A model generated the notes under the pieces. It did not search any database. It was not told the DNA's origin and worked only from the letters and a program-made list of their open reading frames with translations. A program made the translations under genes and the position numbers. A stretch of DNA of 64,000 nt, taken from contig CALUVW010000002.1 in the NCBI GenBank assembly GCA_944324315.1, forward strand, positions 1 through 64,000. The letters run 5' to 3'. The DNA comes from Candidatus Gastranaerophilales bacterium (GTDB lineage: Bacteria > Cyanobacteriota > Vampirovibrionia > Gastranaerophilales > Gastranaerophilaceae). Shown one piece after another: positions 1 to 64,000 of this stretch (position 1 is its first letter; each line of letters starts with the position of its first letter).

Positions 1-57
1 GCTGTACAGAAAGTTATTGAAAAGAACACTGAATCGACTTTCAAAACATTCGGGTAA
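1..57 (+). CDS. 3' end of an unidentified gene
   Basis: An open frame enters from the left edge and ends at TAA (55-57), giving an 18-residue tail that finishes KTFG. The tail is too short to name a family. It is followed by about 140 bases without a gene and then by a clear terminator at 197-222, which fits the end of a transcription unit. It could also be a chance open frame. Confidence 0.4.
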   Translation, partial: AVQKVIEKNTESTFKTFG

Positions 58-196
58 GCTAACTTGCTAAAAGTATTCAAGGGCTTTAATAAAGATAGAA
101 CAGATAGAACGTTACCGTTACGGATTAATAAGAAAACTCCGTAAAAGTAATTTGGACGATTACATAGATTTTTGTTTCCTTTCCCTTTTTTCCCTG

Positions 197-222
197 ACGA
201 CTAAATTAAGTCGTTTTTTTTT
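197..222 (+). terminator. Rho-independent terminator upstream of leuC
   Basis: The 6-bp arms ACGACT (197-202) and AGTCGT (209-214) flank an AAATTA loop and run straight into a T tract (214-222). It closes the unit entering from the left and isolates leuC. A weaker inverted repeat, TTACGGA (118-124) with TCCGTAA (138-144), lies upstream without a T tract. Confidence 0.85.
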
Positions 223-254
223 GTGCTAAAATAAGAAAAAAGGAGTGTGGAAAT

Positions 255-1496
255 ATGGGGCAGACTTTAGCAGAAAAAATTATATCTGAACACGCCGGCA
301 AAAAAGTTAAAGCCGGTGAACTTGTTATTGCAAATGTTGATGTTACTGCAGTTCAAGACGGAACCGGACCTTTAACAGTTCAAGAATTTAAAAAACTCGG
401 AAAAACAAAACTTAATAACCCTGAAAGGACAATACTTTTTATAGATCATGCTTCACCAAGTCCGAGGAAAGAACTTTCTAACACTCATACAGTACTACGA
501 AACTTCTCTAAAGAATACGGCGCAATCTTGTCTGACGTAGGTGCTGGAGTATGCCACCAAAGACTTATTGAATCCTTTGTAAATCCATGCGAAATTCTTG
601 TAGGCGCTGATTCACATACCTGCACATCAGGAGCACTCGGGGCATTTGCAACAGGTATGGGGTCAACTGATATCGCAGTTGCTATGGCTCTCGGTAAAAC
701 ATGGCTAAAAGTACCGGCTACATTTAAAATTGAAGTTAACGGAAAATTTAAAGACGGAATTTGTTCCAAAGACTTAATGCTTCATATTATCGGCTTGATA
801 GGTGCTGACGGAGCCACATATAAGGCTCTTGAATTTTGCGGAGACACAATAGACAATATGACTATGTCAGAACGATTTACATTAGCCAATATGGCAGTCG
901 AAGCAGGAGCCAAAGCAGGACTTTTTGTTGCCGATGAAAAAACTAAAGAATTTTTAGCAGAACACGGGCGTTCAGACAAATTCAGAAGTTTAAAACCTGA
1001 TGCAGATGCCATTTATGAACGAATTATTAAAATTAATGCCGGAGATATTAAACATACGGTATCCTGCCCGCATACTGTTGATAATACCAAAACAGTTGAA
1101 GAACTATCAAATATAAAAGTTAATCAAGTATTCGTCGGAACCTGCACAAACGGAAGAATTGAGGACTTAAGAATTGTCGCCCAAATATTAAAAAACAAAA
1201 AAGTTAATCATGATGTCAGAATGTTAATTTGTCCGGCATCTAAAGAAATTTATTTAAAAGCACTCGATGAAGGACTTATAACTACTTTTGTAGAAGCAAA
1301 TGCAACAATTTTACCTCCCGGATGCGGTCCATGTGTCGGAGTACATGCCGGAACTCTTGCCGACGGAGAAGTTTGCCTTGCGACTCAAAACAGAAATTTC
1401 AGAGGAAGAATGGGAAACGTTGAAGGACAAATTTATCTAGCATCCCCCTATGTTGCGGCTTATACGGCTTTAAGAGGACATATTTGCGCAAAATAG
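255..1496 (+). CDS. leuC: 3-isopropylmalate dehydratase, large subunit
   Basis: This 413-residue aconitase-superfamily protein is the catalytic large subunit that isomerises 2-isopropylmalate to 3-isopropylmalate in leucine synthesis. The three [4Fe-4S] ligands are visible: Cys297 in VGTCTNGR, and Cys357 and Cys360 in PPGCGPCVG. The NRNFRGRMG segment near residue 379 is typical of isopropylmalate isomerases. The length fits the shorter LeuC/homoaconitase-like type rather than the 460-470 residue proteobacterial form. AGGAG at 241-245 sets the ATG. The small subunit leuD is not adjacent and must lie elsewhere. Homoaconitase or a related hydro-lyase is the main alternative. Confidence 0.9.
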   Translation: MGQTLAEKIISEHAGKKVKAGELVIANVDVTAVQDGTGPLTVQEFKKLGKTKLNNPERTILFIDHASPSPRKELSNTHTVLRNFSKEYGAILSDVGAGVCHQRLIESFVNPCEILVGADSHTCTSGALGAFATGMGSTDIAVAMALGKTWLKVPATFKIEVNGKFKDGICSKDLMLHIIGLIGADGATYKALEFCGDTIDNMTMSERFTLANMAVEAGAKAGLFVADEKTKEFLAEHGRSDKFRSLKPDADAIYERIIKINAGDIKHTVSCPHTVDNTKTVEELSNIKVNQVFVGTCTNGRIEDLRIVAQILKNKKVNHDVRMLICPASKEIYLKALDEGLITTFVEANATILPPGCGPCVGVHAGTLADGEVCLATQNRNFRGRMGNVEGQIYLASPYVAAYTALRGHICAK

Positions 1497-1594
1497 TTAT
1501 AATTCTTAATAAAAAAATATAATCCACTGGTTATGTAATAAGGAATGAGCATTTCCTGTCATAAATTTTTTACTATAGATTTAAGGAGAAGTTT

Positions 1595-2188
1595 ATGTCA
1601 GGCAACAAGCTGCAATATAAAAAAATGCCTTTGGAAGAACTCGTTGTACTGTCACAGCAAAACGATTTTAAGGCGCTTGAAGAATTAATCAAACGTGAAC
1701 AAAAAAATGTATTTGCAGCTTTTTCATATCTTTGTAAAAAGCGGGAAAACGTTTCTGATTTGACACAGGAAGCACTGCTTCGCGTTGCAAAAAATATTCA
1801 AAATCTTAAAAATCCCAAATTATTTAAAAGCTGGTTAAATCAAATTATTACTAATTTATTCTACGATGAACTAAGAAAGTCTCAAAGAAAAGCAGAAACA
1901 ATATCACTTGATGAAGAAACTGATGAAAGCATTCCTATAAAATTCCAATTGACTGACAAAAAATGTAAACCACACGAAAAATGTATCTCATCAGAATTAG
2001 AAAAAATTATAAAAAACGCTATACAAGAACTTCCTGAACAATTTAGGATAGCAATCGTGTTAAGAGAATTTCAAGGTTTGAGTTATGAAGAAATAGCCGA
2101 AGCAACACACTCAAGCATCGGTACCGTAAAATCAAGAATTGCAAGAGCCAGAGGCAAACTGCAGGAAGATTTAAAAGCTTATATCTAA
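1595..2188 (+). CDS. ECF-type RNA polymerase sigma factor
   Basis: This 197-residue protein has the two-domain layout of extracytoplasmic-function sigma factors. Region 2 (about 25-95) includes DLTQEALLRVAKNI and a -10-recognition segment ending NLFYDELRK. Region 4 (about 135-190) has LPEQFRIAIVLREFQGLSYEEIAE followed by a helix-turn-helix, GTVKSRIARARGKL. There is no region 1.1 or region 3. AAGGAG precedes the ATG. The gene is followed after 14 bases by its probable anti-sigma factor, the usual arrangement for autoregulated ECF pairs. The signal sensed is unknown. Confidence 0.9.
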   Translation: MSGNKLQYKKMPLEELVVLSQQNDFKALEELIKREQKNVFAAFSYLCKKRENVSDLTQEALLRVAKNIQNLKNPKLFKSWLNQIITNLFYDELRKSQRKAETISLDEETDESIPIKFQLTDKKCKPHEKCISSELEKIIKNAIQELPEQFRIAIVLREFQGLSYEEIAEATHSSIGTVKSRIARARGKLQEDLKAYI

Positions 2189-2202
2189 AGGAGTAAAACT
2201 TT

Positions 2203-2745
2203 ATGACAAATCATCAATTATCATGTGAACAGGTTAACGCACTACTGAATTTTTATGTAGAAGAAAAATTAAGCACAAAACTGTCAGGATATATAGAAGA
2301 ACATCTTAAAAACTGTCCTGAATGTATGGCAAAATATCTTCAAATGAAAAATATGCTCAATAAATTTATTGATATACAAAATGAAGAAATCGAAAATCCC
2401 TATGCAACTAAACAGTATGAAGATTTTAAATTAAATTTATCAGCATATATAGATAATGAATTAAACGATTTTGATAACATCAAAATAAAAAAAATTGCAA
2501 TATCAAACCCTCTGGCAAGACAGGATCTTGAAAATATATACACTTTTAAAAAAATGATTTTATCATCTTATGAAAAAACTAAAAATGATTTTAAAAACGA
2601 TTTTTCAAAAAATGTACTCTGCCACCTGCAGCATCGACAAGATATAAATGAAAAAAAACTTGATCCATTTTTCAAACTTACTGCAGCATTTTTTGTAATG
2701 ATAACCTGCATTGTTGCAGGTATAATAAGAATATTATATTTTTAA
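2203..2745 (+). CDS. zinc-finger anti-sigma factor with C-terminal membrane anchor
   Basis: This 180-residue partner of the upstream sigma gene begins with a zinc-associated anti-sigma (ZAS) domain: His34-x3-Cys38-x2-Cys41 in EEHLKNCPEC, with a further Cys at residue 8. A second segment, LSAYIDNELNDFDN (about 85-100), resembles the start of a second anti-sigma helix bundle but has no Cys pair. A single hydrophobic helix near residues 157-180 anchors the protein, leaving the ZAS domain in the cytoplasm. Start is set by AAAGGAG 9 nt upstream. The last bases overlap the convergent gene on the other strand by 12 nt. The role as an anti-sigma is inferred from motif and neighbour. Confidence 0.85.
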   Translation: MTNHQLSCEQVNALLNFYVEEKLSTKLSGYIEEHLKNCPECMAKYLQMKNMLNKFIDIQNEEIENPYATKQYEDFKLNLSAYIDNELNDFDNIKIKKIAISNPLARQDLENIYTFKKMILSSYEKTKNDFKNDFSKNVLCHLQHRQDINEKKLDPFFKLTAAFFVMITCIVAGIIRILYF

Positions 2746-3366
2746 ATTTCCGGATGAATACTTAACAGATGCCATTTTTTGATATGCATCCATAGATAAA
2801 GCAGGCGTTTTTGAAAATCTTGTTTCTTCTTGAGTTTTATTTTTCGACATTATATCTTTTTGTGTTTTTGAAGCATATTGATTTCTTAAAACAGGAGTAA
2901 TAATATTGCAGGAAATAATAGAACCGACTGTACTTGCAACAACATCTACTCCGTTTTTAAAATTCTTATATTCTTTTTTTATTTCAGGAAAATCATTACC
3001 TATGTTAGAATTGATATTACCTATATATTTTGCAGGATCAATGCCTTTTTCCTTAATAAAATTCCTTATATTTTTTGTTGAAAGTTTACCTGTTGAAACA
3101 AGCTTTGATGCTACATTCTTAAATGAACTTGTGACAATATAAAATGATGCTATATTTATGAATGCATCAGCAGTTTCCTGAGGAATCAAAAACCATTTTT
3201 CTTTTTTGGATATCTTATCGTTTATTAAAACAGCAGTAACTTGTGCAATCGCAGATAAAATCCAGCCTAAAACACCTGTATGTACAAGCATTGTTCCGGG
3301 ATTTTCACCGTAATTTTTATACAAATATGTTTTTGCTTTAGAACATAAATTTGCTAGAGAAGTCAT
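2734..3366 (-). CDS. uncharacterised membrane protein, second gene of a pair
   Basis: This 210-residue protein matches no family I can name. Residues about 25-50 and 66-90 are hydrophobic helices, and the C-terminal half is polar apart from one more hydrophobic stretch (about 140-160, VVASTVGSIISCNIITPVL). A strong AGGAGG lies just upstream, and the start overlaps the stop of the gene before it by 4 nt (ATGA), so the two are translationally coupled. Its general design (short basic N-terminus, few helices, small polar tail) resembles the larger membrane proteins at 13-16.4 and 37.5-39.7 kb, but I see no clear shared motif. Confidence 0.65.
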   Translation of the reverse strand: MTSLANLCSKAKTYLYKNYGENPGTMLVHTGVLGWILSAIAQVTAVLINDKISKKEKWFLIPQETADAFINIASFYIVTSSFKNVASKLVSTGKLSTKNIRNFIKEKGIDPAKYIGNINSNIGNDFPEIKKEYKNFKNGVDVVASTVGSIISCNIITPVLRNQYASKTQKDIMSKNKTQEETRFSKTPALSMDAYQKMASVKYSSGNLKI

Positions 3367-3938
3367 TTCTTATCCTCCTCTTGATGCTTAATAAACATAT
3401 TTGTTAAAAATTTAGTCAAAGGCACATCTATTAAAAAGTTTGTAAATACCATGACGCCAAGAGCAACAACAGTCCCCATGGCATTTCTATATTGTTCGAA
3501 TGCTTCAGTTGTATTATCAGTAATACCTTTAGGTGTAAATAGTGATTTGTATTTAGGAACTCCTTTGGCAGGAATCTGCGAAAATGCTTTTATTGCTTTA
3601 ATACAACCGTATCTGATAAAAAAGCCGGTAAATGTTCCTGCAATTATTTTAGCAATTGTCCTTGCAACAGAAACTTTCCGCGTTTTCTCGTCAACAGATT
3701 TGTTATGCGCATCAATAAAGGGTTGTGTAACAAGAGCAGTAACACCTAGAGCCAGACGCTGTTTATCAGATGAAAAATTTTTGCCAAGATAATCCATTGA
3801 TTTTATAAATTTTTCATTTATGCATACTTTATCAGGCAAAACATTTAATGCTTTTTGCTCAACATGCCGGGCTGTTTTTGCCGCACGCTTATATAACGAG
3901 GTATTTGTAATGAATGATTTTATACTGCTTATTGCCAT
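3363..3938 (-). CDS. uncharacterised membrane protein, first gene of a pair
   Basis: This 191-residue protein (ATG at 3938) is of unknown function. The in-frame TTG 15 bases upstream has no better ribosome site, so ATG is preferred. It has hydrophobic stretches at about 65-80 (LALGVTALVTQPF), 95-115 (TIAKIIAGTFTGFFIRYG) and 155-175 (VALGVMVFTNFLI). Between the first two is a polar segment, DAHNKSVDEKTRKVS. A similar pattern (aliphatic helix, charged linker with Asp/Asn, then a helix beginning R-x-x-x-K) occurs in the protein at 33047-34120, which may be a distant relative. The gene is coupled to the next one by ATGA. Confidence 0.6.
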   Translation of the reverse strand: MAISSIKSFITNTSLYKRAAKTARHVEQKALNVLPDKVCINEKFIKSMDYLGKNFSSDKQRLALGVTALVTQPFIDAHNKSVDEKTRKVSVARTIAKIIAGTFTGFFIRYGCIKAIKAFSQIPAKGVPKYKSLFTPKGITDNTTEAFEQYRNAMGTVVALGVMVFTNFLIDVPLTKFLTNMFIKHQEEDKK

Positions 3939-4180
3939 AATGCCACTACCCAAATCAATAAAAAACGTAAAGGTAAATTATTGCCTAAATATCCCTTTAT
4001 ATTAATAAAGATTTACAATCTGTGCGATAGCAAAAAAAGCATATATCAAATATAAAAAAAATACTACCTTTAAGGGGAGGGAAATCAAATTTTGCAAACA
4101 GGAATAGTTTCAGCGGCTTATATATAGTAATGAGCCTAAATAAGTCCGGAATAAAGCTATACCTCTTTTAGGATAATATC

Positions 4181-4210
4181 TGGTGTAAATTCGTAAATAA
4201 ATTTACACCA
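4181..4210. repeat. perfect 10-bp inverted repeat in the 3939-4277 gap
   Basis: TGGTGTAAAT (4181-4190) pairs exactly with ATTTACACCA (4201-4210) across a 10-nt loop. No T tract follows on either strand, so a simple terminator is unlikely. It lies downstream of glgC and upstream of the membrane-protein pair. The rest of the 339-base gap (3939-4277) is AT-rich and contains no open frame above about 15 codons. Confidence 0.55.
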
Positions 4211-4225
4211 TTATAAATAAATATT

Positions 4226-4251
4226 GTCATGCTAAACTTGTTTCAGCATCT
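4226..4251. repeat. short palindromic intergenic repeat (REP-like)
   Basis: This 26-base element starts GTCATGCTAAA and ends TTTCAGCATCT around a CTTG centre. It has near-palindromic arms (one mismatch). A second copy with the same frame and compensated arm bases lies at 20636-20661. This GTCATnCTGAA...TTCAGnATCT type of dispersed repeat occurs in many unrelated bacterial genomes. Confidence 0.7.
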
Positions 4252-4277
4252 TTCAAAAGTTAATTTCTAAACAGCTT

Positions 4278-5513
4278 CTAGAGTTTTGCACCTTTAGGAA
4301 CAACCGTCACCCCGTTTGGAGAAACATGAAATCCGCGTCGTTCATCCTCTTCTCTATTAAAACCAATACGCGTATGCGGCGGCACAATAACATTTTTGTC
4401 TATTATGGCTTTTTTAATCTTAGAATGTCTGCCGATTTCTACATTTTCCATAAGTATACTTTCTGAAATTTGGGAATAACTGTTAACTTTTACTTTCGGA
4501 GACAATACACAACGCGACAAACCGCCCCCTGAAACAATACAGCCTTCAGAAACCATAGAGTTTGTTGCCATACCTACTCTTTCTCCCTCTTCCCAGATAA
4601 ATTTAGCAGGAGGATAATTATAGTTAAATGTTCTTAGCGGCCAATCCTGTGAGTATAAATTTAATTCAGGATCATAAGCCAGTAAGTCCATATTAGCCTG
4701 CCAGTAAGCATCAATACTTCCTACATCTCTCCAATAACCGCGTTCTGTATCAGTCATTCCGGGGAATGAATTATCATTGAAATTATAAATATAAATTTTT
4801 TTACCGTCTTTTAAAAGCATTGGAATTACGTTTTTTCCAAAGTCATGACTGGATTCTTTTATTTCTTCATCCCTATTTAGTGCCTCAAGGAGAACATTTT
4901 TACTAAAAATATAGTTTCCCATAGAAGCGAGACACATATTAGGATTACCAGGAATAGATTTAGGCTTTTCTTTTGGCTTTTCAACAAAATTAACAAGCCT
5001 CCAATCATCATCAACTTCAATAATTCCAAATTCCGATGCCTCCTCAATCGGGATAGGAATTGCCGATATTGATAAATCCGCGTCTTTTTCTTTATGAAAA
5101 TCCAACATTTGTGAGACATCCATTTTATATATATGGTCTCCACCGAATATACATACATAATCCGGATCCTCATCAGTTATATGAAACACATTCTGATAAA
5201 TAGCATCAGCAGTTCCACGATACCAGTCAGAACCGGTTCTCATCTGCGCAGGAGCTAAATCAACATATTGATTTAAAAATGGTGATAAAGCCCAGCCACG
5301 CGTTATATGCTTATTCAAAGAATCTGATTTGTATTGCGTTAAAACTTTAATCTTAAAAAATCCTGAATTAATAAAGTTATTTAAAACAAAATCAATAATT
5401 CTATACCTGCCTCCAAAAGGAACTGCAGGTTTAGCTCTATCCTTTGTTAACGGATAAAGTCTTTTGCCTTCTCCTCCGGCAAGTATCATAACCAATGCAT
5501 TATCAATTGACAT
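4278..5513 (-). CDS. glgC: glucose-1-phosphate adenylyltransferase
   Basis: ADP-glucose pyrophosphorylase (411 residues) makes ADP-glucose from ATP and glucose-1-phosphate, the committed step of bacterial glycogen synthesis. The nucleotide-binding start is clear: [19 protein letters not shown] (residues 10-28) and [10 protein letters not shown]. The substrate-binding stretch around FVEKPKEKP and a C-terminal left-handed beta-helix region ([19 protein letters not shown]) follow. AAGGAG sits 8 nt before ATG 5513; an in-frame codon 48 bases further upstream would add a non-homologous N-terminus and is rejected. No other glycogen gene is adjacent. The divergent LysM gene shares its upstream region. 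Confidence 0.95.
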
Positions 5514-5650
5514 GACTAAACTCCTTTTAGTATATAATATAACATTAAAAAAATAATACATCTATGTTAAATTTTGTATCAATATTTATATTATTTGCAT
5601 TAGAGAACCTAAAAAAACATTAATATATTTATAAGAAATAAGGAGATAAT

Positions 5651-7000
5651 ATGGTTGAAAATATTAACGGCAATAAATTGCTCTATACAATCAAATATGG
5701 AGATAACTTAACTAAAATATCACATAAATATAATACAGATATTGATACAATACTAAAATTAAATCCTTATATAAAAAATAAAAACCTAATTTTTTCCGGC
5801 AAACAATTAGTTCTTGAAAACAACGAAAAATTTATACAAAAAGACGATTATAGCCCTGAAAATATGAATTTGGGAACAATTACTGTAAATAGTCAAGAAA
5901 TGCCCCAATTAAATGGCAAAGATTTAAAATCAAATTTTTATGCAAATAATCTTACATCTCTAAGCTCTGAAACGCTCAAAGATGACAATCCGGCAACGAA
6001 AGTAGTTGTTGAAATACAGGCCGGCAAATCAATGACAAGAAAAGACAATGATACCCCCTACAGCATTTTAAACAAAGTTCTCGGGGATCATATAAATAAT
6101 AACAGTACAATTATAAGAGACGAAACAGGCATACTGCTTCCTAAAAATCAATGGCTTGAGAATACAGATTTATACAAAACATTTATAAGCGAAGATGTCA
6201 ATGGCGATAATTTTACCGGTAAAAATAACAAGCTTTTGCCACGTGGAGAAAGAGGAAATAATGTTCAAATACCATCTGTAGAAATAGACAAAAACGGAGT
6301 TAAATATTTTACATTACACGGGAATAACGAAATATTTTACTTTGATGAAACCGGTAAAAAAGTTAGTTTTAATAATAATGTAATTGGAAATTCGACAAAA
6401 ATCCCGGGGACGGTACAGCCTGTTGTCAACAATACAAATCCTGAAACAATAGCCCAACCCTCGGTAACAAATTTTGAGCCGCATAATGACTATAACGAAA
6501 AAGCTTTAAATATCGGAGATTTTTACGTAAACGGGAAATCACAAAACTCTGACGGTTTAAAATCTAATTTTTATCAAAATAACGTAAATATATTCATGCA
6601 ACAAACACTTAATGATCAATCCGCCGCAAGCAGACTAGATATCCAGCTTAATATCGGTCATGGTATAAACAAACGTGATACTTCTGCAGTGGATATTTTA
6701 AAGAAAGCTTTGGGGAATAACTATAACAAATCTTCTACAATAGAAAAAAATTCTAGCGGACAATACATTACAGTAAATACACCTTTAGAAAATACAGATT
6801 TATATAAAGCATTTTGCAGCCAAGAGGTTAACGGTGAGAATTTTAACAATAACAGTATAGTAAAAAATGAATCAGGTTTTAATCTTGTACAGTTTCCTGC
6901 TCTTGAGGTCGACAAAAATGGAATTAAATATTATACTCTGCACACATCTAATGGAATTTTGTATTTTAATGATAAAGGCGAGAAAATTATAACTGAATAG
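5651..7000 (+). CDS. LysM protein with two tandem copies of an unknown domain
   Basis: This 449-residue protein starts with a LysM module (about 11-56: YTIKYGDNLTKISHKYN, ending SGKQLVLEN), a fold that binds peptidoglycan or chitin glycans. Two copies of a roughly 160-residue unit follow, at about 74-238 and 288-447. Both copies contain LKSNFY, a Kx/RD...IL-K-LG stretch, LENTDLYK.F...VNG.NF and VE/DKNG.KY.TLH...YF. The copies are joined by an Asn/Thr/Pro-rich linker (about 240-285). No signal peptide or membrane helix is visible, so export would need another route, or the protein acts inside the cell. AAGGAG precedes the ATG. I do not recognise the duplicated domain. Confidence 0.75.
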   Translation: MVENINGNKLLYTIKYGDNLTKISHKYNTDIDTILKLNPYIKNKNLIFSGKQLVLENNEKFIQKDDYSPENMNLGTITVNSQEMPQLNGKDLKSNFYANNLTSLSSETLKDDNPATKVVVEIQAGKSMTRKDNDTPYSILNKVLGDHINNNSTIIRDETGILLPKNQWLENTDLYKTFISEDVNGDNFTGKNNKLLPRGERGNNVQIPSVEIDKNGVKYFTLHGNNEIFYFDETGKKVSFNNNVIGNSTKIPGTVQPVVNNTNPETIAQPSVTNFEPHNDYNEKALNIGDFYVNGKSQNSDGLKSNFYQNNVNIFMQQTLNDQSAASRLDIQLNIGHGINKRDTSAVDILKKALGNNYNKSSTIEKNSSGQYITVNTPLENTDLYKAFCSQEVNGENFNNNSIVKNESGFNLVQFPALEVDKNGIKYYTLHTSNGILYFNDKGEKIITE

Positions 7001-7006
7001 AAATCA

Positions 7007-7732
7007 TCATATGATATCACCTGCGCAAATATATTGAATAGTATTATCATCTCGCAATATCACCAATTTCCCGGTATCATCAATACCAAGTGCTTTTCCT
7101 GTAACATCTTGCCCGCAAAATTTAACTACAATATTTTTGCCTAAAAAAGAGCATCTGCTTATATAATCATCCATAATGAATTTAAAGCCGGCACTAAAAA
7201 AATCCTCATAATTTGTAAAAAATTCTTTGAGAAATTTTTCCAGGAAAAGGTCTTTGTTAATATTATTAACATTCAATAAAATATTAACCGCTGAAACTTT
7301 TTTATCAGTAATCAGAGAAAGATTGTTTATATTAGAATTTAAGTTTACACCAATACCAAGAACAATACCGTAAAATTTTCCGTTTCTAATTACACTCTCT
7401 GCAAGTATCCCTGCAATTTTGGCATTACCAATCAAAACATCATTTGGCCATTTTATTTCGGGCCTAAGCTTATAAGTTTCTAAAATTTTACATAAAACAA
7501 CTGACATATATTGAGTAAAATTTGAAAAAATATTACTAAATTCTGTTGATGGTTTCAAAACAATAGTCAAAAATATATTATCATCACCTAAATCTACCCA
7601 TTTTCTGTCAAAACGTCCTCTCCCGGCTGTTTGATGATTTGCAGCTATAACTGTTTTATCTGATAAAACAGATATTTTTGATTTAGCATAAGAATTTGTT
7701 GAATCAATTGTATCTAAATAAATTATATTCAT
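7007..7732 (-). CDS. birA: biotin--[acetyl-CoA carboxylase] ligase
   Basis: This 241-residue protein ligase attaches biotin to the carboxyl-carrier protein via biotinyl-AMP. It shows the family signatures in order: DSTNSYAK near the N-terminus, the adenylate-binding AGRGRFDRKW (about 46-55), KWPNDVLIGNAKIAGIL (about 104-120) and GIGVNLNSN (about 142-150). It lacks the N-terminal helix-turn-helix of regulatory BirA, so it is a catalytic-only form. ATG 7732 is chosen because homology begins there; an upstream in-frame TTG adds 14 unrelated residues. TTTAAT six bases before the ATG and the absence of a good ribosome site may mean a leaderless message. Confidence 0.92.
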   Translation of the reverse strand: MNIIYLDTIDSTNSYAKSKISVLSDKTVIAANHQTAGRGRFDRKWVDLGDDNIFLTIVLKPSTEFSNIFSNFTQYMSVVLCKILETYKLRPEIKWPNDVLIGNAKIAGILAESVIRNGKFYGIVLGIGVNLNSNINNLSLITDKKVSAVNILLNVNNINKDLFLEKFLKEFFTNYEDFFSAGFKFIMDDYISRCSFLGKNIVVKFCGQDVTGKALGIDDTGKLVILRDDNTIQYICAGDII

Positions 7733-7839
7733 AGTCCGATTAAATAAGTCTGTTTTTTGCTTATAGTAAAACAAACAAAAAAAATTTGCGATTTTTTTTT
7801 CAGGGAGTTAAAATAAATTTGTAAGGGAGAGAATCTATC

Positions 7840-8532
7840 ATGGAACATTGGATTTACACATTCAATCTAGGAGGTCACTTAATAAGTGTTAACCTTGATA
7901 CCATATTTACAATGTGGTTTGCAATGGCTGTTGTCATAGTTTTTGGAATTCTTGCAACACGTAACTTATCCCTTGTTCCCGGGAAACTCCAAGCTGTATC
8001 AGAAAGCATAATGCAATTTTTCTATGGAACACTTGATACAATGGTTGAAAATGATAACAGAAAACATGTTCCGCTCGTTGCATCATTGTTTTTATTCATT
8101 GTTACTGCAAACTTGATGGGGCAGCTTCCTTTGAGGATTATTCATCTTAAAAATGGCGGGGAACTTGCGTCTCCAACAAATGATATTAACTTGACCGCTG
8201 CTATGGCGATTATTGTATTAATATATTATGTATTTATGGGTATCAGGGCAAAAGGGCCAAAATTCTTTTTGCATGAATTGAGCTTTACAGGAATTGTAAT
8301 GGCACTGGTAGAGCTTCTTGAAATGTTCACAAGACCTTTAAGCCTTGCAATCCGACTTTTTGCAAATATATTTGCAGGAGAAATTCTTGTATCTATAGCT
8401 CTTGGCGGGCTTGCATACTTTTTGCCGCTTCCGATAATGCTTTTTGAAATACTTGTTGCATTCATTCAGGCAACAGTCTTTATGATGCTGACAATAGCGT
8501 ATATCGGTTCGGCAACAGGAGAAGAACATTAG
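7840..8532 (+). CDS. atpB: F-type ATP synthase subunit a
   Basis: The membrane subunit (230 residues) provides the proton half-channels against the c-ring. The essential arginine is seen in LSLAIRLFANIFAGE (Arg172), followed by the conserved hydrophobic C-terminal helices. It is the first gene of a seven-gene run (a, c, b', b, delta, alpha, gamma). AAGGGAG precedes the ATG. An atpI gene is not present just upstream; that position is held by the divergent birA. Confidence 0.96.
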   Translation: MEHWIYTFNLGGHLISVNLDTIFTMWFAMAVVIVFGILATRNLSLVPGKLQAVSESIMQFFYGTLDTMVENDNRKHVPLVASLFLFIVTANLMGQLPLRIIHLKNGGELASPTNDINLTAAMAIIVLIYYVFMGIRAKGPKFFLHELSFTGIVMALVELLEMFTRPLSLAIRLFANIFAGEILVSIALGGLAYFLPLPIMLFEILVAFIQATVFMMLTIAYIGSATGEEH

Positions 8533-8570
8533 TTACTTTTATAAAAGTATTAAATAAAGGAGAGAAAAAA

Positions 8571-8810
8571 ATGGTAGACACAGCTACAATTTCACAAATG
8601 GCACACTTAGGTGCAGGTATTGCAATCGGTTTTGGTGCAGTAGGAGCAGGACTCGGTATCGGTTTTGCTACTAAAGGTTTAATGGATGCAGTTTCAAGAC
8701 AACCGGAAGTTGCAGGTAAAGCATTCGGTTTCTTCTTGCTCGGTGCCGCTTTATCAGAAGCCTGTGCTTTGTATGCATTCGTTATCGCTTTCTTATTATT
8801 AGGTAAATAG
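8571..8810 (+). CDS. atpE: F-type ATP synthase subunit c
   Basis: This 79-residue hairpin subunit forms the rotor ring. The ion-carrying carboxylate is Glu63 in GAALSEACALY, and the polar loop is SRQPE (42-46). The position equivalent to the Na+-ligand Gln of Ilyobacter-type rings is Ile30, and the residue after Glu63 is Ala instead of Ser. I therefore predict proton coupling. AAAGGAG precedes the ATG. Confidence 0.97.
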   Translation: MVDTATISQMAHLGAGIAIGFGAVGAGLGIGFATKGLMDAVSRQPEVAGKAFGFFLLGAALSEACALYAFVIAFLLLGK

Positions 8811-8824
8811 TCGGAGAAAATATA

Positions 8825-9292
8825 ATGGAATTTAATGCGACATTCTTAATTTCTGCAATAAGTTTTATTATATTCACAATTATAATGAATATAATATTTT
8901 ATAAACCTATTGAAAAAATCATGGATGAACGTCAAAAATTTATAAATGACGCAAAAAATGATGCTTTTAATGCTAATACAAAAGCTGATGAAATCTTAAA
9001 AGACAGAGAAACAAGATTGAATCAATCAGTTGCTGATTCAAAAAAACTTGTTGCAGAAAAAGTTAATGAAGCAAACGAAACTTCCAAAGCACTTACGACA
9101 AAAGCTAAAGAAAAATCAAGGGAAGAAATAGCTTCTGCCAAGTCAAATCTTGAACATGAAGCACATATGACAACTGAAGAACTTAAATCTAAAGTTAAAG
9201 ATTTGGCAGAAGTAATATCTTCTAAAGTAACCGGAATTGATACAAAAATTGAAAATCCGAATATTGAACTTGTAAACAGGATATTGAATTAA
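8825..9292 (+). CDS. atpF': F-type ATP synthase subunit b'
   Basis: This 155-residue stator subunit has one N-terminal membrane helix (about 5-27) and a long, Lys/Glu/Ala-rich helix, as in b-type subunits. Having two different b genes in tandem is characteristic of cyanobacteria, chloroplasts and some phototrophic proteobacteria. As the first of the two, after atpE, it takes the b' position. GGAG lies 8 nt before the ATG. It is separated from the next gene by one base. Confidence 0.9.
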   Translation: MEFNATFLISAISFIIFTIIMNIIFYKPIEKIMDERQKFINDAKNDAFNANTKADEILKDRETRLNQSVADSKKLVAEKVNEANETSKALTTKAKEKSREEIASAKSNLEHEAHMTTEELKSKVKDLAEVISSKVTGIDTKIENPNIELVNRILN

Positions 9293-9293
9293 T

Positions 9294-9797
9294 ATGAACG
9301 AATTGGCAAACTTTTGGAACTTAATAGTCGAATCAAATACGTTTAACTTTGCAGTATTGCTGATTATTTTTGCAGTATTGTTCAAAAAATTGAATGTTTC
9401 TGCCGGTATTGAAAAAATTAAACAGGATATCATAAATACGCTCAATAACGTAAAGTCTGAACGAGAAAATGCGAAAAATAAACTTTTTGACGCTCAAAAA
9501 TCTATTGAACATATAAATGAAGATATAAAACAGAGGTTGGATGAAGCTTCAAAAAGAGGCGAAGGAATTGCCAAGCAAATATTATCAAGTACTGATGAGC
9601 AGGTGCAACTTATAGAAAAAAATATTTCAAGAGTTATCAATGCTGAAGAAAAAACTTTATCGGCAAAAATGACTTCAAAAACGTTACAAGCATCAATAGA
9701 ACTTGCCAAACAGCATATTATAAAATCAATAGCAAATAATCCTGAACTTCATAACAAGTTTATTGATGAAAGTATTGAAAATATAGACAAGGTGTAA
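9294..9797 (+). CDS. atpF: F-type ATP synthase subunit b
   Basis: This 167-residue second b-type stator subunit has an N-terminal hydrophobic helix (about 12-32, LIVESNTFNFAVLLIIFAVLF) and a long, heptad-like helical body (about 40-150). It pairs with b' to form the peripheral stalk that holds alpha3-beta3 against the a subunit. It starts one base after the b' stop with AGGAT upstream. Confidence 0.92.
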   Translation: MNELANFWNLIVESNTFNFAVLLIIFAVLFKKLNVSAGIEKIKQDIINTLNNVKSERENAKNKLFDAQKSIEHINEDIKQRLDEASKRGEGIAKQILSSTDEQVQLIEKNISRVINAEEKTLSAKMTSKTLQASIELAKQHIIKSIANNPELHNKFIDESIENIDKV

Positions 9798-9801
9798 TCT
9801 T

Positions 9802-11878
<2,077 letters not shown>

Positions 11879-12062
11879 CGCAGCAGAAAGGAAGTTTATA
11901 AAGCGAAACAGGTGCGAGGGATAAGAAATTCGGTAACCGGTTAACGATGAAAGAATAACCCGAGTGCGTTGACTAAAGATAGCGACAATAACGAAATTTA
12001 AAAAGTTAATGCAAAATAAACGAAAAGCGCCTCGAAAGCAGTTGTAAGCTACGGTATAAAAA
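11879..12062 (+). other. 184-base atpA-atpG spacer of unknown role
   Basis: All other spacers in this operon are 1-38 bases. This one has no open frame, and its G+C content looks higher than that of other intergenic DNA here. It contains the perfect palindrome TAACCGGTTA (11934-11943). The atpG ATG is preceded by an in-frame TAA (12057-12059) and CGGTATAAAAA, with no ribosome binding site. Possible roles are an RNA processing site, a translational control element or an inserted repeat. Confidence 0.5.
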
Positions 12063-12995
12063 ATGGCAAATTTAAAAGACATAAAAAACAGAATACAGAG
12101 TGTTCAAAGCACACAAAAAATTACAAGAGCAATGAAAATGGTTGCAGCAGCAAAGGTTAAAAAGGCTGAAAATACCGTAAAATTATCACGCCCGTTTACA
12201 GGTGAACTTGTTTCGATGTTCAAAAAACTGCTTGACTCTGTGGGGAATTACAGTGCTCAAGGATTGAAAATTAAATCAGCTATAGATAATTACCCTGAAC
12301 TTTTGCAAGTCAGGGAAATTAAAACCGTAGGGCTTCTTGTAATCACATCTAATAAGGGGCTTGCAGGAGCTTACAATGCTAATATTATAAGAAAGACATT
12401 ACAAACAATAAAAGATTATAAATCACAGGGTATAAATACTATTTTGTTTATAGTCGGTCAAAAAGGTGTTTCATCTTTAAAAAGAAAATGCAAAGAACTC
12501 AATTGTGAAATAGCAAAAACTTATTTTGAAACAGCAAATTCTCCGACTCCTGAAGGCGCAAATCTTATCATAGAAGATATTGCGGAATATTTTGTATCTC
12601 ATAAAATAGATAAAATTGAGGTAATAACAACAAGATTTAAGAATATGATGAGTTATTTTGTGGAAAATTGGACAATATTACCGCTTAAAGGATTGCAAGA
12701 TGATGAAGAAAAACTTCATGATAATATTCTTGATCCTTTAATGGAATTTTTGCCTGATATGCATAATATTTTACAAAAAGTTGTTCCTATGTACATGACA
12801 AATATTCTTTATCAGTCGCTTTTAGAAGCACAGGCAAGCGAACTCGCCAGCAGAATGACTGCAATGTCTGCAGCAACAACAAATGCAGAAAAAATGATTA
12901 GTGAACTTTCAATAGAATACAACAAAACAAGACAGTTTGCTATCACACAAGAAATTATAGAGGTTGTATCAGGCGCAAATGCTCAAATCGGCTGA
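12063..12995 (+). CDS. atpG: F-type ATP synthase subunit gamma
   Basis: The central rotor shaft (310 residues) begins with the family start MANLKDIKNRIQSV.STQKITRAMK and ends with the C-terminal helix signature containing AMSAATTNAEKMI and NKTRQ...ITQEIIEVVSGA. It closes the operon here; beta (atpD) and epsilon (atpC) are not downstream, matching the split F1 genes of cyanobacteria. No ribosome binding site is visible. Its TGA is immediately followed by the stop codon of the convergent gene, with no room for a terminator. Confidence 0.96.
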   Translation: MANLKDIKNRIQSVQSTQKITRAMKMVAAAKVKKAENTVKLSRPFTGELVSMFKKLLDSVGNYSAQGLKIKSAIDNYPELLQVREIKTVGLLVITSNKGLAGAYNANIIRKTLQTIKDYKSQGINTILFIVGQKGVSSLKRKCKELNCEIAKTYFETANSPTPEGANLIIEDIAEYFVSHKIDKIEVITTRFKNMMSYFVENWTILPLKGLQDDEEKLHDNILDPLMEFLPDMHNILQKVVPMYMTNILYQSLLEAQASELASRMTAMSAATTNAEKMISELSIEYNKTRQFAITQEIIEVVSGANAQIG

Positions 12996-14657
12996 TTACA
13001 TATTATTGCTTAAAAATACCATATTTTCAGGTTTTAACATATTTTGATATTGCAGTGACGACTTATTTTGAGTATTCTCTGTTGCTTTTTGTTCTGCCAG
13101 TTTTGCCTTTCTTCTAACCTCAGATTTATTGGTCATATAAATGTTTAGTTTTGGAATGCCGACACCAAGAATTAAACCAGAATACAAGTATCCGGCAACT
13201 TGAGCCAAACTTAAAATACGCAATTTCTTTTGGGTTCCTTTCCTTATTGCATCAGGAACTCGTGAATCTGCTAATTTCTTCAACATTTGTTTAAACGTTA
13301 AAGCCTTACCGTTCTCAATTGTATCAATATTAGCAGCTTTTAAACCTTTATGCAGTATTTCATCCCTGCTAAACATCGGAGCTTTTATTATTTTATTAAA
13401 GAAACCTTTTCCATGTTCTTTTTCACTGTAATTCAACAAACTGGTATCCATAGCATTAGCTGTCATTTTAGCTACAAAATTTCCTAACACAAGCCAGTTA
13501 AAGAACCCAAGAACATCTTTAACAGCAGATTCACGGAGTTCATCTTTATCACGTGCTGCCATAAAACGAGACATAATAGTCATACCGTAAATAAACTTAA
13601 ATTGATCCAGTGTCGGTACAAGTCCTTTAAATTGTATTTTCTTTAATAAACCGTTAACTCCGCCTTTTAAGCCTATTGTAGCGAGTATGCCTCCACCAAA
13701 TACAGCTGCTGTTGCAACTTTTAATAATTTAAAACCTACAGAATTATCTTTTTGTCTGCCTTCAACTCCCACAAAACCGTCACTGCCTGTTTTCTTTTTA
13801 GTCAAATATATATTTAACGGTTGAATTGACATTCCAACAGCAGAAGCGATACCCAAACCAAGCATTGAACGGTGTTTATTCATTTTTTTCAGTGCATTTA
13901 AGTAAGAATTTTTAGAAATATTTTCATTAAATGCATTTTTAATATTTGAATTTTCACTGTTAAATGTTTTGGTCACATTATAGACACTGTCTAAAAGATT
14001 AGACAATGATGTAGGCAAATGATTTTCAGACAGCCTGAAAGAACTTTCTGAACCGGTAGCATGAGTAATAACAGATTGAAGATATGCTTTCAAATCTTTT
14101 GGAATTGTATTTGGAGCATATTCGTAATTTAATGCATCAGATAATTTTTTAACGACTTTGTTTAAACATTCTTCCGGAAGTTTAACCCAATCATCATTAA
14201 TACGAGTTTCAGCATTTTTGAACAGCTCTTTTAAATAAGCATTTAATGGGGCTGTATTACCTGTTTTTACCTGATTATCCCAAACTTTACCCAATATTTC
14301 CAAAGTTTGGTCATCAGTAAACATCTTATATGCTTTTACGCCATATTTTCTGTCAAGAGCAGCAGCAAGAAGAAAACCTGCAATTGTACCATAAACACCG
14401 ACTAAAGAATGATTTATTGTTCCCGAGGCCTCTCTCCTTCCTGTTTCCATACCAGCAGCAGGACCTCTGTTTATAAAATCAATAGTAGTTCTTGGAAGTA
14501 CCATTGACCCGATATCTACAGCATTAGCACCCCATGCCTGATTTGTTTCTAAAAATCTCAATCCTAGTGTAAATGCATCAAATGCACCGGTAAATTTAAC
14601 TTTACCGGAATCTTTATTCTCAGTATTTAGTTGGGGTATAATCGGTTGAATATTCAT
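12996..14657 (-). CDS. uncharacterised membrane protein, paralogue of the neighbour at 14670-16397
   Basis: This 553-residue protein has a polar N-terminal tail ending in KVKFTG (20-25) and several hydrophobic segments (about 80-100, 265-285, 315-345, 385-405 and 485-505). It shares a series of motifs with the next gene in the same order: VDIGSMVLPRT, RREASG, SIQPLNIYLTKK, IQFKGLVPTLDQ and SRFMAARDKDELRESAVKD. These define a protein family that I cannot name. AAAGGAAA sits upstream of ATG 14657. A Gln/Lys-rich C-terminal tail follows the last helix. No catalytic motif is evident. Confidence 0.75.
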   Translation of the reverse strand: MNIQPIIPQLNTENKDSGKVKFTGAFDAFTLGLRFLETNQAWGANAVDIGSMVLPRTTIDFINRGPAAGMETGRREASGTINHSLVGVYGTIAGFLLAAALDRKYGVKAYKMFTDDQTLEILGKVWDNQVKTGNTAPLNAYLKELFKNAETRINDDWVKLPEECLNKVVKKLSDALNYEYAPNTIPKDLKAYLQSVITHATGSESSFRLSENHLPTSLSNLLDSVYNVTKTFNSENSNIKNAFNENISKNSYLNALKKMNKHRSMLGLGIASAVGMSIQPLNIYLTKKKTGSDGFVGVEGRQKDNSVGFKLLKVATAAVFGGGILATIGLKGGVNGLLKKIQFKGLVPTLDQFKFIYGMTIMSRFMAARDKDELRESAVKDVLGFFNWLVLGNFVAKMTANAMDTSLLNYSEKEHGKGFFNKIIKAPMFSRDEILHKGLKAANIDTIENGKALTFKQMLKKLADSRVPDAIRKGTQKKLRILSLAQVAGYLYSGLILGVGIPKLNIYMTNKSEVRRKAKLAEQKATENTQNKSSLQYQNMLKPENMVFLSNNM

Positions 14658-14669
14658 GCTATTTTCCTT

Positions 14670-16397
14670 TTATGAAGTGATAAATGACTTAAATGCAGTA
14701 TTATCTTTTATTATTGATTCAGAAAATTTGTAAGTTGAAGGTGTGTCATGTTTTTGTGCAGCATTATCTGAATTTATAGTCGTTTCCGCATTTGCATCGG
14801 CTTTTTCGGCTTTTAGTTTTGCCAGTTCTTCTGCATGTTTTTTGTTTGTAACAGCCCTGTTATATAAAGGAATAAACACGCCTAGTGCAATCAAAGAGAA
14901 GGCAATATTACCTATTTGGCAAACAGTTCTTAAATTTTTATCTCTAACGGTAACAAGTTCATCTGAAGATTTTATAGCTGTATGTTTTGCCCAATCCCAG
15001 AATTTTCTCAACGCATTAGCATCTTTGGATGGTTCTTTCAGTCTGTTTATTAAATGTACTTTTTTAGTACCGTCTTTGCCTTTATTATAAATATATTCAA
15101 TTAGAGTTGCAATACCTTTAGAAACATAATCTCCGAGGAAATAAAGACTTGCAAATGTTGCAATATCTCTGACTGTTGCTTCACGTAATTCATTTTTATC
15201 TTCTGAAACAGCCATACGGCTTGCAAACGTAGCGGTAGAAATTATTCTAGCCTGATCCATAGTCGGGAACAGTCCTTTAAATTGTAAAATATTTTTCAGA
15301 GAAGGACGATCCATAAACATTGACAGGGCTGCAACACCAACCATAGAAGCAATAGATATGAATTTCTGCTTTAACAACTCCTGTTTTTCTTTTGGAGTTA
15401 AAATCTTATCTTCCTTGCGGTCTTTAAAATCCGTATAAATAGGAGCACCTTTTTTACCAGAAGTTTTTCGTGTAATCCATCTGTTTATAGGTTGCATTGA
15501 AATAGCGAGAGGAATAATGATACCTAGCCCTGCAAGACTTTTTACATTAACTAGTTTTACAGCTTTTGAAATATATTTAGAGGATTTTTCGGCAGTATTT
15601 ATACCTTCTTTTTCAAATGCTTTATGCAAGTCAACAAAATCTTTTAAATAGCCCTTCAAATCTTTTGAAAGATAGCCGTCATGACCATTCAGCCTCAAAT
15701 GTTCTGACATATGTGAAGCTTTTACAATTGTGTTATATCCTCTGTTGAAAAGCACAGAGCTATGTTTTTTCAAACGGGAAGATTTTGCAATTTGTTTAAC
15801 ACCTTTAGAAATAACCGCGTTATTTGAGCCGTCCTGAATAAATTTTTTATCAAGAATCTTACCGTCAACACCTGACAAATCTTGCATAAAGGCATTCAAA
15901 GCATTCTCCAGTCTGACAGAGCCTTTGCCTTTAGCATTTATTAGATATTTTTGTACAATTTTTAAAGATTCTTCATTAGCCCAGACATTTGACAGATTTG
16001 CTTTTCCAAAACCTTTCATAACAGGTAGCTGTAAAAGCCAGGCAGCCCCCATAACAATAAAGCTTGGAATTAAACAGTTTACAATTAATCCGGAAGATTC
16101 ACGACGAAAAGCCTCCATACCGGCATAAACATTTAATTCTCTTTTTGCCGGATTACCGTTTTCATCAGTTCTTTTTGATCCTGCATAAGTTTCAACGAAT
16201 GAACGCGGAATTATTGCAGTGGACAAATCAAGAACAGAAACATTAACCATAGGCTGCTGTTCACATTTCTGAACCAAGCCCATAGCCAGATTACCAAGTC
16301 CCGTAAATGACGGATTCTTGATATCTTTATTCCCTTTTTGTTTCAATGGGGTATATTTATTACTATCTACACTACCTAATCTTAAATTTTCAATCAT
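14670..16397 (-). CDS. uncharacterised membrane protein, paralogue of 12996-14657
   Basis: This 575-residue protein starts at ATG 16397; an in-frame GTG 30 bases upstream would add ten residues without homology. It carries NPSFTGLG near the N-terminus, VLDLSTAIIPRS, FRRESSG, SMQPINRWITRK, LQFKGLFPTMDQ and SRMAVSEDKNELREATVRD, all aligning with the downstream neighbour. Predicted membrane segments lie near residues 105-125, 280-300, 345-365, 405-420 and 510-530. The C-terminal tail is Ala/Lys/Glu-rich. The two genes are 12 bases apart and probably co-transcribed. Function is unknown; similarity to any transport or enzyme family is not visible. Confidence 0.75.
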   Translation of the reverse strand: MIENLRLGSVDSNKYTPLKQKGNKDIKNPSFTGLGNLAMGLVQKCEQQPMVNVSVLDLSTAIIPRSFVETYAGSKRTDENGNPAKRELNVYAGMEAFRRESSGLIVNCLIPSFIVMGAAWLLQLPVMKGFGKANLSNVWANEESLKIVQKYLINAKGKGSVRLENALNAFMQDLSGVDGKILDKKFIQDGSNNAVISKGVKQIAKSSRLKKHSSVLFNRGYNTIVKASHMSEHLRLNGHDGYLSKDLKGYLKDFVDLHKAFEKEGINTAEKSSKYISKAVKLVNVKSLAGLGIIIPLAISMQPINRWITRKTSGKKGAPIYTDFKDRKEDKILTPKEKQELLKQKFISIASMVGVAALSMFMDRPSLKNILQFKGLFPTMDQARIISTATFASRMAVSEDKNELREATVRDIATFASLYFLGDYVSKGIATLIEYIYNKGKDGTKKVHLINRLKEPSKDANALRKFWDWAKHTAIKSSDELVTVRDKNLRTVCQIGNIAFSLIALGVFIPLYNRAVTNKKHAEELAKLKAEKADANAETTINSDNAAQKHDTPSTYKFSESIIKDNTAFKSFITS

Positions 16398-16698
16398 AAT
16401 AAATATAGTCTGGTCTAAGTTACACACACATTATAACAATGACACAAACATATTAAAAGTCGTCAAAGAAAAAAATTGCGTCTTATAGTCAAAATGTTAA
16501 AGAGATATTAAGAACACAATTTGATTTATTTTTTAAAAATAAAAATATATTAAACAAAATTTTATATTATTTTATAAAAATCCCTAAAAAAATAATTAAG
16601 TTCAGGCAGTATATGCAAAATAAATAGTAAAAAAATATGTAAAGAATTGTAACAATTTTTATATAATAGAAATATGAAAAATTGTAATAAGTAAAATA
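16398..16698. other. AT-rich 301-base intergenic region
   Basis: The region holds no open frame of note. It contains an HLR1-like direct repeat (16636-16653). A TATAAT read on the minus strand at about 16420-16430 could serve the 14670-16397 gene with a leader of about 30 bases. Another TATAAT on the plus strand (16662-16667) has no convincing -35 box. Confidence 0.5.
16636..16653 (-). promoter_or_regulatory. HLR1-like direct repeat (possible RpaB-type site)
   Basis: On the minus strand this reads GTTACAAT-TC-TTTACATA, two KTTACAWW half-sites ten bases apart. This is an exact fit to the published HLR1 consensus bound by the cyanobacterial response regulator RpaB. It lies about 240 bases upstream of the membrane-protein gene starting at 16397. 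A second exact fit is at 39785-39802. No regulator gene is in the window. Confidence 0.5.
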
Positions 16699-18096
16699 CT
16701 AAGTTTGAGTTTTTATAAATTCAACAGCCTGCTCTTTTGTCATGACATCTCCTGAAATTTGAGCTTCATGCAATGCAGACATAATCTCTCCTAATTTACG
16801 TGAAGGTTTTATATCAAGTATTTTCATTACATCATCACCGCTCAAGAGTTTTGGCAAAGGTTTTAATGTTTCTCTTGTTTCAAGATAAAATTTTATGAGC
16901 ATATTTAAAGAGTTTATATTACGTTCTACAATGTCATCAGTTATCTCAGGTCCTCTTGCTGATAATCTGTCTGCTTGAGCTAAAATAATATTGTCAATAG
17001 AATTTACATCCATTTTTCTGACATAACGCATCATTATTTTCTCGGTAATCTGCGGTGAAGTCATTACATGGGAAGGGTAAATATGATATTTTATCATTGA
17101 AGAAATATACTGGATTTGCTTATTTGAAAAATGAAGTTTTTTCAAATAATCGATAGCCAGCGTTGCTCCAACATCATCATGCTTAATAAATCTATGCTTG
17201 CCTTCTTCTATTGTCCAGGTCGAAAATTTTCCAATGTCATGCATAAAACCTGCAAGTTTCAAATGTGCAAGACGCGGGAAACCACCAAAATCAATTCTTT
17301 CTAAATGTTCCTTTACAGGTTCTGAATTATTTTCATATAGAATTTGAATTTGCTTTACAGTCTCAATGGAATGGTGGAAAAGATCCAGATGATGATGAGC
17401 ATTGGGCGGAACTTGTTTTAATTCGGCAACAAAAGGGAATATCTCTTCTAAAATCCAGGTTTTGTTCATATTTTCTAAGGCTTTATGCGCATATTTCCCG
17501 CTGAAAAGTTTCATCAGTTCATAATTAATTCTTTCAACAGCAGGTTCCTTAATTAACGATGAATACTTGCAAACCGCATTAATTGTCTCAGGAGCAAGTT
17601 CAAAACCATATAGTGCCTGAAATCTATAAACTCTCAACAATCTTAAAGGATCATCCACGAAATTATGCTCATTTACATAATTAAGGCATTTATTCTTTAT
17701 ATCTGTAACTCCTCCAGATATATCTATAATTTCACCTGATCTAATATTTACAGCAATAGAATTAATCGTTAAATCCCGTCTCATTAAATCTTTTTCAATA
17801 GAATCTCCGACAGGATTAGTAACGTCTATATAATTTATCTTATCAGGAAGCACCAATCTGTAAATTTTATTCTCTTCATCTAGAGGAACATAAGATGCCT
17901 CAAATAAATCTGCTAATTTTAAAGCAAAAGATTTTGCATCTTCATCCATAACAATAATATCTCTGTCTGTACTTTCCAGATCCATATAATAATCACGTAC
18001 TGTACCGCCGACAAGATATATTTGATTGTCGAAACTTTCAACTATTTTTGAAATTATATTATCAGATTTAATTTTTTCTATAATTATTGAATTCAT
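16699..18096 (-). CDS. cca: tRNA nucleotidyltransferase (CCA-adding type) with HD domain
   Basis: This 465-residue class II nucleotidyltransferase matures or repairs tRNA 3' ends. The head domain shows LVGGTVRDYYM (28-38), the metal-binding DRD (44-46) and RRDLTINSIAVN (about 110-121). The neck follows with DDPLRLLRVYRFQA. The C-terminal half carries an HD phosphohydrolase domain with HDIGK (about 290), as in CCA-adding enzymes having 2',3'-cyclic phosphodiesterase or phosphatase activity. The start overlaps rsmE by 29 bases, with TAGGAAAT upstream of the ATG inside rsmE. An A-adding or poly(A) polymerase variant cannot be excluded. Confidence 0.92.
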   Translation of the reverse strand: MNSIIIEKIKSDNIISKIVESFDNQIYLVGGTVRDYYMDLESTDRDIIVMDEDAKSFALKLADLFEASYVPLDEENKIYRLVLPDKINYIDVTNPVGDSIEKDLMRRDLTINSIAVNIRSGEIIDISGGVTDIKNKCLNYVNEHNFVDDPLRLLRVYRFQALYGFELAPETINAVCKYSSLIKEPAVERINYELMKLFSGKYAHKALENMNKTWILEEIFPFVAELKQVPPNAHHHLDLFHHSIETVKQIQILYENNSEPVKEHLERIDFGGFPRLAHLKLAGFMHDIGKFSTWTIEEGKHRFIKHDDVGATLAIDYLKKLHFSNKQIQYISSMIKYHIYPSHVMTSPQITEKIMMRYVRKMDVNSIDNIILAQADRLSARGPEITDDIVERNINSLNMLIKFYLETRETLKPLPKLLSGDDVMKILDIKPSRKLGEIMSALHEAQISGDVMTKEQAVEFIKTQT

Positions 18097-18817
18097 AAAT
18101 TATATTTCCTAAAGCTACAGTAACAGCAGTATCTGCCTTGAGTATAAGATTACCTAAAGTAAGCATAGGTATATTCTTACTTTTAAAAAGATTAAACTCT
18201 TTTTGAGAAAAACCACCTTCTGGTCCGATTATTACAATAAGTTTTTCATCTTTTTTAATTGGATAATTGCTGCAATATTCATGCAGAGTCAAATCAGTAT
18301 AACGCTCACAAAAAGCTACAATTTTAAAATTAGAATCTTTTAAACTCAGTATTTTTTCAAGCGAACTAAGCTCATAACATTCCGGAATATAAGCTCTTTC
18401 ACACTGTTTTGAAGCTTCATACATAATTCTTTGCCATTTTGGAATTTTCTTTTTGATAACAGATTCGGCAAGAGCACAATTATCAGTATACACAGGGTAA
18501 ACAGCATCTGCACCGAGTTCGGTTGCTTTTTCAATAACTCTTGACTGTGCATCACTCCTGAGCGGGCTTTGCGCAAGATATAGTCTAAAATCAAGCCTTC
18601 TACAAGACTTATAACTATTTTTAACACTAACTGTTATCTCCTTATTACTAATATCATCAACAACAGTTTCGTATTGAATTTGATTTTCGTCAATTAAAAG
18701 GAGATTTTCACCTTTTTTAATACGCAAAGATTTTGCAATATGAGAAAAATTTTCTTTATCCGAAATAATAATTTTATTATCTTTAATATCATTTGAAGAT
18801 ATAAAAAAATGCGGCAT
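18068..18817 (-). CDS. rsmE: 16S rRNA m3U1498 methyltransferase
   Basis: This 249-residue SPOUT-class methyltransferase modifies U1498 in the small ribosomal subunit. It has an N-terminal PUA-like domain (residues 1-70) and the SAM-binding trefoil knot with IIGPEGGFSQKE (about 196-207) and LGNLILKADTAVTVAL (about 221-236). AAGGAG precedes the ATG by 7 bases. It is the first gene of a two-gene unit with the overlapping CCA-adding enzyme. Confidence 0.95.
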   Translation of the reverse strand: MPHFFISSNDIKDNKIIISDKENFSHIAKSLRIKKGENLLLIDENQIQYETVVDDISNKEITVSVKNSYKSCRRLDFRLYLAQSPLRSDAQSRVIEKATELGADAVYPVYTDNCALAESVIKKKIPKWQRIMYEASKQCERAYIPECYELSSLEKILSLKDSNFKIVAFCERYTDLTLHEYCSNYPIKKDEKLIVIIGPEGGFSQKEFNLFKSKNIPMLTLGNLILKADTAVTVALGNIIYEFNNYRKN

Positions 18818-18941
18818 TACAACTCCTTTAAGTTAATTTTAACACAAATATAAGATATCATATTTTATGTAACATTTTAAGCAAAATAATAGCAAAAATT
18901 TTTATTTTGAAGTATTATAAAAGTAACAAAGGGGATTTATC

Positions 18942-20018
18942 GTGACGAAAGATAACAAAAATGAAATGATTATAGGCATACCGCGCGGAATGTCTTTTTA
19001 TCACAACTATCCGTTTTATTACGGTTTTTTTACTGACCTTGGAATTAAAATAGTACTTTCTGATACTACTACCAAACAAACAATGACAAAAGGTTCGGCA
19101 CTTGTTGTAACAGAAACATGTCTGCCGATTAAAATTTATATCGGACACGTTTTGAATTTAATTGATAAAGGTGTGGATAAAATACTTGTACCATCTATAC
19201 AATCTATTGCACCCAAAATTTACAATTGTTCTAAAATCAGAGGTTTGCCTGATTTAGTGCGTAATGTAGTAAAAAAAGATTTTACAATGATTGAAGCAAC
19301 ACTAGATAAATCTGAAAAAAATCAAGGGATATACGAATTTTTGCAAGAAATGGTTGCTCCTTTCGGCATCACTGATATGGAACAAATCAAAAAAGCTTCT
19401 AAAGCTGGATGGAGAACATATAATAACTTCCATATAATGTCAAAATCAGGCATGAGTTACAAAAAAGCTATGAATTATGCTCTGCAGGGAAAAGTATTTA
19501 TTGAAAGTCAAACAAAAGAATTTCCAATCTCAATAGCATTAATTTCGCATGGCTACAACATTTTTGATGAACGAGCATCCATGAAAATATTTGATAAACT
19601 TGAAAAAATGGATGTGAAAGTATATTCATCACTTCAACTTTCAAATGAACAAATGGACGATGGCATAAAATCCCTCGGACAAGACATGTACTGGGCAAAT
19701 GAACGAGAAATGACAGGTGCTGCAGGACATTATATGAAAGACAACAAAATTGACGGTTTAATTACTGTTACTGCATTTGGATGCGGGCCTGATTCTCTTA
19801 TGATTGAGCGTATTACAAGAAAAGCCAAGCGATTCAATAAGCCGTTACTTAATCTGACAATTGATGAACAAACCGGCGAAGCAGGATTTATAACACGTCT
19901 TGAGGCGTTTGTTGATATGCTTTTCCGTAAAAAACGCGCAAAGATAATAAACAAAATAGAAATTAACGGCGACAGTTCATATATTCCGAATACAAATTAT
20001 ATTGAAACGAAAAAATAA
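18942..20018 (+). CDS. acyl-CoA dehydratase activase-related protein
   Basis: This 358-residue protein belongs to the DUF2229-like family linked to 2-hydroxyacyl-CoA dehydratases and their activators. The N-terminus MIIGIPRGMSFYHNYPF is typical. Probable Fe-S ligands are Cys in TETCLPIKIYIGH (about 66), YNCSK (about 98) and AFGCGPDS (about 278). Family members are Fe-S proteins related to the dehydratase D component; their reaction is not settled. Start is GTG 18942 with AAAGGGG before it. Dehydratase subunits and the ASKHA activator are not adjacent, so it stands alone here. Confidence 0.75.
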   Translation: MTKDNKNEMIIGIPRGMSFYHNYPFYYGFFTDLGIKIVLSDTTTKQTMTKGSALVVTETCLPIKIYIGHVLNLIDKGVDKILVPSIQSIAPKIYNCSKIRGLPDLVRNVVKKDFTMIEATLDKSEKNQGIYEFLQEMVAPFGITDMEQIKKASKAGWRTYNNFHIMSKSGMSYKKAMNYALQGKVFIESQTKEFPISIALISHGYNIFDERASMKIFDKLEKMDVKVYSSLQLSNEQMDDGIKSLGQDMYWANEREMTGAAGHYMKDNKIDGLITVTAFGCGPDSLMIERITRKAKRFNKPLLNLTIDEQTGEAGFITRLEAFVDMLFRKKRAKIINKIEINGDSSYIPNTNYIETKK

Positions 20019-20022
20019 ACAT

Positions 20023-20438
20023 TTAGCCTTTAATTTTATTTGAACTGTGCGGCTTGTAATTTTTAGGAATTTTCCAGCCGTAGTATTGAATTACTGCGGT
20101 ACAATATGCGCCGGATACTACGCTTGAATCTATCGCAACATTATTATAACAAGCATTCTCAAGTTGTTCAATAGTACCGTTCCAACCCGCCTTTAAGGGT
20201 TCAAAACCTTTACCAATAGTATAGTATAAAATTTCTTCAAACGTGTTTCCAGTATTTGATTTTGATGTTTTTGAATTAAAACAGGCATTGTCATAGCTGC
20301 AACCACGCCGATAATTCCAAGGGTGATGAGAACCTCAGCAAGAGTAAATGCGGCTCGACGAATATTCTGAGAGCAGGCAACATGCGTAGCACCCTCCCTG
20401 ATTAGTGAGGGGTTAGGGGGGGAACGTAGCCGTTCCAT
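20023..20438 (-). pseudogene. decayed prepilin-like gene (internal deletion and frameshift)
   Basis: The first frame (20193-20438) encodes a type IV prepilin start, RRAAFTLAEVLITLGIIG, and stops after KKFYTILLVKVLNP. In another frame, the bases from about 20215 down to the TAA at 20023-20025 encode a typical pilin-like C-terminus ending QYYGWKIPKNYK. The total length is 416 bases, not a multiple of three, and the roughly 80-100 residue middle part is missing. The leader before the pilin helix (RSPPNPSLIREGA) is encoded by repeat DNA at 20390-20436. Compare the intact prepilins at 48753-50212. Confidence 0.75.
20390..20436. repeat. intergenic repeat cluster reading into a pilin leader
   Basis: The segment has CACCCTCCCTGATTAGTGAG followed by a G-rich run, a pattern common as dispersed repeats in gut bacterial genomes. 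Next to it is the perfect palindrome GGAACG-TAGC-CGTTCC (20421-20436). On the minus strand it is in frame with the prepilin start. Confidence 0.55.
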
Positions 20439-20699
20439 CCGACATATTAAGATTGCTGCTTTTTTTTAGAATAAAGATTTTTGCTTATTACATCGTTACC
20501 CATCCTCTTATCCTTCCCTAACAAGTGAAGGAAGGGCTTAGTTACTGTTAATAGTTTACCCTCATATCTTATTATCTTCCTACATTCTATACAGACTCCG
20601 CATCTATGCCTCTTTGCGTCTTTGAATCTAAATACTAGACCTGAAATAAATTCAGGATGACAACAATCGCTTGACTTCTTGACCTCCGGAAAACAAATT
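20439..20699. other. repeat-rich non-coding gap of 261 bases
   Basis: The gap lies between the pilin pseudogene and the MFS transporter. It contains CTTCC...GGAAG inverted arms around 20511-20535 and a REP-like palindrome at 20636-20661. An open frame on the minus strand translates these repeats (it includes CCHPEFISG) and is not considered a gene. Confidence 0.6.
20636..20661. repeat. REP-like palindrome, second copy
   Basis: CCTGAA (20640-20645) and TTCAGG (20651-20656) pair perfectly around ATAAA, flanked by the invariant GTCAT (minus strand) and TCT ends. It has the same frame as the element at 4226-4251, with the changed arm bases compensated in the pair. Confidence 0.7.
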
Positions 20700-21887
20700 T
20701 CAAGATGCACTGTCATCAATAAATAATTCTTTTACTAAGACAGAACATACAGCAGGAATAACAGCGACTAAAATAAGCACATTTGTTATTCCAAATTTTT
20801 CTGCGACAAAACCTAGCATTGACATTACAATTGCAACAATTCCCCAGGAAAATCCGTTAATAAAACCGGAAATAATACTTTTATATTCTGGCAATACATT
20901 TTGCGCCATAACCATTACAACAGGAGTTGCCATAAGTGTTATAAATCCAGAAATAACAAATATAATCAAAGAACCCACCGGATGATTTTTGTAAGTTAAC
21001 ACAAATAAAAGGGTTAAAGGCAATGTTGATATCATTGAAATATAAAAAACATTTGCAGCACCTATTCTTTTTTCAAGACTATTACTTATCAAAGATCCTA
21101 TGCCTCCTGCAAATATAAATAGGAAAAGAGCAAAACCTATATAAAACGGTTTATACCCCATATTTTTCCACAAAAACGGCAGCAATATAAAGCAAGAAGA
21201 CATAACCATAGTTTTAAGCATAGCAATAATATTTAAAATATTTAATTTTTTATTTGTTAAAATTCTTTTAAAAGCTACTTTAAAATCAATTTTAGAAACT
21301 ATTTTTACTGAAGATGACAACTTCGGGACAAAGCTAAACATTAATAATGCCCAGATAACACCTAAGAACGTCATTAACGGCATAAAAGACATTCCCAGAA
21401 ATTGAGTAATAGCAGATGAAATAACAGGCCCGGTAGAATAACCTAAAGTTCCCATTGCAACAAACACTGCCATAGCTTTACCTTTATCGGAAATATCCGC
21501 AAATCGAGAAGCAAAACCTAATGCCTGAGGGTGAAATAAACTTGAACCAATACTTCCTATTATAATAAACAAAACAAGAATAAATGGATTAATTGACAGA
21601 GCTGACAAAGGTATAAAAATTGAAGAAAGAATCAACCCCCAGAATATAAAAGAACGTTTTACTATATTATCGGCAAAAAAGCCGAATAAAGGCTGCAACA
21701 ATGAAGAAAAAATATGAGAAACTGTTAAAATTATTGTTGCCACTGCCATTGATAAACCTATTTTGGCAGCAATAAACGGCATAATAGGGTTTAAAACTCC
21801 GGTATATATATCATTTATAAAATGTCCTGCACTAAGCCAGAACAAAGCTTTTTTGTTTTTGTCAAAGGGTAAATTTGTATTATTCAT
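20700..21887 (-). CDS. MFS transporter, fosmidomycin-resistance (Fsr)-like
   Basis: This 395-residue carrier has about twelve hydrophobic segments. GHFINDIYTGVLNPIMPF at the N-terminus and the conserved GSIGSSLFHPQALGFA (about 113-128) are signatures of the Fsr branch of the major facilitator superfamily, known for drug efflux. No ribosome site is seen. TTGATT-N18-TAAATT ends six bases before the ATG, which may mark a leaderless promoter within the gap after lgt. The substrate is unknown. Confidence 0.85.
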   Translation of the reverse strand: MNNTNLPFDKNKKALFWLSAGHFINDIYTGVLNPIMPFIAAKIGLSMAVATIILTVSHIFSSLLQPLFGFFADNIVKRSFIFWGLILSSIFIPLSALSINPFILVLFIIIGSIGSSLFHPQALGFASRFADISDKGKAMAVFVAMGTLGYSTGPVISSAITQFLGMSFMPLMTFLGVIWALLMFSFVPKLSSSVKIVSKIDFKVAFKRILTNKKLNILNIIAMLKTMVMSSCFILLPFLWKNMGYKPFYIGFALFLFIFAGGIGSLISNSLEKRIGAANVFYISMISTLPLTLLFVLTYKNHPVGSLIIFVISGFITLMATPVVMVMAQNVLPEYKSIISGFINGFSWGIVAIVMSMLGFVAEKFGITNVLILVAVIPAVCSVLVKELFIDDSAS

Positions 21888-21926
21888 AACATAAATTTAA
21901 AGCCAAATAAACATAAAAATCAACTG

Positions 21927-22715
21927 CTATGATACAGATTTTCTATTAAGAATAAATACCAGCAAAACAGATGCAAAGATAATTAAACAAATAGACATAA
22001 GCTGAGCCACCGGTATTCCGGAAATATTTAAAGCACTGTCTACTCTCAAATGTTCCACAAAAATTCTGGCAAAAGAATACATAATTAAATAACTGCAAGC
22101 AATAACTCCCGGTTTTTGAGAAGCTCTTTTAAAGAATAAAAATAAAGTCACAAATATACACAGATCTAATATGCTTTCATACAGAAAAGTCGGATGAAAA
22201 TATTCAAAATTTATATACTGCAATGGCCTTTGTGATATTGGAATAAAAAGCTTCCAGGGTAATTCCGTCGGGCCACCAAACGCTTCAGAATTAAAAAAAT
22301 TGCCCCAACGCCCTATAGCCTGTCCAAGTGCAGCAGCACATAAAAAAACATCAAGAAGCTTTAAACAAGATATTTTATAAACTTTTGAAAAAATAAATAG
22401 CGCTGCAATTCCTGTTATCATCATTCCATGAATTGACAGTCCGCCCTGTCTTATATTAAAAATTTCTAGCGGGTAAAGTGAATAATATGAGTAGTTTACC
22501 AAGCAATAGTAAAGTCTTGCACCTAATATTCCAATCAAAATAATTAACGGCGCCAAATCAAAAATTAAAGCAGCTTTTGACGCCTCATAATACTTTTTAT
22601 ACAAAAAATAAGCTGCATAAACTCCTGAAAAAATAGCACAAGCCATAGTTATACCATACCAGTAAACAGGAAAACCGAAAATACTAAAAGCGATGTCACC
22701 TGGAGACGCAAACAT
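21927..22715 (-). CDS. lgt: prolipoprotein diacylglyceryl transferase
   Basis: This 262-residue inner-membrane enzyme transfers diacylglycerol from phosphatidylglycerol to the lipobox cysteine of pre-lipoproteins. Signature motifs are YWYGITMACA, the conserved GARLYY, GLSIHGMMI and the Lgt hallmark GQAIGRWGNFFNSEAFGGPT (about 129-148), then HPTFLYES. Seven membrane helices are likely. It starts two bases after the stop of the TPR lipoprotein gene, forming a two-gene unit. Confidence 0.95.
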   Translation of the reverse strand: MFASPGDIAFSIFGFPVYWYGITMACAIFSGVYAAYFLYKKYYEASKAALIFDLAPLIILIGILGARLYYCLVNYSYYSLYPLEIFNIRQGGLSIHGMMITGIAALFIFSKVYKISCLKLLDVFLCAAALGQAIGRWGNFFNSEAFGGPTELPWKLFIPISQRPLQYINFEYFHPTFLYESILDLCIFVTLFLFFKRASQKPGVIACSYLIMYSFARIFVEHLRVDSALNISGIPVAQLMSICLIIFASVLLVFILNRKSVS

Positions 22716-22717
22716 AA

Positions 22718-23299
22718 TTAATTAACCGTATATTTTGCAAGAAGAAACTGAAGTTCTTTTATTTTATCATCTAAATAAGCTCTGTCATCGACAGATTTTG
22801 ACTTATCTAAATAAATTCCGTAATCAGAAATTGAATTATTTAAAAGACTTGTTACCATTTTAGAAGCATTTTCCGAAAGTTTGACTTCTTCAATTTCACT
22901 ATCATCATCTTTAGAGGCGACTTTTTCTATTGAATCATCAGGATTTACTTTAACGTTACCTGAAATAATATCCTTTGCAAGATTTTCTTCACAAACAGCA
23001 AGAGAATAATAAGAGTCAGGGAAATCAGGATTTAGCTTTATAGCATCATTATAAGTTTTAATTGCATTTGGATAATCTTCTGCTTTTGTATAAGCAACTG
23101 CAAGATTATACTGAGTTTCAAATATGCTTCCGTCAAGATCTACACTGGATTTTAAACGTTCAATTGCTGAAACATAATCCCCTTTATCCATAAATTCTTT
23201 TGCTTTGGTGTTCAATTCCTGAATTGCAAAATTATTAATACATGCAGTAGAAATTACTGAAATAAACAATATACTTGCTAGTAAAAATGCTTTTTTCAT
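22718..23299 (-). CDS. TPR-repeat protein, probable lipoprotein
   Basis: This 193-residue protein has a signal peptide MKKAFLLASILFISVISTAC. Cys20 could be lipidated, although Ser at -3 makes a weak lipobox. Two to three tetratricopeptide units follow (about 28-105: AKEFMDKGDYVSAIERLKSS, YNLAVAYTKAEDYPNAIKTY, PDSYYSLAVCEENLA). The rest is acidic, with a helical C-terminus. It lies directly upstream of lgt, the enzyme that would lipidate it. The partner it binds is unknown. Confidence 0.8.
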   Translation of the reverse strand: MKKAFLLASILFISVISTACINNFAIQELNTKAKEFMDKGDYVSAIERLKSSVDLDGSIFETQYNLAVAYTKAEDYPNAIKTYNDAIKLNPDFPDSYYSLAVCEENLAKDIISGNVKVNPDDSIEKVASKDDDSEIEEVKLSENASKMVTSLLNNSISDYGIYLDKSKSVDDRAYLDDKIKELQFLLAKYTVN

Positions 23300-23419
23300 G
23301 CTATAATAATCCTCATAGAAATAAACTTATAAAGTTTATTATAAAATAAGCTGATAAATTTGGCAACTTTTTAAACAAACAGTTACAAACAGCGGATTTA
23401 ACATACATGAGGTGCATAT

Positions 23420-23686
23420 ATGTCTGAAGATAAAGTTATTAAATTAGGAGCTAAAAGAGAAAAAAGCAACGAACACAAGGAGCATGAACATAAAAATGAC
23501 GAACTTGTCTACTGTAGTTTTTGCCACAGGCCAAATACTCAGGTTTTAAAAATGGTACAAGGTCCGGGGGTTAATATTTGCTCTGAATGTGCGATGATTG
23601 CTGTTCAATATTTGATCTTAAATGACAGAATGCCCTCTGCAGAAGCTCAACAAATTTTAGATGCATTCTGGGGGAAAGCCCGTTAA
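23420..23686 (+). CDS. orphan ClpX-type zinc-binding domain protein
   Basis: This 88-residue protein consists of a charged N-terminal tail rich in Lys/Glu/His followed by a C4 zinc-binding domain: CSFCHRPNTQV...NICSEC (two CxxC pairs, about 32-35 and 53-56). This is the dimerising N-domain that in ClpX binds substrates and adaptors. The AAA+ ATPase part of ClpX is missing and no ATPase follows. The TAATG overlap with the next gene implies coupled translation. It could deliver substrates to a Clp protease or compete with ClpX; both are inferences. Confidence 0.85.
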   Translation: MSEDKVIKLGAKREKSNEHKEHEHKNDELVYCSFCHRPNTQVLKMVQGPGVNICSECAMIAVQYLILNDRMPSAEAQQILDAFWGKAR

Positions 23687-25206
23687 TGATTGACAAAAAT
23701 CAACTAAATCCTTTTGAAATCAAAGCTGAAATTGCTAATATAATTTCAAAATTGTCAGATGTAACAGATTTTGAAAATTATACAATACATTTCAGACTAC
23801 TTGATACTCAGCTGGATAAAGAAATTATAGTAAAACTTTTATTTAAAGAAATAAGTAATACAAATGTAAACCAAAAACTTATCAAATTTCTTTTGATGCG
23901 TTACTGTCCAGAGAAAGAACTCATAGAAAAATTGTGGGAAGTTATAAAAAATAATTTGAGTTCAAATAACGCAAAAATATTTGCTTTAGATTTATTAAGG
24001 GATATTGATAGCGGCTGGACATACGAAGATTGCGGAAAATATCTTGATAATCCCGAAGAATTAATAGATTCTGATACAAAAAAAATTCTTGACAATGCAA
24101 TAAACAATCCCGAAGTTCAGATTGATTTTTTGGATTTCTTACGTTCGGTACCTGATAATGACAAAGTTATATTAATGAAATCTCTTGCTGATGACTATTC
24201 TAATGATGAGCTTGCGAACCTTCTGATTCCTGTATTCCTTTCAATGTCTGACACTGAAACGGGTAGAGCTGCTCTTGAGATATTGGGAAATTCCAAATCC
24301 CGGCTTGCTTATCATGCACTTAACAACGCCCTTGAATTTGCGGATGAAACACTGAGCCAAGCCATAAAAAAGAATCTCTCAATATTAAAACTTGCAGGAA
24401 TACGACAGGACAATTCAATTGAATTTTATAAAGAGCTTCTTAAAGATACAAAACCTTACAAATGCTGTATAACATATCCTGATGGTCAGGGGAATCAGGC
24501 TGTTATAATATCCAGAATTAATAAATTTGGTAAAATAAGATTTGTTGCCGTAGTTATAGACGACTACAAAGGAGTAAGAGATTGTTTCGGGTTCAATGAA
24601 ATCTCTCAATTTGAATGTAATACCATCATTGAAAGATTTTACAGAGGGGAACGTGCATTGAATATTGAACCAGACATATTGAAATCCCTGCTTAACAGAG
24701 CTGAAAAACTTTCAAAAAATAAAATACCTTATGAATATATATGTTGGAAAAATATTCTTGCAGATATTGAACCAATGCCTTTAAGATTAAATTATAAAGC
24801 AGAAAAACTTACACAAAAGGTTTTTGAAAAAATTCTTCAATATGATTTTATGGATTACTGGTTTCTGGACAAAGATTACAGCGACGAATATCAAGAATTT
24901 TTAGAAATACTTGATAAAACATCTCCTGATAATTACGAAAAAATTATTGAAGAAAATTTAGAAAATGTATTTTATAAAGAAGAATATCATATCTGGTCAG
25001 AAAGAATTTTAAATACAGCATTGTTAAAACACCTTGCTAAAGATGAAGAAGCTGCACAAAATTTATATTCGCTATATAATGATAAAGAATTTAAACGTGA
25101 ATTGTTTAAAAATATATTGAGAAAAAGCATATATGAATACTATTTTGCGCAGCAAGATAATGAAAAAATTAATGCAATAGAAGATATGTGGGTAAAAAAT
25201 GTATAA
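23686..25206 (+). CDS. HEAT-like helical repeat protein of unknown function
   Basis: This 506-residue cytosolic protein has a regular alternation of amphipathic helices through residues 1-250 (LLFKEISNTNVNQKLIKFLLM, ALDLLRDIDSG, AALEILGNSKSRLAYHALNNAL), resembling HEAT repeats. A separate segment follows (about 255-305), GNQAVIISRIN.FGKIRFVAVVIDDYKGVRDCFGF, that looks like a small beta-rich domain. The C-terminal 200 residues are acidic and helical. Start and stop overlap both neighbours (1 and 8 bases), so it is part of the same transcript as ruvX. I do not recognise a specific function. Confidence 0.7.
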   Translation: MIDKNQLNPFEIKAEIANIISKLSDVTDFENYTIHFRLLDTQLDKEIIVKLLFKEISNTNVNQKLIKFLLMRYCPEKELIEKLWEVIKNNLSSNNAKIFALDLLRDIDSGWTYEDCGKYLDNPEELIDSDTKKILDNAINNPEVQIDFLDFLRSVPDNDKVILMKSLADDYSNDELANLLIPVFLSMSDTETGRAALEILGNSKSRLAYHALNNALEFADETLSQAIKKNLSILKLAGIRQDNSIEFYKELLKDTKPYKCCITYPDGQGNQAVIISRINKFGKIRFVAVVIDDYKGVRDCFGFNEISQFECNTIIERFYRGERALNIEPDILKSLLNRAEKLSKNKIPYEYICWKNILADIEPMPLRLNYKAEKLTQKVFEKILQYDFMDYWFLDKDYSDEYQEFLEILDKTSPDNYEKIIEENLENVFYKEEYHIWSERILNTALLKHLAKDEEAAQNLYSLYNDKEFKRELFKNILRKSIYEYYFAQQDNEKINAIEDMWVKNV

Positions 25207-25603
25207 AGTAATGGCTCTTGATATAGGCACAAAAAGAATAGGAATAGCATTAAGCGATTATCTTTTAGTGCTTGCCAACGGACATTCGTATATTCCAAGA
25301 GAACCGGAAATCCAAGCAATCGAAACAATACACAAAATTGCTAAAGAAAATAACGTAAAAAAAATTGTAGCAGGTTTGCCTGTTAACATGGATGGGACCG
25401 AAGGTTTTCAAGCTAAGAATTGTAAAGATTTTGTTTCAAAAATTAAAGGTTATGAGATAATATTTGAAGATGAAAGATTAACATCTGAAACTGCAGAAGA
25501 AAATTTAAAAGAGAAAAAAATAGACTTCAAAAAAGATAAAGGACTGGTTGATATTGAAAGTGCTTGTATTATACTGGAACAATATCTCAGCAGAAATAAA
25601 TAA
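25199..25603 (+). CDS. ruvX: YqgF/RuvX family Holliday-junction resolvase-like nuclease
   Basis: This 134-residue RNase H-fold protein has ALDIGTKRIGIALSD at the N-terminus (first catalytic Asp about residue 6), VAGLPVNMDGTEG (about 59-71), FEDERLTSETAE (about 88-99) and a terminal DIESACIILEQYL with the last acidic residue. Family members act in pre-16S rRNA processing and possibly on Holliday junctions. It overlaps the HEAT-like gene by 8 bases and is followed by a DUF1292 gene, the classic Firmicutes order ruvX-yrzB. Confidence 0.93.
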   Translation: MYKVMALDIGTKRIGIALSDYLLVLANGHSYIPREPEIQAIETIHKIAKENNVKKIVAGLPVNMDGTEGFQAKNCKDFVSKIKGYEIIFEDERLTSETAEENLKEKKIDFKKDKGLVDIESACIILEQYLSRNK

Positions 25604-25619
25604 AAAGAAAGGATAAATT

Positions 25620-25880
25620 ATGGCAGATGAAGATCAAATAATAGAAACAATTGACGAAAACGGCAACGTCGTAAAATTTGAATTATTCGATATTGTTGAA
25701 GTTGATGAACAGGAGTATGCACTTTTATTACCTGTAGAAGATGAAGAAGGTGATGAAGTTGTTCTTATGAGATTATCAAAAGACGGTGACGAATATCTTT
25801 TTGAAACAATTGATGACGATGACGAATTTGAAAAAGTAGCAGCATACGTTGAAAATATGGAAGACGAAGAAGAGGAATAA
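25620..25880 (+). CDS. DUF1292 (YrzB-like) acidic protein
   Basis: This 86-residue acidic protein shows the DUF1292 pattern: FELFDIVEVDEQEYALLLPV followed by DEVVLMRLSKDGDEYLFETI, and an Asp/Glu tail. The family function is unknown. The conserved location after ruvX argues for a real, linked gene. AAAGAAAGG precedes the ATG. Confidence 0.9.
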   Translation: MADEDQIIETIDENGNVVKFELFDIVEVDEQEYALLLPVEDEEGDEVVLMRLSKDGDEYLFETIDDDDEFEKVAAYVENMEDEEEE

Positions 25881-25883
25881 ATT

Positions 25884-27251
25884 TTGTTTGAAAAATTTAC
25901 CGAAAAGGCAATAAATGTTGTAAGTACCTCGCAAAAACTTGCAAAAGAAACAGGAGCAAAAAAAGTTACTCCCGAACTTCTTTTGCTTGGATTGTTTGAT
26001 GAAGCAAAAGGTATTTCTCTAAAAATATTCAAATCATACGATATTACACATGAAAAACTGCTTGATGAAATAAAAAAATATACAGATCTGCAAATTAATC
26101 AAACACAGATTTCACAACCAACACTCCCGTTTGATAATGAATATAAAGAAATTTTAAAAAATGCCCTTGATTTAGCAAGCAAATCCGGAAATTCGACAAT
26201 ACTTTATGAACATTTGTTCCTTTCGGTAATATCAAACAAAAAATCAAATAATGTAAAAATTCTTGAAGATTTAGGATTTGATATATATAAATCTAAATCA
26301 CTTCTTGAAAAACTTGTACAGAAAAAAACAAAAAAACTCTATCATCCTGAAATTGATGAAAACAGAGAAATTGCAGATGACAAAATACGCGAAACCGATA
26401 GTATCTTTGACAGCGAAGAATCATCGAAAGTATTTGAACGCGCGGTATCTAAATTATCAACTTCAAATTATGAAATTTTAGGAACAGAGCAAATTTTATC
26501 ATCTATTCTTGAAGATAGAGATTCTGAACTGACTCATATACTTTCGCAATACGGCATTACCAGCGAAAATTTTGATGAAAAATTACAGAATTTTCAATCA
26601 AGACAGGCAGAATACGCGGAAAAACAAATAATTTTTACGCCTAATGCTTTTAAAGTTATGAATATGGCTTTTGAAACAGCGAAAGAACTCGGATCATCGG
26701 TAGTTTTGCCAGAACACATTGTTTTAGGTCTTTTAAAAACAAAACACGGCATAGCCTACGAAATACTAAAAGAATTAAAAATAAACGATGATGACCTTGC
26801 TCACAGTATAATTAAACCTATAGAAAAACAAATGCCTGAAACTCTTACGATATTGAGACTCGCAAAACAGGAGGCAAGACGTTTAGGGCGTAATATTGTA
26901 GGCACAGAAATGTTTCTGCTCGGCATAATCGGAGAAGGGACAGGAGTCGGCGGTCAGGTGCTTACAGAGCTAGAAATTAATATAAAAGATGCCAGAACTG
27001 TTGTTGAAAATATGATAGGTTTTGGCAATGAATATTATGACAAAGAAATAGTTTTTACCAAACGGGCTAAAAGAGTTCTCGAAACAGCATGGGAACTTGC
27101 AAAAAAAGAAAACAAAAAGAAAATAGAATCTTCTCACATGCTTCTTGCATTGACGACAGAACCTGATTCCCTCGCAATGAAAGCTCTTGAGCAATTAGGT
27201 GTTGATGCCGTTGAAATAAAAGAAGGAGTAAAAAAATTTAAAGAGGCATAA
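25884..27251 (+). CDS. array of Clp N-terminal domains without an AAA+ ATPase
   Basis: This 455-residue protein consists of six helical half-repeats (about 1-66, 82-147, 178-238, 250-312, 318-380, 390-452), that is, three complete Clp_N domains. The fifth, EARRLGRNIVGTEMFLLGII, is very close to the N-domain of ClpC; the others keep the T/E-H-hydrophobic-L-L pattern (VTPELLLLGLF, LPEHIVLGLL, ESSHMLLAL). Between residues 148 and 178 lies a charged linker. No Walker motif is present. In ClpA/ClpC, this domain binds adaptors and substrates, so the protein probably acts as a scaffold or adaptor. Start is TTG with GAGGAA upstream. It is four bases from the DUF1292 gene. Confidence 0.85.
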   Translation: MFEKFTEKAINVVSTSQKLAKETGAKKVTPELLLLGLFDEAKGISLKIFKSYDITHEKLLDEIKKYTDLQINQTQISQPTLPFDNEYKEILKNALDLASKSGNSTILYEHLFLSVISNKKSNNVKILEDLGFDIYKSKSLLEKLVQKKTKKLYHPEIDENREIADDKIRETDSIFDSEESSKVFERAVSKLSTSNYEILGTEQILSSILEDRDSELTHILSQYGITSENFDEKLQNFQSRQAEYAEKQIIFTPNAFKVMNMAFETAKELGSSVVLPEHIVLGLLKTKHGIAYEILKELKINDDDLAHSIIKPIEKQMPETLTILRLAKQEARRLGRNIVGTEMFLLGIIGEGTGVGGQVLTELEINIKDARTVVENMIGFGNEYYDKEIVFTKRAKRVLETAWELAKKENKKKIESSHMLLALTTEPDSLAMKALEQLGVDAVEIKEGVKKFKEA

Positions 27252-28520
27252 TTGATTATTGAAGATGTCCAAAATTTTATAAATAAATATAATTTATCAG
27301 GCAGATTTATTCTTGCATTTTCGGGCGGATACGATTCCATGTGCCTTCTGGATATACTTCACAAATTAGACTGTGATGTCGTTGCGGTACACTTAAACCA
27401 CAACTGGAGAGGCGAAGAAAGCCTCAAAGAGGCTCAAAATTGCAAAAACTTCGCAGAATCAAAAGGCATTACTTACTACAGTGAAACTTTACCTGACAGT
27501 ATTGAAAAAACAGAAACTGCAGCAAGAGAGGCGCGTTATGAATTTTTTAGAAGATGCGCGCAAAAGTTTAATTCAAATGTTATATTCACTGCGCACAATT
27601 TTGATGACAATGTAGAAACTATTCTATACAGAATTATCCGAGGAACAGGCACAATAGGACTGCAAGGGATATCAGAAAAAAGAGAGATTTTTTACAGACC
27701 GCTTTTAAAGACAAAACGAAAAACAATAGAGCAATACTGCAGGGAAAATAATCTTTTACCTAATAATGACAGTTCAAATTCTGACACTAAATACCAGAGA
27801 AATTTTATCAGACATAAAATAATTCCGTTACTAAGAGAAATTAATCCGAACGTATCCGAAGCCGTAACTTCCCTTTCTGAAATTGCCAGTGAAGATAACT
27901 GCATTATAGATAAATATCTGCCGCAAAAACTTACAAAAGCCTCTGATATTGAGCAAAAAAGAATAATTTACAAAATTCTTTCCGAACATAATATTGAATA
28001 CGACAGAGAAAAAATCGAAAATATTCAAAAATTTGTAGAATTAAATAAAAGTTCAAAATCGGGAAAAACTATTTCGCTCACCAAAGATTTATGGCTGTTT
28101 GTAAGTGATAAACAAACAGAAGCCATCCACAGAACAGACAAAAAAAATACTGAGGAAATTTTGATAGACAAATGTGGAGAATACAATTTTGAAGATTATA
28201 TATTTTCAATAAAAAAATATACAGATAGTGTAAAACAATTTCCACCAGATAAAGCCTATAAAGCTTTAATTTATACAGACAAAATAAATTTTGTACTAAG
28301 ACATCGAAAAAACGGCGATATAATAAATCCTTTAGGATCTAAAGGGACACAAAAACTAAAAAAATATCTTAACGAGAAAAAAATTCCGCAGCACGAAAAA
28401 GACAAACTTATATTTTTATGTAGAGGAAATGAAATCTTATGGGCTGCAGGACTCGGCTTAAGCGACAAAATTAAAGTTGCACAAAATCCGACACACATGA
28501 TAACATTAAAAAAGAGGTAG
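27252..28520 (+). CDS. tilS: tRNA(Ile)-lysidine synthase
   Basis: This 422-residue N-type ATP pyrophosphatase modifies C34 of the AUA-decoding tRNA(Ile). The PP-loop is SGGYDS (24-29). HLNHNWRG, TAHNFDDNVETILYRIIRGTG and GLQGI are family signatures, and a C-terminal TilS domain ends about LGSKGTQKLKKYLNEKKIP. Start is TTG directly after the stop of the Clp_N gene. It is followed three bases later by hpt, the same order as in Bacillus. Confidence 0.95.
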   Translation: MIIEDVQNFINKYNLSGRFILAFSGGYDSMCLLDILHKLDCDVVAVHLNHNWRGEESLKEAQNCKNFAESKGITYYSETLPDSIEKTETAAREARYEFFRRCAQKFNSNVIFTAHNFDDNVETILYRIIRGTGTIGLQGISEKREIFYRPLLKTKRKTIEQYCRENNLLPNNDSSNSDTKYQRNFIRHKIIPLLREINPNVSEAVTSLSEIASEDNCIIDKYLPQKLTKASDIEQKRIIYKILSEHNIEYDREKIENIQKFVELNKSSKSGKTISLTKDLWLFVSDKQTEAIHRTDKKNTEEILIDKCGEYNFEDYIFSIKKYTDSVKQFPPDKAYKALIYTDKINFVLRHRKNGDIINPLGSKGTQKLKKYLNEKKIPQHEKDKLIFLCRGNEILWAAGLGLSDKIKVAQNPTHMITLKKR

Positions 28521-28523
28521 GTT

Positions 28524-29051
28524 ATGGATATTAACAATTTAAAAATTTTATTCACAGAAGAACAAATACAAACAAGAATAAAAGAACTTGCATCACAAAT
28601 GAATACATTGTACGGAAATGAAGAAATTTATGCAATTTGTGTTCTTAAAGGCGCTGTTATGTTTGCGGTCGACCTTGTAAAACATTTGAACATGCCGCTA
28701 AAAATGGAATTTATAAGACTATCAAGTTATAACGGAGGTACCAGCACTTCAGGAAAAGTTAACGCTGTAGACATTTCTCTGCCTGATCTTAACGGGAAAA
28801 ATGTTCTAATAATAGAAGATATAGTGGATACAGGATTAACCGCTAAATTTCTTTTGGATTTTTTAAACTGCAATTTTCATACAAAATCAACAAAATTTTG
28901 TTCACTTCTTGATAAAAAAATTACACGTATTGCACCTGTAGATGCAGATTTTTACGGATTTGAAGTGGACGACAAATTTTTGATAGGTTATGGTCTGGAT
29001 TATGACGGACTTTACAGAAACCTCAGATACATAGGCTACATTGATAAATAA
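28524..29051 (+). CDS. hpt: hypoxanthine(-guanine) phosphoribosyltransferase
   Basis: This 175-residue purine salvage enzyme transfers the PRPP ribose-5-phosphate group to hypoxanthine or guanine. The PRPP-binding motif is VLIIEDIVDTGLT (about 93-105). CVLKGAVMFAVDL and the C-terminal DDKFLIGYGLDYDGLYRNL match the family. GAGGTAGG precedes the ATG. The tilS-hpt order is widely conserved. Confidence 0.95.
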   Translation: MDINNLKILFTEEQIQTRIKELASQMNTLYGNEEIYAICVLKGAVMFAVDLVKHLNMPLKMEFIRLSSYNGGTSTSGKVNAVDISLPDLNGKNVLIIEDIVDTGLTAKFLLDFLNCNFHTKSTKFCSLLDKKITRIAPVDADFYGFEVDDKFLIGYGLDYDGLYRNLRYIGYIDK

Positions 29052-29068
29052 GGGGCGGGGCAAAAGTC

Positions 29069-30163
29069 TTGAACACTACACAACGATTTATTAAATATTT
29101 CCCAGAATTTTATAACATCAGCAGTACAGAAAATTTCGGGAAAGAAGTATTTACAATCCTAAAAAAAATAATAAAGTTTAAATCCGGATACATATTTTAC
29201 ATAAATCCTGAAAAATTAGTATACTCTTTTAATCCGGAAGTAACCTCTACAAATTTAATAAAAAAAGGTTATATTAAAGAGGAATTAAAATATAAGGATA
29301 CCGTTTTCGGCATCCTAATCATTATAAAAAATTCATTTACCAGAGAAGAAAAACAAATTTTTAAATCCTGTGCTTCAATTATTGCGAATATAACTAAAGA
29401 TATTGAAATTTCCAGTATTATAAAAACGCAAACCACTGCATTACAAAACGGATATTTAGAAATAAAAAAAGCAAATGCTAAAATTAAACAGTCAGATGAA
29501 ATAAAATCGAAATTTCTGTCGCATGTTTCACATGAATTAAGGACTCCGATAAACTCAATTCTGGGATTTGCTGAGCTGCTAGGGAATGAATTTGTCGGGA
29601 AATTAAACAATAATCAAAAAGATTATATAAATGATATAAAAGTTTCGTCCGTACATTTGCTTGAAATGATAAACGAAATACTTGATATGTCTAAAATAGA
29701 AGCAGGGTCAATAACACTAAACAAAAAAACTTTTGATATAAAAATGCTTTCTGATGAAGTTATAAATATTATAAAACCGCTTATTATTAAAAAAAATATT
29801 AAACTGTATGACAATATCAAGAGTTTTGATGTTTCTGCTGATTATCAAAAACTCGAACAAATACTTTTCAATCTTATTAGTAATTCAATAAAATTTACGC
29901 CTGAGCATGGTGAAATAACAATTGATACACAAAAAAAAGAGAAACATTTCATTATTTCAGTAAAAGATACGGGCTGCGGCATCGCACCAAAAGACCACGC
30001 ACGAATTTTCAAAAAATTTGAACAGGTTAATAAATTTATTGCCAATTCAACAGGTTTAGGACTTGCAATAACAAAGGAACTTGTGAAATTACACAAAGGG
30101 GAAATAACTTTAATCAGCAAGCCAAATCAGGGGGCAACATTCATCGTAACCATTCCGCAATAA
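29069..30163 (+). CDS. soluble sensor histidine kinase
   Basis: This 364-residue protein has an N-terminal GAF-like sensor region (about 20-120), a short coiled coil (about 120-148), the H-box FLSHVSHELRTPINSILGF with His155, and an ATP-binding domain with NLISNSIKFTP, DTGCGI and STGLGLAITKEL. No membrane segment is present, so it senses a cytoplasmic signal. No response regulator is adjacent; it is an orphan. Start TTG 29069 follows AAGGGGCGGGG. It could be last in the transcript that begins at 23420. Confidence 0.88.
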   Translation: MNTTQRFIKYFPEFYNISSTENFGKEVFTILKKIIKFKSGYIFYINPEKLVYSFNPEVTSTNLIKKGYIKEELKYKDTVFGILIIIKNSFTREEKQIFKSCASIIANITKDIEISSIIKTQTTALQNGYLEIKKANAKIKQSDEIKSKFLSHVSHELRTPINSILGFAELLGNEFVGKLNNNQKDYINDIKVSSVHLLEMINEILDMSKIEAGSITLNKKTFDIKMLSDEVINIIKPLIIKKNIKLYDNIKSFDVSADYQKLEQILFNLISNSIKFTPEHGEITIDTQKKEKHFIISVKDTGCGIAPKDHARIFKKFEQVNKFIANSTGLGLAITKELVKLHKGEITLISKPNQGATFIVTIPQ

Positions 30164-30172
30164 GGTAATTAC

Positions 30173-30201
30173 TTGTTTTTAATAAAACAATATGATATAA
30201 T
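30173..30201 (+). promoter_or_regulatory. promoter of the 30238-30957 membrane protein
   Basis: TTGTTT (30173-30178), a 17-base spacer and TATAAT (30196-30201) with TGA before the -10 (extended -10 type). The implied leader of about 30 bases contains GAGGAGAG before the ATG. Confidence 0.75.
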
Positions 30202-30237
30202 TAGAAAGACAAAAATATAAGAGGAGAGTTAAGAATT

Positions 30238-30957
30238 ATGGCATCAATTAAAGACGCATTTGAAGAATCTTTCCATGATAACAACGCGACTTTAAAGTAT
30301 ATTATTTTTGCAATACCGCTATACTATTGTCTGGATAAATATTTGAACGGTACAAATCCGGCTCTGTTCTGGGGATTAACTTTTCTTCTGTATTTATTTT
30401 ATTTCGGATTTTTGCTTGAATGTACTGCAAACGTCAGAAACAGCAAAGAGCGTGTACTGCCGTCATTTAATATTTTTAAAACAATATGGGCAGGTTTGAA
30501 AGGCTCTGTTGCACTAGGTCCATCAATAGCAATCAATAGCATACTTGCTGCCATCGTGTATAAATTTGCGGCGAATTACGTAAACGATCCGACGACTTTA
30601 AATGTATATAAATTTTTAATATCCGGCTTATTTTCCTCTTTTATTTTAACCGGATATTTATGTTATGCAAAAGAATTTAAAATTTCTGATGCTTACAATC
30701 TTAAAGTCATATATAATACAAGTGTTGATGTATTTATTGCTGTATTATTTATGATTCCGCAAATCTGGCTTGCAAATGCTATTCTTATAGTTCCTGTGAC
30801 TTATATTATATGGATATTCTTCGGGATTCCTCATCCTATTGCTACATTCTACTGGTGCATGGTATTTGTCTTTAATCTTGCGTTATGCGGGCATTATCTT
30901 GCACAAATAGGATATGAAGCAATAGGAACCAAAGAAAATAAAGACAAAATATTGTAA
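30238..30957 (+). CDS. uncharacterised multi-pass membrane protein
   Basis: This 239-residue protein has about six hydrophobic helices (about 19-35, 43-62, 84-108, 124-142, 160-195, 200-222). Its general pattern resembles DUF4013-type proteins: an N-terminal IKDAFEESF stretch, then YIIFAIPLYY, and a C-terminal HYLAQIGYEAIG. I cannot assign a function. It has its own promoter and a strong ribosome site, and ends 12 bases before the convergent uvrB stop. Confidence 0.75.
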   Translation: MASIKDAFEESFHDNNATLKYIIFAIPLYYCLDKYLNGTNPALFWGLTFLLYLFYFGFLLECTANVRNSKERVLPSFNIFKTIWAGLKGSVALGPSIAINSILAAIVYKFAANYVNDPTTLNVYKFLISGLFSSFILTGYLCYAKEFKISDAYNLKVIYNTSVDVFIAVLFMIPQIWLANAILIVPVTYIIWIFFGIPHPIATFYWCMVFVFNLALCGHYLAQIGYEAIGTKENKDKIL

Positions 30958-30969
30958 CTGACTATTTAA

Positions 30970-32955
30970 TTATTCAGCCATTTCGCGTAATTTTTTCAGT
31001 TTATCTCTGATTTCTGCAGCGCGTTCAAAATCAAGAATTTTAGCAGCTTTATGCATATCTTTTTCAAGTTTGTCTATGAGTTTTGGCAAATCTTTTTTAT
31101 CAATCCCCATATCAACCATTTCTTCTGCGACAATATCTTCAAGATCTCTGTAACTTGCAACAAGAGATAGTAAATTATTTTCAACAGGTTTTTTAATAGT
31201 TTGGGGAATTATACCGTATTTTTTATTATAATCAAGTTGAATTTTACGTCTGCGTTCTGTTTCAGAGATGGCTTTTTCCATTGATTCTGTTATCCTGTCA
31301 GCGTACATAATCACTTCTCCGCAAGCATTACGTGCTGCACGTCCGATAGTCTGTATCAGACTTGTTTCGGAACGTAAAAAGCCTTCCTTATCAGCATCCA
31401 TTATAGCTACAAGAGAAACTTCCGGAATATCAAGCCCTTCTCTTAAAAGATTGACACCTATAAGAACATCAAATTCTCCTAAACGTAAATCTCTCAGAAT
31501 TTCCACACGCTCAAGAGACTGAATTTCACTGTGAAGATATCTGACTTTAATACCTTCTTGTATAAAGAAATCAGTTAAATCTTCTGCCATTCTTTTCGTA
31601 AGTGTTGTAATCAATACACGTTCATCTTTTTCTGCACGCTTTTTAATCTCTTCCTTCAAATCATTAATCTGAGACTCAATAGGTCTGACAGAAATCTTAG
31701 GATCTACAAGCCCTGTAGGACGAATAATCTGTTCAACAAGCTGCTGAGAAGTGCTTCTTTCAAAATCACCAGGGGTTGCTGAAATATAAATTTTTTGATG
31801 TACTTTTTTGAAAAATTCTTCATTTTTTAAAGGCCGGTTATCACGTGCACAAGGCAGCCTGAAACCGTATTCTATCAATGTATTTTTTCTCGAAGAATCA
31901 CCATGATACATCCCCTTCAACTGCGGGAGAGTAACATGAGATTCATCTATAACAGTCAAAAAATCTCCTCTGAAATAATCTAAAAGCGTAGCAGGAGCAG
32001 AACCCGGAGGACGACGTTCAATAATACGGGAATAATTTTCAATTCCTGAGCAATATCCCATTTCCTTAATCATTTCAATATCGTATTTAACACGCTGTTC
32101 AAGTCTCTGTGCTTCAACAAGTTTATTTTCGTTATGAAGTTCTACGAGCCTGTTTTGCAATTCTCCTTTTATCAATTCTATAGTCTCATCTACATTTTGG
32201 TCATAAGAAAGATAATGCACTGCAGGATAAATTACAACTTTTTGAGGTGTTTCTAAAATTTCACCGGTTACATTATCTATTCTTACTATCTTTTCTATTT
32301 CATCTCCAAAGAAGTAAACTCTTGTAATAATTTTTTCATAAGCCGGCATAATTTCTACAATATCGCCTCTTGCACGAAAAGTTGAACGCTCAAGTACAAG
32401 GTCATTTCGTGAATACTGAACACTCACAAGATGTTTTAAAAGATCATCCCTTGCAACTTCATCACCAACATTGAGCTCAACAGAACCTTTAAAATAATTT
32501 TCAGGCAACCCTAAACCGTAAATACAGCTTACTGAAGCCACAATAATAACGTCATTACGCTCATATAAACATCTCGTAGCATTATGCCGTAATCTATCAA
32601 TCTCTTCATTTATTGACGCAGATTTTTCAATAAAAGTATCAGTTCTTGGAATATAAGCTTCAGGCTGATAATAGTCATAATAACTGATAAAATATTCAAC
32701 CGCATTATCAGGAAAAAGTTCTTTGAACTCGTTATAAAGCTGTGCTGCAAGAGTTTTGTTATGAGCAATTATAAGTGTTGGTTTTTGTACACGCTCTATA
32801 ACATTTGCAATTGTAAAAGTTTTACCGGAGCCTGTTATTCCAAGCAGAGTCTGAGAATCATCGCCTTCATTTAATCCTTTTACTAGCTGTTCTATTGCTT
32901 TTGGCTGATCGCCGGCAGGTTTATATTTTGATGATATTTTAAATTTTTTCTCCAT
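30970..32955 (-). CDS. uvrB: UvrABC excinuclease subunit B
   Basis: This 661-residue DNA-damage recognition helicase has Walker [11 protein letters not shown] (about 38-47). The beta-hairpin that clamps DNA is seen in [20 protein letters not shown]. The helicase motifs [18 protein letters not shown] and QTIGRAARN are intact, and a UVR motif for UvrC binding lies at the end (about 620-655). The length is normal. No Shine-Dalgarno is present; a perfect -10 box ends six bases before the ATG, suggesting a leaderless mRNA. Confidence 0.98.
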
Positions 32956-32961
32956 AAAAAA

Positions 32962-32990
32962 ATTATACTTTAATAAAAATTAAGTAGCAA
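32962..32990 (-). promoter_or_regulatory. uvrB promoter, apparently leaderless
   Basis: On the minus strand, TTGCTA (32985-32990), 17 bases, TATAAT (32962-32967), then six T's and ATG. Transcription would start at or within a base of the A of the start codon. Confidence 0.75.
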
Positions 32991-33046
32991 AAAAAAATTT
33001 TTACAAGTTATAATATACCACGTACGCTAAAGTAAGGACCTTTAAA

Positions 33047-34120
33047 TTGCCAAGTACCATAATATCATCAGTTGATACAAATAAAAAAAAACACACAGGT
33101 AAATATAAAGATCCGTTAAATAAACCTTTACCTGTGTTAATGTCTTATTCAAACGAAATCGGAACAGCTATATCGGAAATAGCACCGAAACTGGGCGCAG
33201 CATTATGGGCTCCGACTTTCATGTATCTTGGTGCCGATATTTATGATAAATACAAAAATGATAAAGATAACTACAATCCTAGCGGCAAAAGAGCCTTTAA
33301 AAGAGCTATATTTCAGGGCTTGACATCAATCATTGCTCTGCCGGTATTAATTTTCGCCGGTCAATGCACAGTTTCTCCACTGACAAAAATTGATAAATGG
33401 GGAATTTCAGGCAATGCAAAAGATGCGGTTTACAAACACACAAAAAACGTTATAGATCAGGCACACGGTATAGCTCTTGAAAGTTACGAGAACTTTAAAA
33501 ATATCATTGTTGAAAGTTTAGAAAATAAAATTAAAACACGAAAACATGAAAAAAATACCTCCGGAATTTTAAAAAAAATATATAATAAAACTTTTACCCA
33601 TCGTTATACACTCTTGGAGTCAGATAAAAGCAAAATTATCGCATTTGCAGAATATAATGCAAAAAAAACATACAATATAATTGAAGCCTTAAAAAATCAT
33701 GATAAAAAACACGTACCTTGGAAAATATATAAAAAATACCAGAACACAATTCCGAAAATGAATGAAATGTATAAAGAAGCAGATTATTCATATTATGCAA
33801 CCAGAACAGCCTTAAAAGATTATCAAATGTCACTTATATTTAAAAATAAAATTTTAAAAACACTAGGCGGTTTTGGAGCTCTTATTTTATTTGCAAATCC
33901 GGTAAACGATTTTGTTGATAAACAAATAATGAAAAAATTTATAAGTCCAGGAATAGATCACATATACAAAGCTCACATTAATGATTCAAGAATTAAAGCA
34001 ATATTTAATAATATGAATGCAAGTTCTACTTCGTCTTATAAAAACGAGACGACTTCAAACCTGATTCAGAAATTAAAGATTCAGCACGGATTGACGTCAA
34101 AGGCTGGGGGATCTCCATAA
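33047..34120 (+). CDS. uncharacterised protein with membrane segments
   Basis: This 357-residue protein starts at TTG 33047 after GTAAGGA. It has hydrophobic stretches near residues 36-52 (LGAALWAPTFMYLGADI), 87-103 (GLTSIIALPVLIFAGQ) and 283-297 (LGGFGALILFANP), with a long basic helical region (about 130-280) between. Helix two is preceded by KRAFKRAIF, comparable with the protein at 3363-3938. TATAAT near 33010 may be its -10 box. The last 95 bases overlap the end of the convergent cpaF-like gene, so one of the two C-termini may have drifted. Function is unknown. Confidence 0.65.
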   Translation: MPSTIISSVDTNKKKHTGKYKDPLNKPLPVLMSYSNEIGTAISEIAPKLGAALWAPTFMYLGADIYDKYKNDKDNYNPSGKRAFKRAIFQGLTSIIALPVLIFAGQCTVSPLTKIDKWGISGNAKDAVYKHTKNVIDQAHGIALESYENFKNIIVESLENKIKTRKHEKNTSGILKKIYNKTFTHRYTLLESDKSKIIAFAEYNAKKTYNIIEALKNHDKKHVPWKIYKKYQNTIPKMNEMYKEADYSYYATRTALKDYQMSLIFKNKILKTLGGFGALILFANPVNDFVDKQIMKKFISPGIDHIYKAHINDSRIKAIFNNMNASSTSSYKNETTSNLIQKLKIQHGLTSKAGGSP

Positions 34121-35360
34121 CATATTCTCCATCAACTAATTTTGCAATTGTTTTTATTGATAATGAAGCAGTACGCGCAGGAGTTAGTTCCACAACAGAA
34201 GTAAGCTTGGGAGTTTCACCATGAATATTGTTAATTTGGATAATATAATCAAAACAATCTAATACTTTATGTTTGGCGTATTTTTCTGTACAATTTTCTT
34301 CTACCATTATTGAAGAAACTAATTTTGAAAAAGCGTCGTTAACAGAAGACGAACGCAACGATAAAATAACACCTTTTTTCTCAGCTATTCCCTGAACATA
34401 AGAATTTAAGTCAATAAGCATATAATCAGGCATCATCTTAAAAAGTTCCGATAAAATTACAGGGAAATTTTCCTGAGATTTTTTTACGAGAAAGTTCATA
34501 AACTCACCCGATTTTAAACAAATTTGAGGCATTTCCTGCAATAGCACACCACGTTTATTTAACATCATTGAATTTATAATAGTACCAATAAGCAACGTCT
34601 TACCGGAATTTATGTCTCCTGAAATAACAATATTTTTTTTCATATCAATAGCAGATATCAAAAAATCAAAAATTTCACGCGGCATAATACCTGAACTCAA
34701 TAAAGAATCAATATTATAATCAGGGAATTTTCTTATAGAAATCACAGTGCCCGAACTGGCAATATCAGACGATATAACAGAAATTAAAAGATTCTGAATC
34801 GTACAGCTCCAAATATCACTTAATTTCTCAGCTTTTTTCCCTGAGATTGATAAAATATTATTGATAATAAGTTTTATTTGTTCTTCTGATAGTGCAATTT
34901 CGGTATTTAAAACTTTTCCGGCTATTTCTATATAAACATTTTTAGTGCCGTTTACTATTACAGACGAAACATTATCTTTTTTTATCAAATCTTCTAATGG
35001 TCCAAATCCGAGAATAGAATTATACAAGCTATCAACAAGAAGCGGCATACTTTCCGACGGAATATCCATAGATGCATTTAACAAAAAAGTTCTTATTAAA
35101 TCTTTTTGTTTTTCACTGTCATAATCTGCCCAAACAGGGATAGAACTTATTTTTTCCAGCAAAGCCTTACGCAAATTTTTCTCGACATCAGCTAAATCCG
35201 TAATAACAGATTGGCTGCTATTATTACTTAAAATAATATCTTTTTCTTCAGATATTTCAGAAATATTAACAGTATCATTCACTTCATTATCATGACTGCT
35301 TTTTAAAATCCCTTTATCTCTTTTAAACCTGCTGCTTAATTTACTGCTGTATAAAACCAC
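34026..35360 (-). CDS. CpaF/TadA-like secretion ATPase with degenerate active site
   Basis: This 444-residue homologue of pilus and secretion ATPases keeps the CpaF N-terminal domain (VSSVIVNGTKNVYIEIAGKV, about 131-150), the GTVISIRKF segment (204-212) and Walker A GDINSGKT (248-255). The other motifs are worn down. The Asp box reads LLQEMPQICL instead of an ED..EL form. The Walker B region is PDYMLIDLNSY (311-321), where CpaF proteins have IVGEVRG. The usual DARLPDGSR stretch is absent. ATP binding is plausible, but normal hydrolysis is doubtful. GTG start, with AGAGGTG three bases after the CpaE-like gene. No pilus structural genes are nearby. Confidence 0.8.
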   Translation of the reverse strand: MVLYSSKLSSRFKRDKGILKSSHDNEVNDTVNISEISEEKDIILSNNSSQSVITDLADVEKNLRKALLEKISSIPVWADYDSEKQKDLIRTFLLNASMDIPSESMPLLVDSLYNSILGFGPLEDLIKKDNVSSVIVNGTKNVYIEIAGKVLNTEIALSEEQIKLIINNILSISGKKAEKLSDIWSCTIQNLLISVISSDIASSGTVISIRKFPDYNIDSLLSSGIMPREIFDFLISAIDMKKNIVISGDINSGKTLLIGTIINSMMLNKRGVLLQEMPQICLKSGEFMNFLVKKSQENFPVILSELFKMMPDYMLIDLNSYVQGIAEKKGVILSLRSSSVNDAFSKLVSSIMVEENCTEKYAKHKVLDCFDYIIQINNIHGETPKLTSVVELTPARTASLSIKTIAKLVDGEYVMEIPQPLTSIRAESLISESGLKSSRFYKTK

Positions 35361-35363
35361 TTG

Positions 35364-36533
35364 CTATACACCTCTGATATTTTTTGTAAATTTTTGCCTG
35401 TATACTTTATCGGAAACCATCATTGCTAAATTCTTAAAACTTTGTGCAACGTTTGAATCAATACTTATTTCAGAGACAGGAACTCCCTTATTAATTGCCG
35501 CCATCATTGTAAAATAATTATTTGGAATTTTCCAATACAATTGTTTACCTAAGACTTCCTCAACATCTTCCGCTTTGATTTCATCATTTTCCATATACCT
35601 GTTAATCAAAATCTGCACTTTATCTTCATCAATACCTAATTTTTCAAAAAATTCGAGGCATCTCTGACAATTTCTTAATGCAGGAAGATTTACTATTGAT
35701 AAAAGAAATATAAGATCTGAATTTTCAACAGCAGTCATAGCCTTGCTATCAAAACCACCGGATGTATCTACAACAATATATGAAAATGTCTGCCTTAAAA
35801 TATCAAATAATCTTATTATATCTTTTGATGAAATATTATCAGCTTGTTTAAAATACGGCGGATCCGCAAGAACATACAAACTTGTATCCTTGTATTTTTC
35901 CAGCGTTGAAAGCAAAAAATCTTCATTAATTTTATCAAGATTTTGGAGCATATAAGAAATATTAAAAGAAGGTTTTAAATCCAAAAAAGTTGTAACATCG
36001 CCAAGTTGAAAGTTTAAATCAATAAGAGCAACATCTTCTTTTGTAATTTTTGCAAGTTCAAATGCAAGATTAGTCGCTACAGATGTTTTGCCGACTCCTC
36101 CTTTGTTAGAATAAACAGTAATAATACGGCATTTAGACTTTTTCTGTTTTATATTTTCAATATCATTATATAACTTAGACAAAGATTCTAAACATTCATT
36201 TTTAATCACCGGCAAAGCAAGAAAATCAGATGCACCAACTCGCATAGAGCGTATTACTACATCAACATCAGGTCTGACAGACATAGCAATGACACGACAA
36301 TCCGGAAAATCTGACGTAATTTTTGAAATAAAATTTAATCCCTGTTCCTGATATTCGGATATATCAACAATAACCAGAACTTTAGACAATTCCTTTATTG
36401 CGTTATATGCTTTAGAAAACTCTGCAGTATCTGATAAAAAAGAGAATTTACCTGATTCTTCCAGATATCTTTTTAATAAATCAATAGTATGAAACTGTTC
36501 CGTAATTATAATCGAAGGTATAGCTTGTTTCAT
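35364..36533 (-). CDS. CpaE/TadZ-like protein: pseudo-receiver plus MinD-type ATPase
   Basis: This 389-residue protein starts at ATG 36533. Residues about 5-115 form a receiver-like fold (VIVDIS, GASDFLALPV) that lacks the paired N-terminal acids of true receivers. Residues about 135-375 form a ParA/MinD ATPase with deviant Walker A KGGVGKT (144-150), DLNFQLGDVTTFLDL and DTSGGFD, as in CpaE and TadZ, which place pilus machinery at the cell pole. Its partner here is the CpaF-like gene three bases downstream. The upstream in-frame extension is rejected because it runs through the promoter. Confidence 0.88.
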   Translation of the reverse strand: MKQAIPSIIITEQFHTIDLLKRYLEESGKFSFLSDTAEFSKAYNAIKELSKVLVIVDISEYQEQGLNFISKITSDFPDCRVIAMSVRPDVDVVIRSMRVGASDFLALPVIKNECLESLSKLYNDIENIKQKKSKCRIITVYSNKGGVGKTSVATNLAFELAKITKEDVALIDLNFQLGDVTTFLDLKPSFNISYMLQNLDKINEDFLLSTLEKYKDTSLYVLADPPYFKQADNISSKDIIRLFDILRQTFSYIVVDTSGGFDSKAMTAVENSDLIFLLSIVNLPALRNCQRCLEFFEKLGIDEDKVQILINRYMENDEIKAEDVEEVLGKQLYWKIPNNYFTMMAAINKGVPVSEISIDSNVAQSFKNLAMMVSDKVYRQKFTKNIRGV

Positions 36534-36539
36534 ACAGAA

Positions 36540-36568
36540 ATTATAGCATATTTCAATAAAAGAAGCAA
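36540..36568 (-). promoter_or_regulatory. cpaE-like gene promoter, apparently leaderless
   Basis: On the minus strand, TTGCTT (36563-36568), 17 bases, TATAAT (36540-36545), then TTCTGT and ATG. This geometry is identical to that of uvrB (-10, six bases, ATG) and no ribosome site is present. It begins immediately after the 6S RNA terminator. Confidence 0.75.
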
Positions 36569-36575
36569 ATAAAAA

Positions 36576-36750
36576 AGCCCTGTACAAATGTGATTTTGTT
36601 GCCTGCGTGGTCTCGCAGGTGGGTGAACGCCTCGGATTATCCGTTTCCCGCTGGCGATATCAAAATCGGCGGGTATACTTCACATCCTGTCAGAGTCAAT
36701 TCTCCCTTTTATAAAAAATGTAGGAACAAAATGAGCATCTGCACAGAGCT
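36576..36750 (-). ncRNA. ssrS: probable 6S RNA
   Basis: This segment of about 175 bases, high in G+C for this genome, folds into a long rod. CTGTGCAGATG at the 5' end pairs with CATTTGTACAG at the 3' end (with G-U pairs), and ATTTTGTT pairs with AACAAAAT. A CCCGC/GCGGG hairpin forms the apex, and CCTGCG-AGACCA-CGCAGG sits in the 3' side of the central region next to GTTCACCCACC. A consensus promoter is placed exactly at its 5' end, and a T tract follows the 3' end. 6S RNA mimics an open promoter to bind the housekeeping RNA polymerase. The name rests on size, shape and terminal pairing, not a database search. Confidence 0.72.
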
Positions 36751-36756
36751 AGTTAC

Positions 36757-36785
36757 ATAATAACACACTTTTATGTTAAATTCAA
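36757..36785 (-). promoter_or_regulatory. promoter of the 6S RNA
   Basis: On the minus strand, TTGAAT (36780-36785), 17 bases, TATTAT (36757-36762). Seven bases later transcription would start at about 36750, where the RNA's closing stem begins. Confidence 0.75.
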
Positions 36786-36800
36786 CACTATACAACAGGG

Positions 36801-37490
36801 TTAATTTGAAAACTTATTGACACCTATAAAAAATCCTATATATGCAGACAGTAACACAAGTATTGCTGTATTTGTTACTACCATGAAAGGAGCGTCAGGA
36901 TACAATAAGTTGGCAATAAGTGTAATTGCTCCAATAAGCATTGCAGTCAATGTATACTTGAAAGTACTTTTACGATTTTTCACAACTTTAACATTATGCC
37001 ACAACTGTTCTTGCATAGTGTTAATATTGGAAAGATTCAGAGCATTTTCATAAGCAGTCTTTGATATTTGACCGTTTTCAAACAAATGTTTGCATGATTT
37101 TTCATAAGCTTTGTTAAGCTGAACTTCAACCAATTTAAGCATTTCATCCTGAGTTAAATTGCCGATAGCAGATTCCTTTGCCATCTCAAAAGCAACATAA
37201 GCCAACTTTTGCAGGATACTTTCATGGTAAACTTCCGGAATGTCCGAACGCAACAAATCAATATATTTATGAAATGTCCATTCTGAAATTATCTGGGTTA
37301 AAACTTTTGCAATTTCAGAATCTTCTATGGTTTCATCATTCGAAAAAGCTTCACCTGCAAGATAAGTATAGTTATATATCTTCTCTAAAAATTCCTTTTT
37401 ATGCTTAAGAGCAATATCATCAGGAATAACACTTTCAGCCTGTTTTGTTAAATTTTTTGCAAAACTTTTATAATCAAATGTTGAAGCCAT
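36801..37490 (-). CDS. uncharacterised protein with two C-terminal membrane helices
   Basis: This 229-residue protein (ATG 37490, AGGAGGG upstream) is largely helical and soluble over residues 1-165. It ends in a hairpin of two membrane helices (about 175-195 TLTAMLIGAITLIANLLYP and 202-222). The stretch before the first helix is basic (VKVVKNRKSTFKYT), so the N-terminal domain should face the cytoplasm. No family is recognised. A clean promoter lies just upstream, and it is the gene nearest the 6S RNA promoter. Confidence 0.7.
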   Translation of the reverse strand: MASTFDYKSFAKNLTKQAESVIPDDIALKHKKEFLEKIYNYTYLAGEAFSNDETIEDSEIAKVLTQIISEWTFHKYIDLLRSDIPEVYHESILQKLAYVAFEMAKESAIGNLTQDEMLKLVEVQLNKAYEKSCKHLFENGQISKTAYENALNLSNINTMQEQLWHNVKVVKNRKSTFKYTLTAMLIGAITLIANLLYPDAPFMVVTNTAILVLLSAYIGFFIGVNKFSN

Positions 37491-37506
37491 AAAACCCTCC
37501 TGATAT

Positions 37507-37535
37507 ATTATACCATGCTTGAAAAAATAGGGCAA
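37507..37535 (-). promoter_or_regulatory. promoter of the 36801-37490 gene
   Basis: On the minus strand, TTGCCC (37530-37535), 17 bases, TATAAT (37507-37512), then a leader of about 10 bases with AGGAGGG. The -35 box overlaps the intergenic gap with the large gene upstream. Confidence 0.7.
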
Positions 37536-37545
37536 CAAATAAGGC

Positions 37546-39717
37546 TTAATTCATTTTTAAAGTTTTCAATGCTTCTTGCTCCGCAATATCAGCTCTATGC
37601 AGCGCATCATTTGCAGCAGTTAAATCTTCGCCGGTTTTATTCGTGAGCTGAACCCCCATAGGAGATGGGATATAGGTTCTAACAGGCTCATTATTTGATT
37701 GATTGTTTGACTCTTTTTGCTGAGTAACAGTAGTAGTCGTATTATTTTTATATTTATTCAACAAATTTGTAGGACTTTGCGTTCCCTGTTGAGTTGTCGT
37801 CGTTGTTGTCTGTTGCATCTGATTTTGGGTCAGTTGTCCTTGCTGCTGAAGCTGTGGCGGAAGCTGGGTTTGTTGAGCATTTTGAATCTGCTCTTGTGGT
37901 TTTTCTTTTCCTTCATCAAGTATCGAATTTTTAGGTTTTCCAAAGAGTAAATGACAGCCTTTTACTGCAATTTTACTCAAGAACGGCAGAATAATCATCA
38001 TACCGAGAATAATTCTCATCGGATAACCTGCCATTTGCTTAATACCGAATTTCGGATGACGGAACAAATCTTTTATCTTACTCATTATACCTTTTCTGTA
38101 AGTTTTTGTACCATCAGCAGCAATATCTGCGATATCTTTCTTATCATAAGGCCTTATCTGTTCAAGACCAACCGTAACAATTCTGCCTATACGCTTAAAC
38201 AGTTTTGTAATTGGATTTTTAACTCCAGCATTAAGCATTTGTTTCAAGTTATCCTTTGAAGCTTTCCAGGCTGCTTTATCTTTAAACAATCCTGCCATTG
38301 CAGTATCATTGTGAACTTTCAAAGCTTTTCGGTATGCTTCAACCTGTTCCTTGGTCATACCAGCATACTGCAGACCACCTATTCTATGCATTAACTGAAT
38401 TGCAAAAGGCATTGCAACGAAAAAGGCAATCATCTCCGTAAAACGCTCTGCAAAAGTTTTAACTTTTTCACTTACCCCTTCGGTTTTAGCAGTTTTATAT
38501 AATACATCCGCTAAGTATGCAGCCTGCATTAAGGCTACAAACTTACCGCCTGCAACCCTGTTTGTTGCACCTTCAAGAACAAGGTTATTATATTTAGCCA
38601 GAAACTTACCAAGCATTGATTTTGGAATCTTTTTATCAAGTCCTGTTTTTTTCAGAACATTATCTAACTCTTTATTTTCTGCAAGATTTACATTGCCTAA
38701 AGAACCTGCAAGTTTATTGCCTGTTTCGGAAGCATAAACCTCACGTCCGAAAAGCCACGTTTTAATTCTGCCCCACTTGCTATGATTTGTACCCCAGATT
38801 CTTGCAAACATTTTAGGGTTAGCGTCATGACAAGCCTCAAGGACACGCGGCATTTTCTCTTGAATATTCTTTTGAACAGCTTCCATTTCGGCAAAATCCT
38901 TATAGCCCCATTCAAAAGCTTTCATATCTTTTAGTTTTGCAATTTTCCCGGCATCATCAAGCCCTTTAAAATCACTAATCTCTTTTGCAATCTGTGCAGG
39001 TGTCCTTTTTAACCTTGAATTTTGTAATATTGTTTCAAGCTCTGCACGCTGCATAATTTCCGCTCTTGCCTGCGGAGTTGCTGCTTTATTAAATAAATCT
39101 TTATACCGTTGAATATCAGCTTTTGATGCACCATAACAATCCAAATCATCTATATGTTTAAGCGGTTTTACAAACTGCTCGCCATGCTGCGGATAATCAA
39201 ACAACTGCATCCCCCACATTCCGTTTGCCTGACCTTTTACCATATCCAGTTCAGGGAGAGACGGTGTATATGCCATTGCCCTTGTAACTCTAAATCTATC
39301 AATTAAATTCTTCTTTAAAAAAACTTTGAAATTCTTAAAACCACTATTTAACGAATGAGCAAATGATGATTTGCCAAATGTACTATTTTTTACGTGACTT
39401 GTAATATCATCTCCGAATTGCCCGGCTTTATGATGGACTGTCTTTTCAAAATCTCCTCTTGATTTGTTTGCATAATAGTCCATACCTTTAGAAATAGCAA
39501 ACCATGCCGGTACACTTAAAGCAGCCGTATAAAGTACTGCTTCAGGATCTTCCGCATTTTCACCAAGACGGTTTGCGACATAGCTGTCCTGAACATTTTG
39601 TTTTAATAATTCAGGATTAACAGCCTGCATAGGTACCTGTCCGCCCTGTGCGGTCGTAGGATTTACCGCCTGAAACTGCGGACCTTGTTGATTATTAATA
39701 TAATTTTTATCGAGCAT
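37546..39717 (-). CDS. large uncharacterised membrane-associated protein
   Basis: This 723-residue protein starts at ATG 39717 with AGGAAAA upstream. The N-terminus is Gln/Asn/Pro-rich (NNQQGPQFQAVNPTT). There is a hydrophobic segment near 55-75, a long polar helical region, then hydrophobic stretches near 440-460 (FFVAMPFAIQLMHRIGG) and 590-610 (MRIILGMMIILPFLSKIA). The C-terminal 100 residues are a low-complexity Gln/Thr tract with TTTTTTQQ and TTTTVTQQ. I see no catalytic motif and no clear alignment to the other membrane families here. An HLR1-like site lies about 70 bases upstream of its start. Confidence 0.75.
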   Translation of the reverse strand: MLDKNYINNQQGPQFQAVNPTTAQGGQVPMQAVNPELLKQNVQDSYVANRLGENAEDPEAVLYTAALSVPAWFAISKGMDYYANKSRGDFEKTVHHKAGQFGDDITSHVKNSTFGKSSFAHSLNSGFKNFKVFLKKNLIDRFRVTRAMAYTPSLPELDMVKGQANGMWGMQLFDYPQHGEQFVKPLKHIDDLDCYGASKADIQRYKDLFNKAATPQARAEIMQRAELETILQNSRLKRTPAQIAKEISDFKGLDDAGKIAKLKDMKAFEWGYKDFAEMEAVQKNIQEKMPRVLEACHDANPKMFARIWGTNHSKWGRIKTWLFGREVYASETGNKLAGSLGNVNLAENKELDNVLKKTGLDKKIPKSMLGKFLAKYNNLVLEGATNRVAGGKFVALMQAAYLADVLYKTAKTEGVSEKVKTFAERFTEMIAFFVAMPFAIQLMHRIGGLQYAGMTKEQVEAYRKALKVHNDTAMAGLFKDKAAWKASKDNLKQMLNAGVKNPITKLFKRIGRIVTVGLEQIRPYDKKDIADIAADGTKTYRKGIMSKIKDLFRHPKFGIKQMAGYPMRIILGMMIILPFLSKIAVKGCHLLFGKPKNSILDEGKEKPQEQIQNAQQTQLPPQLQQQGQLTQNQMQQTTTTTTQQGTQSPTNLLNKYKNNTTTTVTQQKESNNQSNNEPVRTYIPSPMGVQLTNKTGEDLTAANDALHRADIAEQEALKTLKMN

Positions 39718-39784
39718 AGTTTTCCTATTTTCCCCTATATAAATATAAAAACAAAGCGCAAACAATTATTGCTTTTTTAAATCT

Positions 39785-39802
39785 TATGTAAAGAAATGTA
39801 AC
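39785..39802 (-). promoter_or_regulatory. HLR1-like direct repeat between divergent genes
   Basis: The plus strand reads TATGTAAAGAAATGTAAC. The minus strand reads GTTACATT-TC-TTTACATA, two KTTACAWW half-sites ten bases apart, an exact fit to the HLR1 consensus of the cyanobacterial regulator RpaB. It lies 12 bases upstream of the -35 box of the small plus-strand gene and about 70 bases from the large minus-strand gene, so it could control either or both. Confidence 0.55.
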
Positions 39803-39814
39803 AAGTTAATCGTT

Positions 39815-39842
39815 TTGTGAAATTCAATACTTTTTATATACT
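39815..39842 (+). promoter_or_regulatory. promoter of the small gene at 39887
   Basis: TTGTGA (39815-39820), 16 bases, TATACT (39837-39842). The leader of about 38 bases carries GAGAGG before the ATG. Confidence 0.6.
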
Positions 39843-39886
39843 TTATATATACATAAGAAGTAAATAAGAAGAATGAGAGGCATAAA

Positions 39887-40051
39887 ATGGCAGTCGCTAA
39901 TTTGAAAAAAATTGATGACAAATTAAAAAACATCTATGAAACTCAAGTTACGGTTAACAATAATCAGCCGTTTGAAGATCGTTCGGAATTGCTTTTTGCT
40001 CAGATGAATTTTATCGCAATGGCAAATAAACAAGCTTTACACTTAATCTAA
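39887..40051 (+). CDS. small protein of 54 residues, unknown function
   Basis: The frame begins MAVANLKKIDDKLKNIYETQ and ends NKQALHLI. It is preceded by GAGAGG at a normal distance and by a promoter, and followed 40 bases later by a strong terminator, so it is a complete one-gene unit. The protein is mixed-charge and helical, without membrane segment, signal or cysteine. I do not recognise it. It shares its upstream region, including an HLR1-like repeat, with the large protein on the other strand. Confidence 0.75.
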   Translation: MAVANLKKIDDKLKNIYETQVTVNNNQPFEDRSELLFAQMNFIAMANKQALHLI

Positions 40052-40090
40052 CATTTTAACTCCAATTAATTTTTCCCCTACAAATTTTGT

Positions 40091-40123
40091 ACCTGATTTC
40101 AAAAGAAATCAGGTTTTTCTTTT
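40091..40123 (+). terminator. Rho-independent terminator after the 54-residue gene
   Basis: ACCTGATTTC (40091-40100) and GAAATCAGGT (40105-40114) form a perfect 10-bp stem with an AAAA loop, followed by a T-rich run. The nadD -10 box follows within 15 bases. Confidence 0.92.
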
Positions 40124-40139
40124 ATTGTATAATTTTTTT

Positions 40140-40724
40140 ATGAAATTATGTATATTTCCCGGAACATTCAATCCTATTCACAGAGCACATCTGAAAATGG
40201 CAGAATATGTTCTGAAAAATTACGGTTTTGATAAAATAATGTTTATTCCGGCTTACAGACCGCCGCATAAAGATTATTCGCCTGATATGTGCTTGCACAG
40301 GTACAATATGGTAAAAGAGGCAATAAAATACAATCCAAAATTCGAGATTTCCGATATTGAATTTAAACTTGAGGGAAAATCTTATTCTTATCTTACAGTA
40401 TTAGAGCTGTATAAAAAATATAATATAGACGGCAATATCAAATTTATTATAGGTACAGACGCATTCTCGCAAATCAAAACCTGGTATGAAACAGATAAGT
40501 TAAAAAAAATTGTTGATTTTATAGTGTTTATAAGGGACAATAAAACCGTAAATTTCGAAAATTTAAAGTTGGACGGTTACAATTTTAAATTTACCAATAT
40601 GCCTTTTACAGATATTTCATCCACCGAACTCAGGCAAAGAATTGTAGAAAACAAACCTATTGATAATCTTGTAACAGAGGAAGTTAAGGAATATATAATT
40701 AAAAATGGATTATACAGAAATTAA
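40140..40724 (+). CDS. nadD: nicotinate-nucleotide adenylyltransferase
   Basis: This 194-residue enzyme adenylates nicotinate mononucleotide in NAD synthesis. The N-terminal nucleotidyl-transferase signature is FPGTFNPIHRAHLKMAE (5-21). PPHKDYSPD, FIIGTDAFSQIKTWYE and the C-terminal ISSTELRQRI are family motifs. ATG 40140 is chosen; upstream in-frame codons lie inside the -10 box. TATAAT (40128-40133) ends six bases before the ATG and there is no ribosome site. The 3' end overlaps yqeK by 20 bases. Confidence 0.95.
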   Translation: MKLCIFPGTFNPIHRAHLKMAEYVLKNYGFDKIMFIPAYRPPHKDYSPDMCLHRYNMVKEAIKYNPKFEISDIEFKLEGKSYSYLTVLELYKKYNIDGNIKFIIGTDAFSQIKTWYETDKLKKIVDFIVFIRDNKTVNFENLKLDGYNFKFTNMPFTDISSTELRQRIVENKPIDNLVTEEVKEYIIKNGLYRN

Positions 40725-41280
40725 AAAATGGCTTAAACAAAATCTTAATGAAGAAAGATATATGCATACACTCGGCACCGCACAATGTGCTAAAGAACTT
40801 GCGAAAAAATACTCTCTTAATGAAGAAAAAGCATACCTCGCCGGTTTGCTGCATGATTGCGCCAAGTGTTTTTCAAACGACAAACTACTTGATATTATAC
40901 ATAAGCATTTAGATGTTGAAGAATGCGAAATGCTTAACTATAAGACCTTACACGCCCCTGTAAGTGCTTACATAGCTGAAAAAGAATTTAATGTTACAGA
41001 CAAAGAAATCTTATCTGCAATAAGATGGCATACCCTTGGCAAAATTGATATGACAGACTTTGAAAAAATTGTATTTCTTGCAGATAAAATTGAGCCTAAT
41101 ACAAGAGAAAAAGAATATTCAGAAAAAATTTTACAAATCTTAAATGAAGAAAACGGACTTAACAAAGCTCTGTTAATATGCTATAAAGAAACAATTAAAA
41201 GCCTTGTCAAAAGAGATTTAAAAATTTGTATATTAACTGTTGATATTTACAACAAACTTCAAGATTTAGTCAAAAATTAG
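40705..41280 (+). CDS. yqeK: HD-domain hydrolase, YqeK family (Ap4A hydrolase)
   Basis: This 191-residue protein has the HD motif LLHDCAK (about 48-54). RYMHTLGTAQCAKELA at the N-terminus and RWHTLGK plus VFLADKIEPNTRE (about 128-140) are typical of YqeK, which hydrolyses diadenosine tetraphosphate symmetrically. It is coupled to nadD by overlap, the order found widely in Gram-positives and cyanobacteria, although the usual rsfS gene does not follow. Confidence 0.93.
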   Translation: MDYTEIKKWLKQNLNEERYMHTLGTAQCAKELAKKYSLNEEKAYLAGLLHDCAKCFSNDKLLDIIHKHLDVEECEMLNYKTLHAPVSAYIAEKEFNVTDKEILSAIRWHTLGKIDMTDFEKIVFLADKIEPNTREKEYSEKILQILNEENGLNKALLICYKETIKSLVKRDLKICILTVDIYNKLQDLVKN

Positions 41281-41320
41281 CATGTTCATGGTAAAATAAT
41301 ATTCAAAGTGAGGATGATTA

Positions 41321-43441
41321 ATGAGAGTATTGGAAATTAAGAATAATTTGGTTAAAATTGCCTATGATGCAGCTGATAATCTTGCTCTTTCAAGCTTTGT
41401 CATAATTGAGGATGTAAACACACCTTATGTTGCTCAGGTTATGAATATAAAAGCCGATACTGTATCTAATTATGCCATTGTTAAATTGCTTTTTACTTTT
41501 GATCAAGAGGGAATTTTAAAAAATTACAACGGAACAATACCTTCTTTAAAATCTACAGTAACAAAATTACCTTCAAATGAACTGCTTGATATTATTCCCA
41601 TTGAAACCCCCATAAAAATGGGAGAACTTGCACAACAAAAGGTTGAGCTGAAAGTTGATAAAACAGTATTTGATAACAATCTTTTAATCTGCTCTAACAA
41701 TGCTGGAAATACAAATATCATCCTTAACAATATTACAAAACAGATAAATGACAAAACAGTCATATTTGATACAGACGGACAATTTGGCAGCGAGGAAAAA
41801 CTCGTTTTTGGTACGGATTTTAAACTTCCTCTAAATTACGATACTATTAATTTTATATATGATAATGATCTTGAAGATGTGGATACTACAAGTAAAGCTA
41901 TAATCCAGGATATATTTTTAGAAGTGCAGGAATATACAAAAACACTTCCCGAAGGATATCTTCCGTTTGAAACTTTCCTCAATGTTGTTGATCAACAGTA
42001 TAGAGAAACCCAGATAACACAATTAATTCTTCTGAAAAACAAATTATTAAAATATAAAGAATTAAATGTGTTCGCAGAAACATTAAAAGACGTTCTGGAT
42101 TTAAGTATTGCAATAGAAAAATCTGACAGAGTTGTTATTGACATATCAAATATTCCGGAAAATCTGCAAAAAGAGACAATTTCATATATCTACAAAGTAA
42201 TGAATAATATAAATGCAACTATTTACTCCTTTGTAAAAGTTAACAACACAAATTCAAGTAAAAAACTACTTAAAACGCTTATTGCTCGAACAAACGTTTA
42301 TACAACAATTATTTGTCCTCACGAATATAAATATATTAACGAAGTAAAAGAAATAGCCCAAAATCTTATTTTATTTGCCCCACTGACTTTACAGCATGAT
42401 TTTTCTTCATACAACACTTTTCTGAATAAATTAAACTCCGGAGAATATATTATCTATGGAGCCCATACGCAAAATATTCCGTTAATAGTTGAACTTACTG
42501 AAATTAATGTAGATAAACAAGAGAATCAGCAAGAAAATATTAATGCTGATACACTTGAAACATCACAAAACACAACAGAAGAAAAAATATCCACTGAACC
42601 TGCTGAAAATCCTCAAGAAAAACAAAAAGAAGAAATAGAGGAAAAAATAAGCATTGAAGAAGAAGAAAAGTCTGAATATCCAGAACAGATAGAGTATCCT
42701 GACATTACGGTAGAAGAAGTTTCTAAAGATAATCCGGAAGAAACTGAACTTATATCACTTGACGAAAACATTGAGATAGTTGATACTCCTCAACCAATAC
42801 CAAATATCCTTGCAGATGACGATTCTGAACCGCAAGTTTCAGCAGAAACAGCAAATACAGATAAAAATACTGAAACTAATATCGAAATTTCCGAAGAAAT
42901 CACAACTGACAATTCCGAAACAGGATATCCTGAGCCTGAAATTTCAATTGAAGAACCGGAAATTGATTATTCAATTGATGAAACAGATATTCAAACCGAT
43001 TTTAATTCTCAAGATATAAATAATCATGACGAAATTGTAGAGCAAGTTTCAAAAGATGTTGATAGAGCTTTTTATGAAAAACTGCCGGATGATAATATCA
43101 TTGTAGAAAATCTGGAAGAACCGGAAATTGATGAGTTAACAGAAGATGATTTAAACTTAATCGGTGATATTACATCTGAAAACTACAATGATGATAATGA
43201 AGGACCTGAAATAGAAGAAAACAGTACACCGATTGTTCCAGTTTATCCTGCTGATGATATTGAACCGGCCGTCAATACTCTTGAACCTGGAGACAGAGTT
43301 TCGACTCCCAAATATGGTGAAGGTGTAGTTGAAAAGATGATAAAATACGGAAATAAAACTCTTTGTTCAATTGAATTTCCTAACATAGGCCGGAGATTGC
43401 TTGATCCAGCCATGACAGAAATTACAAAACTTGAAGCTTAA
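41321..43441 (+). CDS. HerA-like protein with dead P-loop, acidic linker and Tudor-like end
   Basis: This 706-residue protein has three parts. Residues 1-100 resemble the HAS-barrel of HerA/VirB4-type ATPases. Residues about 100-390 resemble a RecA-fold core, but where HerA has a GSGKS P-loop this reads LLICSNNAGNTNII (121-134), so ATP binding is probably lost. Residues about 395-650 are a very acidic Glu/Asp/Pro/Thr linker. The last 50 residues, LEPGDRVSTPKYGEGVVEKM, match the Tudor-like C-terminal domain of UvrD/PcrA helicases, which contacts RNA polymerase in those proteins. GTGAGGA precedes the ATG. The domain calls come from patterns alone. A scaffold role at DNA or RNA polymerase is an inference. 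Confidence 0.65.
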   Translation: MRVLEIKNNLVKIAYDAADNLALSSFVIIEDVNTPYVAQVMNIKADTVSNYAIVKLLFTFDQEGILKNYNGTIPSLKSTVTKLPSNELLDIIPIETPIKMGELAQQKVELKVDKTVFDNNLLICSNNAGNTNIILNNITKQINDKTVIFDTDGQFGSEEKLVFGTDFKLPLNYDTINFIYDNDLEDVDTTSKAIIQDIFLEVQEYTKTLPEGYLPFETFLNVVDQQYRETQITQLILLKNKLLKYKELNVFAETLKDVLDLSIAIEKSDRVVIDISNIPENLQKETISYIYKVMNNINATIYSFVKVNNTNSSKKLLKTLIARTNVYTTIICPHEYKYINEVKEIAQNLILFAPLTLQHDFSSYNTFLNKLNSGEYIIYGAHTQNIPLIVELTEINVDKQENQQENINADTLETSQNTTEEKISTEPAENPQEKQKEEIEEKISIEEEEKSEYPEQIEYPDITVEEVSKDNPEETELISLDENIEIVDTPQPIPNILADDDSEPQVSAETANTDKNTETNIEISEEITTDNSETGYPEPEISIEEPEIDYSIDETDIQTDFNSQDINNHDEIVEQVSKDVDRAFYEKLPDDNIIVENLEEPEIDELTEDDLNLIGDITSENYNDDNEGPEIEENSTPIVPVYPADDIEPAVNTLEPGDRVSTPKYGEGVVEKMIKYGNKTLCSIEFPNIGRRLLDPAMTEITKLEA

Positions 43442-43446
43442 AAGTT

Positions 43447-43797
43447 TTATCTTAAATTAGCTGCCCCTTTTAAATAAACAAATTCAGGAGTAAAATCATC
43501 TTTACAATTTAACACTATAAGCACTCTCAAGCACTTTTCAAGAGAGTTAGGAACATTTAATTCATGGAAACACATCATTGCCGTATTCTTCCAACCCAGT
43601 TCAAGCCTTGCAAATTTCGCAGGAAAAGCAGCATTTAAGTCATTGGTAAGAGTAAAAATTACATGTGAAATCATTGAATTATCAATAATATTATTTTTCT
43701 CAATCATCATACTTAGAAGTTCTAACGTTGCAGATTTTATTGCATCAGCAGAATTTTCTTCAACAGTAATCGCGCCTCTTATTCCTTTTGTAATCAT
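43447..43797 (-). CDS. aroH: chorismate mutase, AroH type
   Basis: This 116-residue chorismate mutase is of the Bacillus-type trimeric class and converts chorismate to prephenate. RGAITVEENSADAI near the N-terminus, the central FTLTNDLNAAFPAKFAR (about 48-64) with the catalytic Arg7-equivalent in KGIRGA, and CLRVLIVLN plus YLKGAANLR at the end are the family signature. It ends five bases from the convergent HerA-like gene. TGAGGA precedes the ATG. Confidence 0.93.
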   Translation of the reverse strand: MITKGIRGAITVEENSADAIKSATLELLSMMIEKNNIIDNSMISHVIFTLTNDLNAAFPAKFARLELGWKNTAMMCFHELNVPNSLEKCLRVLIVLNCKDDFTPEFVYLKGAANLR

Positions 43798-43820
43798 TAT
43801 GCGTGTTCCTCATTTACTAA

Positions 43821-44750
43821 TTATATTTTTGCAGGTAATGATATATGCAGCCCGTTAGCCCAATCCTTTGCAAACATTTCGCCCTTACCCTCAGGCTTAA
43901 CTTTTATAAGTAAAATACAATCCTTACCACAACCGACTTCAACACCATCTTTTGAAAGCCTTACAAATTCACCGCATGCACCGTTTCCTTTAACAACACG
44001 TGTTTCAAGAACCTTAATAATTTTTCCGTTATAAACAAAATAAGCAGACGGATATTTATATATGCCGCGCACCAAGTTATGTATATCTTCTGCAGGCTTG
44101 CTCCAATCAATAAGGGTCTCATCTTTGGTCAGCTTATTTGCCATACAAATACCGTTTTCACTCTGTTTTTGCGGCACAATTGTTTTATCTACAAGTCCTG
44201 TTAGGGTTTTTTCTAAAAGTTCCGGAGATTTACGGCTGATCTCATCAAATAAATCAACACAGGTCATATCATCAGGAATTTTAATAACTTCTCTCAAACA
44301 AACATCGCCGCAATCAAGTCCGAGTTCTGTTATCATTGTACAGATACCCGTTTCTTTTTCTCCGTTAATTATCGCACGCTGAATAGGATTTGCCCCGCGA
44401 TATTTAGGCAGTAGTGAGGCATGTAAATTTATTGTTTCATACTTTGGAATATCTAAAACTTCCTGCGACAATATTTGCCCAAACGCAAAAGTTACAAAAA
44501 AATCCGGATTGAGTTCAATTAAAGCATTTTGAATTTCAGGTTCTTTTCTTATTGATTTTGGCTGAAAGACCGGGAGATTTTTTTCAATTGCGAATTGTTT
44601 TATCGGGGACATAGAAAGTTTTTGCCCGCGTCCAGCAGGTTTATCAGGCTGGGTTACAACAGCAAGAACATTTATTTTATCTGAATTATATAAATATTCA
44701 AGCGATTTTAAAGCAATAGCAGGTGTTCCAAAAAATACAATATTAATCAT
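43821..44750 (-). CDS. fmt: methionyl-tRNA formyltransferase
   Basis: This 309-residue enzyme formylates initiator Met-tRNA with 10-formyl-tetrahydrofolate. It begins MINIVFFGTPAIAL, has HASLLPKYRGANPIQRAI (the catalytic Asn/His region) and a C-terminal OB-like domain ending SLPAKI. ATG 44750 overlaps the end of def by 8 bases, with GGAAAG upstream; a frame extension of 13 residues upstream is not homologous. The def-fmt operon order is standard. Confidence 0.96.
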   Translation of the reverse strand: MINIVFFGTPAIALKSLEYLYNSDKINVLAVVTQPDKPAGRGQKLSMSPIKQFAIEKNLPVFQPKSIRKEPEIQNALIELNPDFFVTFAFGQILSQEVLDIPKYETINLHASLLPKYRGANPIQRAIINGEKETGICTMITELGLDCGDVCLREVIKIPDDMTCVDLFDEISRKSPELLEKTLTGLVDKTIVPQKQSENGICMANKLTKDETLIDWSKPAEDIHNLVRGIYKYPSAYFVYNGKIIKVLETRVVKGNGACGEFVRLSKDGVEVGCGKDCILLIKVKPEGKGEMFAKDWANGLHISLPAKI

Positions 44751-45312
44751 TTTTACTTTCCAATTCCTCATCCAATACCGGATCTTCAATCAGCATATCA
44801 GGTTCAACCGGCGGGAGATGATGTTCTTGAAGGATTTTATCAGTTTCAAACCTGTTAACACAATGGTCAATGAATAAAATGCCGTCAAGATGATCATTTT
44901 CGTGCTGAATAGCCCGCGCTAAAAGACAACCGTCTTTTGCTTCCATAACAAATGGTCTGCCATGTACATCAAGAGCTTTAACCATTATATTTTTATAACG
45001 TTTAACGTCAGTGTACGCTTCCGGAAAGCTGATACAACCTTCTTGAGCAATTATCGCTCCTGATTTTTTTATTATTTTCGGATTAATAAATACCAGAGGG
45101 TTTAACGGTTCATCATTTTTTGACACATCAACAACAAAAACTCTGTAGTTTACGCCAATTTGCGGAGCAGCCATACCTACGCCGTTTTTGGCATACATTG
45201 TGTCTAGTAAATCCTGCACCAAATCCTGAATTTTTTTAGAAACTTTATGAACCTCTTTTGAGGGTTCTCTCAAACTTTTTTCACCGTATTGCAAAACTCT
45301 TTTTACAGACAT
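44743..45312 (-). CDS. def: peptide deformylase
   Basis: This 189-residue metalloprotease removes the N-formyl group from new proteins. All three motifs are present: GVGMAAPQIG (about 43-52), EGCISFPE (about 93-100) with the metal Cys, and AIQHENDHLDGILFID with HEndH (about 137-141). A promoter TTGTAG-N16-TATAAT lies upstream, giving a short leader with GAGGA. Fmt follows in the same unit. Confidence 0.97.
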   Translation of the reverse strand: MSVKRVLQYGEKSLREPSKEVHKVSKKIQDLVQDLLDTMYAKNGVGMAAPQIGVNYRVFVVDVSKNDEPLNPLVFINPKIIKKSGAIIAQEGCISFPEAYTDVKRYKNIMVKALDVHGRPFVMEAKDGCLLARAIQHENDHLDGILFIDHCVNRFETDKILQEHHLPPVEPDMLIEDPVLDEELESKND

Positions 45313-45369
45313 TTTATATCCTCATTATAAAATTTATCATAATTCCTACAATATTATACTATAAAAAAC

Positions 45370-46038
45370 CTATCTGACATCTAAAAATTTATGCACCTGC
45401 GGTATAAGTCGTACTTTATGATATTTTTCCAGAAATTTATCAAGAATTTCAGATGAAAAATCCGATGAAACAACCATTTTATTATCTTTCATTTCCGGTT
45501 GTAAAATTAATTCAATGTCGTATTTAGTACCAAGTTCACAGCAATTTGAAATTTCATCATGGGTTATCTTATCATTAAAAACAATTTTTGCGAATGTTTC
45601 AATACCTTTGCAGACATTAAAAAATTTGTCATGGAACTTATAAGCATCTTTAATTCCGGTTGCTGTTTCAAGTTTTATATCGGCAGAAACGATATCAATA
45701 AAATTTTTAACTTCAAGGAATTTATCAGCGAGAGTTGCATTGGTTTCAAGATAAATTTTTTTGTTTACACGCGGTAAAAAATCCCTTAAAAATTCAACGG
45801 ATAAAAGCGGTTCACCACCTGTCAAAGAAACTGAATGGATATTTTCATAACTGTTTGCAATATCAGCAAGTTCACACGGATCATAGACAGTAAAGTCAGA
45901 CTCATGCGAAAACTCCGTATCACAATAGTTACATTTTAAATTGCAATTACAAAATCTTACAAACAATTGTTTATATCCGACATACGGGCCTTCTCCTTGA
46001 ATTGATTCAAAAATTTCTTTAATTTTTACTTTATTCAT
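45370..46038 (-). CDS. queE: 7-carboxy-7-deazaguanine synthase
   Basis: This 222-residue radical SAM enzyme makes the deazaguanine core of queuosine. It starts KIKEIFESIQGEGPYVG, followed by the radical SAM cysteines in RFCNCNLKCNYCDTEF (CxxxCxxC), SLTGGEPLL and SADIKLETATG. It overlaps the dnaJ-like gene by 8 bases. The other queuosine genes (queC, queD, queF) are not nearby. Confidence 0.93.
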   Translation of the reverse strand: MNKVKIKEIFESIQGEGPYVGYKQLFVRFCNCNLKCNYCDTEFSHESDFTVYDPCELADIANSYENIHSVSLTGGEPLLSVEFLRDFLPRVNKKIYLETNATLADKFLEVKNFIDIVSADIKLETATGIKDAYKFHDKFFNVCKGIETFAKIVFNDKITHDEISNCCELGTKYDIELILQPEMKDNKMVVSSDFSSEILDKFLEKYHKVRLIPQVHKFLDVR

Positions 46039-47044
46039 TAAGTAAATTCTCTCTTATATTTTGTGACGATATTTTTTTTAGCTTTTCGTAAAGCCTGATT
46101 TCATCATCCGACAAAGAAGAGGGAATTTCAATATGCACTATGACAATCATATCTCCTGATTTTCCGTTTTGCTTCAAACCTTGCCCGCTCAAGCGAAATT
46201 TTTGCCCTGAATGAGTTCCAGGCGGAATTTTAAGATTCAAACAGCCTTCAAAAACAGGAATTGAAATACTGCCGCCAATTACCGCTTCAAAAGGATTAAT
46301 CGGCACATTATAAATAATGTTGTTTCCCTCAAAACTGATTTTTGAAGACGGCTCTATTTTTATTTTTACATATAAATCACCGTTTTTCCCGCCGTTTTGC
46401 CCGCTGCAGCCTTCATTTGCAATACGGAGTTTGGTACCGTTCTTAACGTTTTTCGGAATTTTTACCGTAATTTTTCTGTGTTCATTTTTTTCTCCCGAAC
46501 CATTACAAACATGACATAAACTTCCGTTAATAAATTTTCTGCCTTTACAATTAGGACATTCAGTAGAATGCAGAATATTTATCACACGCTCTGCTCCTAG
46601 AACTGCTTCTTTTATAGTAATTGAAATATCTTCAAATAAATCTTCTCCGTGCTTAGGATGCAATTCTTCTTTTTTTTGCTTTGGCTTTGAAAACTCTTCA
46701 AAAATATCGTTTATCTTTTTTGAAAATTCTTTTTTGGACTTTTGGGGATTTGCATTACTCTGAGAAGTTGATTGTTTTTTATACTCACTTTGAGCCTGTT
46801 TCGGTGATGTATGCTGCTTATCCTGCTTTTGTGAAGATTTAAAAAATCCGTTAACTGTATCATACTGCATTCTTTTTTTTGCATCAGACAAAATATCATA
46901 AGCTTCTGCAATATCTTTAAATTGCTGTGTACCATAAGGATTAATATCCGGATGAAATTTTCTTGCAAGCTTACGATATGCAGATTTTATTTCCGCATCT
47001 GAACTGTCAGGGGTAACTCCAAGAATAGAATAATAGTTTTTCAT
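46031..47044 (-). CDS. DnaJ-like co-chaperone with a halved zinc finger
   Basis: This 337-residue J-protein has a J-domain with HPD at 31-33 (RKFHPDINPYG), a Gln/Lys/Ser-rich linker instead of Gly/Phe (about 70-115), and two beta-sandwich substrate domains (GTKLRIANEGCSGQNGGKNGDL; PPGTHSGQKFRLSGQGLKQNGKSGDM). Canonical DnaJ has four CxxCxGxG repeats; here only CPNC and CHVCNGSG remain, enough for one zinc site. This makes it an intermediate between DnaJ and CbpA. TTGAAA-N16-TATATA ends seven bases before the ATG, so the message may be leaderless. It is coupled to queE. Confidence 0.85.
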   Translation of the reverse strand: MKNYYSILGVTPDSSDAEIKSAYRKLARKFHPDINPYGTQQFKDIAEAYDILSDAKKRMQYDTVNGFFKSSQKQDKQHTSPKQAQSEYKKQSTSQSNANPQKSKKEFSKKINDIFEEFSKPKQKKEELHPKHGEDLFEDISITIKEAVLGAERVINILHSTECPNCKGRKFINGSLCHVCNGSGEKNEHRKITVKIPKNVKNGTKLRIANEGCSGQNGGKNGDLYVKIKIEPSSKISFEGNNIIYNVPINPFEAVIGGSISIPVFEGCLNLKIPPGTHSGQKFRLSGQGLKQNGKSGDMIVIVHIEIPSSLSDDEIRLYEKLKKISSQNIRENLLNE

Positions 47045-47065
47045 ATATTCATATATAATGAAGAA

Positions 47066-48313
47066 TTAATAATTTTCAACCTTCTCACAAATATCAGTAC
47101 GGTATTTTTTACCATCAAAATTAATCAGTTCAATATCTTCATACAGATATTTTCTTGCTCTTGAAAGAGTTTTAGCCGTACGCGTGACAACTAAAGTTTT
47201 TCCTTTAACTGTTTCATATTCCAAATATTTATTCTTTTTTACACCAAAATGTGAAATATCCGATTCAACAATATCAAGTCCTTTAATCGGAATTCCTTCG
47301 GAACGCGACAAAATTACACAAGAAACAGATGAATTATCGGCAACATTAATACTGTCATAATCATCAGCAAAAGAACCTATTGCACATGCTTCAAAAAGAG
47401 TAAGCATATTTTCTTCAACTAGATTCAATACCGCATCAGCATCATGGTCTGATAAAAAAGGTTTAAAATCCAGAGTAACAAAGCCTCCATCCTCTTGCAG
47501 CACACAATTTACACCTAAAATTCCCAAATACGGAGTTTCTCTGCGTTGCAGCTCTAATAAGACTTTTTGCACAACATGTCTCATAACATCATTTTCAACA
47601 TCTTTTGAGACTTTATAATCAGGCGTGAATGCTCCTATTCCATCTGTCAATAAACCTCCGTCTCCGTTTTCAGAAAATTTAAAATTAGCAACCGTCGCAA
47701 GATGTACCGCCTGATAACCGTCCGTAACAACATAAAAAGTAAATTCGTGTCCGTAGACATAATCTTCAAGCACAATTTTTTTCTCATCCTTACAGCAGAA
47801 CAAATCCTCCACAAATGTCTTGGCTGTTGAAAATGTTGTACAAACCAATCTGTCAATATCACATCTGTTTTCATCAGCACTGACTACTTGAGGCATAGAC
47901 GCATTTTTTAAATAATCAACTGCCACCTGCAGTCTGTCAAATACAGCAAATTTAGGAGCAGGTATTTTAAGTTTATAGAGAAATTTTTTACATAATGAAC
48001 GGCTCAAAACAAAATTAGAGCTCTGGGCAGTAGGTGCAAATATGAGCTGTTCATTTGCCTGAAATAGTTCAGTAATATTATTTTTTATGGCAGCTTCATC
48101 AGAAACTATTGTTAAATCAATTGAATTTGCAACTGCAAATTCCAAAATTTCTTGAACATTATTCGGTCTTATATCTACACATTCTGCTATTTCTGCAATT
48201 GCCGGATTTACGGGAAGTACAAATAAATCGCATTCGTAATTTTTAAATTTTTTTATTAATGCGTAGTCTTTAGCGGAAGCACCAACTACTAAAACTTTTT
48301 TTCTCTTATCCAT
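47066..48313 (-). CDS. PurD-like ATP-grasp protein with degenerate nucleotide site
   Basis: This 415-residue homologue of phosphoribosylamine-glycine ligase starts at ATG 48313. It has the N-terminal KVLVVGASAKDYALIKKF and the ATP-grasp parts GHEFTFYVVTDGYQ, DGGLLTDGIGAFTP and YLGILGVNCVLQ. Key elements differ from PurD. The KADGLAAGKGV loop is replaced by VVSADENRCDIDRLVC, and the EFN.RFGDPE metal motif by DFKPFLSDHDAD. It may be a divergent working enzyme or a derived protein with another role. TATAAT lies six bases before the ATG with no ribosome site. Confidence 0.7.
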   Translation of the reverse strand: MDKRKKVLVVGASAKDYALIKKFKNYECDLFVLPVNPAIAEIAECVDIRPNNVQEILEFAVANSIDLTIVSDEAAIKNNITELFQANEQLIFAPTAQSSNFVLSRSLCKKFLYKLKIPAPKFAVFDRLQVAVDYLKNASMPQVVSADENRCDIDRLVCTTFSTAKTFVEDLFCCKDEKKIVLEDYVYGHEFTFYVVTDGYQAVHLATVANFKFSENGDGGLLTDGIGAFTPDYKVSKDVENDVMRHVVQKVLLELQRRETPYLGILGVNCVLQEDGGFVTLDFKPFLSDHDADAVLNLVEENMLTLFEACAIGSFADDYDSINVADNSSVSCVILSRSEGIPIKGLDIVESDISHFGVKKNKYLEYETVKGKTLVVTRTAKTLSRARKYLYEDIELINFDGKKYRTDICEKVENY

Positions 48314-48452
48314 AAAGAAATTATATAACAAAAAATACTAAACCATATATATGATTTTATTAAGAAAAATAAAGTTTTTTACAAATATAATGTTATAATA
48401 ATGACAAAATAAAAAAATTTATTAAATTTCAATATATAAGTGAGAGGTTATA

Positions 48453-48683
48453 ATGGCAGGTATTGTAAATTTATTATCACAGATGTTTGTACCACAGACA
48501 ACACAAACAACTACTCCTGTAAGGGTAACAACAGATCCTTACAGTAATAATCCTTTTGTAAATTACAAAGGTAACAGTCTTAATTCATACGCAAAAAATG
48601 CACCTGTAAGAGGCGGTTATTTTGCAGGTTATTACAACGGGAAACAAAATATAGTTGGACAGCGCCTTTTTATAGAGGTATAA
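48453..48683 (+). CDS. small protein of 76 residues, unknown function
   Basis: The protein is Thr/Asn/Tyr/Gly-rich, with an N-terminal helix MAGIVNLLSQMFVPQ, a Thr-rich tract and NPFVNYKGNSLNSY in the middle. A GAGAGG ribosome site and nearby TATAAT boxes (about 48385-48400) support expression. It has no signal peptide or membrane segment. The NYKG element is reminiscent of the FTG element near the start of the membrane proteins at 13-16 kb, but the resemblance is slight. It is followed by the two prepilin genes. Confidence 0.65.
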   Translation: MAGIVNLLSQMFVPQTTQTTTPVRVTTDPYSNNPFVNYKGNSLNSYAKNAPVRGGYFAGYYNGKQNIVGQRLFIEV

Positions 48684-48752
48684 CCGTTACGATTGACATT
48701 ATGTTCAAAACGCGTTATAATAATAAAAGGTTATTAATTAAAAAGTGATTAT

Positions 48753-49472
48753 ATGAAAAGAAAACAATTTAGGGGATTTACTGCAGCTGAAGTGATGATA
48801 GCAATGACTATTGTTGGGATCATTACTGCTTTAACTATCCCGACAATTATGGCTAATTATCAAAATAAATCTATGCTTACCACGTTACAGAAAAATTATG
48901 TCGAACTTACAGACAATTTATTGTACATGGGCACAGAGACTTACAATAAGTCATTTTATAAATCGTTATTAAGTTTGCAGGGACGAAGTGTTGATGCAAC
49001 AGCCGGCAAATTTTTTGATAAATACTACAGGACAGCGACAAAATGTGGAACAACTGCGCAGCCCTGTTTTGCAAGCACATACAGAGCAATTAATAATGCG
49101 GAATTTAAAGATTTCAAATGTGAAAACGGTTATAGCGTAACGCTTAATACCGGAACAGCCATGTGCATAATACCTGCAGATGCTCCAAAAGATGCAACAG
49201 AAGATACGCCTGCAACAACCGGCAAACCAGCTAAAGTTTATATTGATGTTAACGGTTCTGAAAAACCGAATATTGGCGGAAGGGATATGTTTACGCTTTA
49301 TATATATGATGATTTCAGTATAGATGATAAAGACATTACCCCTGATGTTATCAAAAACGGAAATGCAGAAACAGCAAGAGAAACTTTGTTTAATTCAACC
49401 TGTCGTACATCATACACAGGTGAAGGCTGTTTTGGGAAAATTATGAATGATAATTGGCGAATAGAATATTAA
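48753..49472 (+). CDS. type IV prepilin-like / pseudopilin protein
   Basis: This 239-residue protein has a prepilin leader MKRKQFRG cut before FTAAEVMIAMTIVGIITALTI, with Glu5 of the mature helix present. The globular domain has four or more cysteines (CGTTAQPCF, FKCENG, CII, STCR, EGCFG) that could form disulfides. It also contains VYIDVNGSEKPNIGGRDMFT, shared with the next gene. It should be processed by a prepilin peptidase and assembled in a type II secretion or type IV pilus fibre, whose core genes are not in this window. Confidence 0.88.
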   Translation: MKRKQFRGFTAAEVMIAMTIVGIITALTIPTIMANYQNKSMLTTLQKNYVELTDNLLYMGTETYNKSFYKSLLSLQGRSVDATAGKFFDKYYRTATKCGTTAQPCFASTYRAINNAEFKDFKCENGYSVTLNTGTAMCIIPADAPKDATEDTPATTGKPAKVYIDVNGSEKPNIGGRDMFTLYIYDDFSIDDKDITPDVIKNGNAETARETLFNSTCRTSYTGEGCFGKIMNDNWRIEY

Positions 49473-49492
49473 AAATTGAGAAAGGATTTATA

Positions 49493-50212
49493 ATGATTAA
49501 AAAATCAGGTTTTACACTGGCAGAAGTGCTGATAACAATGAGTATTATTGGTGTAGTTTCCGCATTAACAATTCCTGCTCTTATGCAAAATTATCAGCAG
49601 GAAGCTCAAACTGTGCAACTGCGCAAATTTTCAAATGACTTTGTAAATGCTGTTGACATGCTAATTACTGAGGAAGGCAAAACAAAATTTTATAACACAA
49701 GTGTTTATACTGATGTTTTGCCAAATAACAAACCTGCAGGTCCCGAGGGTAATGCAGATGGTCTTGCATATTTTATAGAAAATCATTTTAGAGTTACAAC
49801 TACCTGCGCAGCAGAAGGTACCGGATGTTTTGCTGATGTTGCATACAGAGCAATCAACGGTACAGCAACAGAAGAACCAGATGAAGGTGAAGGTGAAGGT
49901 GAAACTGAAGAAGGAGAAGCAGAATCGTCAGGAGGAACAAACGGAGTATTCAAATGTTCTAATAAATCTTATGTACTCGCAAACGGAGCTGCAATATGCG
50001 TGATAAAAGGTGAAAACAAAGGTGATTTAACAGTCTATATGGATACTAACGGAAAAGAAAAACCGAATATTGGCGGCAGAGATATGTTTACGTTTAATAT
50101 AGACGGAGCAACTGGAAATATTAAAGGCACATCAGGCGGATGCACCAATAGTGTATATGGTGATGGGTGTTACAATCTTTTAGCAGGAAACGCCTGGAAA
50201 ATGGATTACTAA
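49493..50212 (+). CDS. type IV prepilin-like / pseudopilin protein, second copy
   Basis: This 239-residue paralogue of the preceding gene starts at ATG 49493 (AAAGGA upstream); a longer in-frame reading overlapping the previous gene has no homology. The leader MIKKSG precedes FTLAEVLITMSIIGVVSALTI. A Glu/Gly-rich insert (about 135-155, DEGEGEGETEEGE) separates the N-terminal part from the shared VYMDTNGKEKPNIGGRDMF block. The Cys pattern is similar. It is followed by a terminator, so the two pilins form one unit. Confidence 0.88.
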   Translation: MIKKSGFTLAEVLITMSIIGVVSALTIPALMQNYQQEAQTVQLRKFSNDFVNAVDMLITEEGKTKFYNTSVYTDVLPNNKPAGPEGNADGLAYFIENHFRVTTTCAAEGTGCFADVAYRAINGTATEEPDEGEGEGETEEGEAESSGGTNGVFKCSNKSYVLANGAAICVIKGENKGDLTVYMDTNGKEKPNIGGRDMFTFNIDGATGNIKGTSGGCTNSVYGDGCYNLLAGNAWKMDY

Positions 50213-50231
50213 TTTGAACCTGATTACTAGA

Positions 50232-50263
50232 ATAAAAAAGAGCTTAAATAAGCTCTTTTTTAT
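50232..50263 (+). terminator. Rho-independent terminator after the prepilin pair
   Basis: AGAGCTT (50239-50245) and AAGCTCT (50250-50256) pair around a short AAAT loop, with an A-rich run before and a T tract after, so the structure could also act from the other strand. Confidence 0.9.
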
Positions 50264-50293
50264 TGCTTAATAAATCTTTAGGATAAATTTTTT

Positions 50294-50313
50294 ATATTAC
50301 ATATTTGTAATAT
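50294..50313. promoter_or_regulatory. 20-bp palindrome upstream of glf, possible operator
   Basis: ATATTACA (50294-50301) and TGTAATAT (50306-50313) form perfect 8-bp arms around TATT. It ends 17 bases before the glf ATG, a place where a dimeric regulator could block transcription of the polysaccharide genes. Confidence 0.45.
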
Positions 50314-50330
50314 CATCATATAGAGAGTAT

Positions 50331-51449
50331 ATGATGTTTAATAATATAACTTTGATAATAGGCGCCGGTCTGTCAGGTTCGGTTATTGCCAGATTGCTGG
50401 CAGAACGCGGAGAAAAAGTAACTGTCATAGAACAGAAAAACCATATTGCAGGTAATATATACGATTATATTGACGAAAATGGTATATGCATACACAAATA
50501 CGGTTCGCATATATTTCATACAAATAATGAAATTGTATGGAGATTTTTGAATAAATTTGCCGATTTCAATACGTATATGCATAAGGTTGTTGCGATAATT
50601 GACGGCATTGAAACTACAATCCCGTTTAATCTGAATACAATCCATGATGTTTTTCCTAAAAGTCTTGCAGACAGGCTGGAACAAAAACTTCTTGACAAAT
50701 TTGAATACAATTCTAAAGTTCCAATTTTAGAATTTCAAAAACAGGATGATAAAGATTTAAAATTTCTTGCACAATACATATATGAAAAAGTATTTCTTAA
50801 TTACACTACAAAACAATGGGGACAGAGTCCAGAAAATATTGACGGATATGTAACCGCACGTGTTCCCGTATACATCAGTAAAGACAATCGCTATTTTCAG
50901 GATAAATATCAGGGTATACCTCAAAAAGGCTATACAAAAATGATTGAAAATATGCTCAAACACCCTAATATAGAACTTAAGCTGAATACTAAATATTCAT
51001 CTGAAGAGTTCTCCGGTTACAAGAGAATATTTTGTACAGGCTCAATTGATGAATTTTTTAACTATAAATACGGAGAACTTCCTTACAGAAGCGTTGAATT
51101 TCGATTTGAAACATTCAACAGAGAATTTTATCAGTCAAATGCAGTAGTTAATTATCCTTGCAACTACGATTTTACTAGAATACATGAGTATAAATACTAT
51201 CTAAATGATAAATCAAATAAAACTGTTATAGCCAAAGAATACCCGTCAGCATTTGTTAAAGGCATTAATGAACGGTATTATCCTATAGTAAATGAACAAA
51301 ATAATGAATTGTATAAAAAATATAAAAATGAAGTTCCTAAAAATGTCCATTTTCTAGGAAGATTAGGCGACTATCGCTACTATGATATGGACAAAGCAGC
51401 AGAAAGAGCAATAAACTTGTTTGAGGAGATTATTAATGCCAAAAGTTAG
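50331..51449 (+). CDS. glf: UDP-galactopyranose mutase
   Basis: This 372-residue flavoenzyme interconverts UDP-galactopyranose and UDP-galactofuranose, the donor for galactofuranose in surface glycans. The FAD-binding start is LIIGAGLSGSVIARLLAERG (8-27) with VIEQKNHIAGNIYDY. YGSHIFHTNN, TTKQWGQSPENI and the C-terminal FLGRLGDYRYYDMD are family signatures. It overlaps the next glycosyltransferase by 14 bases. Confidence 0.96.
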   Translation: MMFNNITLIIGAGLSGSVIARLLAERGEKVTVIEQKNHIAGNIYDYIDENGICIHKYGSHIFHTNNEIVWRFLNKFADFNTYMHKVVAIIDGIETTIPFNLNTIHDVFPKSLADRLEQKLLDKFEYNSKVPILEFQKQDDKDLKFLAQYIYEKVFLNYTTKQWGQSPENIDGYVTARVPVYISKDNRYFQDKYQGIPQKGYTKMIENMLKHPNIELKLNTKYSSEEFSGYKRIFCTGSIDEFFNYKYGELPYRSVEFRFETFNREFYQSNAVVNYPCNYDFTRIHEYKYYLNDKSNKTVIAKEYPSAFVKGINERYYPIVNEQNNELYKKYKNEVPKNVHFLGRLGDYRYYDMDKAAERAINLFEEIINAKS

Positions 51450-52503
51450 TATAGTTGTTCCCGTTTATAATGTTGAAAAATATCTGGAAGAGTGTCTTAA
51501 AAGCATTGTTAATCAAACACTCGAAGATATTGAAATAATTTGTGTAAATGACGGTTCCACAGATTCATCACTAGAAATACTTAATAAGTTTGCCCAGAAA
51601 GATAAACGTATTATTGTTATTAATAAAGCAAATTCAGGTTACGGACATACTATGAACACCGGCATAAACTGCGCAAGCGGAGAATATATAGGCATAATCG
51701 AGTCTGATGATTTCGCAGACAAATATATGTTTGAAAAATTATACTTACTTGCAAAAGAAAATGATGCAGATATTGCGAAAGGAGATTGGTACAGTTATTG
51801 GTCGAAAAATAATTTTTCGCGTAAACAAAACAGAATTTCACCTGCAAAAGCTTTTAAAACTACAAATGCAAGAGAAGATAAGAGTCTTTTAAGAATCGAT
51901 CCTTCTGTATGGAGTGCAATTTACAGAAAAGAATTTTTAAACAAATACAATATAAGATTTTTAGAAACTCCTGGTGCAAGTTTTCAGGATATAGGTTTTT
52001 CTTTTAAAGTATTTGCACTTGCCGAACGTGTAATATTAAGCGATAGAGCTTATTTGTATTACAGGCAGGATAACATAAATTCTTCAGTAAAAAGTAAAAC
52101 AAAAGTTTACTGTGTCTGTGATGAATATAACGAAATAGATCGTTTTCTGGATGAGTATCCCGATTTAAAACATGAATTAAAAATTCAGGAAGAAATAAAC
52201 AGATATAACGGTTATCTGAGTTCTGCTCTGAGAATAGATGATTCTGTAAAACCTGAATTTATAAAAGTATTTTCGAAACATTTCAAAGAAGAATACAATT
52301 CCGGAATTTTAGGAGAAGAATTTTTCAAAAAGATAAAGAAGAAAGACTTCATGATTTTAATAAATAATCCTGAAAAATATCTGAAAGTTTTAAAATCAAT
52401 AGAAAGGATAAGAAATTTTAACAAAATAAGAAAGAATTTCCTCTCAATACATTTTAGAAACGGTAAATTAAGTATGACAATTTTAGGCAAAGAGGTAATT
52501 TGA
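51436..52503 (+). CDS. glycosyltransferase family 2
   Basis: This 355-residue GT-A enzyme starts at ATG 51436 (GAGGAG upstream, within the end of glf). The N-terminal VSIVVPVYNVEKYLEECLKS and VNDGSTDSS bind the nucleotide sugar. The metal-binding acidic triad is IESDDF (about 91-96), and VWSAIYRKEFL marks the C-terminal part of this subgroup. It overlaps the next gene with TGATG. The sugar transferred is unknown; proximity to glf suggests galactofuranose or a neighbouring residue. Confidence 0.9.
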   Translation: MPKVSIVVPVYNVEKYLEECLKSIVNQTLEDIEIICVNDGSTDSSLEILNKFAQKDKRIIVINKANSGYGHTMNTGINCASGEYIGIIESDDFADKYMFEKLYLLAKENDADIAKGDWYSYWSKNNFSRKQNRISPAKAFKTTNAREDKSLLRIDPSVWSAIYRKEFLNKYNIRFLETPGASFQDIGFSFKVFALAERVILSDRAYLYYRQDNINSSVKSKTKVYCVCDEYNEIDRFLDEYPDLKHELKIQEEINRYNGYLSSALRIDDSVKPEFIKVFSKHFKEEYNSGILGEEFFKKIKKKDFMILINNPEKYLKVLKSIERIRNFNKIRKNFLSIHFRNGKLSMTILGKEVI

Positions 52504-54344
52504 TGCCAAAAATTTCTGTAATTATTCCTGTTTACAACGTAGAAGAATATCTTGAACAATGCCTTGACAGCATAATTAATCAAACATTTAAGGATATAGA
52601 AATTATATGCGTTAATGACGGCTCTACAGATAAATCGCTATGTATACTTGAAAAGTATGCTCAAAAAGATAACAGAATTAAAATTATTAATCAAACAAAT
52701 CAGGGATTATCAGCCGCAAGAAATACAGGAATAGAAAATGCTACAGGAGAATATATTTCGTTTGTTGATAGCGATGATTATATAAAAAACAATCTTTATG
52801 AAACACTTCTTAAATATTTACCCTCAGAATTAATATGTTTTAATGCAGAAGCCTTCGGCGATTTTCCAATACCGGATAAACTTAATAAATACCTTAAATA
52901 TAAATATAACGGCGTAAAAAATATAACTGACAAAGTAATATTTAATACAAATGTTTATGCTTGGAATAAATTGTTCAAAACAGAGATTATACAAAAATAT
53001 AAAATTAAATTTCCGGAAGGTTTGTATTTTGAAGATTTTGTATTTTTGTGGGACTATATGCTGAAAATCAAAAACGTAAACTATCTCAGGAATAACGAAA
53101 ATTTTTATTTTTACAGACAACGTTCAACCTCTATAATGAATAACTGCGGTGCAAAATCAATTCATCATCTTTACGCATGGCATAATTTGTATACCAGATT
53201 AAAAAATGAGAATATTTTAAACAAACATAAAAAGTGGATAATAAAACTTTTTGAAAAATATTTCTATCTTGCATATAAATTATCTGACGATGAAAGTAAA
53301 AACGAAATATTAAAACATGCTGAAAATTTGGCAGAAGAAATAAAATACAAACATTTTCTAAAATTGAAAAATAGAATTATTAATAACCAAAATCCAAATT
53401 TAAGCATTTTTCAACAAATATTCTCCATTAAAAATGAAAACAATTATAAATGTTTAAGAGTGATGGGAGTAAAATTTAAAATTCAAAGAATTATAAAATT
53501 TGATCCAAGACCGAGGCTTTTAGTCCATTTGCATTTATATTACCATAATCAGCTAGAATATATGCTGCAAAAACTTGCTAACATAAATAATTGCGACTGG
53601 GATTTGTTCGTAACCGTCTGTGAAAAAAATCAAAATTCTATTGATAAAATAAAATCATTAAAACCTGATGCAAAAATTATTAAAGTCGATAACAAAGGAT
53701 ATGATATATGGCCATTTTTGCAAGTCTTAAATTTTGTTGACCTGAAAAATTATGATTATATTTTAAAAATTCACACAAAAAACTTCCGCAGTAAAAAAGC
53801 ATTCTCATTTGGAAAAGGCTATTCTTGGCGTAATATTCTTGTAGATGCATTATTAAAAAATAAATCAATATTTAACAGCAATTTATATAAACTTATTCAT
53901 AATCCTGATACAGGCATGCTGGCTTCGCAGGTTGTATTAAGCAAAATGGGAGATAAATGTGCCGAGGATAATGAGCTGTTTTTTCAATTTTGCGAAAAAT
54001 ACAAAATACCTGCACAAAAAGGGATTTTTGTTTCAGGTACAATGTTTATTGCAAGAGCAAATTGTTTTGAAATTATAAAACAAATAAAATTGTCTGAAAA
54101 TGATTTTTCTACACTACAGCATACTGACGGAGCAGAAACTATTTCACATACACTTGAGAGAATATTTTCTAGAATAATCGAAATGCAAAATTACAAAATA
54201 TGTGGAATAAAAAACAAAAAGTATAATTTCAAACAAAACATAAAAAAAGTATTACAATTTCTATTTTCCTTGAAAAATGAAAATATTCATGGTATTAAAT
54301 ATAAACAAGTGAGAATTTTAGGGGTAAAAATAGACATAAAATAG
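52503..54344 (+). CDS. glycosyltransferase family 2 fused to an RgpF-like domain
   Basis: This 613-residue protein has an N-terminal GT2 domain (about 1-220: ISVIIPVYNVEEYLEQC, VNDGSTDKS, FVDSDDYI) that is very similar in its first 60 residues to the upstream gene. From about 335 to 600 it has a rhamnan-synthesis-F-like domain (RPRLLVHLHLYYHNQLEYML, VDNKGYDIWPFLQVL, DYILKIHTKN, FVSGTMFIARA). Such fusions are found in O-antigen and rhamnan clusters. The strongly matching N-termini of the two genes suggest a duplication. Confidence 0.88.
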   Translation: MPKISVIIPVYNVEEYLEQCLDSIINQTFKDIEIICVNDGSTDKSLCILEKYAQKDNRIKIINQTNQGLSAARNTGIENATGEYISFVDSDDYIKNNLYETLLKYLPSELICFNAEAFGDFPIPDKLNKYLKYKYNGVKNITDKVIFNTNVYAWNKLFKTEIIQKYKIKFPEGLYFEDFVFLWDYMLKIKNVNYLRNNENFYFYRQRSTSIMNNCGAKSIHHLYAWHNLYTRLKNENILNKHKKWIIKLFEKYFYLAYKLSDDESKNEILKHAENLAEEIKYKHFLKLKNRIINNQNPNLSIFQQIFSIKNENNYKCLRVMGVKFKIQRIIKFDPRPRLLVHLHLYYHNQLEYMLQKLANINNCDWDLFVTVCEKNQNSIDKIKSLKPDAKIIKVDNKGYDIWPFLQVLNFVDLKNYDYILKIHTKNFRSKKAFSFGKGYSWRNILVDALLKNKSIFNSNLYKLIHNPDTGMLASQVVLSKMGDKCAEDNELFFQFCEKYKIPAQKGIFVSGTMFIARANCFEIIKQIKLSENDFSTLQHTDGAETISHTLERIFSRIIEMQNYKICGIKNKKYNFKQNIKKVLQFLFSLKNENIHGIKYKQVRILGVKIDIK

Positions 54345-54355
54345 GAAATTTTATT

Positions 54356-54502
54356 TTGAATCAAACAATATTAATTACAGGAGCAACAGGTTATTTAGGC
54401 ACAAGATTAAGCAAAATGTTTCTTGGATACGGATACAAAATTATTGCTCTTGCATTAAATCAAATGGAACAATTTGCGTATGAAAATGAGAAAAATGCTT
54501 AA
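54356..54502 (+). pseudogene. 5' remnant of an NAD-dependent epimerase gene
   Basis: A frame from TTG 54356 encodes 48 residues with a Rossmann start, ILITGATGYLGTRLSKMF, then continues IIALALNQMEQF and stops. Sugar epimerases and dehydratases of this type have about 300 residues, and no other part is present. AGGAAAT lies 8 bases upstream. It is most likely the residue of a deleted gene in the polysaccharide cluster, which is a region of frequent replacement. Confidence 0.7.
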
Positions 54503-54526
54503 TTGGGTATTAAAAGAGGAATATAT

Positions 54527-55516
54527 ATGTCAATAAAAGATAAATTACAAATAATACTAATAACTTACAACAGAGCAGGTCACGTTGAAAATACATTTAA
54601 ACAAATTTTAGACGAAAAATCGCCTGTAAAAGATTATAATATACTTGTTCTAGATAATAATTCAACAGATACAACCAGAAATGTTGTTGAAGAATGGCAA
54701 AAAAAGTATCCAAATTTAAAATATCAAAAAAATAAATACAATATCGGGATTTCCGGTAATATTGCAAAAGCAATGGAAATTGCAGATCGTCAATATCTCT
54801 GGATAATAGCAGATGATGATAAATACGACTTTTCTAATTGGTCTGAAGTAGAAAATGCTATTAATAATAACGAAAAAATTATATGTATTTCAAGATATGC
54901 ATACCAGGAAAATACAGATACAATGATAGAGTGCCAGATTGGTCAGCTAACATTTATACCAGCAATTATATTCAATACTTCTGAATTTAATGACTCGGTT
55001 ATGAGAAATGCTTTTGACAATATATACACTCTGTTTCCCCATTTAATACCTGTTATAAATTTTTTAAATAATGGCGGTAAAATTTATGTAACACAGAAAC
55101 CTATTGTTGAGAATGGAATGGACTTAAAAACCGATTGTTCATATACCAGAGGGCATAAAAATTCAGAAATATGCAACAGAAGCAGAAAGATGCAATGGAT
55201 GCTGGGTTTCTGTGAAGTAATGTCCTACATGAAAGATGAGAAATTAAAACAGAAAACATTGATTACAAATGCAAAATTCATACATGGAAGTCTTAATAAA
55301 TTTTATAGTAATATTGTATCCTGGTATCAAAATGATATAAATTTGTTGTTTGATATATTAACACAAATAAAAGGATTTCCACGATACATAATATTGTACA
55401 AATATATTATGAAAAAAATATATTTGTACAAAAAAATAAAAATTGATGAATACAATAGAAAAATAAATTTACTTTGCGGATTGTTTTCGTTTAAATATAG
55501 AAAAAAATCCCTATAA
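54527..55516 (+). CDS. glycosyltransferase family 2
   Basis: This 329-residue GT-A protein starts at ATG 54527 (AGAGGA upstream). ILITYNRAGHVENTFKQIL and LDNNSTDTTR form the nucleotide-sugar site and IADDDK (about 92-97) the metal motif. The C-terminal half, basic and rich in Tyr/Lys, may sit on the membrane surface. It ends 16 bases from the convergent TPP-enzyme gene. Acceptor and donor are unknown. Confidence 0.88.
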   Translation: MSIKDKLQIILITYNRAGHVENTFKQILDEKSPVKDYNILVLDNNSTDTTRNVVEEWQKKYPNLKYQKNKYNIGISGNIAKAMEIADRQYLWIIADDDKYDFSNWSEVENAINNNEKIICISRYAYQENTDTMIECQIGQLTFIPAIIFNTSEFNDSVMRNAFDNIYTLFPHLIPVINFLNNGGKIYVTQKPIVENGMDLKTDCSYTRGHKNSEICNRSRKMQWMLGFCEVMSYMKDEKLKQKTLITNAKFIHGSLNKFYSNIVSWYQNDINLLFDILTQIKGFPRYIILYKYIMKKIYLYKKIKIDEYNRKINLLCGLFSFKYRKKSL

Positions 55517-55532
55517 TAATTCTATTGATAAA

Positions 55533-57302
55533 TTATTCAAATATCATATTTTCTTGATATTCATTTCTATCCAGAAACGGGAACATGTCCTCAAGTGAAG
55601 GCGAAATCATTGTGCCGTCATCTAACTTTCTTGCAGAAAGTTTCGGAGAAAATGCATATTCTTTTTCGGTTATAACTTCACAAATAACAGGCTCATTAAA
55701 AGACAGAACTTTTTTGATATCATCTTTCATTGAAGCAGGATTAGAAAGTCTAACCGATTTAATTCCAAATCCTTCAGCTAATTGACAAAAATCCGGAACA
55801 CTAACGCCGCTATCGACTCCGGAACCTGTCATATGGCCATTAAAGAAATTTCTTTGAGTTTGACGTATGGAAGAATATCCTGAATTATTTATAACAAATA
55901 TTTTTATAGGCAGCTTATTAAATTTGATTGTTTGCAATTCTTGAATATTCATCATTATTGAACCATCACCTGTTAAGCAGATAACATTTCTGCCATGTGC
56001 TTCATAGAAAGCACCCAGAGCTGCCGGCAAGTCATAACCCATAGATGCATCACCTGAATTCCAAAAAATTCTCTGGTTTTCTTTTACGATTGCAGTCTGA
56101 TGCGAACAAACACAAGCTGAACCATTACCCGCAATCATAATATCGTTTTCAGACATAGCATCTGTTAATTTATGCACAAAGTCATAAACATTGATAATAC
56201 CGGAATTAGAATGATATTCTGCAGTATTTTCAAATGAGTACTTGTGCAAAAGATTTTTGGAGAAATTTAACCACTCCTTCACATTTAATACAGGAAATTC
56301 TTTTTCCAATGCAGGCAAAAATTCGTTTAAATCTGCATTGATTTTTAAATCCGGAATAACTGTCGGCTTATCTAACTCCGCTTTATCAATATCTATTACA
56401 ATCTTATAAGCATTTTTGGCAAAATTCTCCCAGTTATAGCTTGCCTGCCTTATATTATTTCTAGTACCTAAAAATAATATTACATCTGCATTCTGCAAAG
56501 TAAAATTACCTGCTCTCTGCCCGACAGTTCCGATTCGTCCACAAAAATTCTTATGATTTGTCGGTAATAAATCCATACCGTTAAAAGTTGTAACTATAGG
56601 GATATCCGTTTTTTCAAGCAATTTTAGGAACATTTTTTCTTGTTTTGATAGCCTGATACCATATCCTGCAACAATAAGAGGTCTTTTTGCGGATTTTAAT
56701 TTATTTATCACCTCATCAATCTTCAAATCACAGTTCTCAGGCTTAGGAGGCACATATTCAACTAGGTTATTTTCATCTATCAATGCAGCTTGAACATTCA
56801 TAGGGATATCAAGCCATACTGGACCTTTTCTGCCGTGGGTAGCTTCATAAATTGCTCTATCAATATGATATTTTATTTCCTTTGGTTCTGTCAGCATTTT
56901 TGCATATTTGACAAGAGGCTTTACAACACTTATAATATCAACTTCCTGATCGCCTAATTGTCTTAAAGGGATTTCTTTACAAGAAGCCAACGTTGTTGAA
57001 TATTTTACCTGTCCTGAAATATATAAAACAGGCACAGAATCTGTCCACTGTCCGAAAACTCCGTTTAAACAATTTAATCCGCCGGGACCTGTCGTAACAT
57101 TAACAACAGCCAGCCTTTGATTAACTCTTGCATAACCTTCAGCCGCTATGGCACAACCTTGTTCATGATGATTTGCAGTATAGGATAAAACACGTCCTAA
57201 ACTGTCATTAAGATGCATTGCACCGCCACCCGAAACCATAAAAAAATGTTCCACACCATGCTCTTTTAATCGTTTTGCTATATAATCAGAAAGTTTTATC
57301 AT
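55533..57302 (-). CDS. thiamine-diphosphate enzyme, acetolactate-synthase-like
   Basis: This 589-residue protein has the three-domain order of acetohydroxyacid synthases. The TPP-activating Glu is in HHEQGCAIAAEGYARV (about 46-61), the central domain begins about residue 195, and the metal-binding GDGSIMMNIQELQTIKFN (about 435-452) is intact. Its position beside rfbH and an SDR, not beside ilvN/ilvC, points to sugar chemistry. YerE of Yersinia, an enzyme of this kind, adds a two-carbon unit from pyruvate to CDP-3,6-dideoxy-4-keto-glucose. A true acetolactate synthase or a decarboxylase role is less likely but possible. It is the last gene of the minus-strand unit. Confidence 0.82.
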   Translation of the reverse strand: MIKLSDYIAKRLKEHGVEHFFMVSGGGAMHLNDSLGRVLSYTANHHEQGCAIAAEGYARVNQRLAVVNVTTGPGGLNCLNGVFGQWTDSVPVLYISGQVKYSTTLASCKEIPLRQLGDQEVDIISVVKPLVKYAKMLTEPKEIKYHIDRAIYEATHGRKGPVWLDIPMNVQAALIDENNLVEYVPPKPENCDLKIDEVINKLKSAKRPLIVAGYGIRLSKQEKMFLKLLEKTDIPIVTTFNGMDLLPTNHKNFCGRIGTVGQRAGNFTLQNADVILFLGTRNNIRQASYNWENFAKNAYKIVIDIDKAELDKPTVIPDLKINADLNEFLPALEKEFPVLNVKEWLNFSKNLLHKYSFENTAEYHSNSGIINVYDFVHKLTDAMSENDIMIAGNGSACVCSHQTAIVKENQRIFWNSGDASMGYDLPAALGAFYEAHGRNVICLTGDGSIMMNIQELQTIKFNKLPIKIFVINNSGYSSIRQTQRNFFNGHMTGSGVDSGVSVPDFCQLAEGFGIKSVRLSNPASMKDDIKKVLSFNEPVICEVITEKEYAFSPKLSARKLDDGTMISPSLEDMFPFLDRNEYQENMIFE

Positions 57303-58456
57303 TTATTATTTTCCTTTCGTATAAAAGAATATCTAAACTTGTTTGCAGGCTTTTCTATAATTAAATAGTTTAAAGAAGCAGCAATAACAGTTATAAAAAA
57401 GCCTATTAACGGGACAGTTAACAAAATCGTCAAATCTGAAATTTGCCCCCCCTCCGAAGCTTTATAAATTTTCAAAGGTACAGTTAGTAAATATGAATGA
57501 TAGATATAAAATCCTAAAACAATAGTTCCGTATGCATCGAATAATCTTAAAGGATTTTTTAATATGGCTTTCAAACACAAAGGCTCTTGAACCGGCTTAC
57601 CAGAATAATCAAAACAATATATAATTAAAGCAACAAGAGCAAGAATTACTGTCGGAGCAATAAATTTATAAAACCACCAGCTTGCACGAAAATGAAGCTG
57701 ATATGTAAACATCAGCAGAGTAACTATTAATAATAATAAAGAAATGGGACGTAACCATTTTTTAATAGTTGTATCTTCTGAATTAATTGTAAACGCATTC
57801 AGAAACATACCGCCGAAAAATAAATCTAAATTAGTCCAAGAAGGAATAACAATATTATTAAAATAAGGGATCTTGAAATAGTTATAAATTAAACGAATAC
57901 CAAGTCCAATACCTGCTATTAAGAAAAATATAAGAAGTTTATTGACTTTAATCTTTGAAAAAATATACTTGTACCCAAACGGAGCCAATAAATATAACTG
58001 TACTATTGCCGATATAAACCACAAATAGCCTATCGGAACTTTTGCCTTAGAAATTATTACAGATATATTATCCGTAAAAGTAAGCATTGGTATTAATGAA
58101 TAGAAGTGTTCTTTTGCAAATTCGACAGGATAAACAAATAACAACATGAAAAGTAAAAACAATAAATAAGGTGGTAATATTCTTATTATTCTATTTATCC
58201 AAAAAATCAAAATACCTTTCTTATCAGTTTGATATTTGTTATTATAAAATCCCTTCCCAAGCAAATAACCGGATATAATAAAAAACATCCACATAGCAGC
58301 CCATGCAGGTGTATAAAATACCCAGGGGAAATGAATATCAGGGTAGAATACCCGAATACAAATTAATGAATGTACCCCGAATACCGATAACATAGCAATT
58401 GACTTTAAAATATTAAATATATTAGCATTATTAGTTGTCTTTTGAGTTGTGTTCAT
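57299..58456 (-). CDS. acyltransferase family 3 (OafA/YrhL-like) membrane protein
   Basis: This 385-residue protein has about ten membrane helices. The N-terminal NIFNILKSIAMLSVFGVHSL with the catalytic-type His and the FFIISGYLLGKGF motif identify the family that acetylates or acylates O-antigen, peptidoglycan and macrolides. RIIRILPPYL is the typical Arg-rich stretch. It overlaps the TPP-enzyme gene by 4 bases. It probably decorates the glycan made by this cluster. Confidence 0.9.
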   Translation of the reverse strand: MNTTQKTTNNANIFNILKSIAMLSVFGVHSLICIRVFYPDIHFPWVFYTPAWAAMWMFFIISGYLLGKGFYNNKYQTDKKGILIFWINRIIRILPPYLLFLLFMLLFVYPVEFAKEHFYSLIPMLTFTDNISVIISKAKVPIGYLWFISAIVQLYLLAPFGYKYIFSKIKVNKLLIFFLIAGIGLGIRLIYNYFKIPYFNNIVIPSWTNLDLFFGGMFLNAFTINSEDTTIKKWLRPISLLLLIVTLLMFTYQLHFRASWWFYKFIAPTVILALVALIIYCFDYSGKPVQEPLCLKAILKNPLRLFDAYGTIVLGFYIYHSYLLTVPLKIYKASEGGQISDLTILLTVPLIGFFITVIAASLNYLIIEKPANKFRYSFIRKENNK

Positions 58457-58459
58457 ATT

Positions 58460-59125
58460 TTATATAACTCCTTGTAAATTTTTAATTTTGGTTAAATCAT
58501 CTAATTCAATACAAATATCAGCATTAGACTTTAATGCTGTTTTATCATTTCCATATCCCCATAGCACAGCTACTGAATATACACCGGCTTGCTTCGCTGC
58601 ATTAACATCACTCAATGCATCTCCTATCATTGCGGTTTCATTTTTGCTTAAATTGTATTTCAATAGAATATCAGTTATCATATCACTTTTTGAAACCGTT
58701 TTTCCGGATTTATCAATAGTGTATACATCCTTAAACATATCTAATTTAAACTGCTTTATAATTCGCATTGTTGGAATATTCGGTTTAAATGTAGCAATAA
58801 ACAATTTATTTCCCGAAGATGACAAACGTTTTAACAAGTCGTAAACCCCCGGATAGATAAAACTTATATCATCTTCATCATAATCATAAATTTTTCTAAA
58901 ATTTGACATTATGTTTTCAATTATTAAATCATTTGTTAATTCAGGCGCTATAAGTTTTATAATCTCTTTTAACGGCGGGCCTATAATATCTGAATTTAGA
59001 TTTTTCACATTTATAGGATAATCAGCTGCTTTAAAAGCCTTTTCAAAACACCGTAATACTTCATCAGACGAATTTAAAATAGTGCCATCTAAATCGAAAA
59101 TAAAATTGCTTATATTGTTAAGCAT
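58460..59125 (-). CDS. HAD-superfamily phosphatase, Gph-like
   Basis: This 221-residue HAD hydrolase has motif I FDLDGTILNSSDEV (about 9-22) with the nucleophile Asp, motif II FIATFKPN, and motif IV MIGDALSDVNAAKQAG. A helical cap sits between motifs I and II, as in phosphoglycolate phosphatases. ATG 59125 overlaps the end of the aldolase gene by 8 bases. In this setting it may remove a phosphate from a product or substrate of the aldolase, but that is only inferred from the linkage. Confidence 0.88.
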   Translation of the reverse strand: MLNNISNFIFDLDGTILNSSDEVLRCFEKAFKAADYPINVKNLNSDIIGPPLKEIIKLIAPELTNDLIIENIMSNFRKIYDYDEDDISFIYPGVYDLLKRLSSSGNKLFIATFKPNIPTMRIIKQFKLDMFKDVYTIDKSGKTVSKSDMITDILLKYNLSKNETAMIGDALSDVNAAKQAGVYSVAVLWGYGNDKTALKSNADICIELDDLTKIKNLQGVI

Positions 59126-59936
59126 ATACACCGCCGGCTTCTTCAATCAATTTTTTGTATCTTGCCTCAAGCATAGTTAATCTGTGAGCATCTTCTTCAA
59201 AAATCATTTTATAAAACTCTCTTTTGTTTCTAAGCCACATAAGTTCAAAACCGACAGCCTTTAATATCCCTTTGTCTGCTTTAGAATCTTTCATTGCAGC
59301 TTGAGCGTCAAAAATAATTTTTCTTGTCTCAAATCTTGTCAAAGCATTTTCCGGCAAACGCTTGAAAAACGGTAAAGAATGAGCAGAAACACCTCCACCG
59401 ATTACCATTTCTTTATTCACTTTCAACATTTGAGCTGCTATAGAATCTGCAATTTTGAAAATATCTTCGGAATTAATATCTTCTCTTGTTAAGCCCATAG
59501 AGCCTGTCATATCAACACGTCCCAGAACAACACCGTTAATATCTTTAAAATACTCAGATGCAATCATCTCTTCCAAACTCTTAAATCCTGTGATTGTTTC
59601 AATATTAACTAAAAATTTTATATCTTTTCTTTCTTCCTCTGGGAAAACAAATTTAGTTGCTTGAACGAATTTTTTTAATGCATAAGCAGTTTCAATCATA
59701 GGAGCAACGATTGTATTAACGCCGATTGTTCTTGCATCAAACATATCTTTTATTGCTTCACAGCCGCCGATTTTTATTGTCAAATCCAAACCTGCTTTTG
59801 TTACAATTTCTTTCAAGCGCATTGCTTCCTCAAGTCGTGTACCTTCTGCTTCAAATTCTGCTTTTACACCAACGACATGATGATTTTCTTTTAAATCTAT
59901 CAATGTATTTATCATTTTCTTTTCTAAACTATTCAT
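59118..59936 (-). CDS. HpcH/HpaI aldolase / citrate-lyase-beta family enzyme
   Basis: This 272-residue TIM-barrel protein (ATG 59936, GAGAGGA upstream) has VGVKAEFEAEGTRLEE near the start, IVAPMIETAYALKKF with a metal-ligand Glu, VNIETITGFKSLEEM (about 120-134) and GVVLGRVDMTGSMGL. These are the metal- and pyruvate-binding elements of the family, whose members cleave or form C-C bonds with pyruvate- or acetyl-derived units. The gene lies between an SDR and a HAD phosphatase in a CDP-sugar cluster, an unusual home for it. The substrate is unknown. Confidence 0.82.
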   Translation of the reverse strand: MNSLEKKMINTLIDLKENHHVVGVKAEFEAEGTRLEEAMRLKEIVTKAGLDLTIKIGGCEAIKDMFDARTIGVNTIVAPMIETAYALKKFVQATKFVFPEEERKDIKFLVNIETITGFKSLEEMIASEYFKDINGVVLGRVDMTGSMGLTREDINSEDIFKIADSIAAQMLKVNKEMVIGGGVSAHSLPFFKRLPENALTRFETRKIIFDAQAAMKDSKADKGILKAVGFELMWLRNKREFYKMIFEEDAHRLTMLEARYKKLIEEAGGVYA

Positions 59937-59951
59937 ATATAATCCTCTCAC

Positions 59952-60803
59952 TTAACTAACATATGTAAAATTTTCTTTTTTATAACAATAAAATTTCCTT
60001 AACCCTTCCTGCATAGAAGTAAACTTAAAATTCGGAATTTCTTTTAATAATATAGAATTATCACCTGTATATTCATTATTTAATGAAGATGCCTTGATGT
60101 CAATTTTACTTCTGATACCACCAAAATTGTTCACTATACCTGCAATATCTAAAAGACTTATACTCTCAGAAGGCGTAATATTAATAATTTTATGTTCCGG
60201 CCTAATTTGAATAAAATGCTCTACTATTTTTTGCATATCTTCAACAAATAAATAATCAAACACGACATTTTGATTAATAACAATATCTTGATTACTCAGA
60301 ACTTGATTTATTGCATAACTCGGGAAGCGATTTTCTTTTTCGTTATAACCGTAGCACGCAAAAATATTAAGGCATAAAATATCATCTCTTTTTTGAACTA
60401 TTTCTGCAATCTTTAATTTTGATAAGCCGTATAAATCCTTTGGAACAACCTGCCCGATTTCAGTTTCTTTAACTTTATGAAGATTTCTCGACTTATCATA
60501 CATTGCACCTGAACCAAATAATATAATCCTGACATCGTTCTGCTTAAATTTCAAAAGATTATTAAGCATAGAAATATTAGTTTCTACTGTATCAAAAGCA
60601 TCATCAATACCTCTTGCGCCGCCAACTGAGGCACAGTGAATTATAAAATCAATTTTATGTGTATCAAAATATCTTTTTACATCATTTTCAGATGCAAGAT
60701 TAAGTTCAAAACTTCTCGGGCAAAACAGAGTATATCTATTCTGTAAATAGTCTTTTAAATTTCTGCCAATAAATCCGCCTGAACCTGTTAAAAGAATATT
60801 CAT
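59952..60803 (-). CDS. NAD(P)-dependent sugar epimerase/reductase (SDR)
   Basis: This 283-residue extended SDR has the Rossmann motif ILLTGSGGFIGRNL (2-15), an active-site YGLSKLKIAE (Tyr-x-x-x-Lys, about 129-138) and a preceding Ser region (LFGSGAMYD). It overlaps the rfbH stop by one base. In a yersiniose-type pathway the SDR reduces the acetyl side chain after the TPP enzyme, as YerF does. It may instead be a 4-keto reductase or an epimerase. Confidence 0.85.
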   Translation of the reverse strand: MNILLTGSGGFIGRNLKDYLQNRYTLFCPRSFELNLASENDVKRYFDTHKIDFIIHCASVGGARGIDDAFDTVETNISMLNNLLKFKQNDVRIILFGSGAMYDKSRNLHKVKETEIGQVVPKDLYGLSKLKIAEIVQKRDDILCLNIFACYGYNEKENRFPSYAINQVLSNQDIVINQNVVFDYLFVEDMQKIVEHFIQIRPEHKIINITPSESISLLDIAGIVNNFGGIRSKIDIKASSLNNEYTGDNSILLKEIPNFKFTSMQEGLRKFYCYKKENFTYVS

Positions 60804-62149
60804 TATTTATATTCCTCAACAAATTTGTGAATAAGTTCTGATGTTTTATCAAGTTCTTTTTCTGACAGAGCCGGGAACACTCCTACCCAAAATGTATTAT
60901 TCATAACAAAATCAGTATTAGGGAGTAATTTATAATGTTCTTCATTCAATTCTCTTGAATTAAGTAATTTTGAACTTCCTATTCTTAATTGAATGTCATT
61001 ATCAACAATCATCGGCTGGCGCAAAATATTGCCGGCAAAAAGTTGTCTTGTACCAACACCGTTACTTTCCAGATATTCAACAAGTTTTTGCTTTGAAAGC
61101 GGAGGCTTTGTTGAAATTAAAAATCCAAACCATGAAGGTTTAACACCTTCTCTTATTTCAGGCAATATTAAATAATCTTTTAAATCCGACAGCTTATTCA
61201 TAAGATACTTTGCATTGTGAGTTCTTTTTTCTATGAATTGCGGGAGTTTTTTTAACTGAGTACACCCCAGAGCTGCCTGCCAATCAGTTATCTTAAGATT
61301 AAACCCGATATGTGAATAAGTGTATTTGTGATCATATCCGAAGGGCAGATTGCCAAGCTGCATTTGAAAACGTTTTTTGCAGGTATCATCTTTCCCCGGC
61401 TTACACCAGCAGTCACGTCCCCAGTCCCTGAATGATAAAATTATTCGATATAGCTGCGCGTCATTTGTAACAACAGCCCCGCCCTCACCCATAGTCATAT
61501 GGTGTGCAGGATAAAAACTATAAGTACCGATATGCCCTATTGTCCCGAGTTTTTTACCTTTAAACTCGCCGCCTAGAGCATCACAACTATCTTCTATTAA
61601 CCATAAATTATATTTTTCGCATAAATGTATAATCTTATCCAAATCATAACTGTTGCCCAATGTATGTGCTAAAAATATTGCTTTTGTTTTATCGGTTATA
61701 GCTTCTTCGATTTTTTCAGCATCAATATTGTAAGTACCGATTTCACAGTCAATAAAGACAGGGATAAGGCCTTGCTGAATTATCGGATTAATAGTTGTCG
61801 GAAACCCTGCGGCAACAGAGATAACTTCATCTCCTTTTTTAAGTCGTTTGTCTCCAAGCTTATGAGAAGTTAAAGCAGACAGTGCCAACAAATTAGCACT
61901 TGAACCAGAATTTGTCGAAAGCGCATATTTTACGCCCAGATAATTTGCAAATTCTTTTTCAAATTCATCATTAAATCTTCCTGCGGTAAGCCACATATCA
62001 AGAGAAGCATCCACCATTGCTTCTAATTCTTCACAACCCAGCAGTTTTCCTGAGGCAGGAATATACTTAAACTCTCTTGGTTTATCATAAACTTCTTTAT
62101 AATAATTTCTAACAGCTTCTTTAACTTTATTACGCAATTCTAGTTCCAT
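60803..62149 (-). CDS. rfbH: CDP-4-keto-6-deoxyglucose 3-dehydratase (E1)
   Basis: This 448-residue, PMP-dependent, [2Fe-2S] member of the DegT aminotransferase fold starts C3 deoxygenation of CDP-6-deoxy-4-ketoglucose. Two hallmarks are seen. The PLP lysine is replaced by His in SFYPAHHMTMGEGG (216-217). The cluster cysteines follow the exact E1 spacing C-x57-C-x1-C-x7-C: Cys189, Cys247, Cys249, Cys257. GRDCWCKPGKDDTC and LPFGYDHKYTYSHIGFN are also conserved. AGAGAGGG precedes the ATG. Its reductase partner (E3) is not in the window. Confidence 0.95.
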   Translation of the reverse strand: MELELRNKVKEAVRNYYKEVYDKPREFKYIPASGKLLGCEELEAMVDASLDMWLTAGRFNDEFEKEFANYLGVKYALSTNSGSSANLLALSALTSHKLGDKRLKKGDEVISVAAGFPTTINPIIQQGLIPVFIDCEIGTYNIDAEKIEEAITDKTKAIFLAHTLGNSYDLDKIIHLCEKYNLWLIEDSCDALGGEFKGKKLGTIGHIGTYSFYPAHHMTMGEGGAVVTNDAQLYRIILSFRDWGRDCWCKPGKDDTCKKRFQMQLGNLPFGYDHKYTYSHIGFNLKITDWQAALGCTQLKKLPQFIEKRTHNAKYLMNKLSDLKDYLILPEIREGVKPSWFGFLISTKPPLSKQKLVEYLESNGVGTRQLFAGNILRQPMIVDNDIQLRIGSSKLLNSRELNEEHYKLLPNTDFVMNNTFWVGVFPALSEKELDKTSELIHKFVEEYK

Positions 62150-62229
62150 ATAATATCCCTCTCTAACTTAAAAAATTATATTACAAATAAGAGAAAAAAT
62201 AAAGTTTTTTAATCATACTGTTAGTAAAA

Positions 62230-63189
62230 TTATTTTTTCAAAGAAGAAGAAAATTTAATTCCTAAGATTTTTATAATAAATTTATTATCGTGTATAATTA
62301 CTGAAAAAATCTTACCATACCTTGCAAACCAAAATCTTAACTTTTGGCTATTAGTCATTTTCAAAGGAATAGACGAAAATTTATTGTAATACCACCATTC
62401 TCTTGCCATCGGCATAGTAACATCAACCCATGGCTTTATCCAAGTTGTATAATGAAGAATTTTAGGTTTTTGCGCTGTTTTTTTTATAGTATTAACATTC
62501 GGGTTACTTTTTACGATTAAATTGTTGCGATAAAAACTGTCCTGAACATTCCACGACATATCAAGTAATAAACATTTTTCATGACAAAGTCTGTTAATTA
62601 TTTCCTGGTCTAGATGATAACTACCTCCACCAGATAAAACAAGTGTTTTTGCTTTATTCCAAATATCAGCTTCCCGCCATTTTTTTAAGTTCATTAATAA
62701 AACACCACTATTAACAATTGGCAAAAAATTATACCAGTTATTACTTTGAGGAAAACGAAATAAAAAAGTACATCCGATATCTTCTACTCCTGCAATATAG
62801 CATTGTTCTATGTCAGTATTAAATAAATTTTTCAGACTTTTCTTTATAATCAAATCACAATCTAAATATAAAATTTTATCCAAATCTGGCAACAAATTCG
62901 GCAACTGTAAACGATAATAGCATGTTCTGGTTATATGTGAACCATCATATATTAAAAAAGATTTTAAAATTTCTTCATCAATATCTATAAATTGCATCTT
63001 GAAATTTTTAATCTTTTTTAATTGCAAAAGCTTTGATTTACTTAATTCTGAGACATTATTACACAATATATAGAAAGAAAGTATATCACTTTTTGATGCA
63101 TTTTTTAAAATAGAAGTAATTGCTACTGACATAGGCTGAACATAGTTTTCATCCGCAGCAAAAGCTACATTAATTTCATTTGTTTGCAT
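62230..63189 (-). CDS. glycosyltransferase family 8
   Basis: This 319-residue LPS-glycosyltransferase-type protein has the N-terminal INVAFAADENYVQPMSVAITSIL, the metal-binding LYLDCDLII (about 107-115) and the C-terminal LHYTTWIKPW (about 247-256), all typical of GT8 enzymes such as WaaI/WaaJ. AAGGAG precedes ATG 63189. It is probably the first gene of the run down to 55533, apart from the rfbG gene upstream. Confidence 0.92.
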   Translation of the reverse strand: MQTNEINVAFAADENYVQPMSVAITSILKNASKSDILSFYILCNNVSELSKSKLLQLKKIKNFKMQFIDIDEEILKSFLIYDGSHITRTCYYRLQLPNLLPDLDKILYLDCDLIIKKSLKNLFNTDIEQCYIAGVEDIGCTFLFRFPQSNNWYNFLPIVNSGVLLMNLKKWREADIWNKAKTLVLSGGGSYHLDQEIINRLCHEKCLLLDMSWNVQDSFYRNNLIVKSNPNVNTIKKTAQKPKILHYTTWIKPWVDVTMPMAREWWYYNKFSSIPLKMTNSQKLRFWFARYGKIFSVIIHDNKFIIKILGIKFSSSLKK

Positions 63190-63218
63190 TCATAACTCCT
63201 TACCTGATGTCTTTTATT

Positions 63219-63260
63219 CATGTAATAAAAAATGTTACATGTCAATAGTTAAAGGTGACA
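63219..63260. promoter_or_regulatory. two inverted repeats between the GT8 and Xre-like genes
   Basis: CATGTAA (63219-63225) with TTACATG (63235-63241), and TGTCA (63240-63244) with TGACA (63256-63260), overlap in a divergent 132-base gap. They are candidates for operators of the adjacent HTH protein. TTGTTG at about 63265 may be a -35 box for the plus-strand gene. Confidence 0.45.
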
Positions 63261-63321
63261 TTTTTTGTTGTTATGCATTCTATCAATTTTAAATAACATA
63301 AGGATATTAAACAGGTAATTT

Positions 63322-63657
63322 ATGGATAAAAAAGAAATAGGTAAACAACTTAAACATTTTAGGCAACTCGCGGGTCTGACTCAGGAAGCCCTTGCAGAAA
63401 AAGTAAACATTCACGAAAAACAAATTTCCAGAATAGAATCTGGCTTGCATTTTCCGACATTTGATAATTTTATGAAAATACTAAAAGTCCTGAATGTTGA
63501 AATGAAAGATTTCAAATCAGAAAAAAATTGCCCAACACTAAATAAATCAAAAGAAAAACTAATACAAATTATAAATTCTGCAGAAGATAAAGATATAGAA
63601 TTATATCTCGCACTTATACAAGATATACAAAAATATTTAAAAATTAGTCCCAGATGA
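63322..63657 (+). CDS. Xre-family helix-turn-helix regulator
   Basis: This 111-residue protein has an N-terminal HTH (about 5-60: GKQLKHFRQLAGLTQEALAEKVNIHEKQISRIESGLHFP, written here as parts of one domain) typical of phage-repressor-like regulators. A helical C-terminus of about 45 residues may dimerise. It lies in the opposite direction inside the CDP-sugar cluster, between rfbG and the GT8 gene, and overlaps the rfbG end by 14 bases. It may control the divergent polysaccharide genes. Confidence 0.88.
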   Translation: MDKKEIGKQLKHFRQLAGLTQEALAEKVNIHEKQISRIESGLHFPTFDNFMKILKVLNVEMKDFKSEKNCPTLNKSKEKLIQIINSAEDKDIELYLALIQDIQKYLKISPR

Positions 63658-64000
63658 TTTTTTCAGAATACTGTTCTATCTGAGAGAGAGTGAATTTATA
63701 CATATCAGTATTATCATCATAAAAATGTTTATACCACTCAACAGTATTTTTAATAGCATCATCCGCCGTTAGGGTTGGCTTCCAGCCTAAAACTTTTTTA
63801 GCTTTTTCAATATTCAGCATCAAAAGACCGGCTTCATGAAGATTATCACGTTTTTGAACAATAACTTCTCCTTTGCCGTAAAAATCAACTACTTTTTGAG
63901 CGACATCTGCAACCCGTAAAACATTTTTTTCATCAGGTCCAAAATTAAAACCTTCTGCGTATTTTTTACCGTATTCTAAAAGTTTCTGTCCCAGCAATAA
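63644..64000 (-). CDS. rfbG: CDP-glucose 4,6-dehydratase, C-terminal part
   Basis: About 118 residues are seen; the gene runs out of the window. The segment has EGFNFGPDEKNVLRVADVAQ, VQKRDNLHEAGLLMLNIEKA, VLGWKPTLTADDAI and TVEWYKHFY followed by TLSQIEQY, the C-terminal pattern of RfbG-type SDR dehydratases, which turn CDP-glucose into CDP-4-keto-6-deoxyglucose. This is the substrate of RfbH, encoded 1.5 kb further along the same strand. GDP- or dTDP-sugar dehydratases are less likely given the context. Confidence 0.85.
   Translation of the reverse strand, partial: LLLGQKLLEYGKKYAEGFNFGPDEKNVLRVADVAQKVVDFYGKGEVIVQKRDNLHEAGLLMLNIEKAKKVLGWKPTLTADDAIKNTVEWYKHFYDDNTDMYKFTLSQIEQYSEKIIWD

Follow-up and report, generated by a model that had tools for sequence, protein, structure and literature searches.

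An exact copy of HLR1, the 18-bp direct repeat of the cyanobacterial regulator RpaB, lies at positions 39785-39802 (minus strand) of the 64,000-nucleotide stretch of a Candidatus Gastranaerophilales genome that we analysed (hereafter the window), and it is likely to be a genuine site of the RpaB orthologue encoded in the same genome, one of a wider regulon, from which a 54-codon gene on the plus strand would be activated. The organism is a non-phototroph, a status taken from its lineage (PMC3787301; record titles), and the genes adjoining the site, the 54-codon gene and a divergent gene for a 723-residue protein, are both of unknown function, as had been proposed in an earlier sequence-only reading of the window. 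Photosynthesis and high-light genes, the known targets of HLR1 control, were not found among the neighbours of the site.

Results

Exact HLR1 repeats in the window, the genome and the family

Read on the minus strand, positions 39785-39802 are GTTACATTTCTTTACATA, in which the half-sites GTTACATT and TTTACATA are separated by TC; the repeat in this orientation points toward the minus-strand gene, and read toward the plus-strand 54-codon gene it is TATGTAAAGAAATGTAAC. There are no mismatches to the RpaB/HLR1 consensus KTTACAWWnnKTTACAWW and the half-sites have a period of 10, so that the fit of the 18 bases to both half-sites claimed by the sequence-only reading, which gave no strand, is exact on the minus strand. 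The window contains one other exact match, GTTACAATTCTTTACATA at 16636-16653 (minus strand). In 300 dinucleotide shuffles of the window there was a mean of 0.027 exact matches and none reached two, an excess of ~70-fold. When up to two mismatches were allowed, there were 16 matches in the window against 13.6 expected, which is no enrichment; only exact matches are therefore informative, and our claim is based on these.

We counted exact HLR1 and a reversed-pattern control in 291 genomes of the phylum. The genome under study has 18 exact matches versus 5 for the reversed pattern, its genus 427 versus 55 (21 congeneric genomes) and the 111 remaining family genomes 2388 versus 295; every one of the 132 sampled family genomes exceeds its own reversed control, with totals of 2815 and 350. 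For one cyanobacterial family (31 genomes), the corresponding counts are 381 and 37. As we read the patterns, the reversed one will also match a true site when displaced by a single base; it therefore overestimates the background, and these enrichment ratios are conservative. Set against background, a comparison that the sequence-only reading had suggested, the motif is thus far more frequent whether judged by window shuffles or by genome and family counts. Repeats with a half-site period of 10 outnumber those with a period of 11 about fourfold (20.3 versus 5.3 per genome, the latter from ~153 matches in 29 congeneric genomes), although period-11 repeats are also somewhat enriched above their own reversed control. 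The window site, with its period of 10, does not have the WalR-type period of 11.

Fixed promoter geometry upstream of a conserved 54-codon gene

The 54-codon gene (MAVANLKKIDDKLKNIYETQVTVNNNQPFEDRSELLFAQMNFIAMANKQALHLI; 39887-40051, plus strand), the probable RpaB target, has orthologues in 48 of 117 family genomes and 15 of 41 genera. Among its codons with a single change, 253 changes are synonymous and 60 nonsynonymous, and because the changes are mostly synonymous, the gene very probably encodes a real protein; the 54 residues have no match in NCBIfam or Pfam. A probable ribosome-binding site, GAGAGG (39875-39880, plus strand), is retained in nearly all aligned promoters, and a predicted intrinsic terminator, ACCTGATTTC-AAAA-GAAATCAGGT followed by a T-rich stretch (40091-40114, plus strand), would make the gene monocistronic.

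In 30 orthologous promoters, long invariant blocks are confined to the pair of TGTAA half-sites, TGAAAT and TATATACTTTATATAT. The -35-region element TGAAAT (39818-39823, plus strand) is invariant in all 30 and begins 15 bp after HLR1 in 29 of them, the gap being 16 bp in the remaining one; a further 17 bp separates it, in 30 of 30, from CTTTATATAT. The core promoter block TATATACTTTATATATAC (39835-39852, plus strand) is nearly invariant, with 16 invariant columns. An exact HLR1 is present in 29 of the 30 promoters, where 0.01 would be expected from shuffling. In a second set of 80 promoters, drawn from named records (mostly Candidatus Gastranaerophilales) and partly overlapping the genomes of the first set, 62 have an exact HLR1, 6 have one mismatch, 11 have two and 1 has four, so that 68 have at most one, and the geometry HLR1-15-TGAAAT-17-CTTTATATAT is nearly always kept. 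In most of the 11 promoters with two mismatches, the distal half-site has drifted to a TATTAA-like sequence and the proximal TGTAAC is kept.

This conservation test refutes a chance match in AT-rich DNA, which might have been entertained on the grounds that the window is not enriched when two mismatches are allowed; given also the excess over shuffles and the enrichment in all sampled family genomes, we regard the probability of such a match as negligible. Where the sequence-only reading had placed a -35 box 12 bases beyond the repeat, there is indeed a TTGTGA (39815-39820) that can be paired with TATACT (39837-39842), but what the relatives conserve is the overlapping TGAAAT.

There are two -10 candidates for the 54-codon gene, TATACT and TTTATA (39842-39847). 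With TATACT, HLR1 would lie at -64 to -47, as computed from the conserved promoter, and with TTTATA at -69 to -52, slightly outside the range of -66 to -45. In cyanobacteria, activation by RpaB is known from sites at about -66 to -45 and repression from sites overlapping the start (PMC13421787); from a position at -64 to -47, which applies if TATACT is the -10, we infer that the 54-codon gene would be activated rather than repressed.

The divergent gene

The intergenic region is divergent, and on its other side lies the gene for the 723-residue protein (37546-39717, minus strand), which is of unknown function. It has a promoter-like element of its own, GCAATA-N17-TTTATA (39744-39772, minus strand), identified from sequence and conservation. 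The distance from HLR1 to a conserved CCTATA block of this gene varies from 51 to 64 bp among relatives, and since the spacing on the plus side is fixed, the plus-strand gene is the likelier target.

The same measurements bear on two other explanations. The repeat might be nothing but the -35 box (TTTACA) of the divergent gene's core promoter, with no activator involved, and TTTACA-16-AATAAT does score 10 of 12 in that direction. However, both half-sites are retained rather than one TTTACA alone, the distance to the divergent block varies while that to the plus-gene promoter is fixed, and the divergent gene has its own element, which together make this explanation very improbable. Alternatively, RpaB might bind but mainly control the divergent gene, or both genes. 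The distances to the minus-strand promoter fall into two groups, 51-52 and 62-64, that differ by about one helical turn, so that joint control is possible; yet the fixed spacing and the invariant promoter blocks are found on the plus-gene side only, and the two groups could stem from a few ancestral indels. We consider this arrangement unlikely, and continue with RpaB-dependent activation of the 54-codon gene as the preferred reading.

Several further features of the region may be recorded. An element of the form G[CA]AATT-N17-TTTATA recurs at several promoters, in the window (39744-39772, minus strand) and at three other sites (L134, L179 and L186), and may point to an alternative sigma factor. 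Two possible Tad pilus genes at 34026-36587, on the minus strand like the divergent gene, encode a CpaE-like receiver/MinD protein and an ATPase with a weak match to CpaF. A search for a phage origin of the region gave no match. This locus also occurs in public records that look mislabelled, their titles being Fusobacterium sp. CAG:439 (94% protein identity) and Clostridiaceae (73%) for L265 and L309.

The RpaB orthologue and its relatives

The genome encodes three OmpR-type regulators, L019, L020 and L021. L019 scores 362 bits against the NCBIfam RpaB equivalog NF045944, over the cut-off of 330, where the other two reach about 203 and 210 bits, and it is 70% identical to cyanobacterial RpaB; its recognition helix, DTRVVDVHISRLRSKLE versus DTRVVDVHISRLRAKLE, differs from the cyanobacterial one by a single Ala/Ser exchange. 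By these measures L019 is a true RpaB orthologue, and the RpaB homologue whose presence the sequence-only reading had made a point to check is thus encoded in the genome. An over-cut-off RpaB is found in 281 of the 291 phylum genomes.

L021 and L020 match the RpaA of S. elongatus, for which a structure has been solved, with 281.7 and 226.6 bits, and L021 is probably the RpaA orthologue. It is conceivable, then, that the site is real but read by one of these two proteins: all three regulators are encoded, one review describes competition between RpaA and RpaB at some promoters that they share (PMC13421787), and G265, a 99% complete genome from another family of the order, is enriched in HLR1 (11 versus 1) and has no over-cut-off RpaB. 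Against this, the RpaB recognition helix occurs only in L019, those of L020 and L021 being different (EDVRMLRVHVGGLRNKIE and DDIETIRVHIRHLRSKID), and HLR1 was defined with RpaB. We give a reader other than RpaB a small chance. A few genomes of the family itself, for example G268 and G324, likewise have many HLR1 sites and no over-cut-off RpaB, perhaps because of assembly gaps.

The redox cysteine of the cyanobacterial RpaB receiver domain is not found in this genome, where the position is Thr (YGVT). It is replaced by Thr or Val in nine of ten family RpaBs examined, the exception with Cys being G005, and it is Cys in a sister family (f3). This distribution indicates that the cysteine was probably lost within this Gastranaerophilales family.

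The best kinase candidate, L077, has NblS (NF045911) as its top family with 331 bits and WalK as its second-best with 299, and appears to be an NblS/WalK-like kinase without full NblS status, since the NblS equivalog cut-off is 1000 bits. The rpaB/nblS pair sought by the sequence-only reading is therefore present as a type of pair, but its kinase is only NblS/WalK-like. We found no close HLR1 upstream of either gene in this genome that would speak for their autoregulation. Since most family RpaBs examined have another residue in place of the redox cysteine and the kinase falls short of a full NblS, the input signal of RpaB is probably unlike the cyanobacterial one.

Other HLR1 sites and a candidate regulon

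The flanks of all exact HLR1 sites were compared between this genome and three congeners. The sites at the 54-codon gene, next to glnA, and between a divergent pair of EF-hand and small-protein genes are kept in four of four genomes. The second window site, at 16636, is kept in three of four (two of three congeners, being absent from the G006 list); it precedes a gene at 14670-16427 (minus strand), with ~240 bp between the site and the ATG at 16397. No photosystem genes were seen on inspection of the flanks of the other HLR1 sites. Two adjacent large proteins encoded in the window at 12996-16427 (minus strand) share an FTG motif in their N-terminal part, and similar motifs occur in proteins behind other HLR1 sites. 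Sigma28-like promoters (TAAAG...CCGATA) are found just downstream of HLR1 at six loci (L002, L005, L122, L126, L130 and L139).

The glnA-linked HLR1 faces away from glnA, toward ~95 nt of conserved sequence with a C-rich segment that is unpaired, a hairpin of GGAATT with AATTCC, and an intrinsic terminator. This small-RNA-like gene lies behind the HLR1 promoter at G000:C2:96217-96303 and 107250-107336 (L206, L009/L010). It has no match of note in Rfam, and a covariance model built for it, which covers no HLR1 sequence, has hits in 98 of 114 family genomes and 36 of 41 genera. Upstream of 28 of the 29 readable copies there is a reverse-oriented HLR1-like element (exact in 8, with one mismatch in 2, two in 14, three in 3 and four in 1), the remaining copy ending at a contig edge; since the six sequences from which the model was built (from congeners and G063) had come via exact HLR1, only the copies found later count as an independent test. 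The proximal TGTAA half-site is conserved at a similar distance in all 28, and the reversed pattern fits the copies worse (none exact, three with one mismatch). A second type of small-RNA-like gene occurs near surE in L013. The loci L009 and L010, 11 kb apart (G000:C2:94912-108962), have the same glnA start and upstream DNA as far as compared, and these twin glnA/HLR1 loci would reflect either a duplication or an assembly artefact.

At nine loci (L003, L004, L011, L012, L014, L015, L052, L066 and L075), ATAGG tandem repeats directly follow the promoter, in a module of reverse-oriented HLR1, TATAAT and 3 to 11 ATAGG units. HLR1 is exact in six of these; of the remaining ones, one has one mismatch and one has three, and the ninth was read by eye. 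The modules lie upstream of proteins without known function and vary in repeat number, which makes length-dependent expression conceivable. As the ATAGG promoters look like copies of one module, they are not independent evidence. The notion that HLR1 is simply spread as copies of one dispersed repeat holds for 6 of the 18 genome sites; the window site has no ATAGG repeat.

Discussion

The arrangement described here suggests a simple mechanism, in which a phosphorylated RpaB dimer would occupy the tandem pair of TGTAA half-sites (about -64 to -47). RNA polymerase would thereby be recruited to the TGAAAT/TATATACTTTATATATA promoter, and the 54-codon gene would be activated as genes are by RpaB in cyanobacteria from -66 to -45. 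The window site would be one of a wider RpaB regulon with no evident light-related target, which would also include the small-RNA-like gene family, one copy of which is next to glnA, and the ATAGG-repeat promoters.

The 18-bp consensus and the period of 10 are shared with the HLR1 of the NblS-RpaB system of Synechocystis 6803 and Synechococcus 7942 (PMC13421787), and the likeness to the cyanobacterial system extends to an orthologous regulator, a nearly identical recognition helix and, if TATACT is the -10, a similar activating position. In contrast to that system, the targets are not photosystem or high-light genes, the redox cysteine is mostly replaced and the kinase is below the NblS cut-off. 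The atpT promoter of Synechocystis depends for its activity on an HLR1-like element at -45 to -60 (PMC9241938), and since atpT encodes the small protein AtpTheta, HLR1 would drive a small protein in both cases, a likeness of arrangement only. Cyanobacterial RpaB also controls the small RNA PsrR1 (PMC6202907; PMC12850537), and an RpaB-type site at a small-RNA promoter recalls the RpaB-PsrR1 feed-forward loop in its circuit logic, with no claim of homology; the Gastranaerophilales RNA has no Rfam match, and its locus is outside the window. The WalR site of Firmicutes, TGTWAH-N5-TGTWAH (PMC4168254), has the same type of half-site but a period of 11 rather than 10, and the regulators of the WalRK/VicRK system are related, with YycF among the best models for L019 and WalK in second place for the kinase. 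The shared half-site and the high rank of these models for both proteins make an older, envelope-type role of the RpaB circuit possible.

Homologues of RpaB, RpaA and NblS in the Melainabacteria, non-photosynthetic relatives of cyanobacteria, have been known since 2013, their function having been left open (PMC3787301; PMC4040986). Of HLR1 sites in non-photosynthetic lineages we found no report in the literature searched, most subscription journals lying outside it. The pattern fits ancestral retention of the DNA specificity of RpaB. The sister family f3 (five genomes) keeps RpaB, with the same recognition helix in the four examined, and shows no enrichment of exact HLR1. For this reason only half of the proposal that the RpaB circuit has another, older role carries over: another role is well supported, but the case for an older one lacks support. 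We put forward tentatively, as a view that could well prove wrong, that an RpaB-HLR1 regulon without photosynthesis, with a small RNA among the genes driven by RpaB, extends across the family and reveals control that existed before, or apart from, light acclimation.

The conserved sites with their fixed promoter geometry provide a list of testable RpaB target genes, and make it feasible to compare the regulator, its site and its targets on both sides of the origin of photosynthesis. Judged from these genomes, the non-photosynthetic gut relatives of cyanobacteria appear to use the same regulator for an unrelated gene set.
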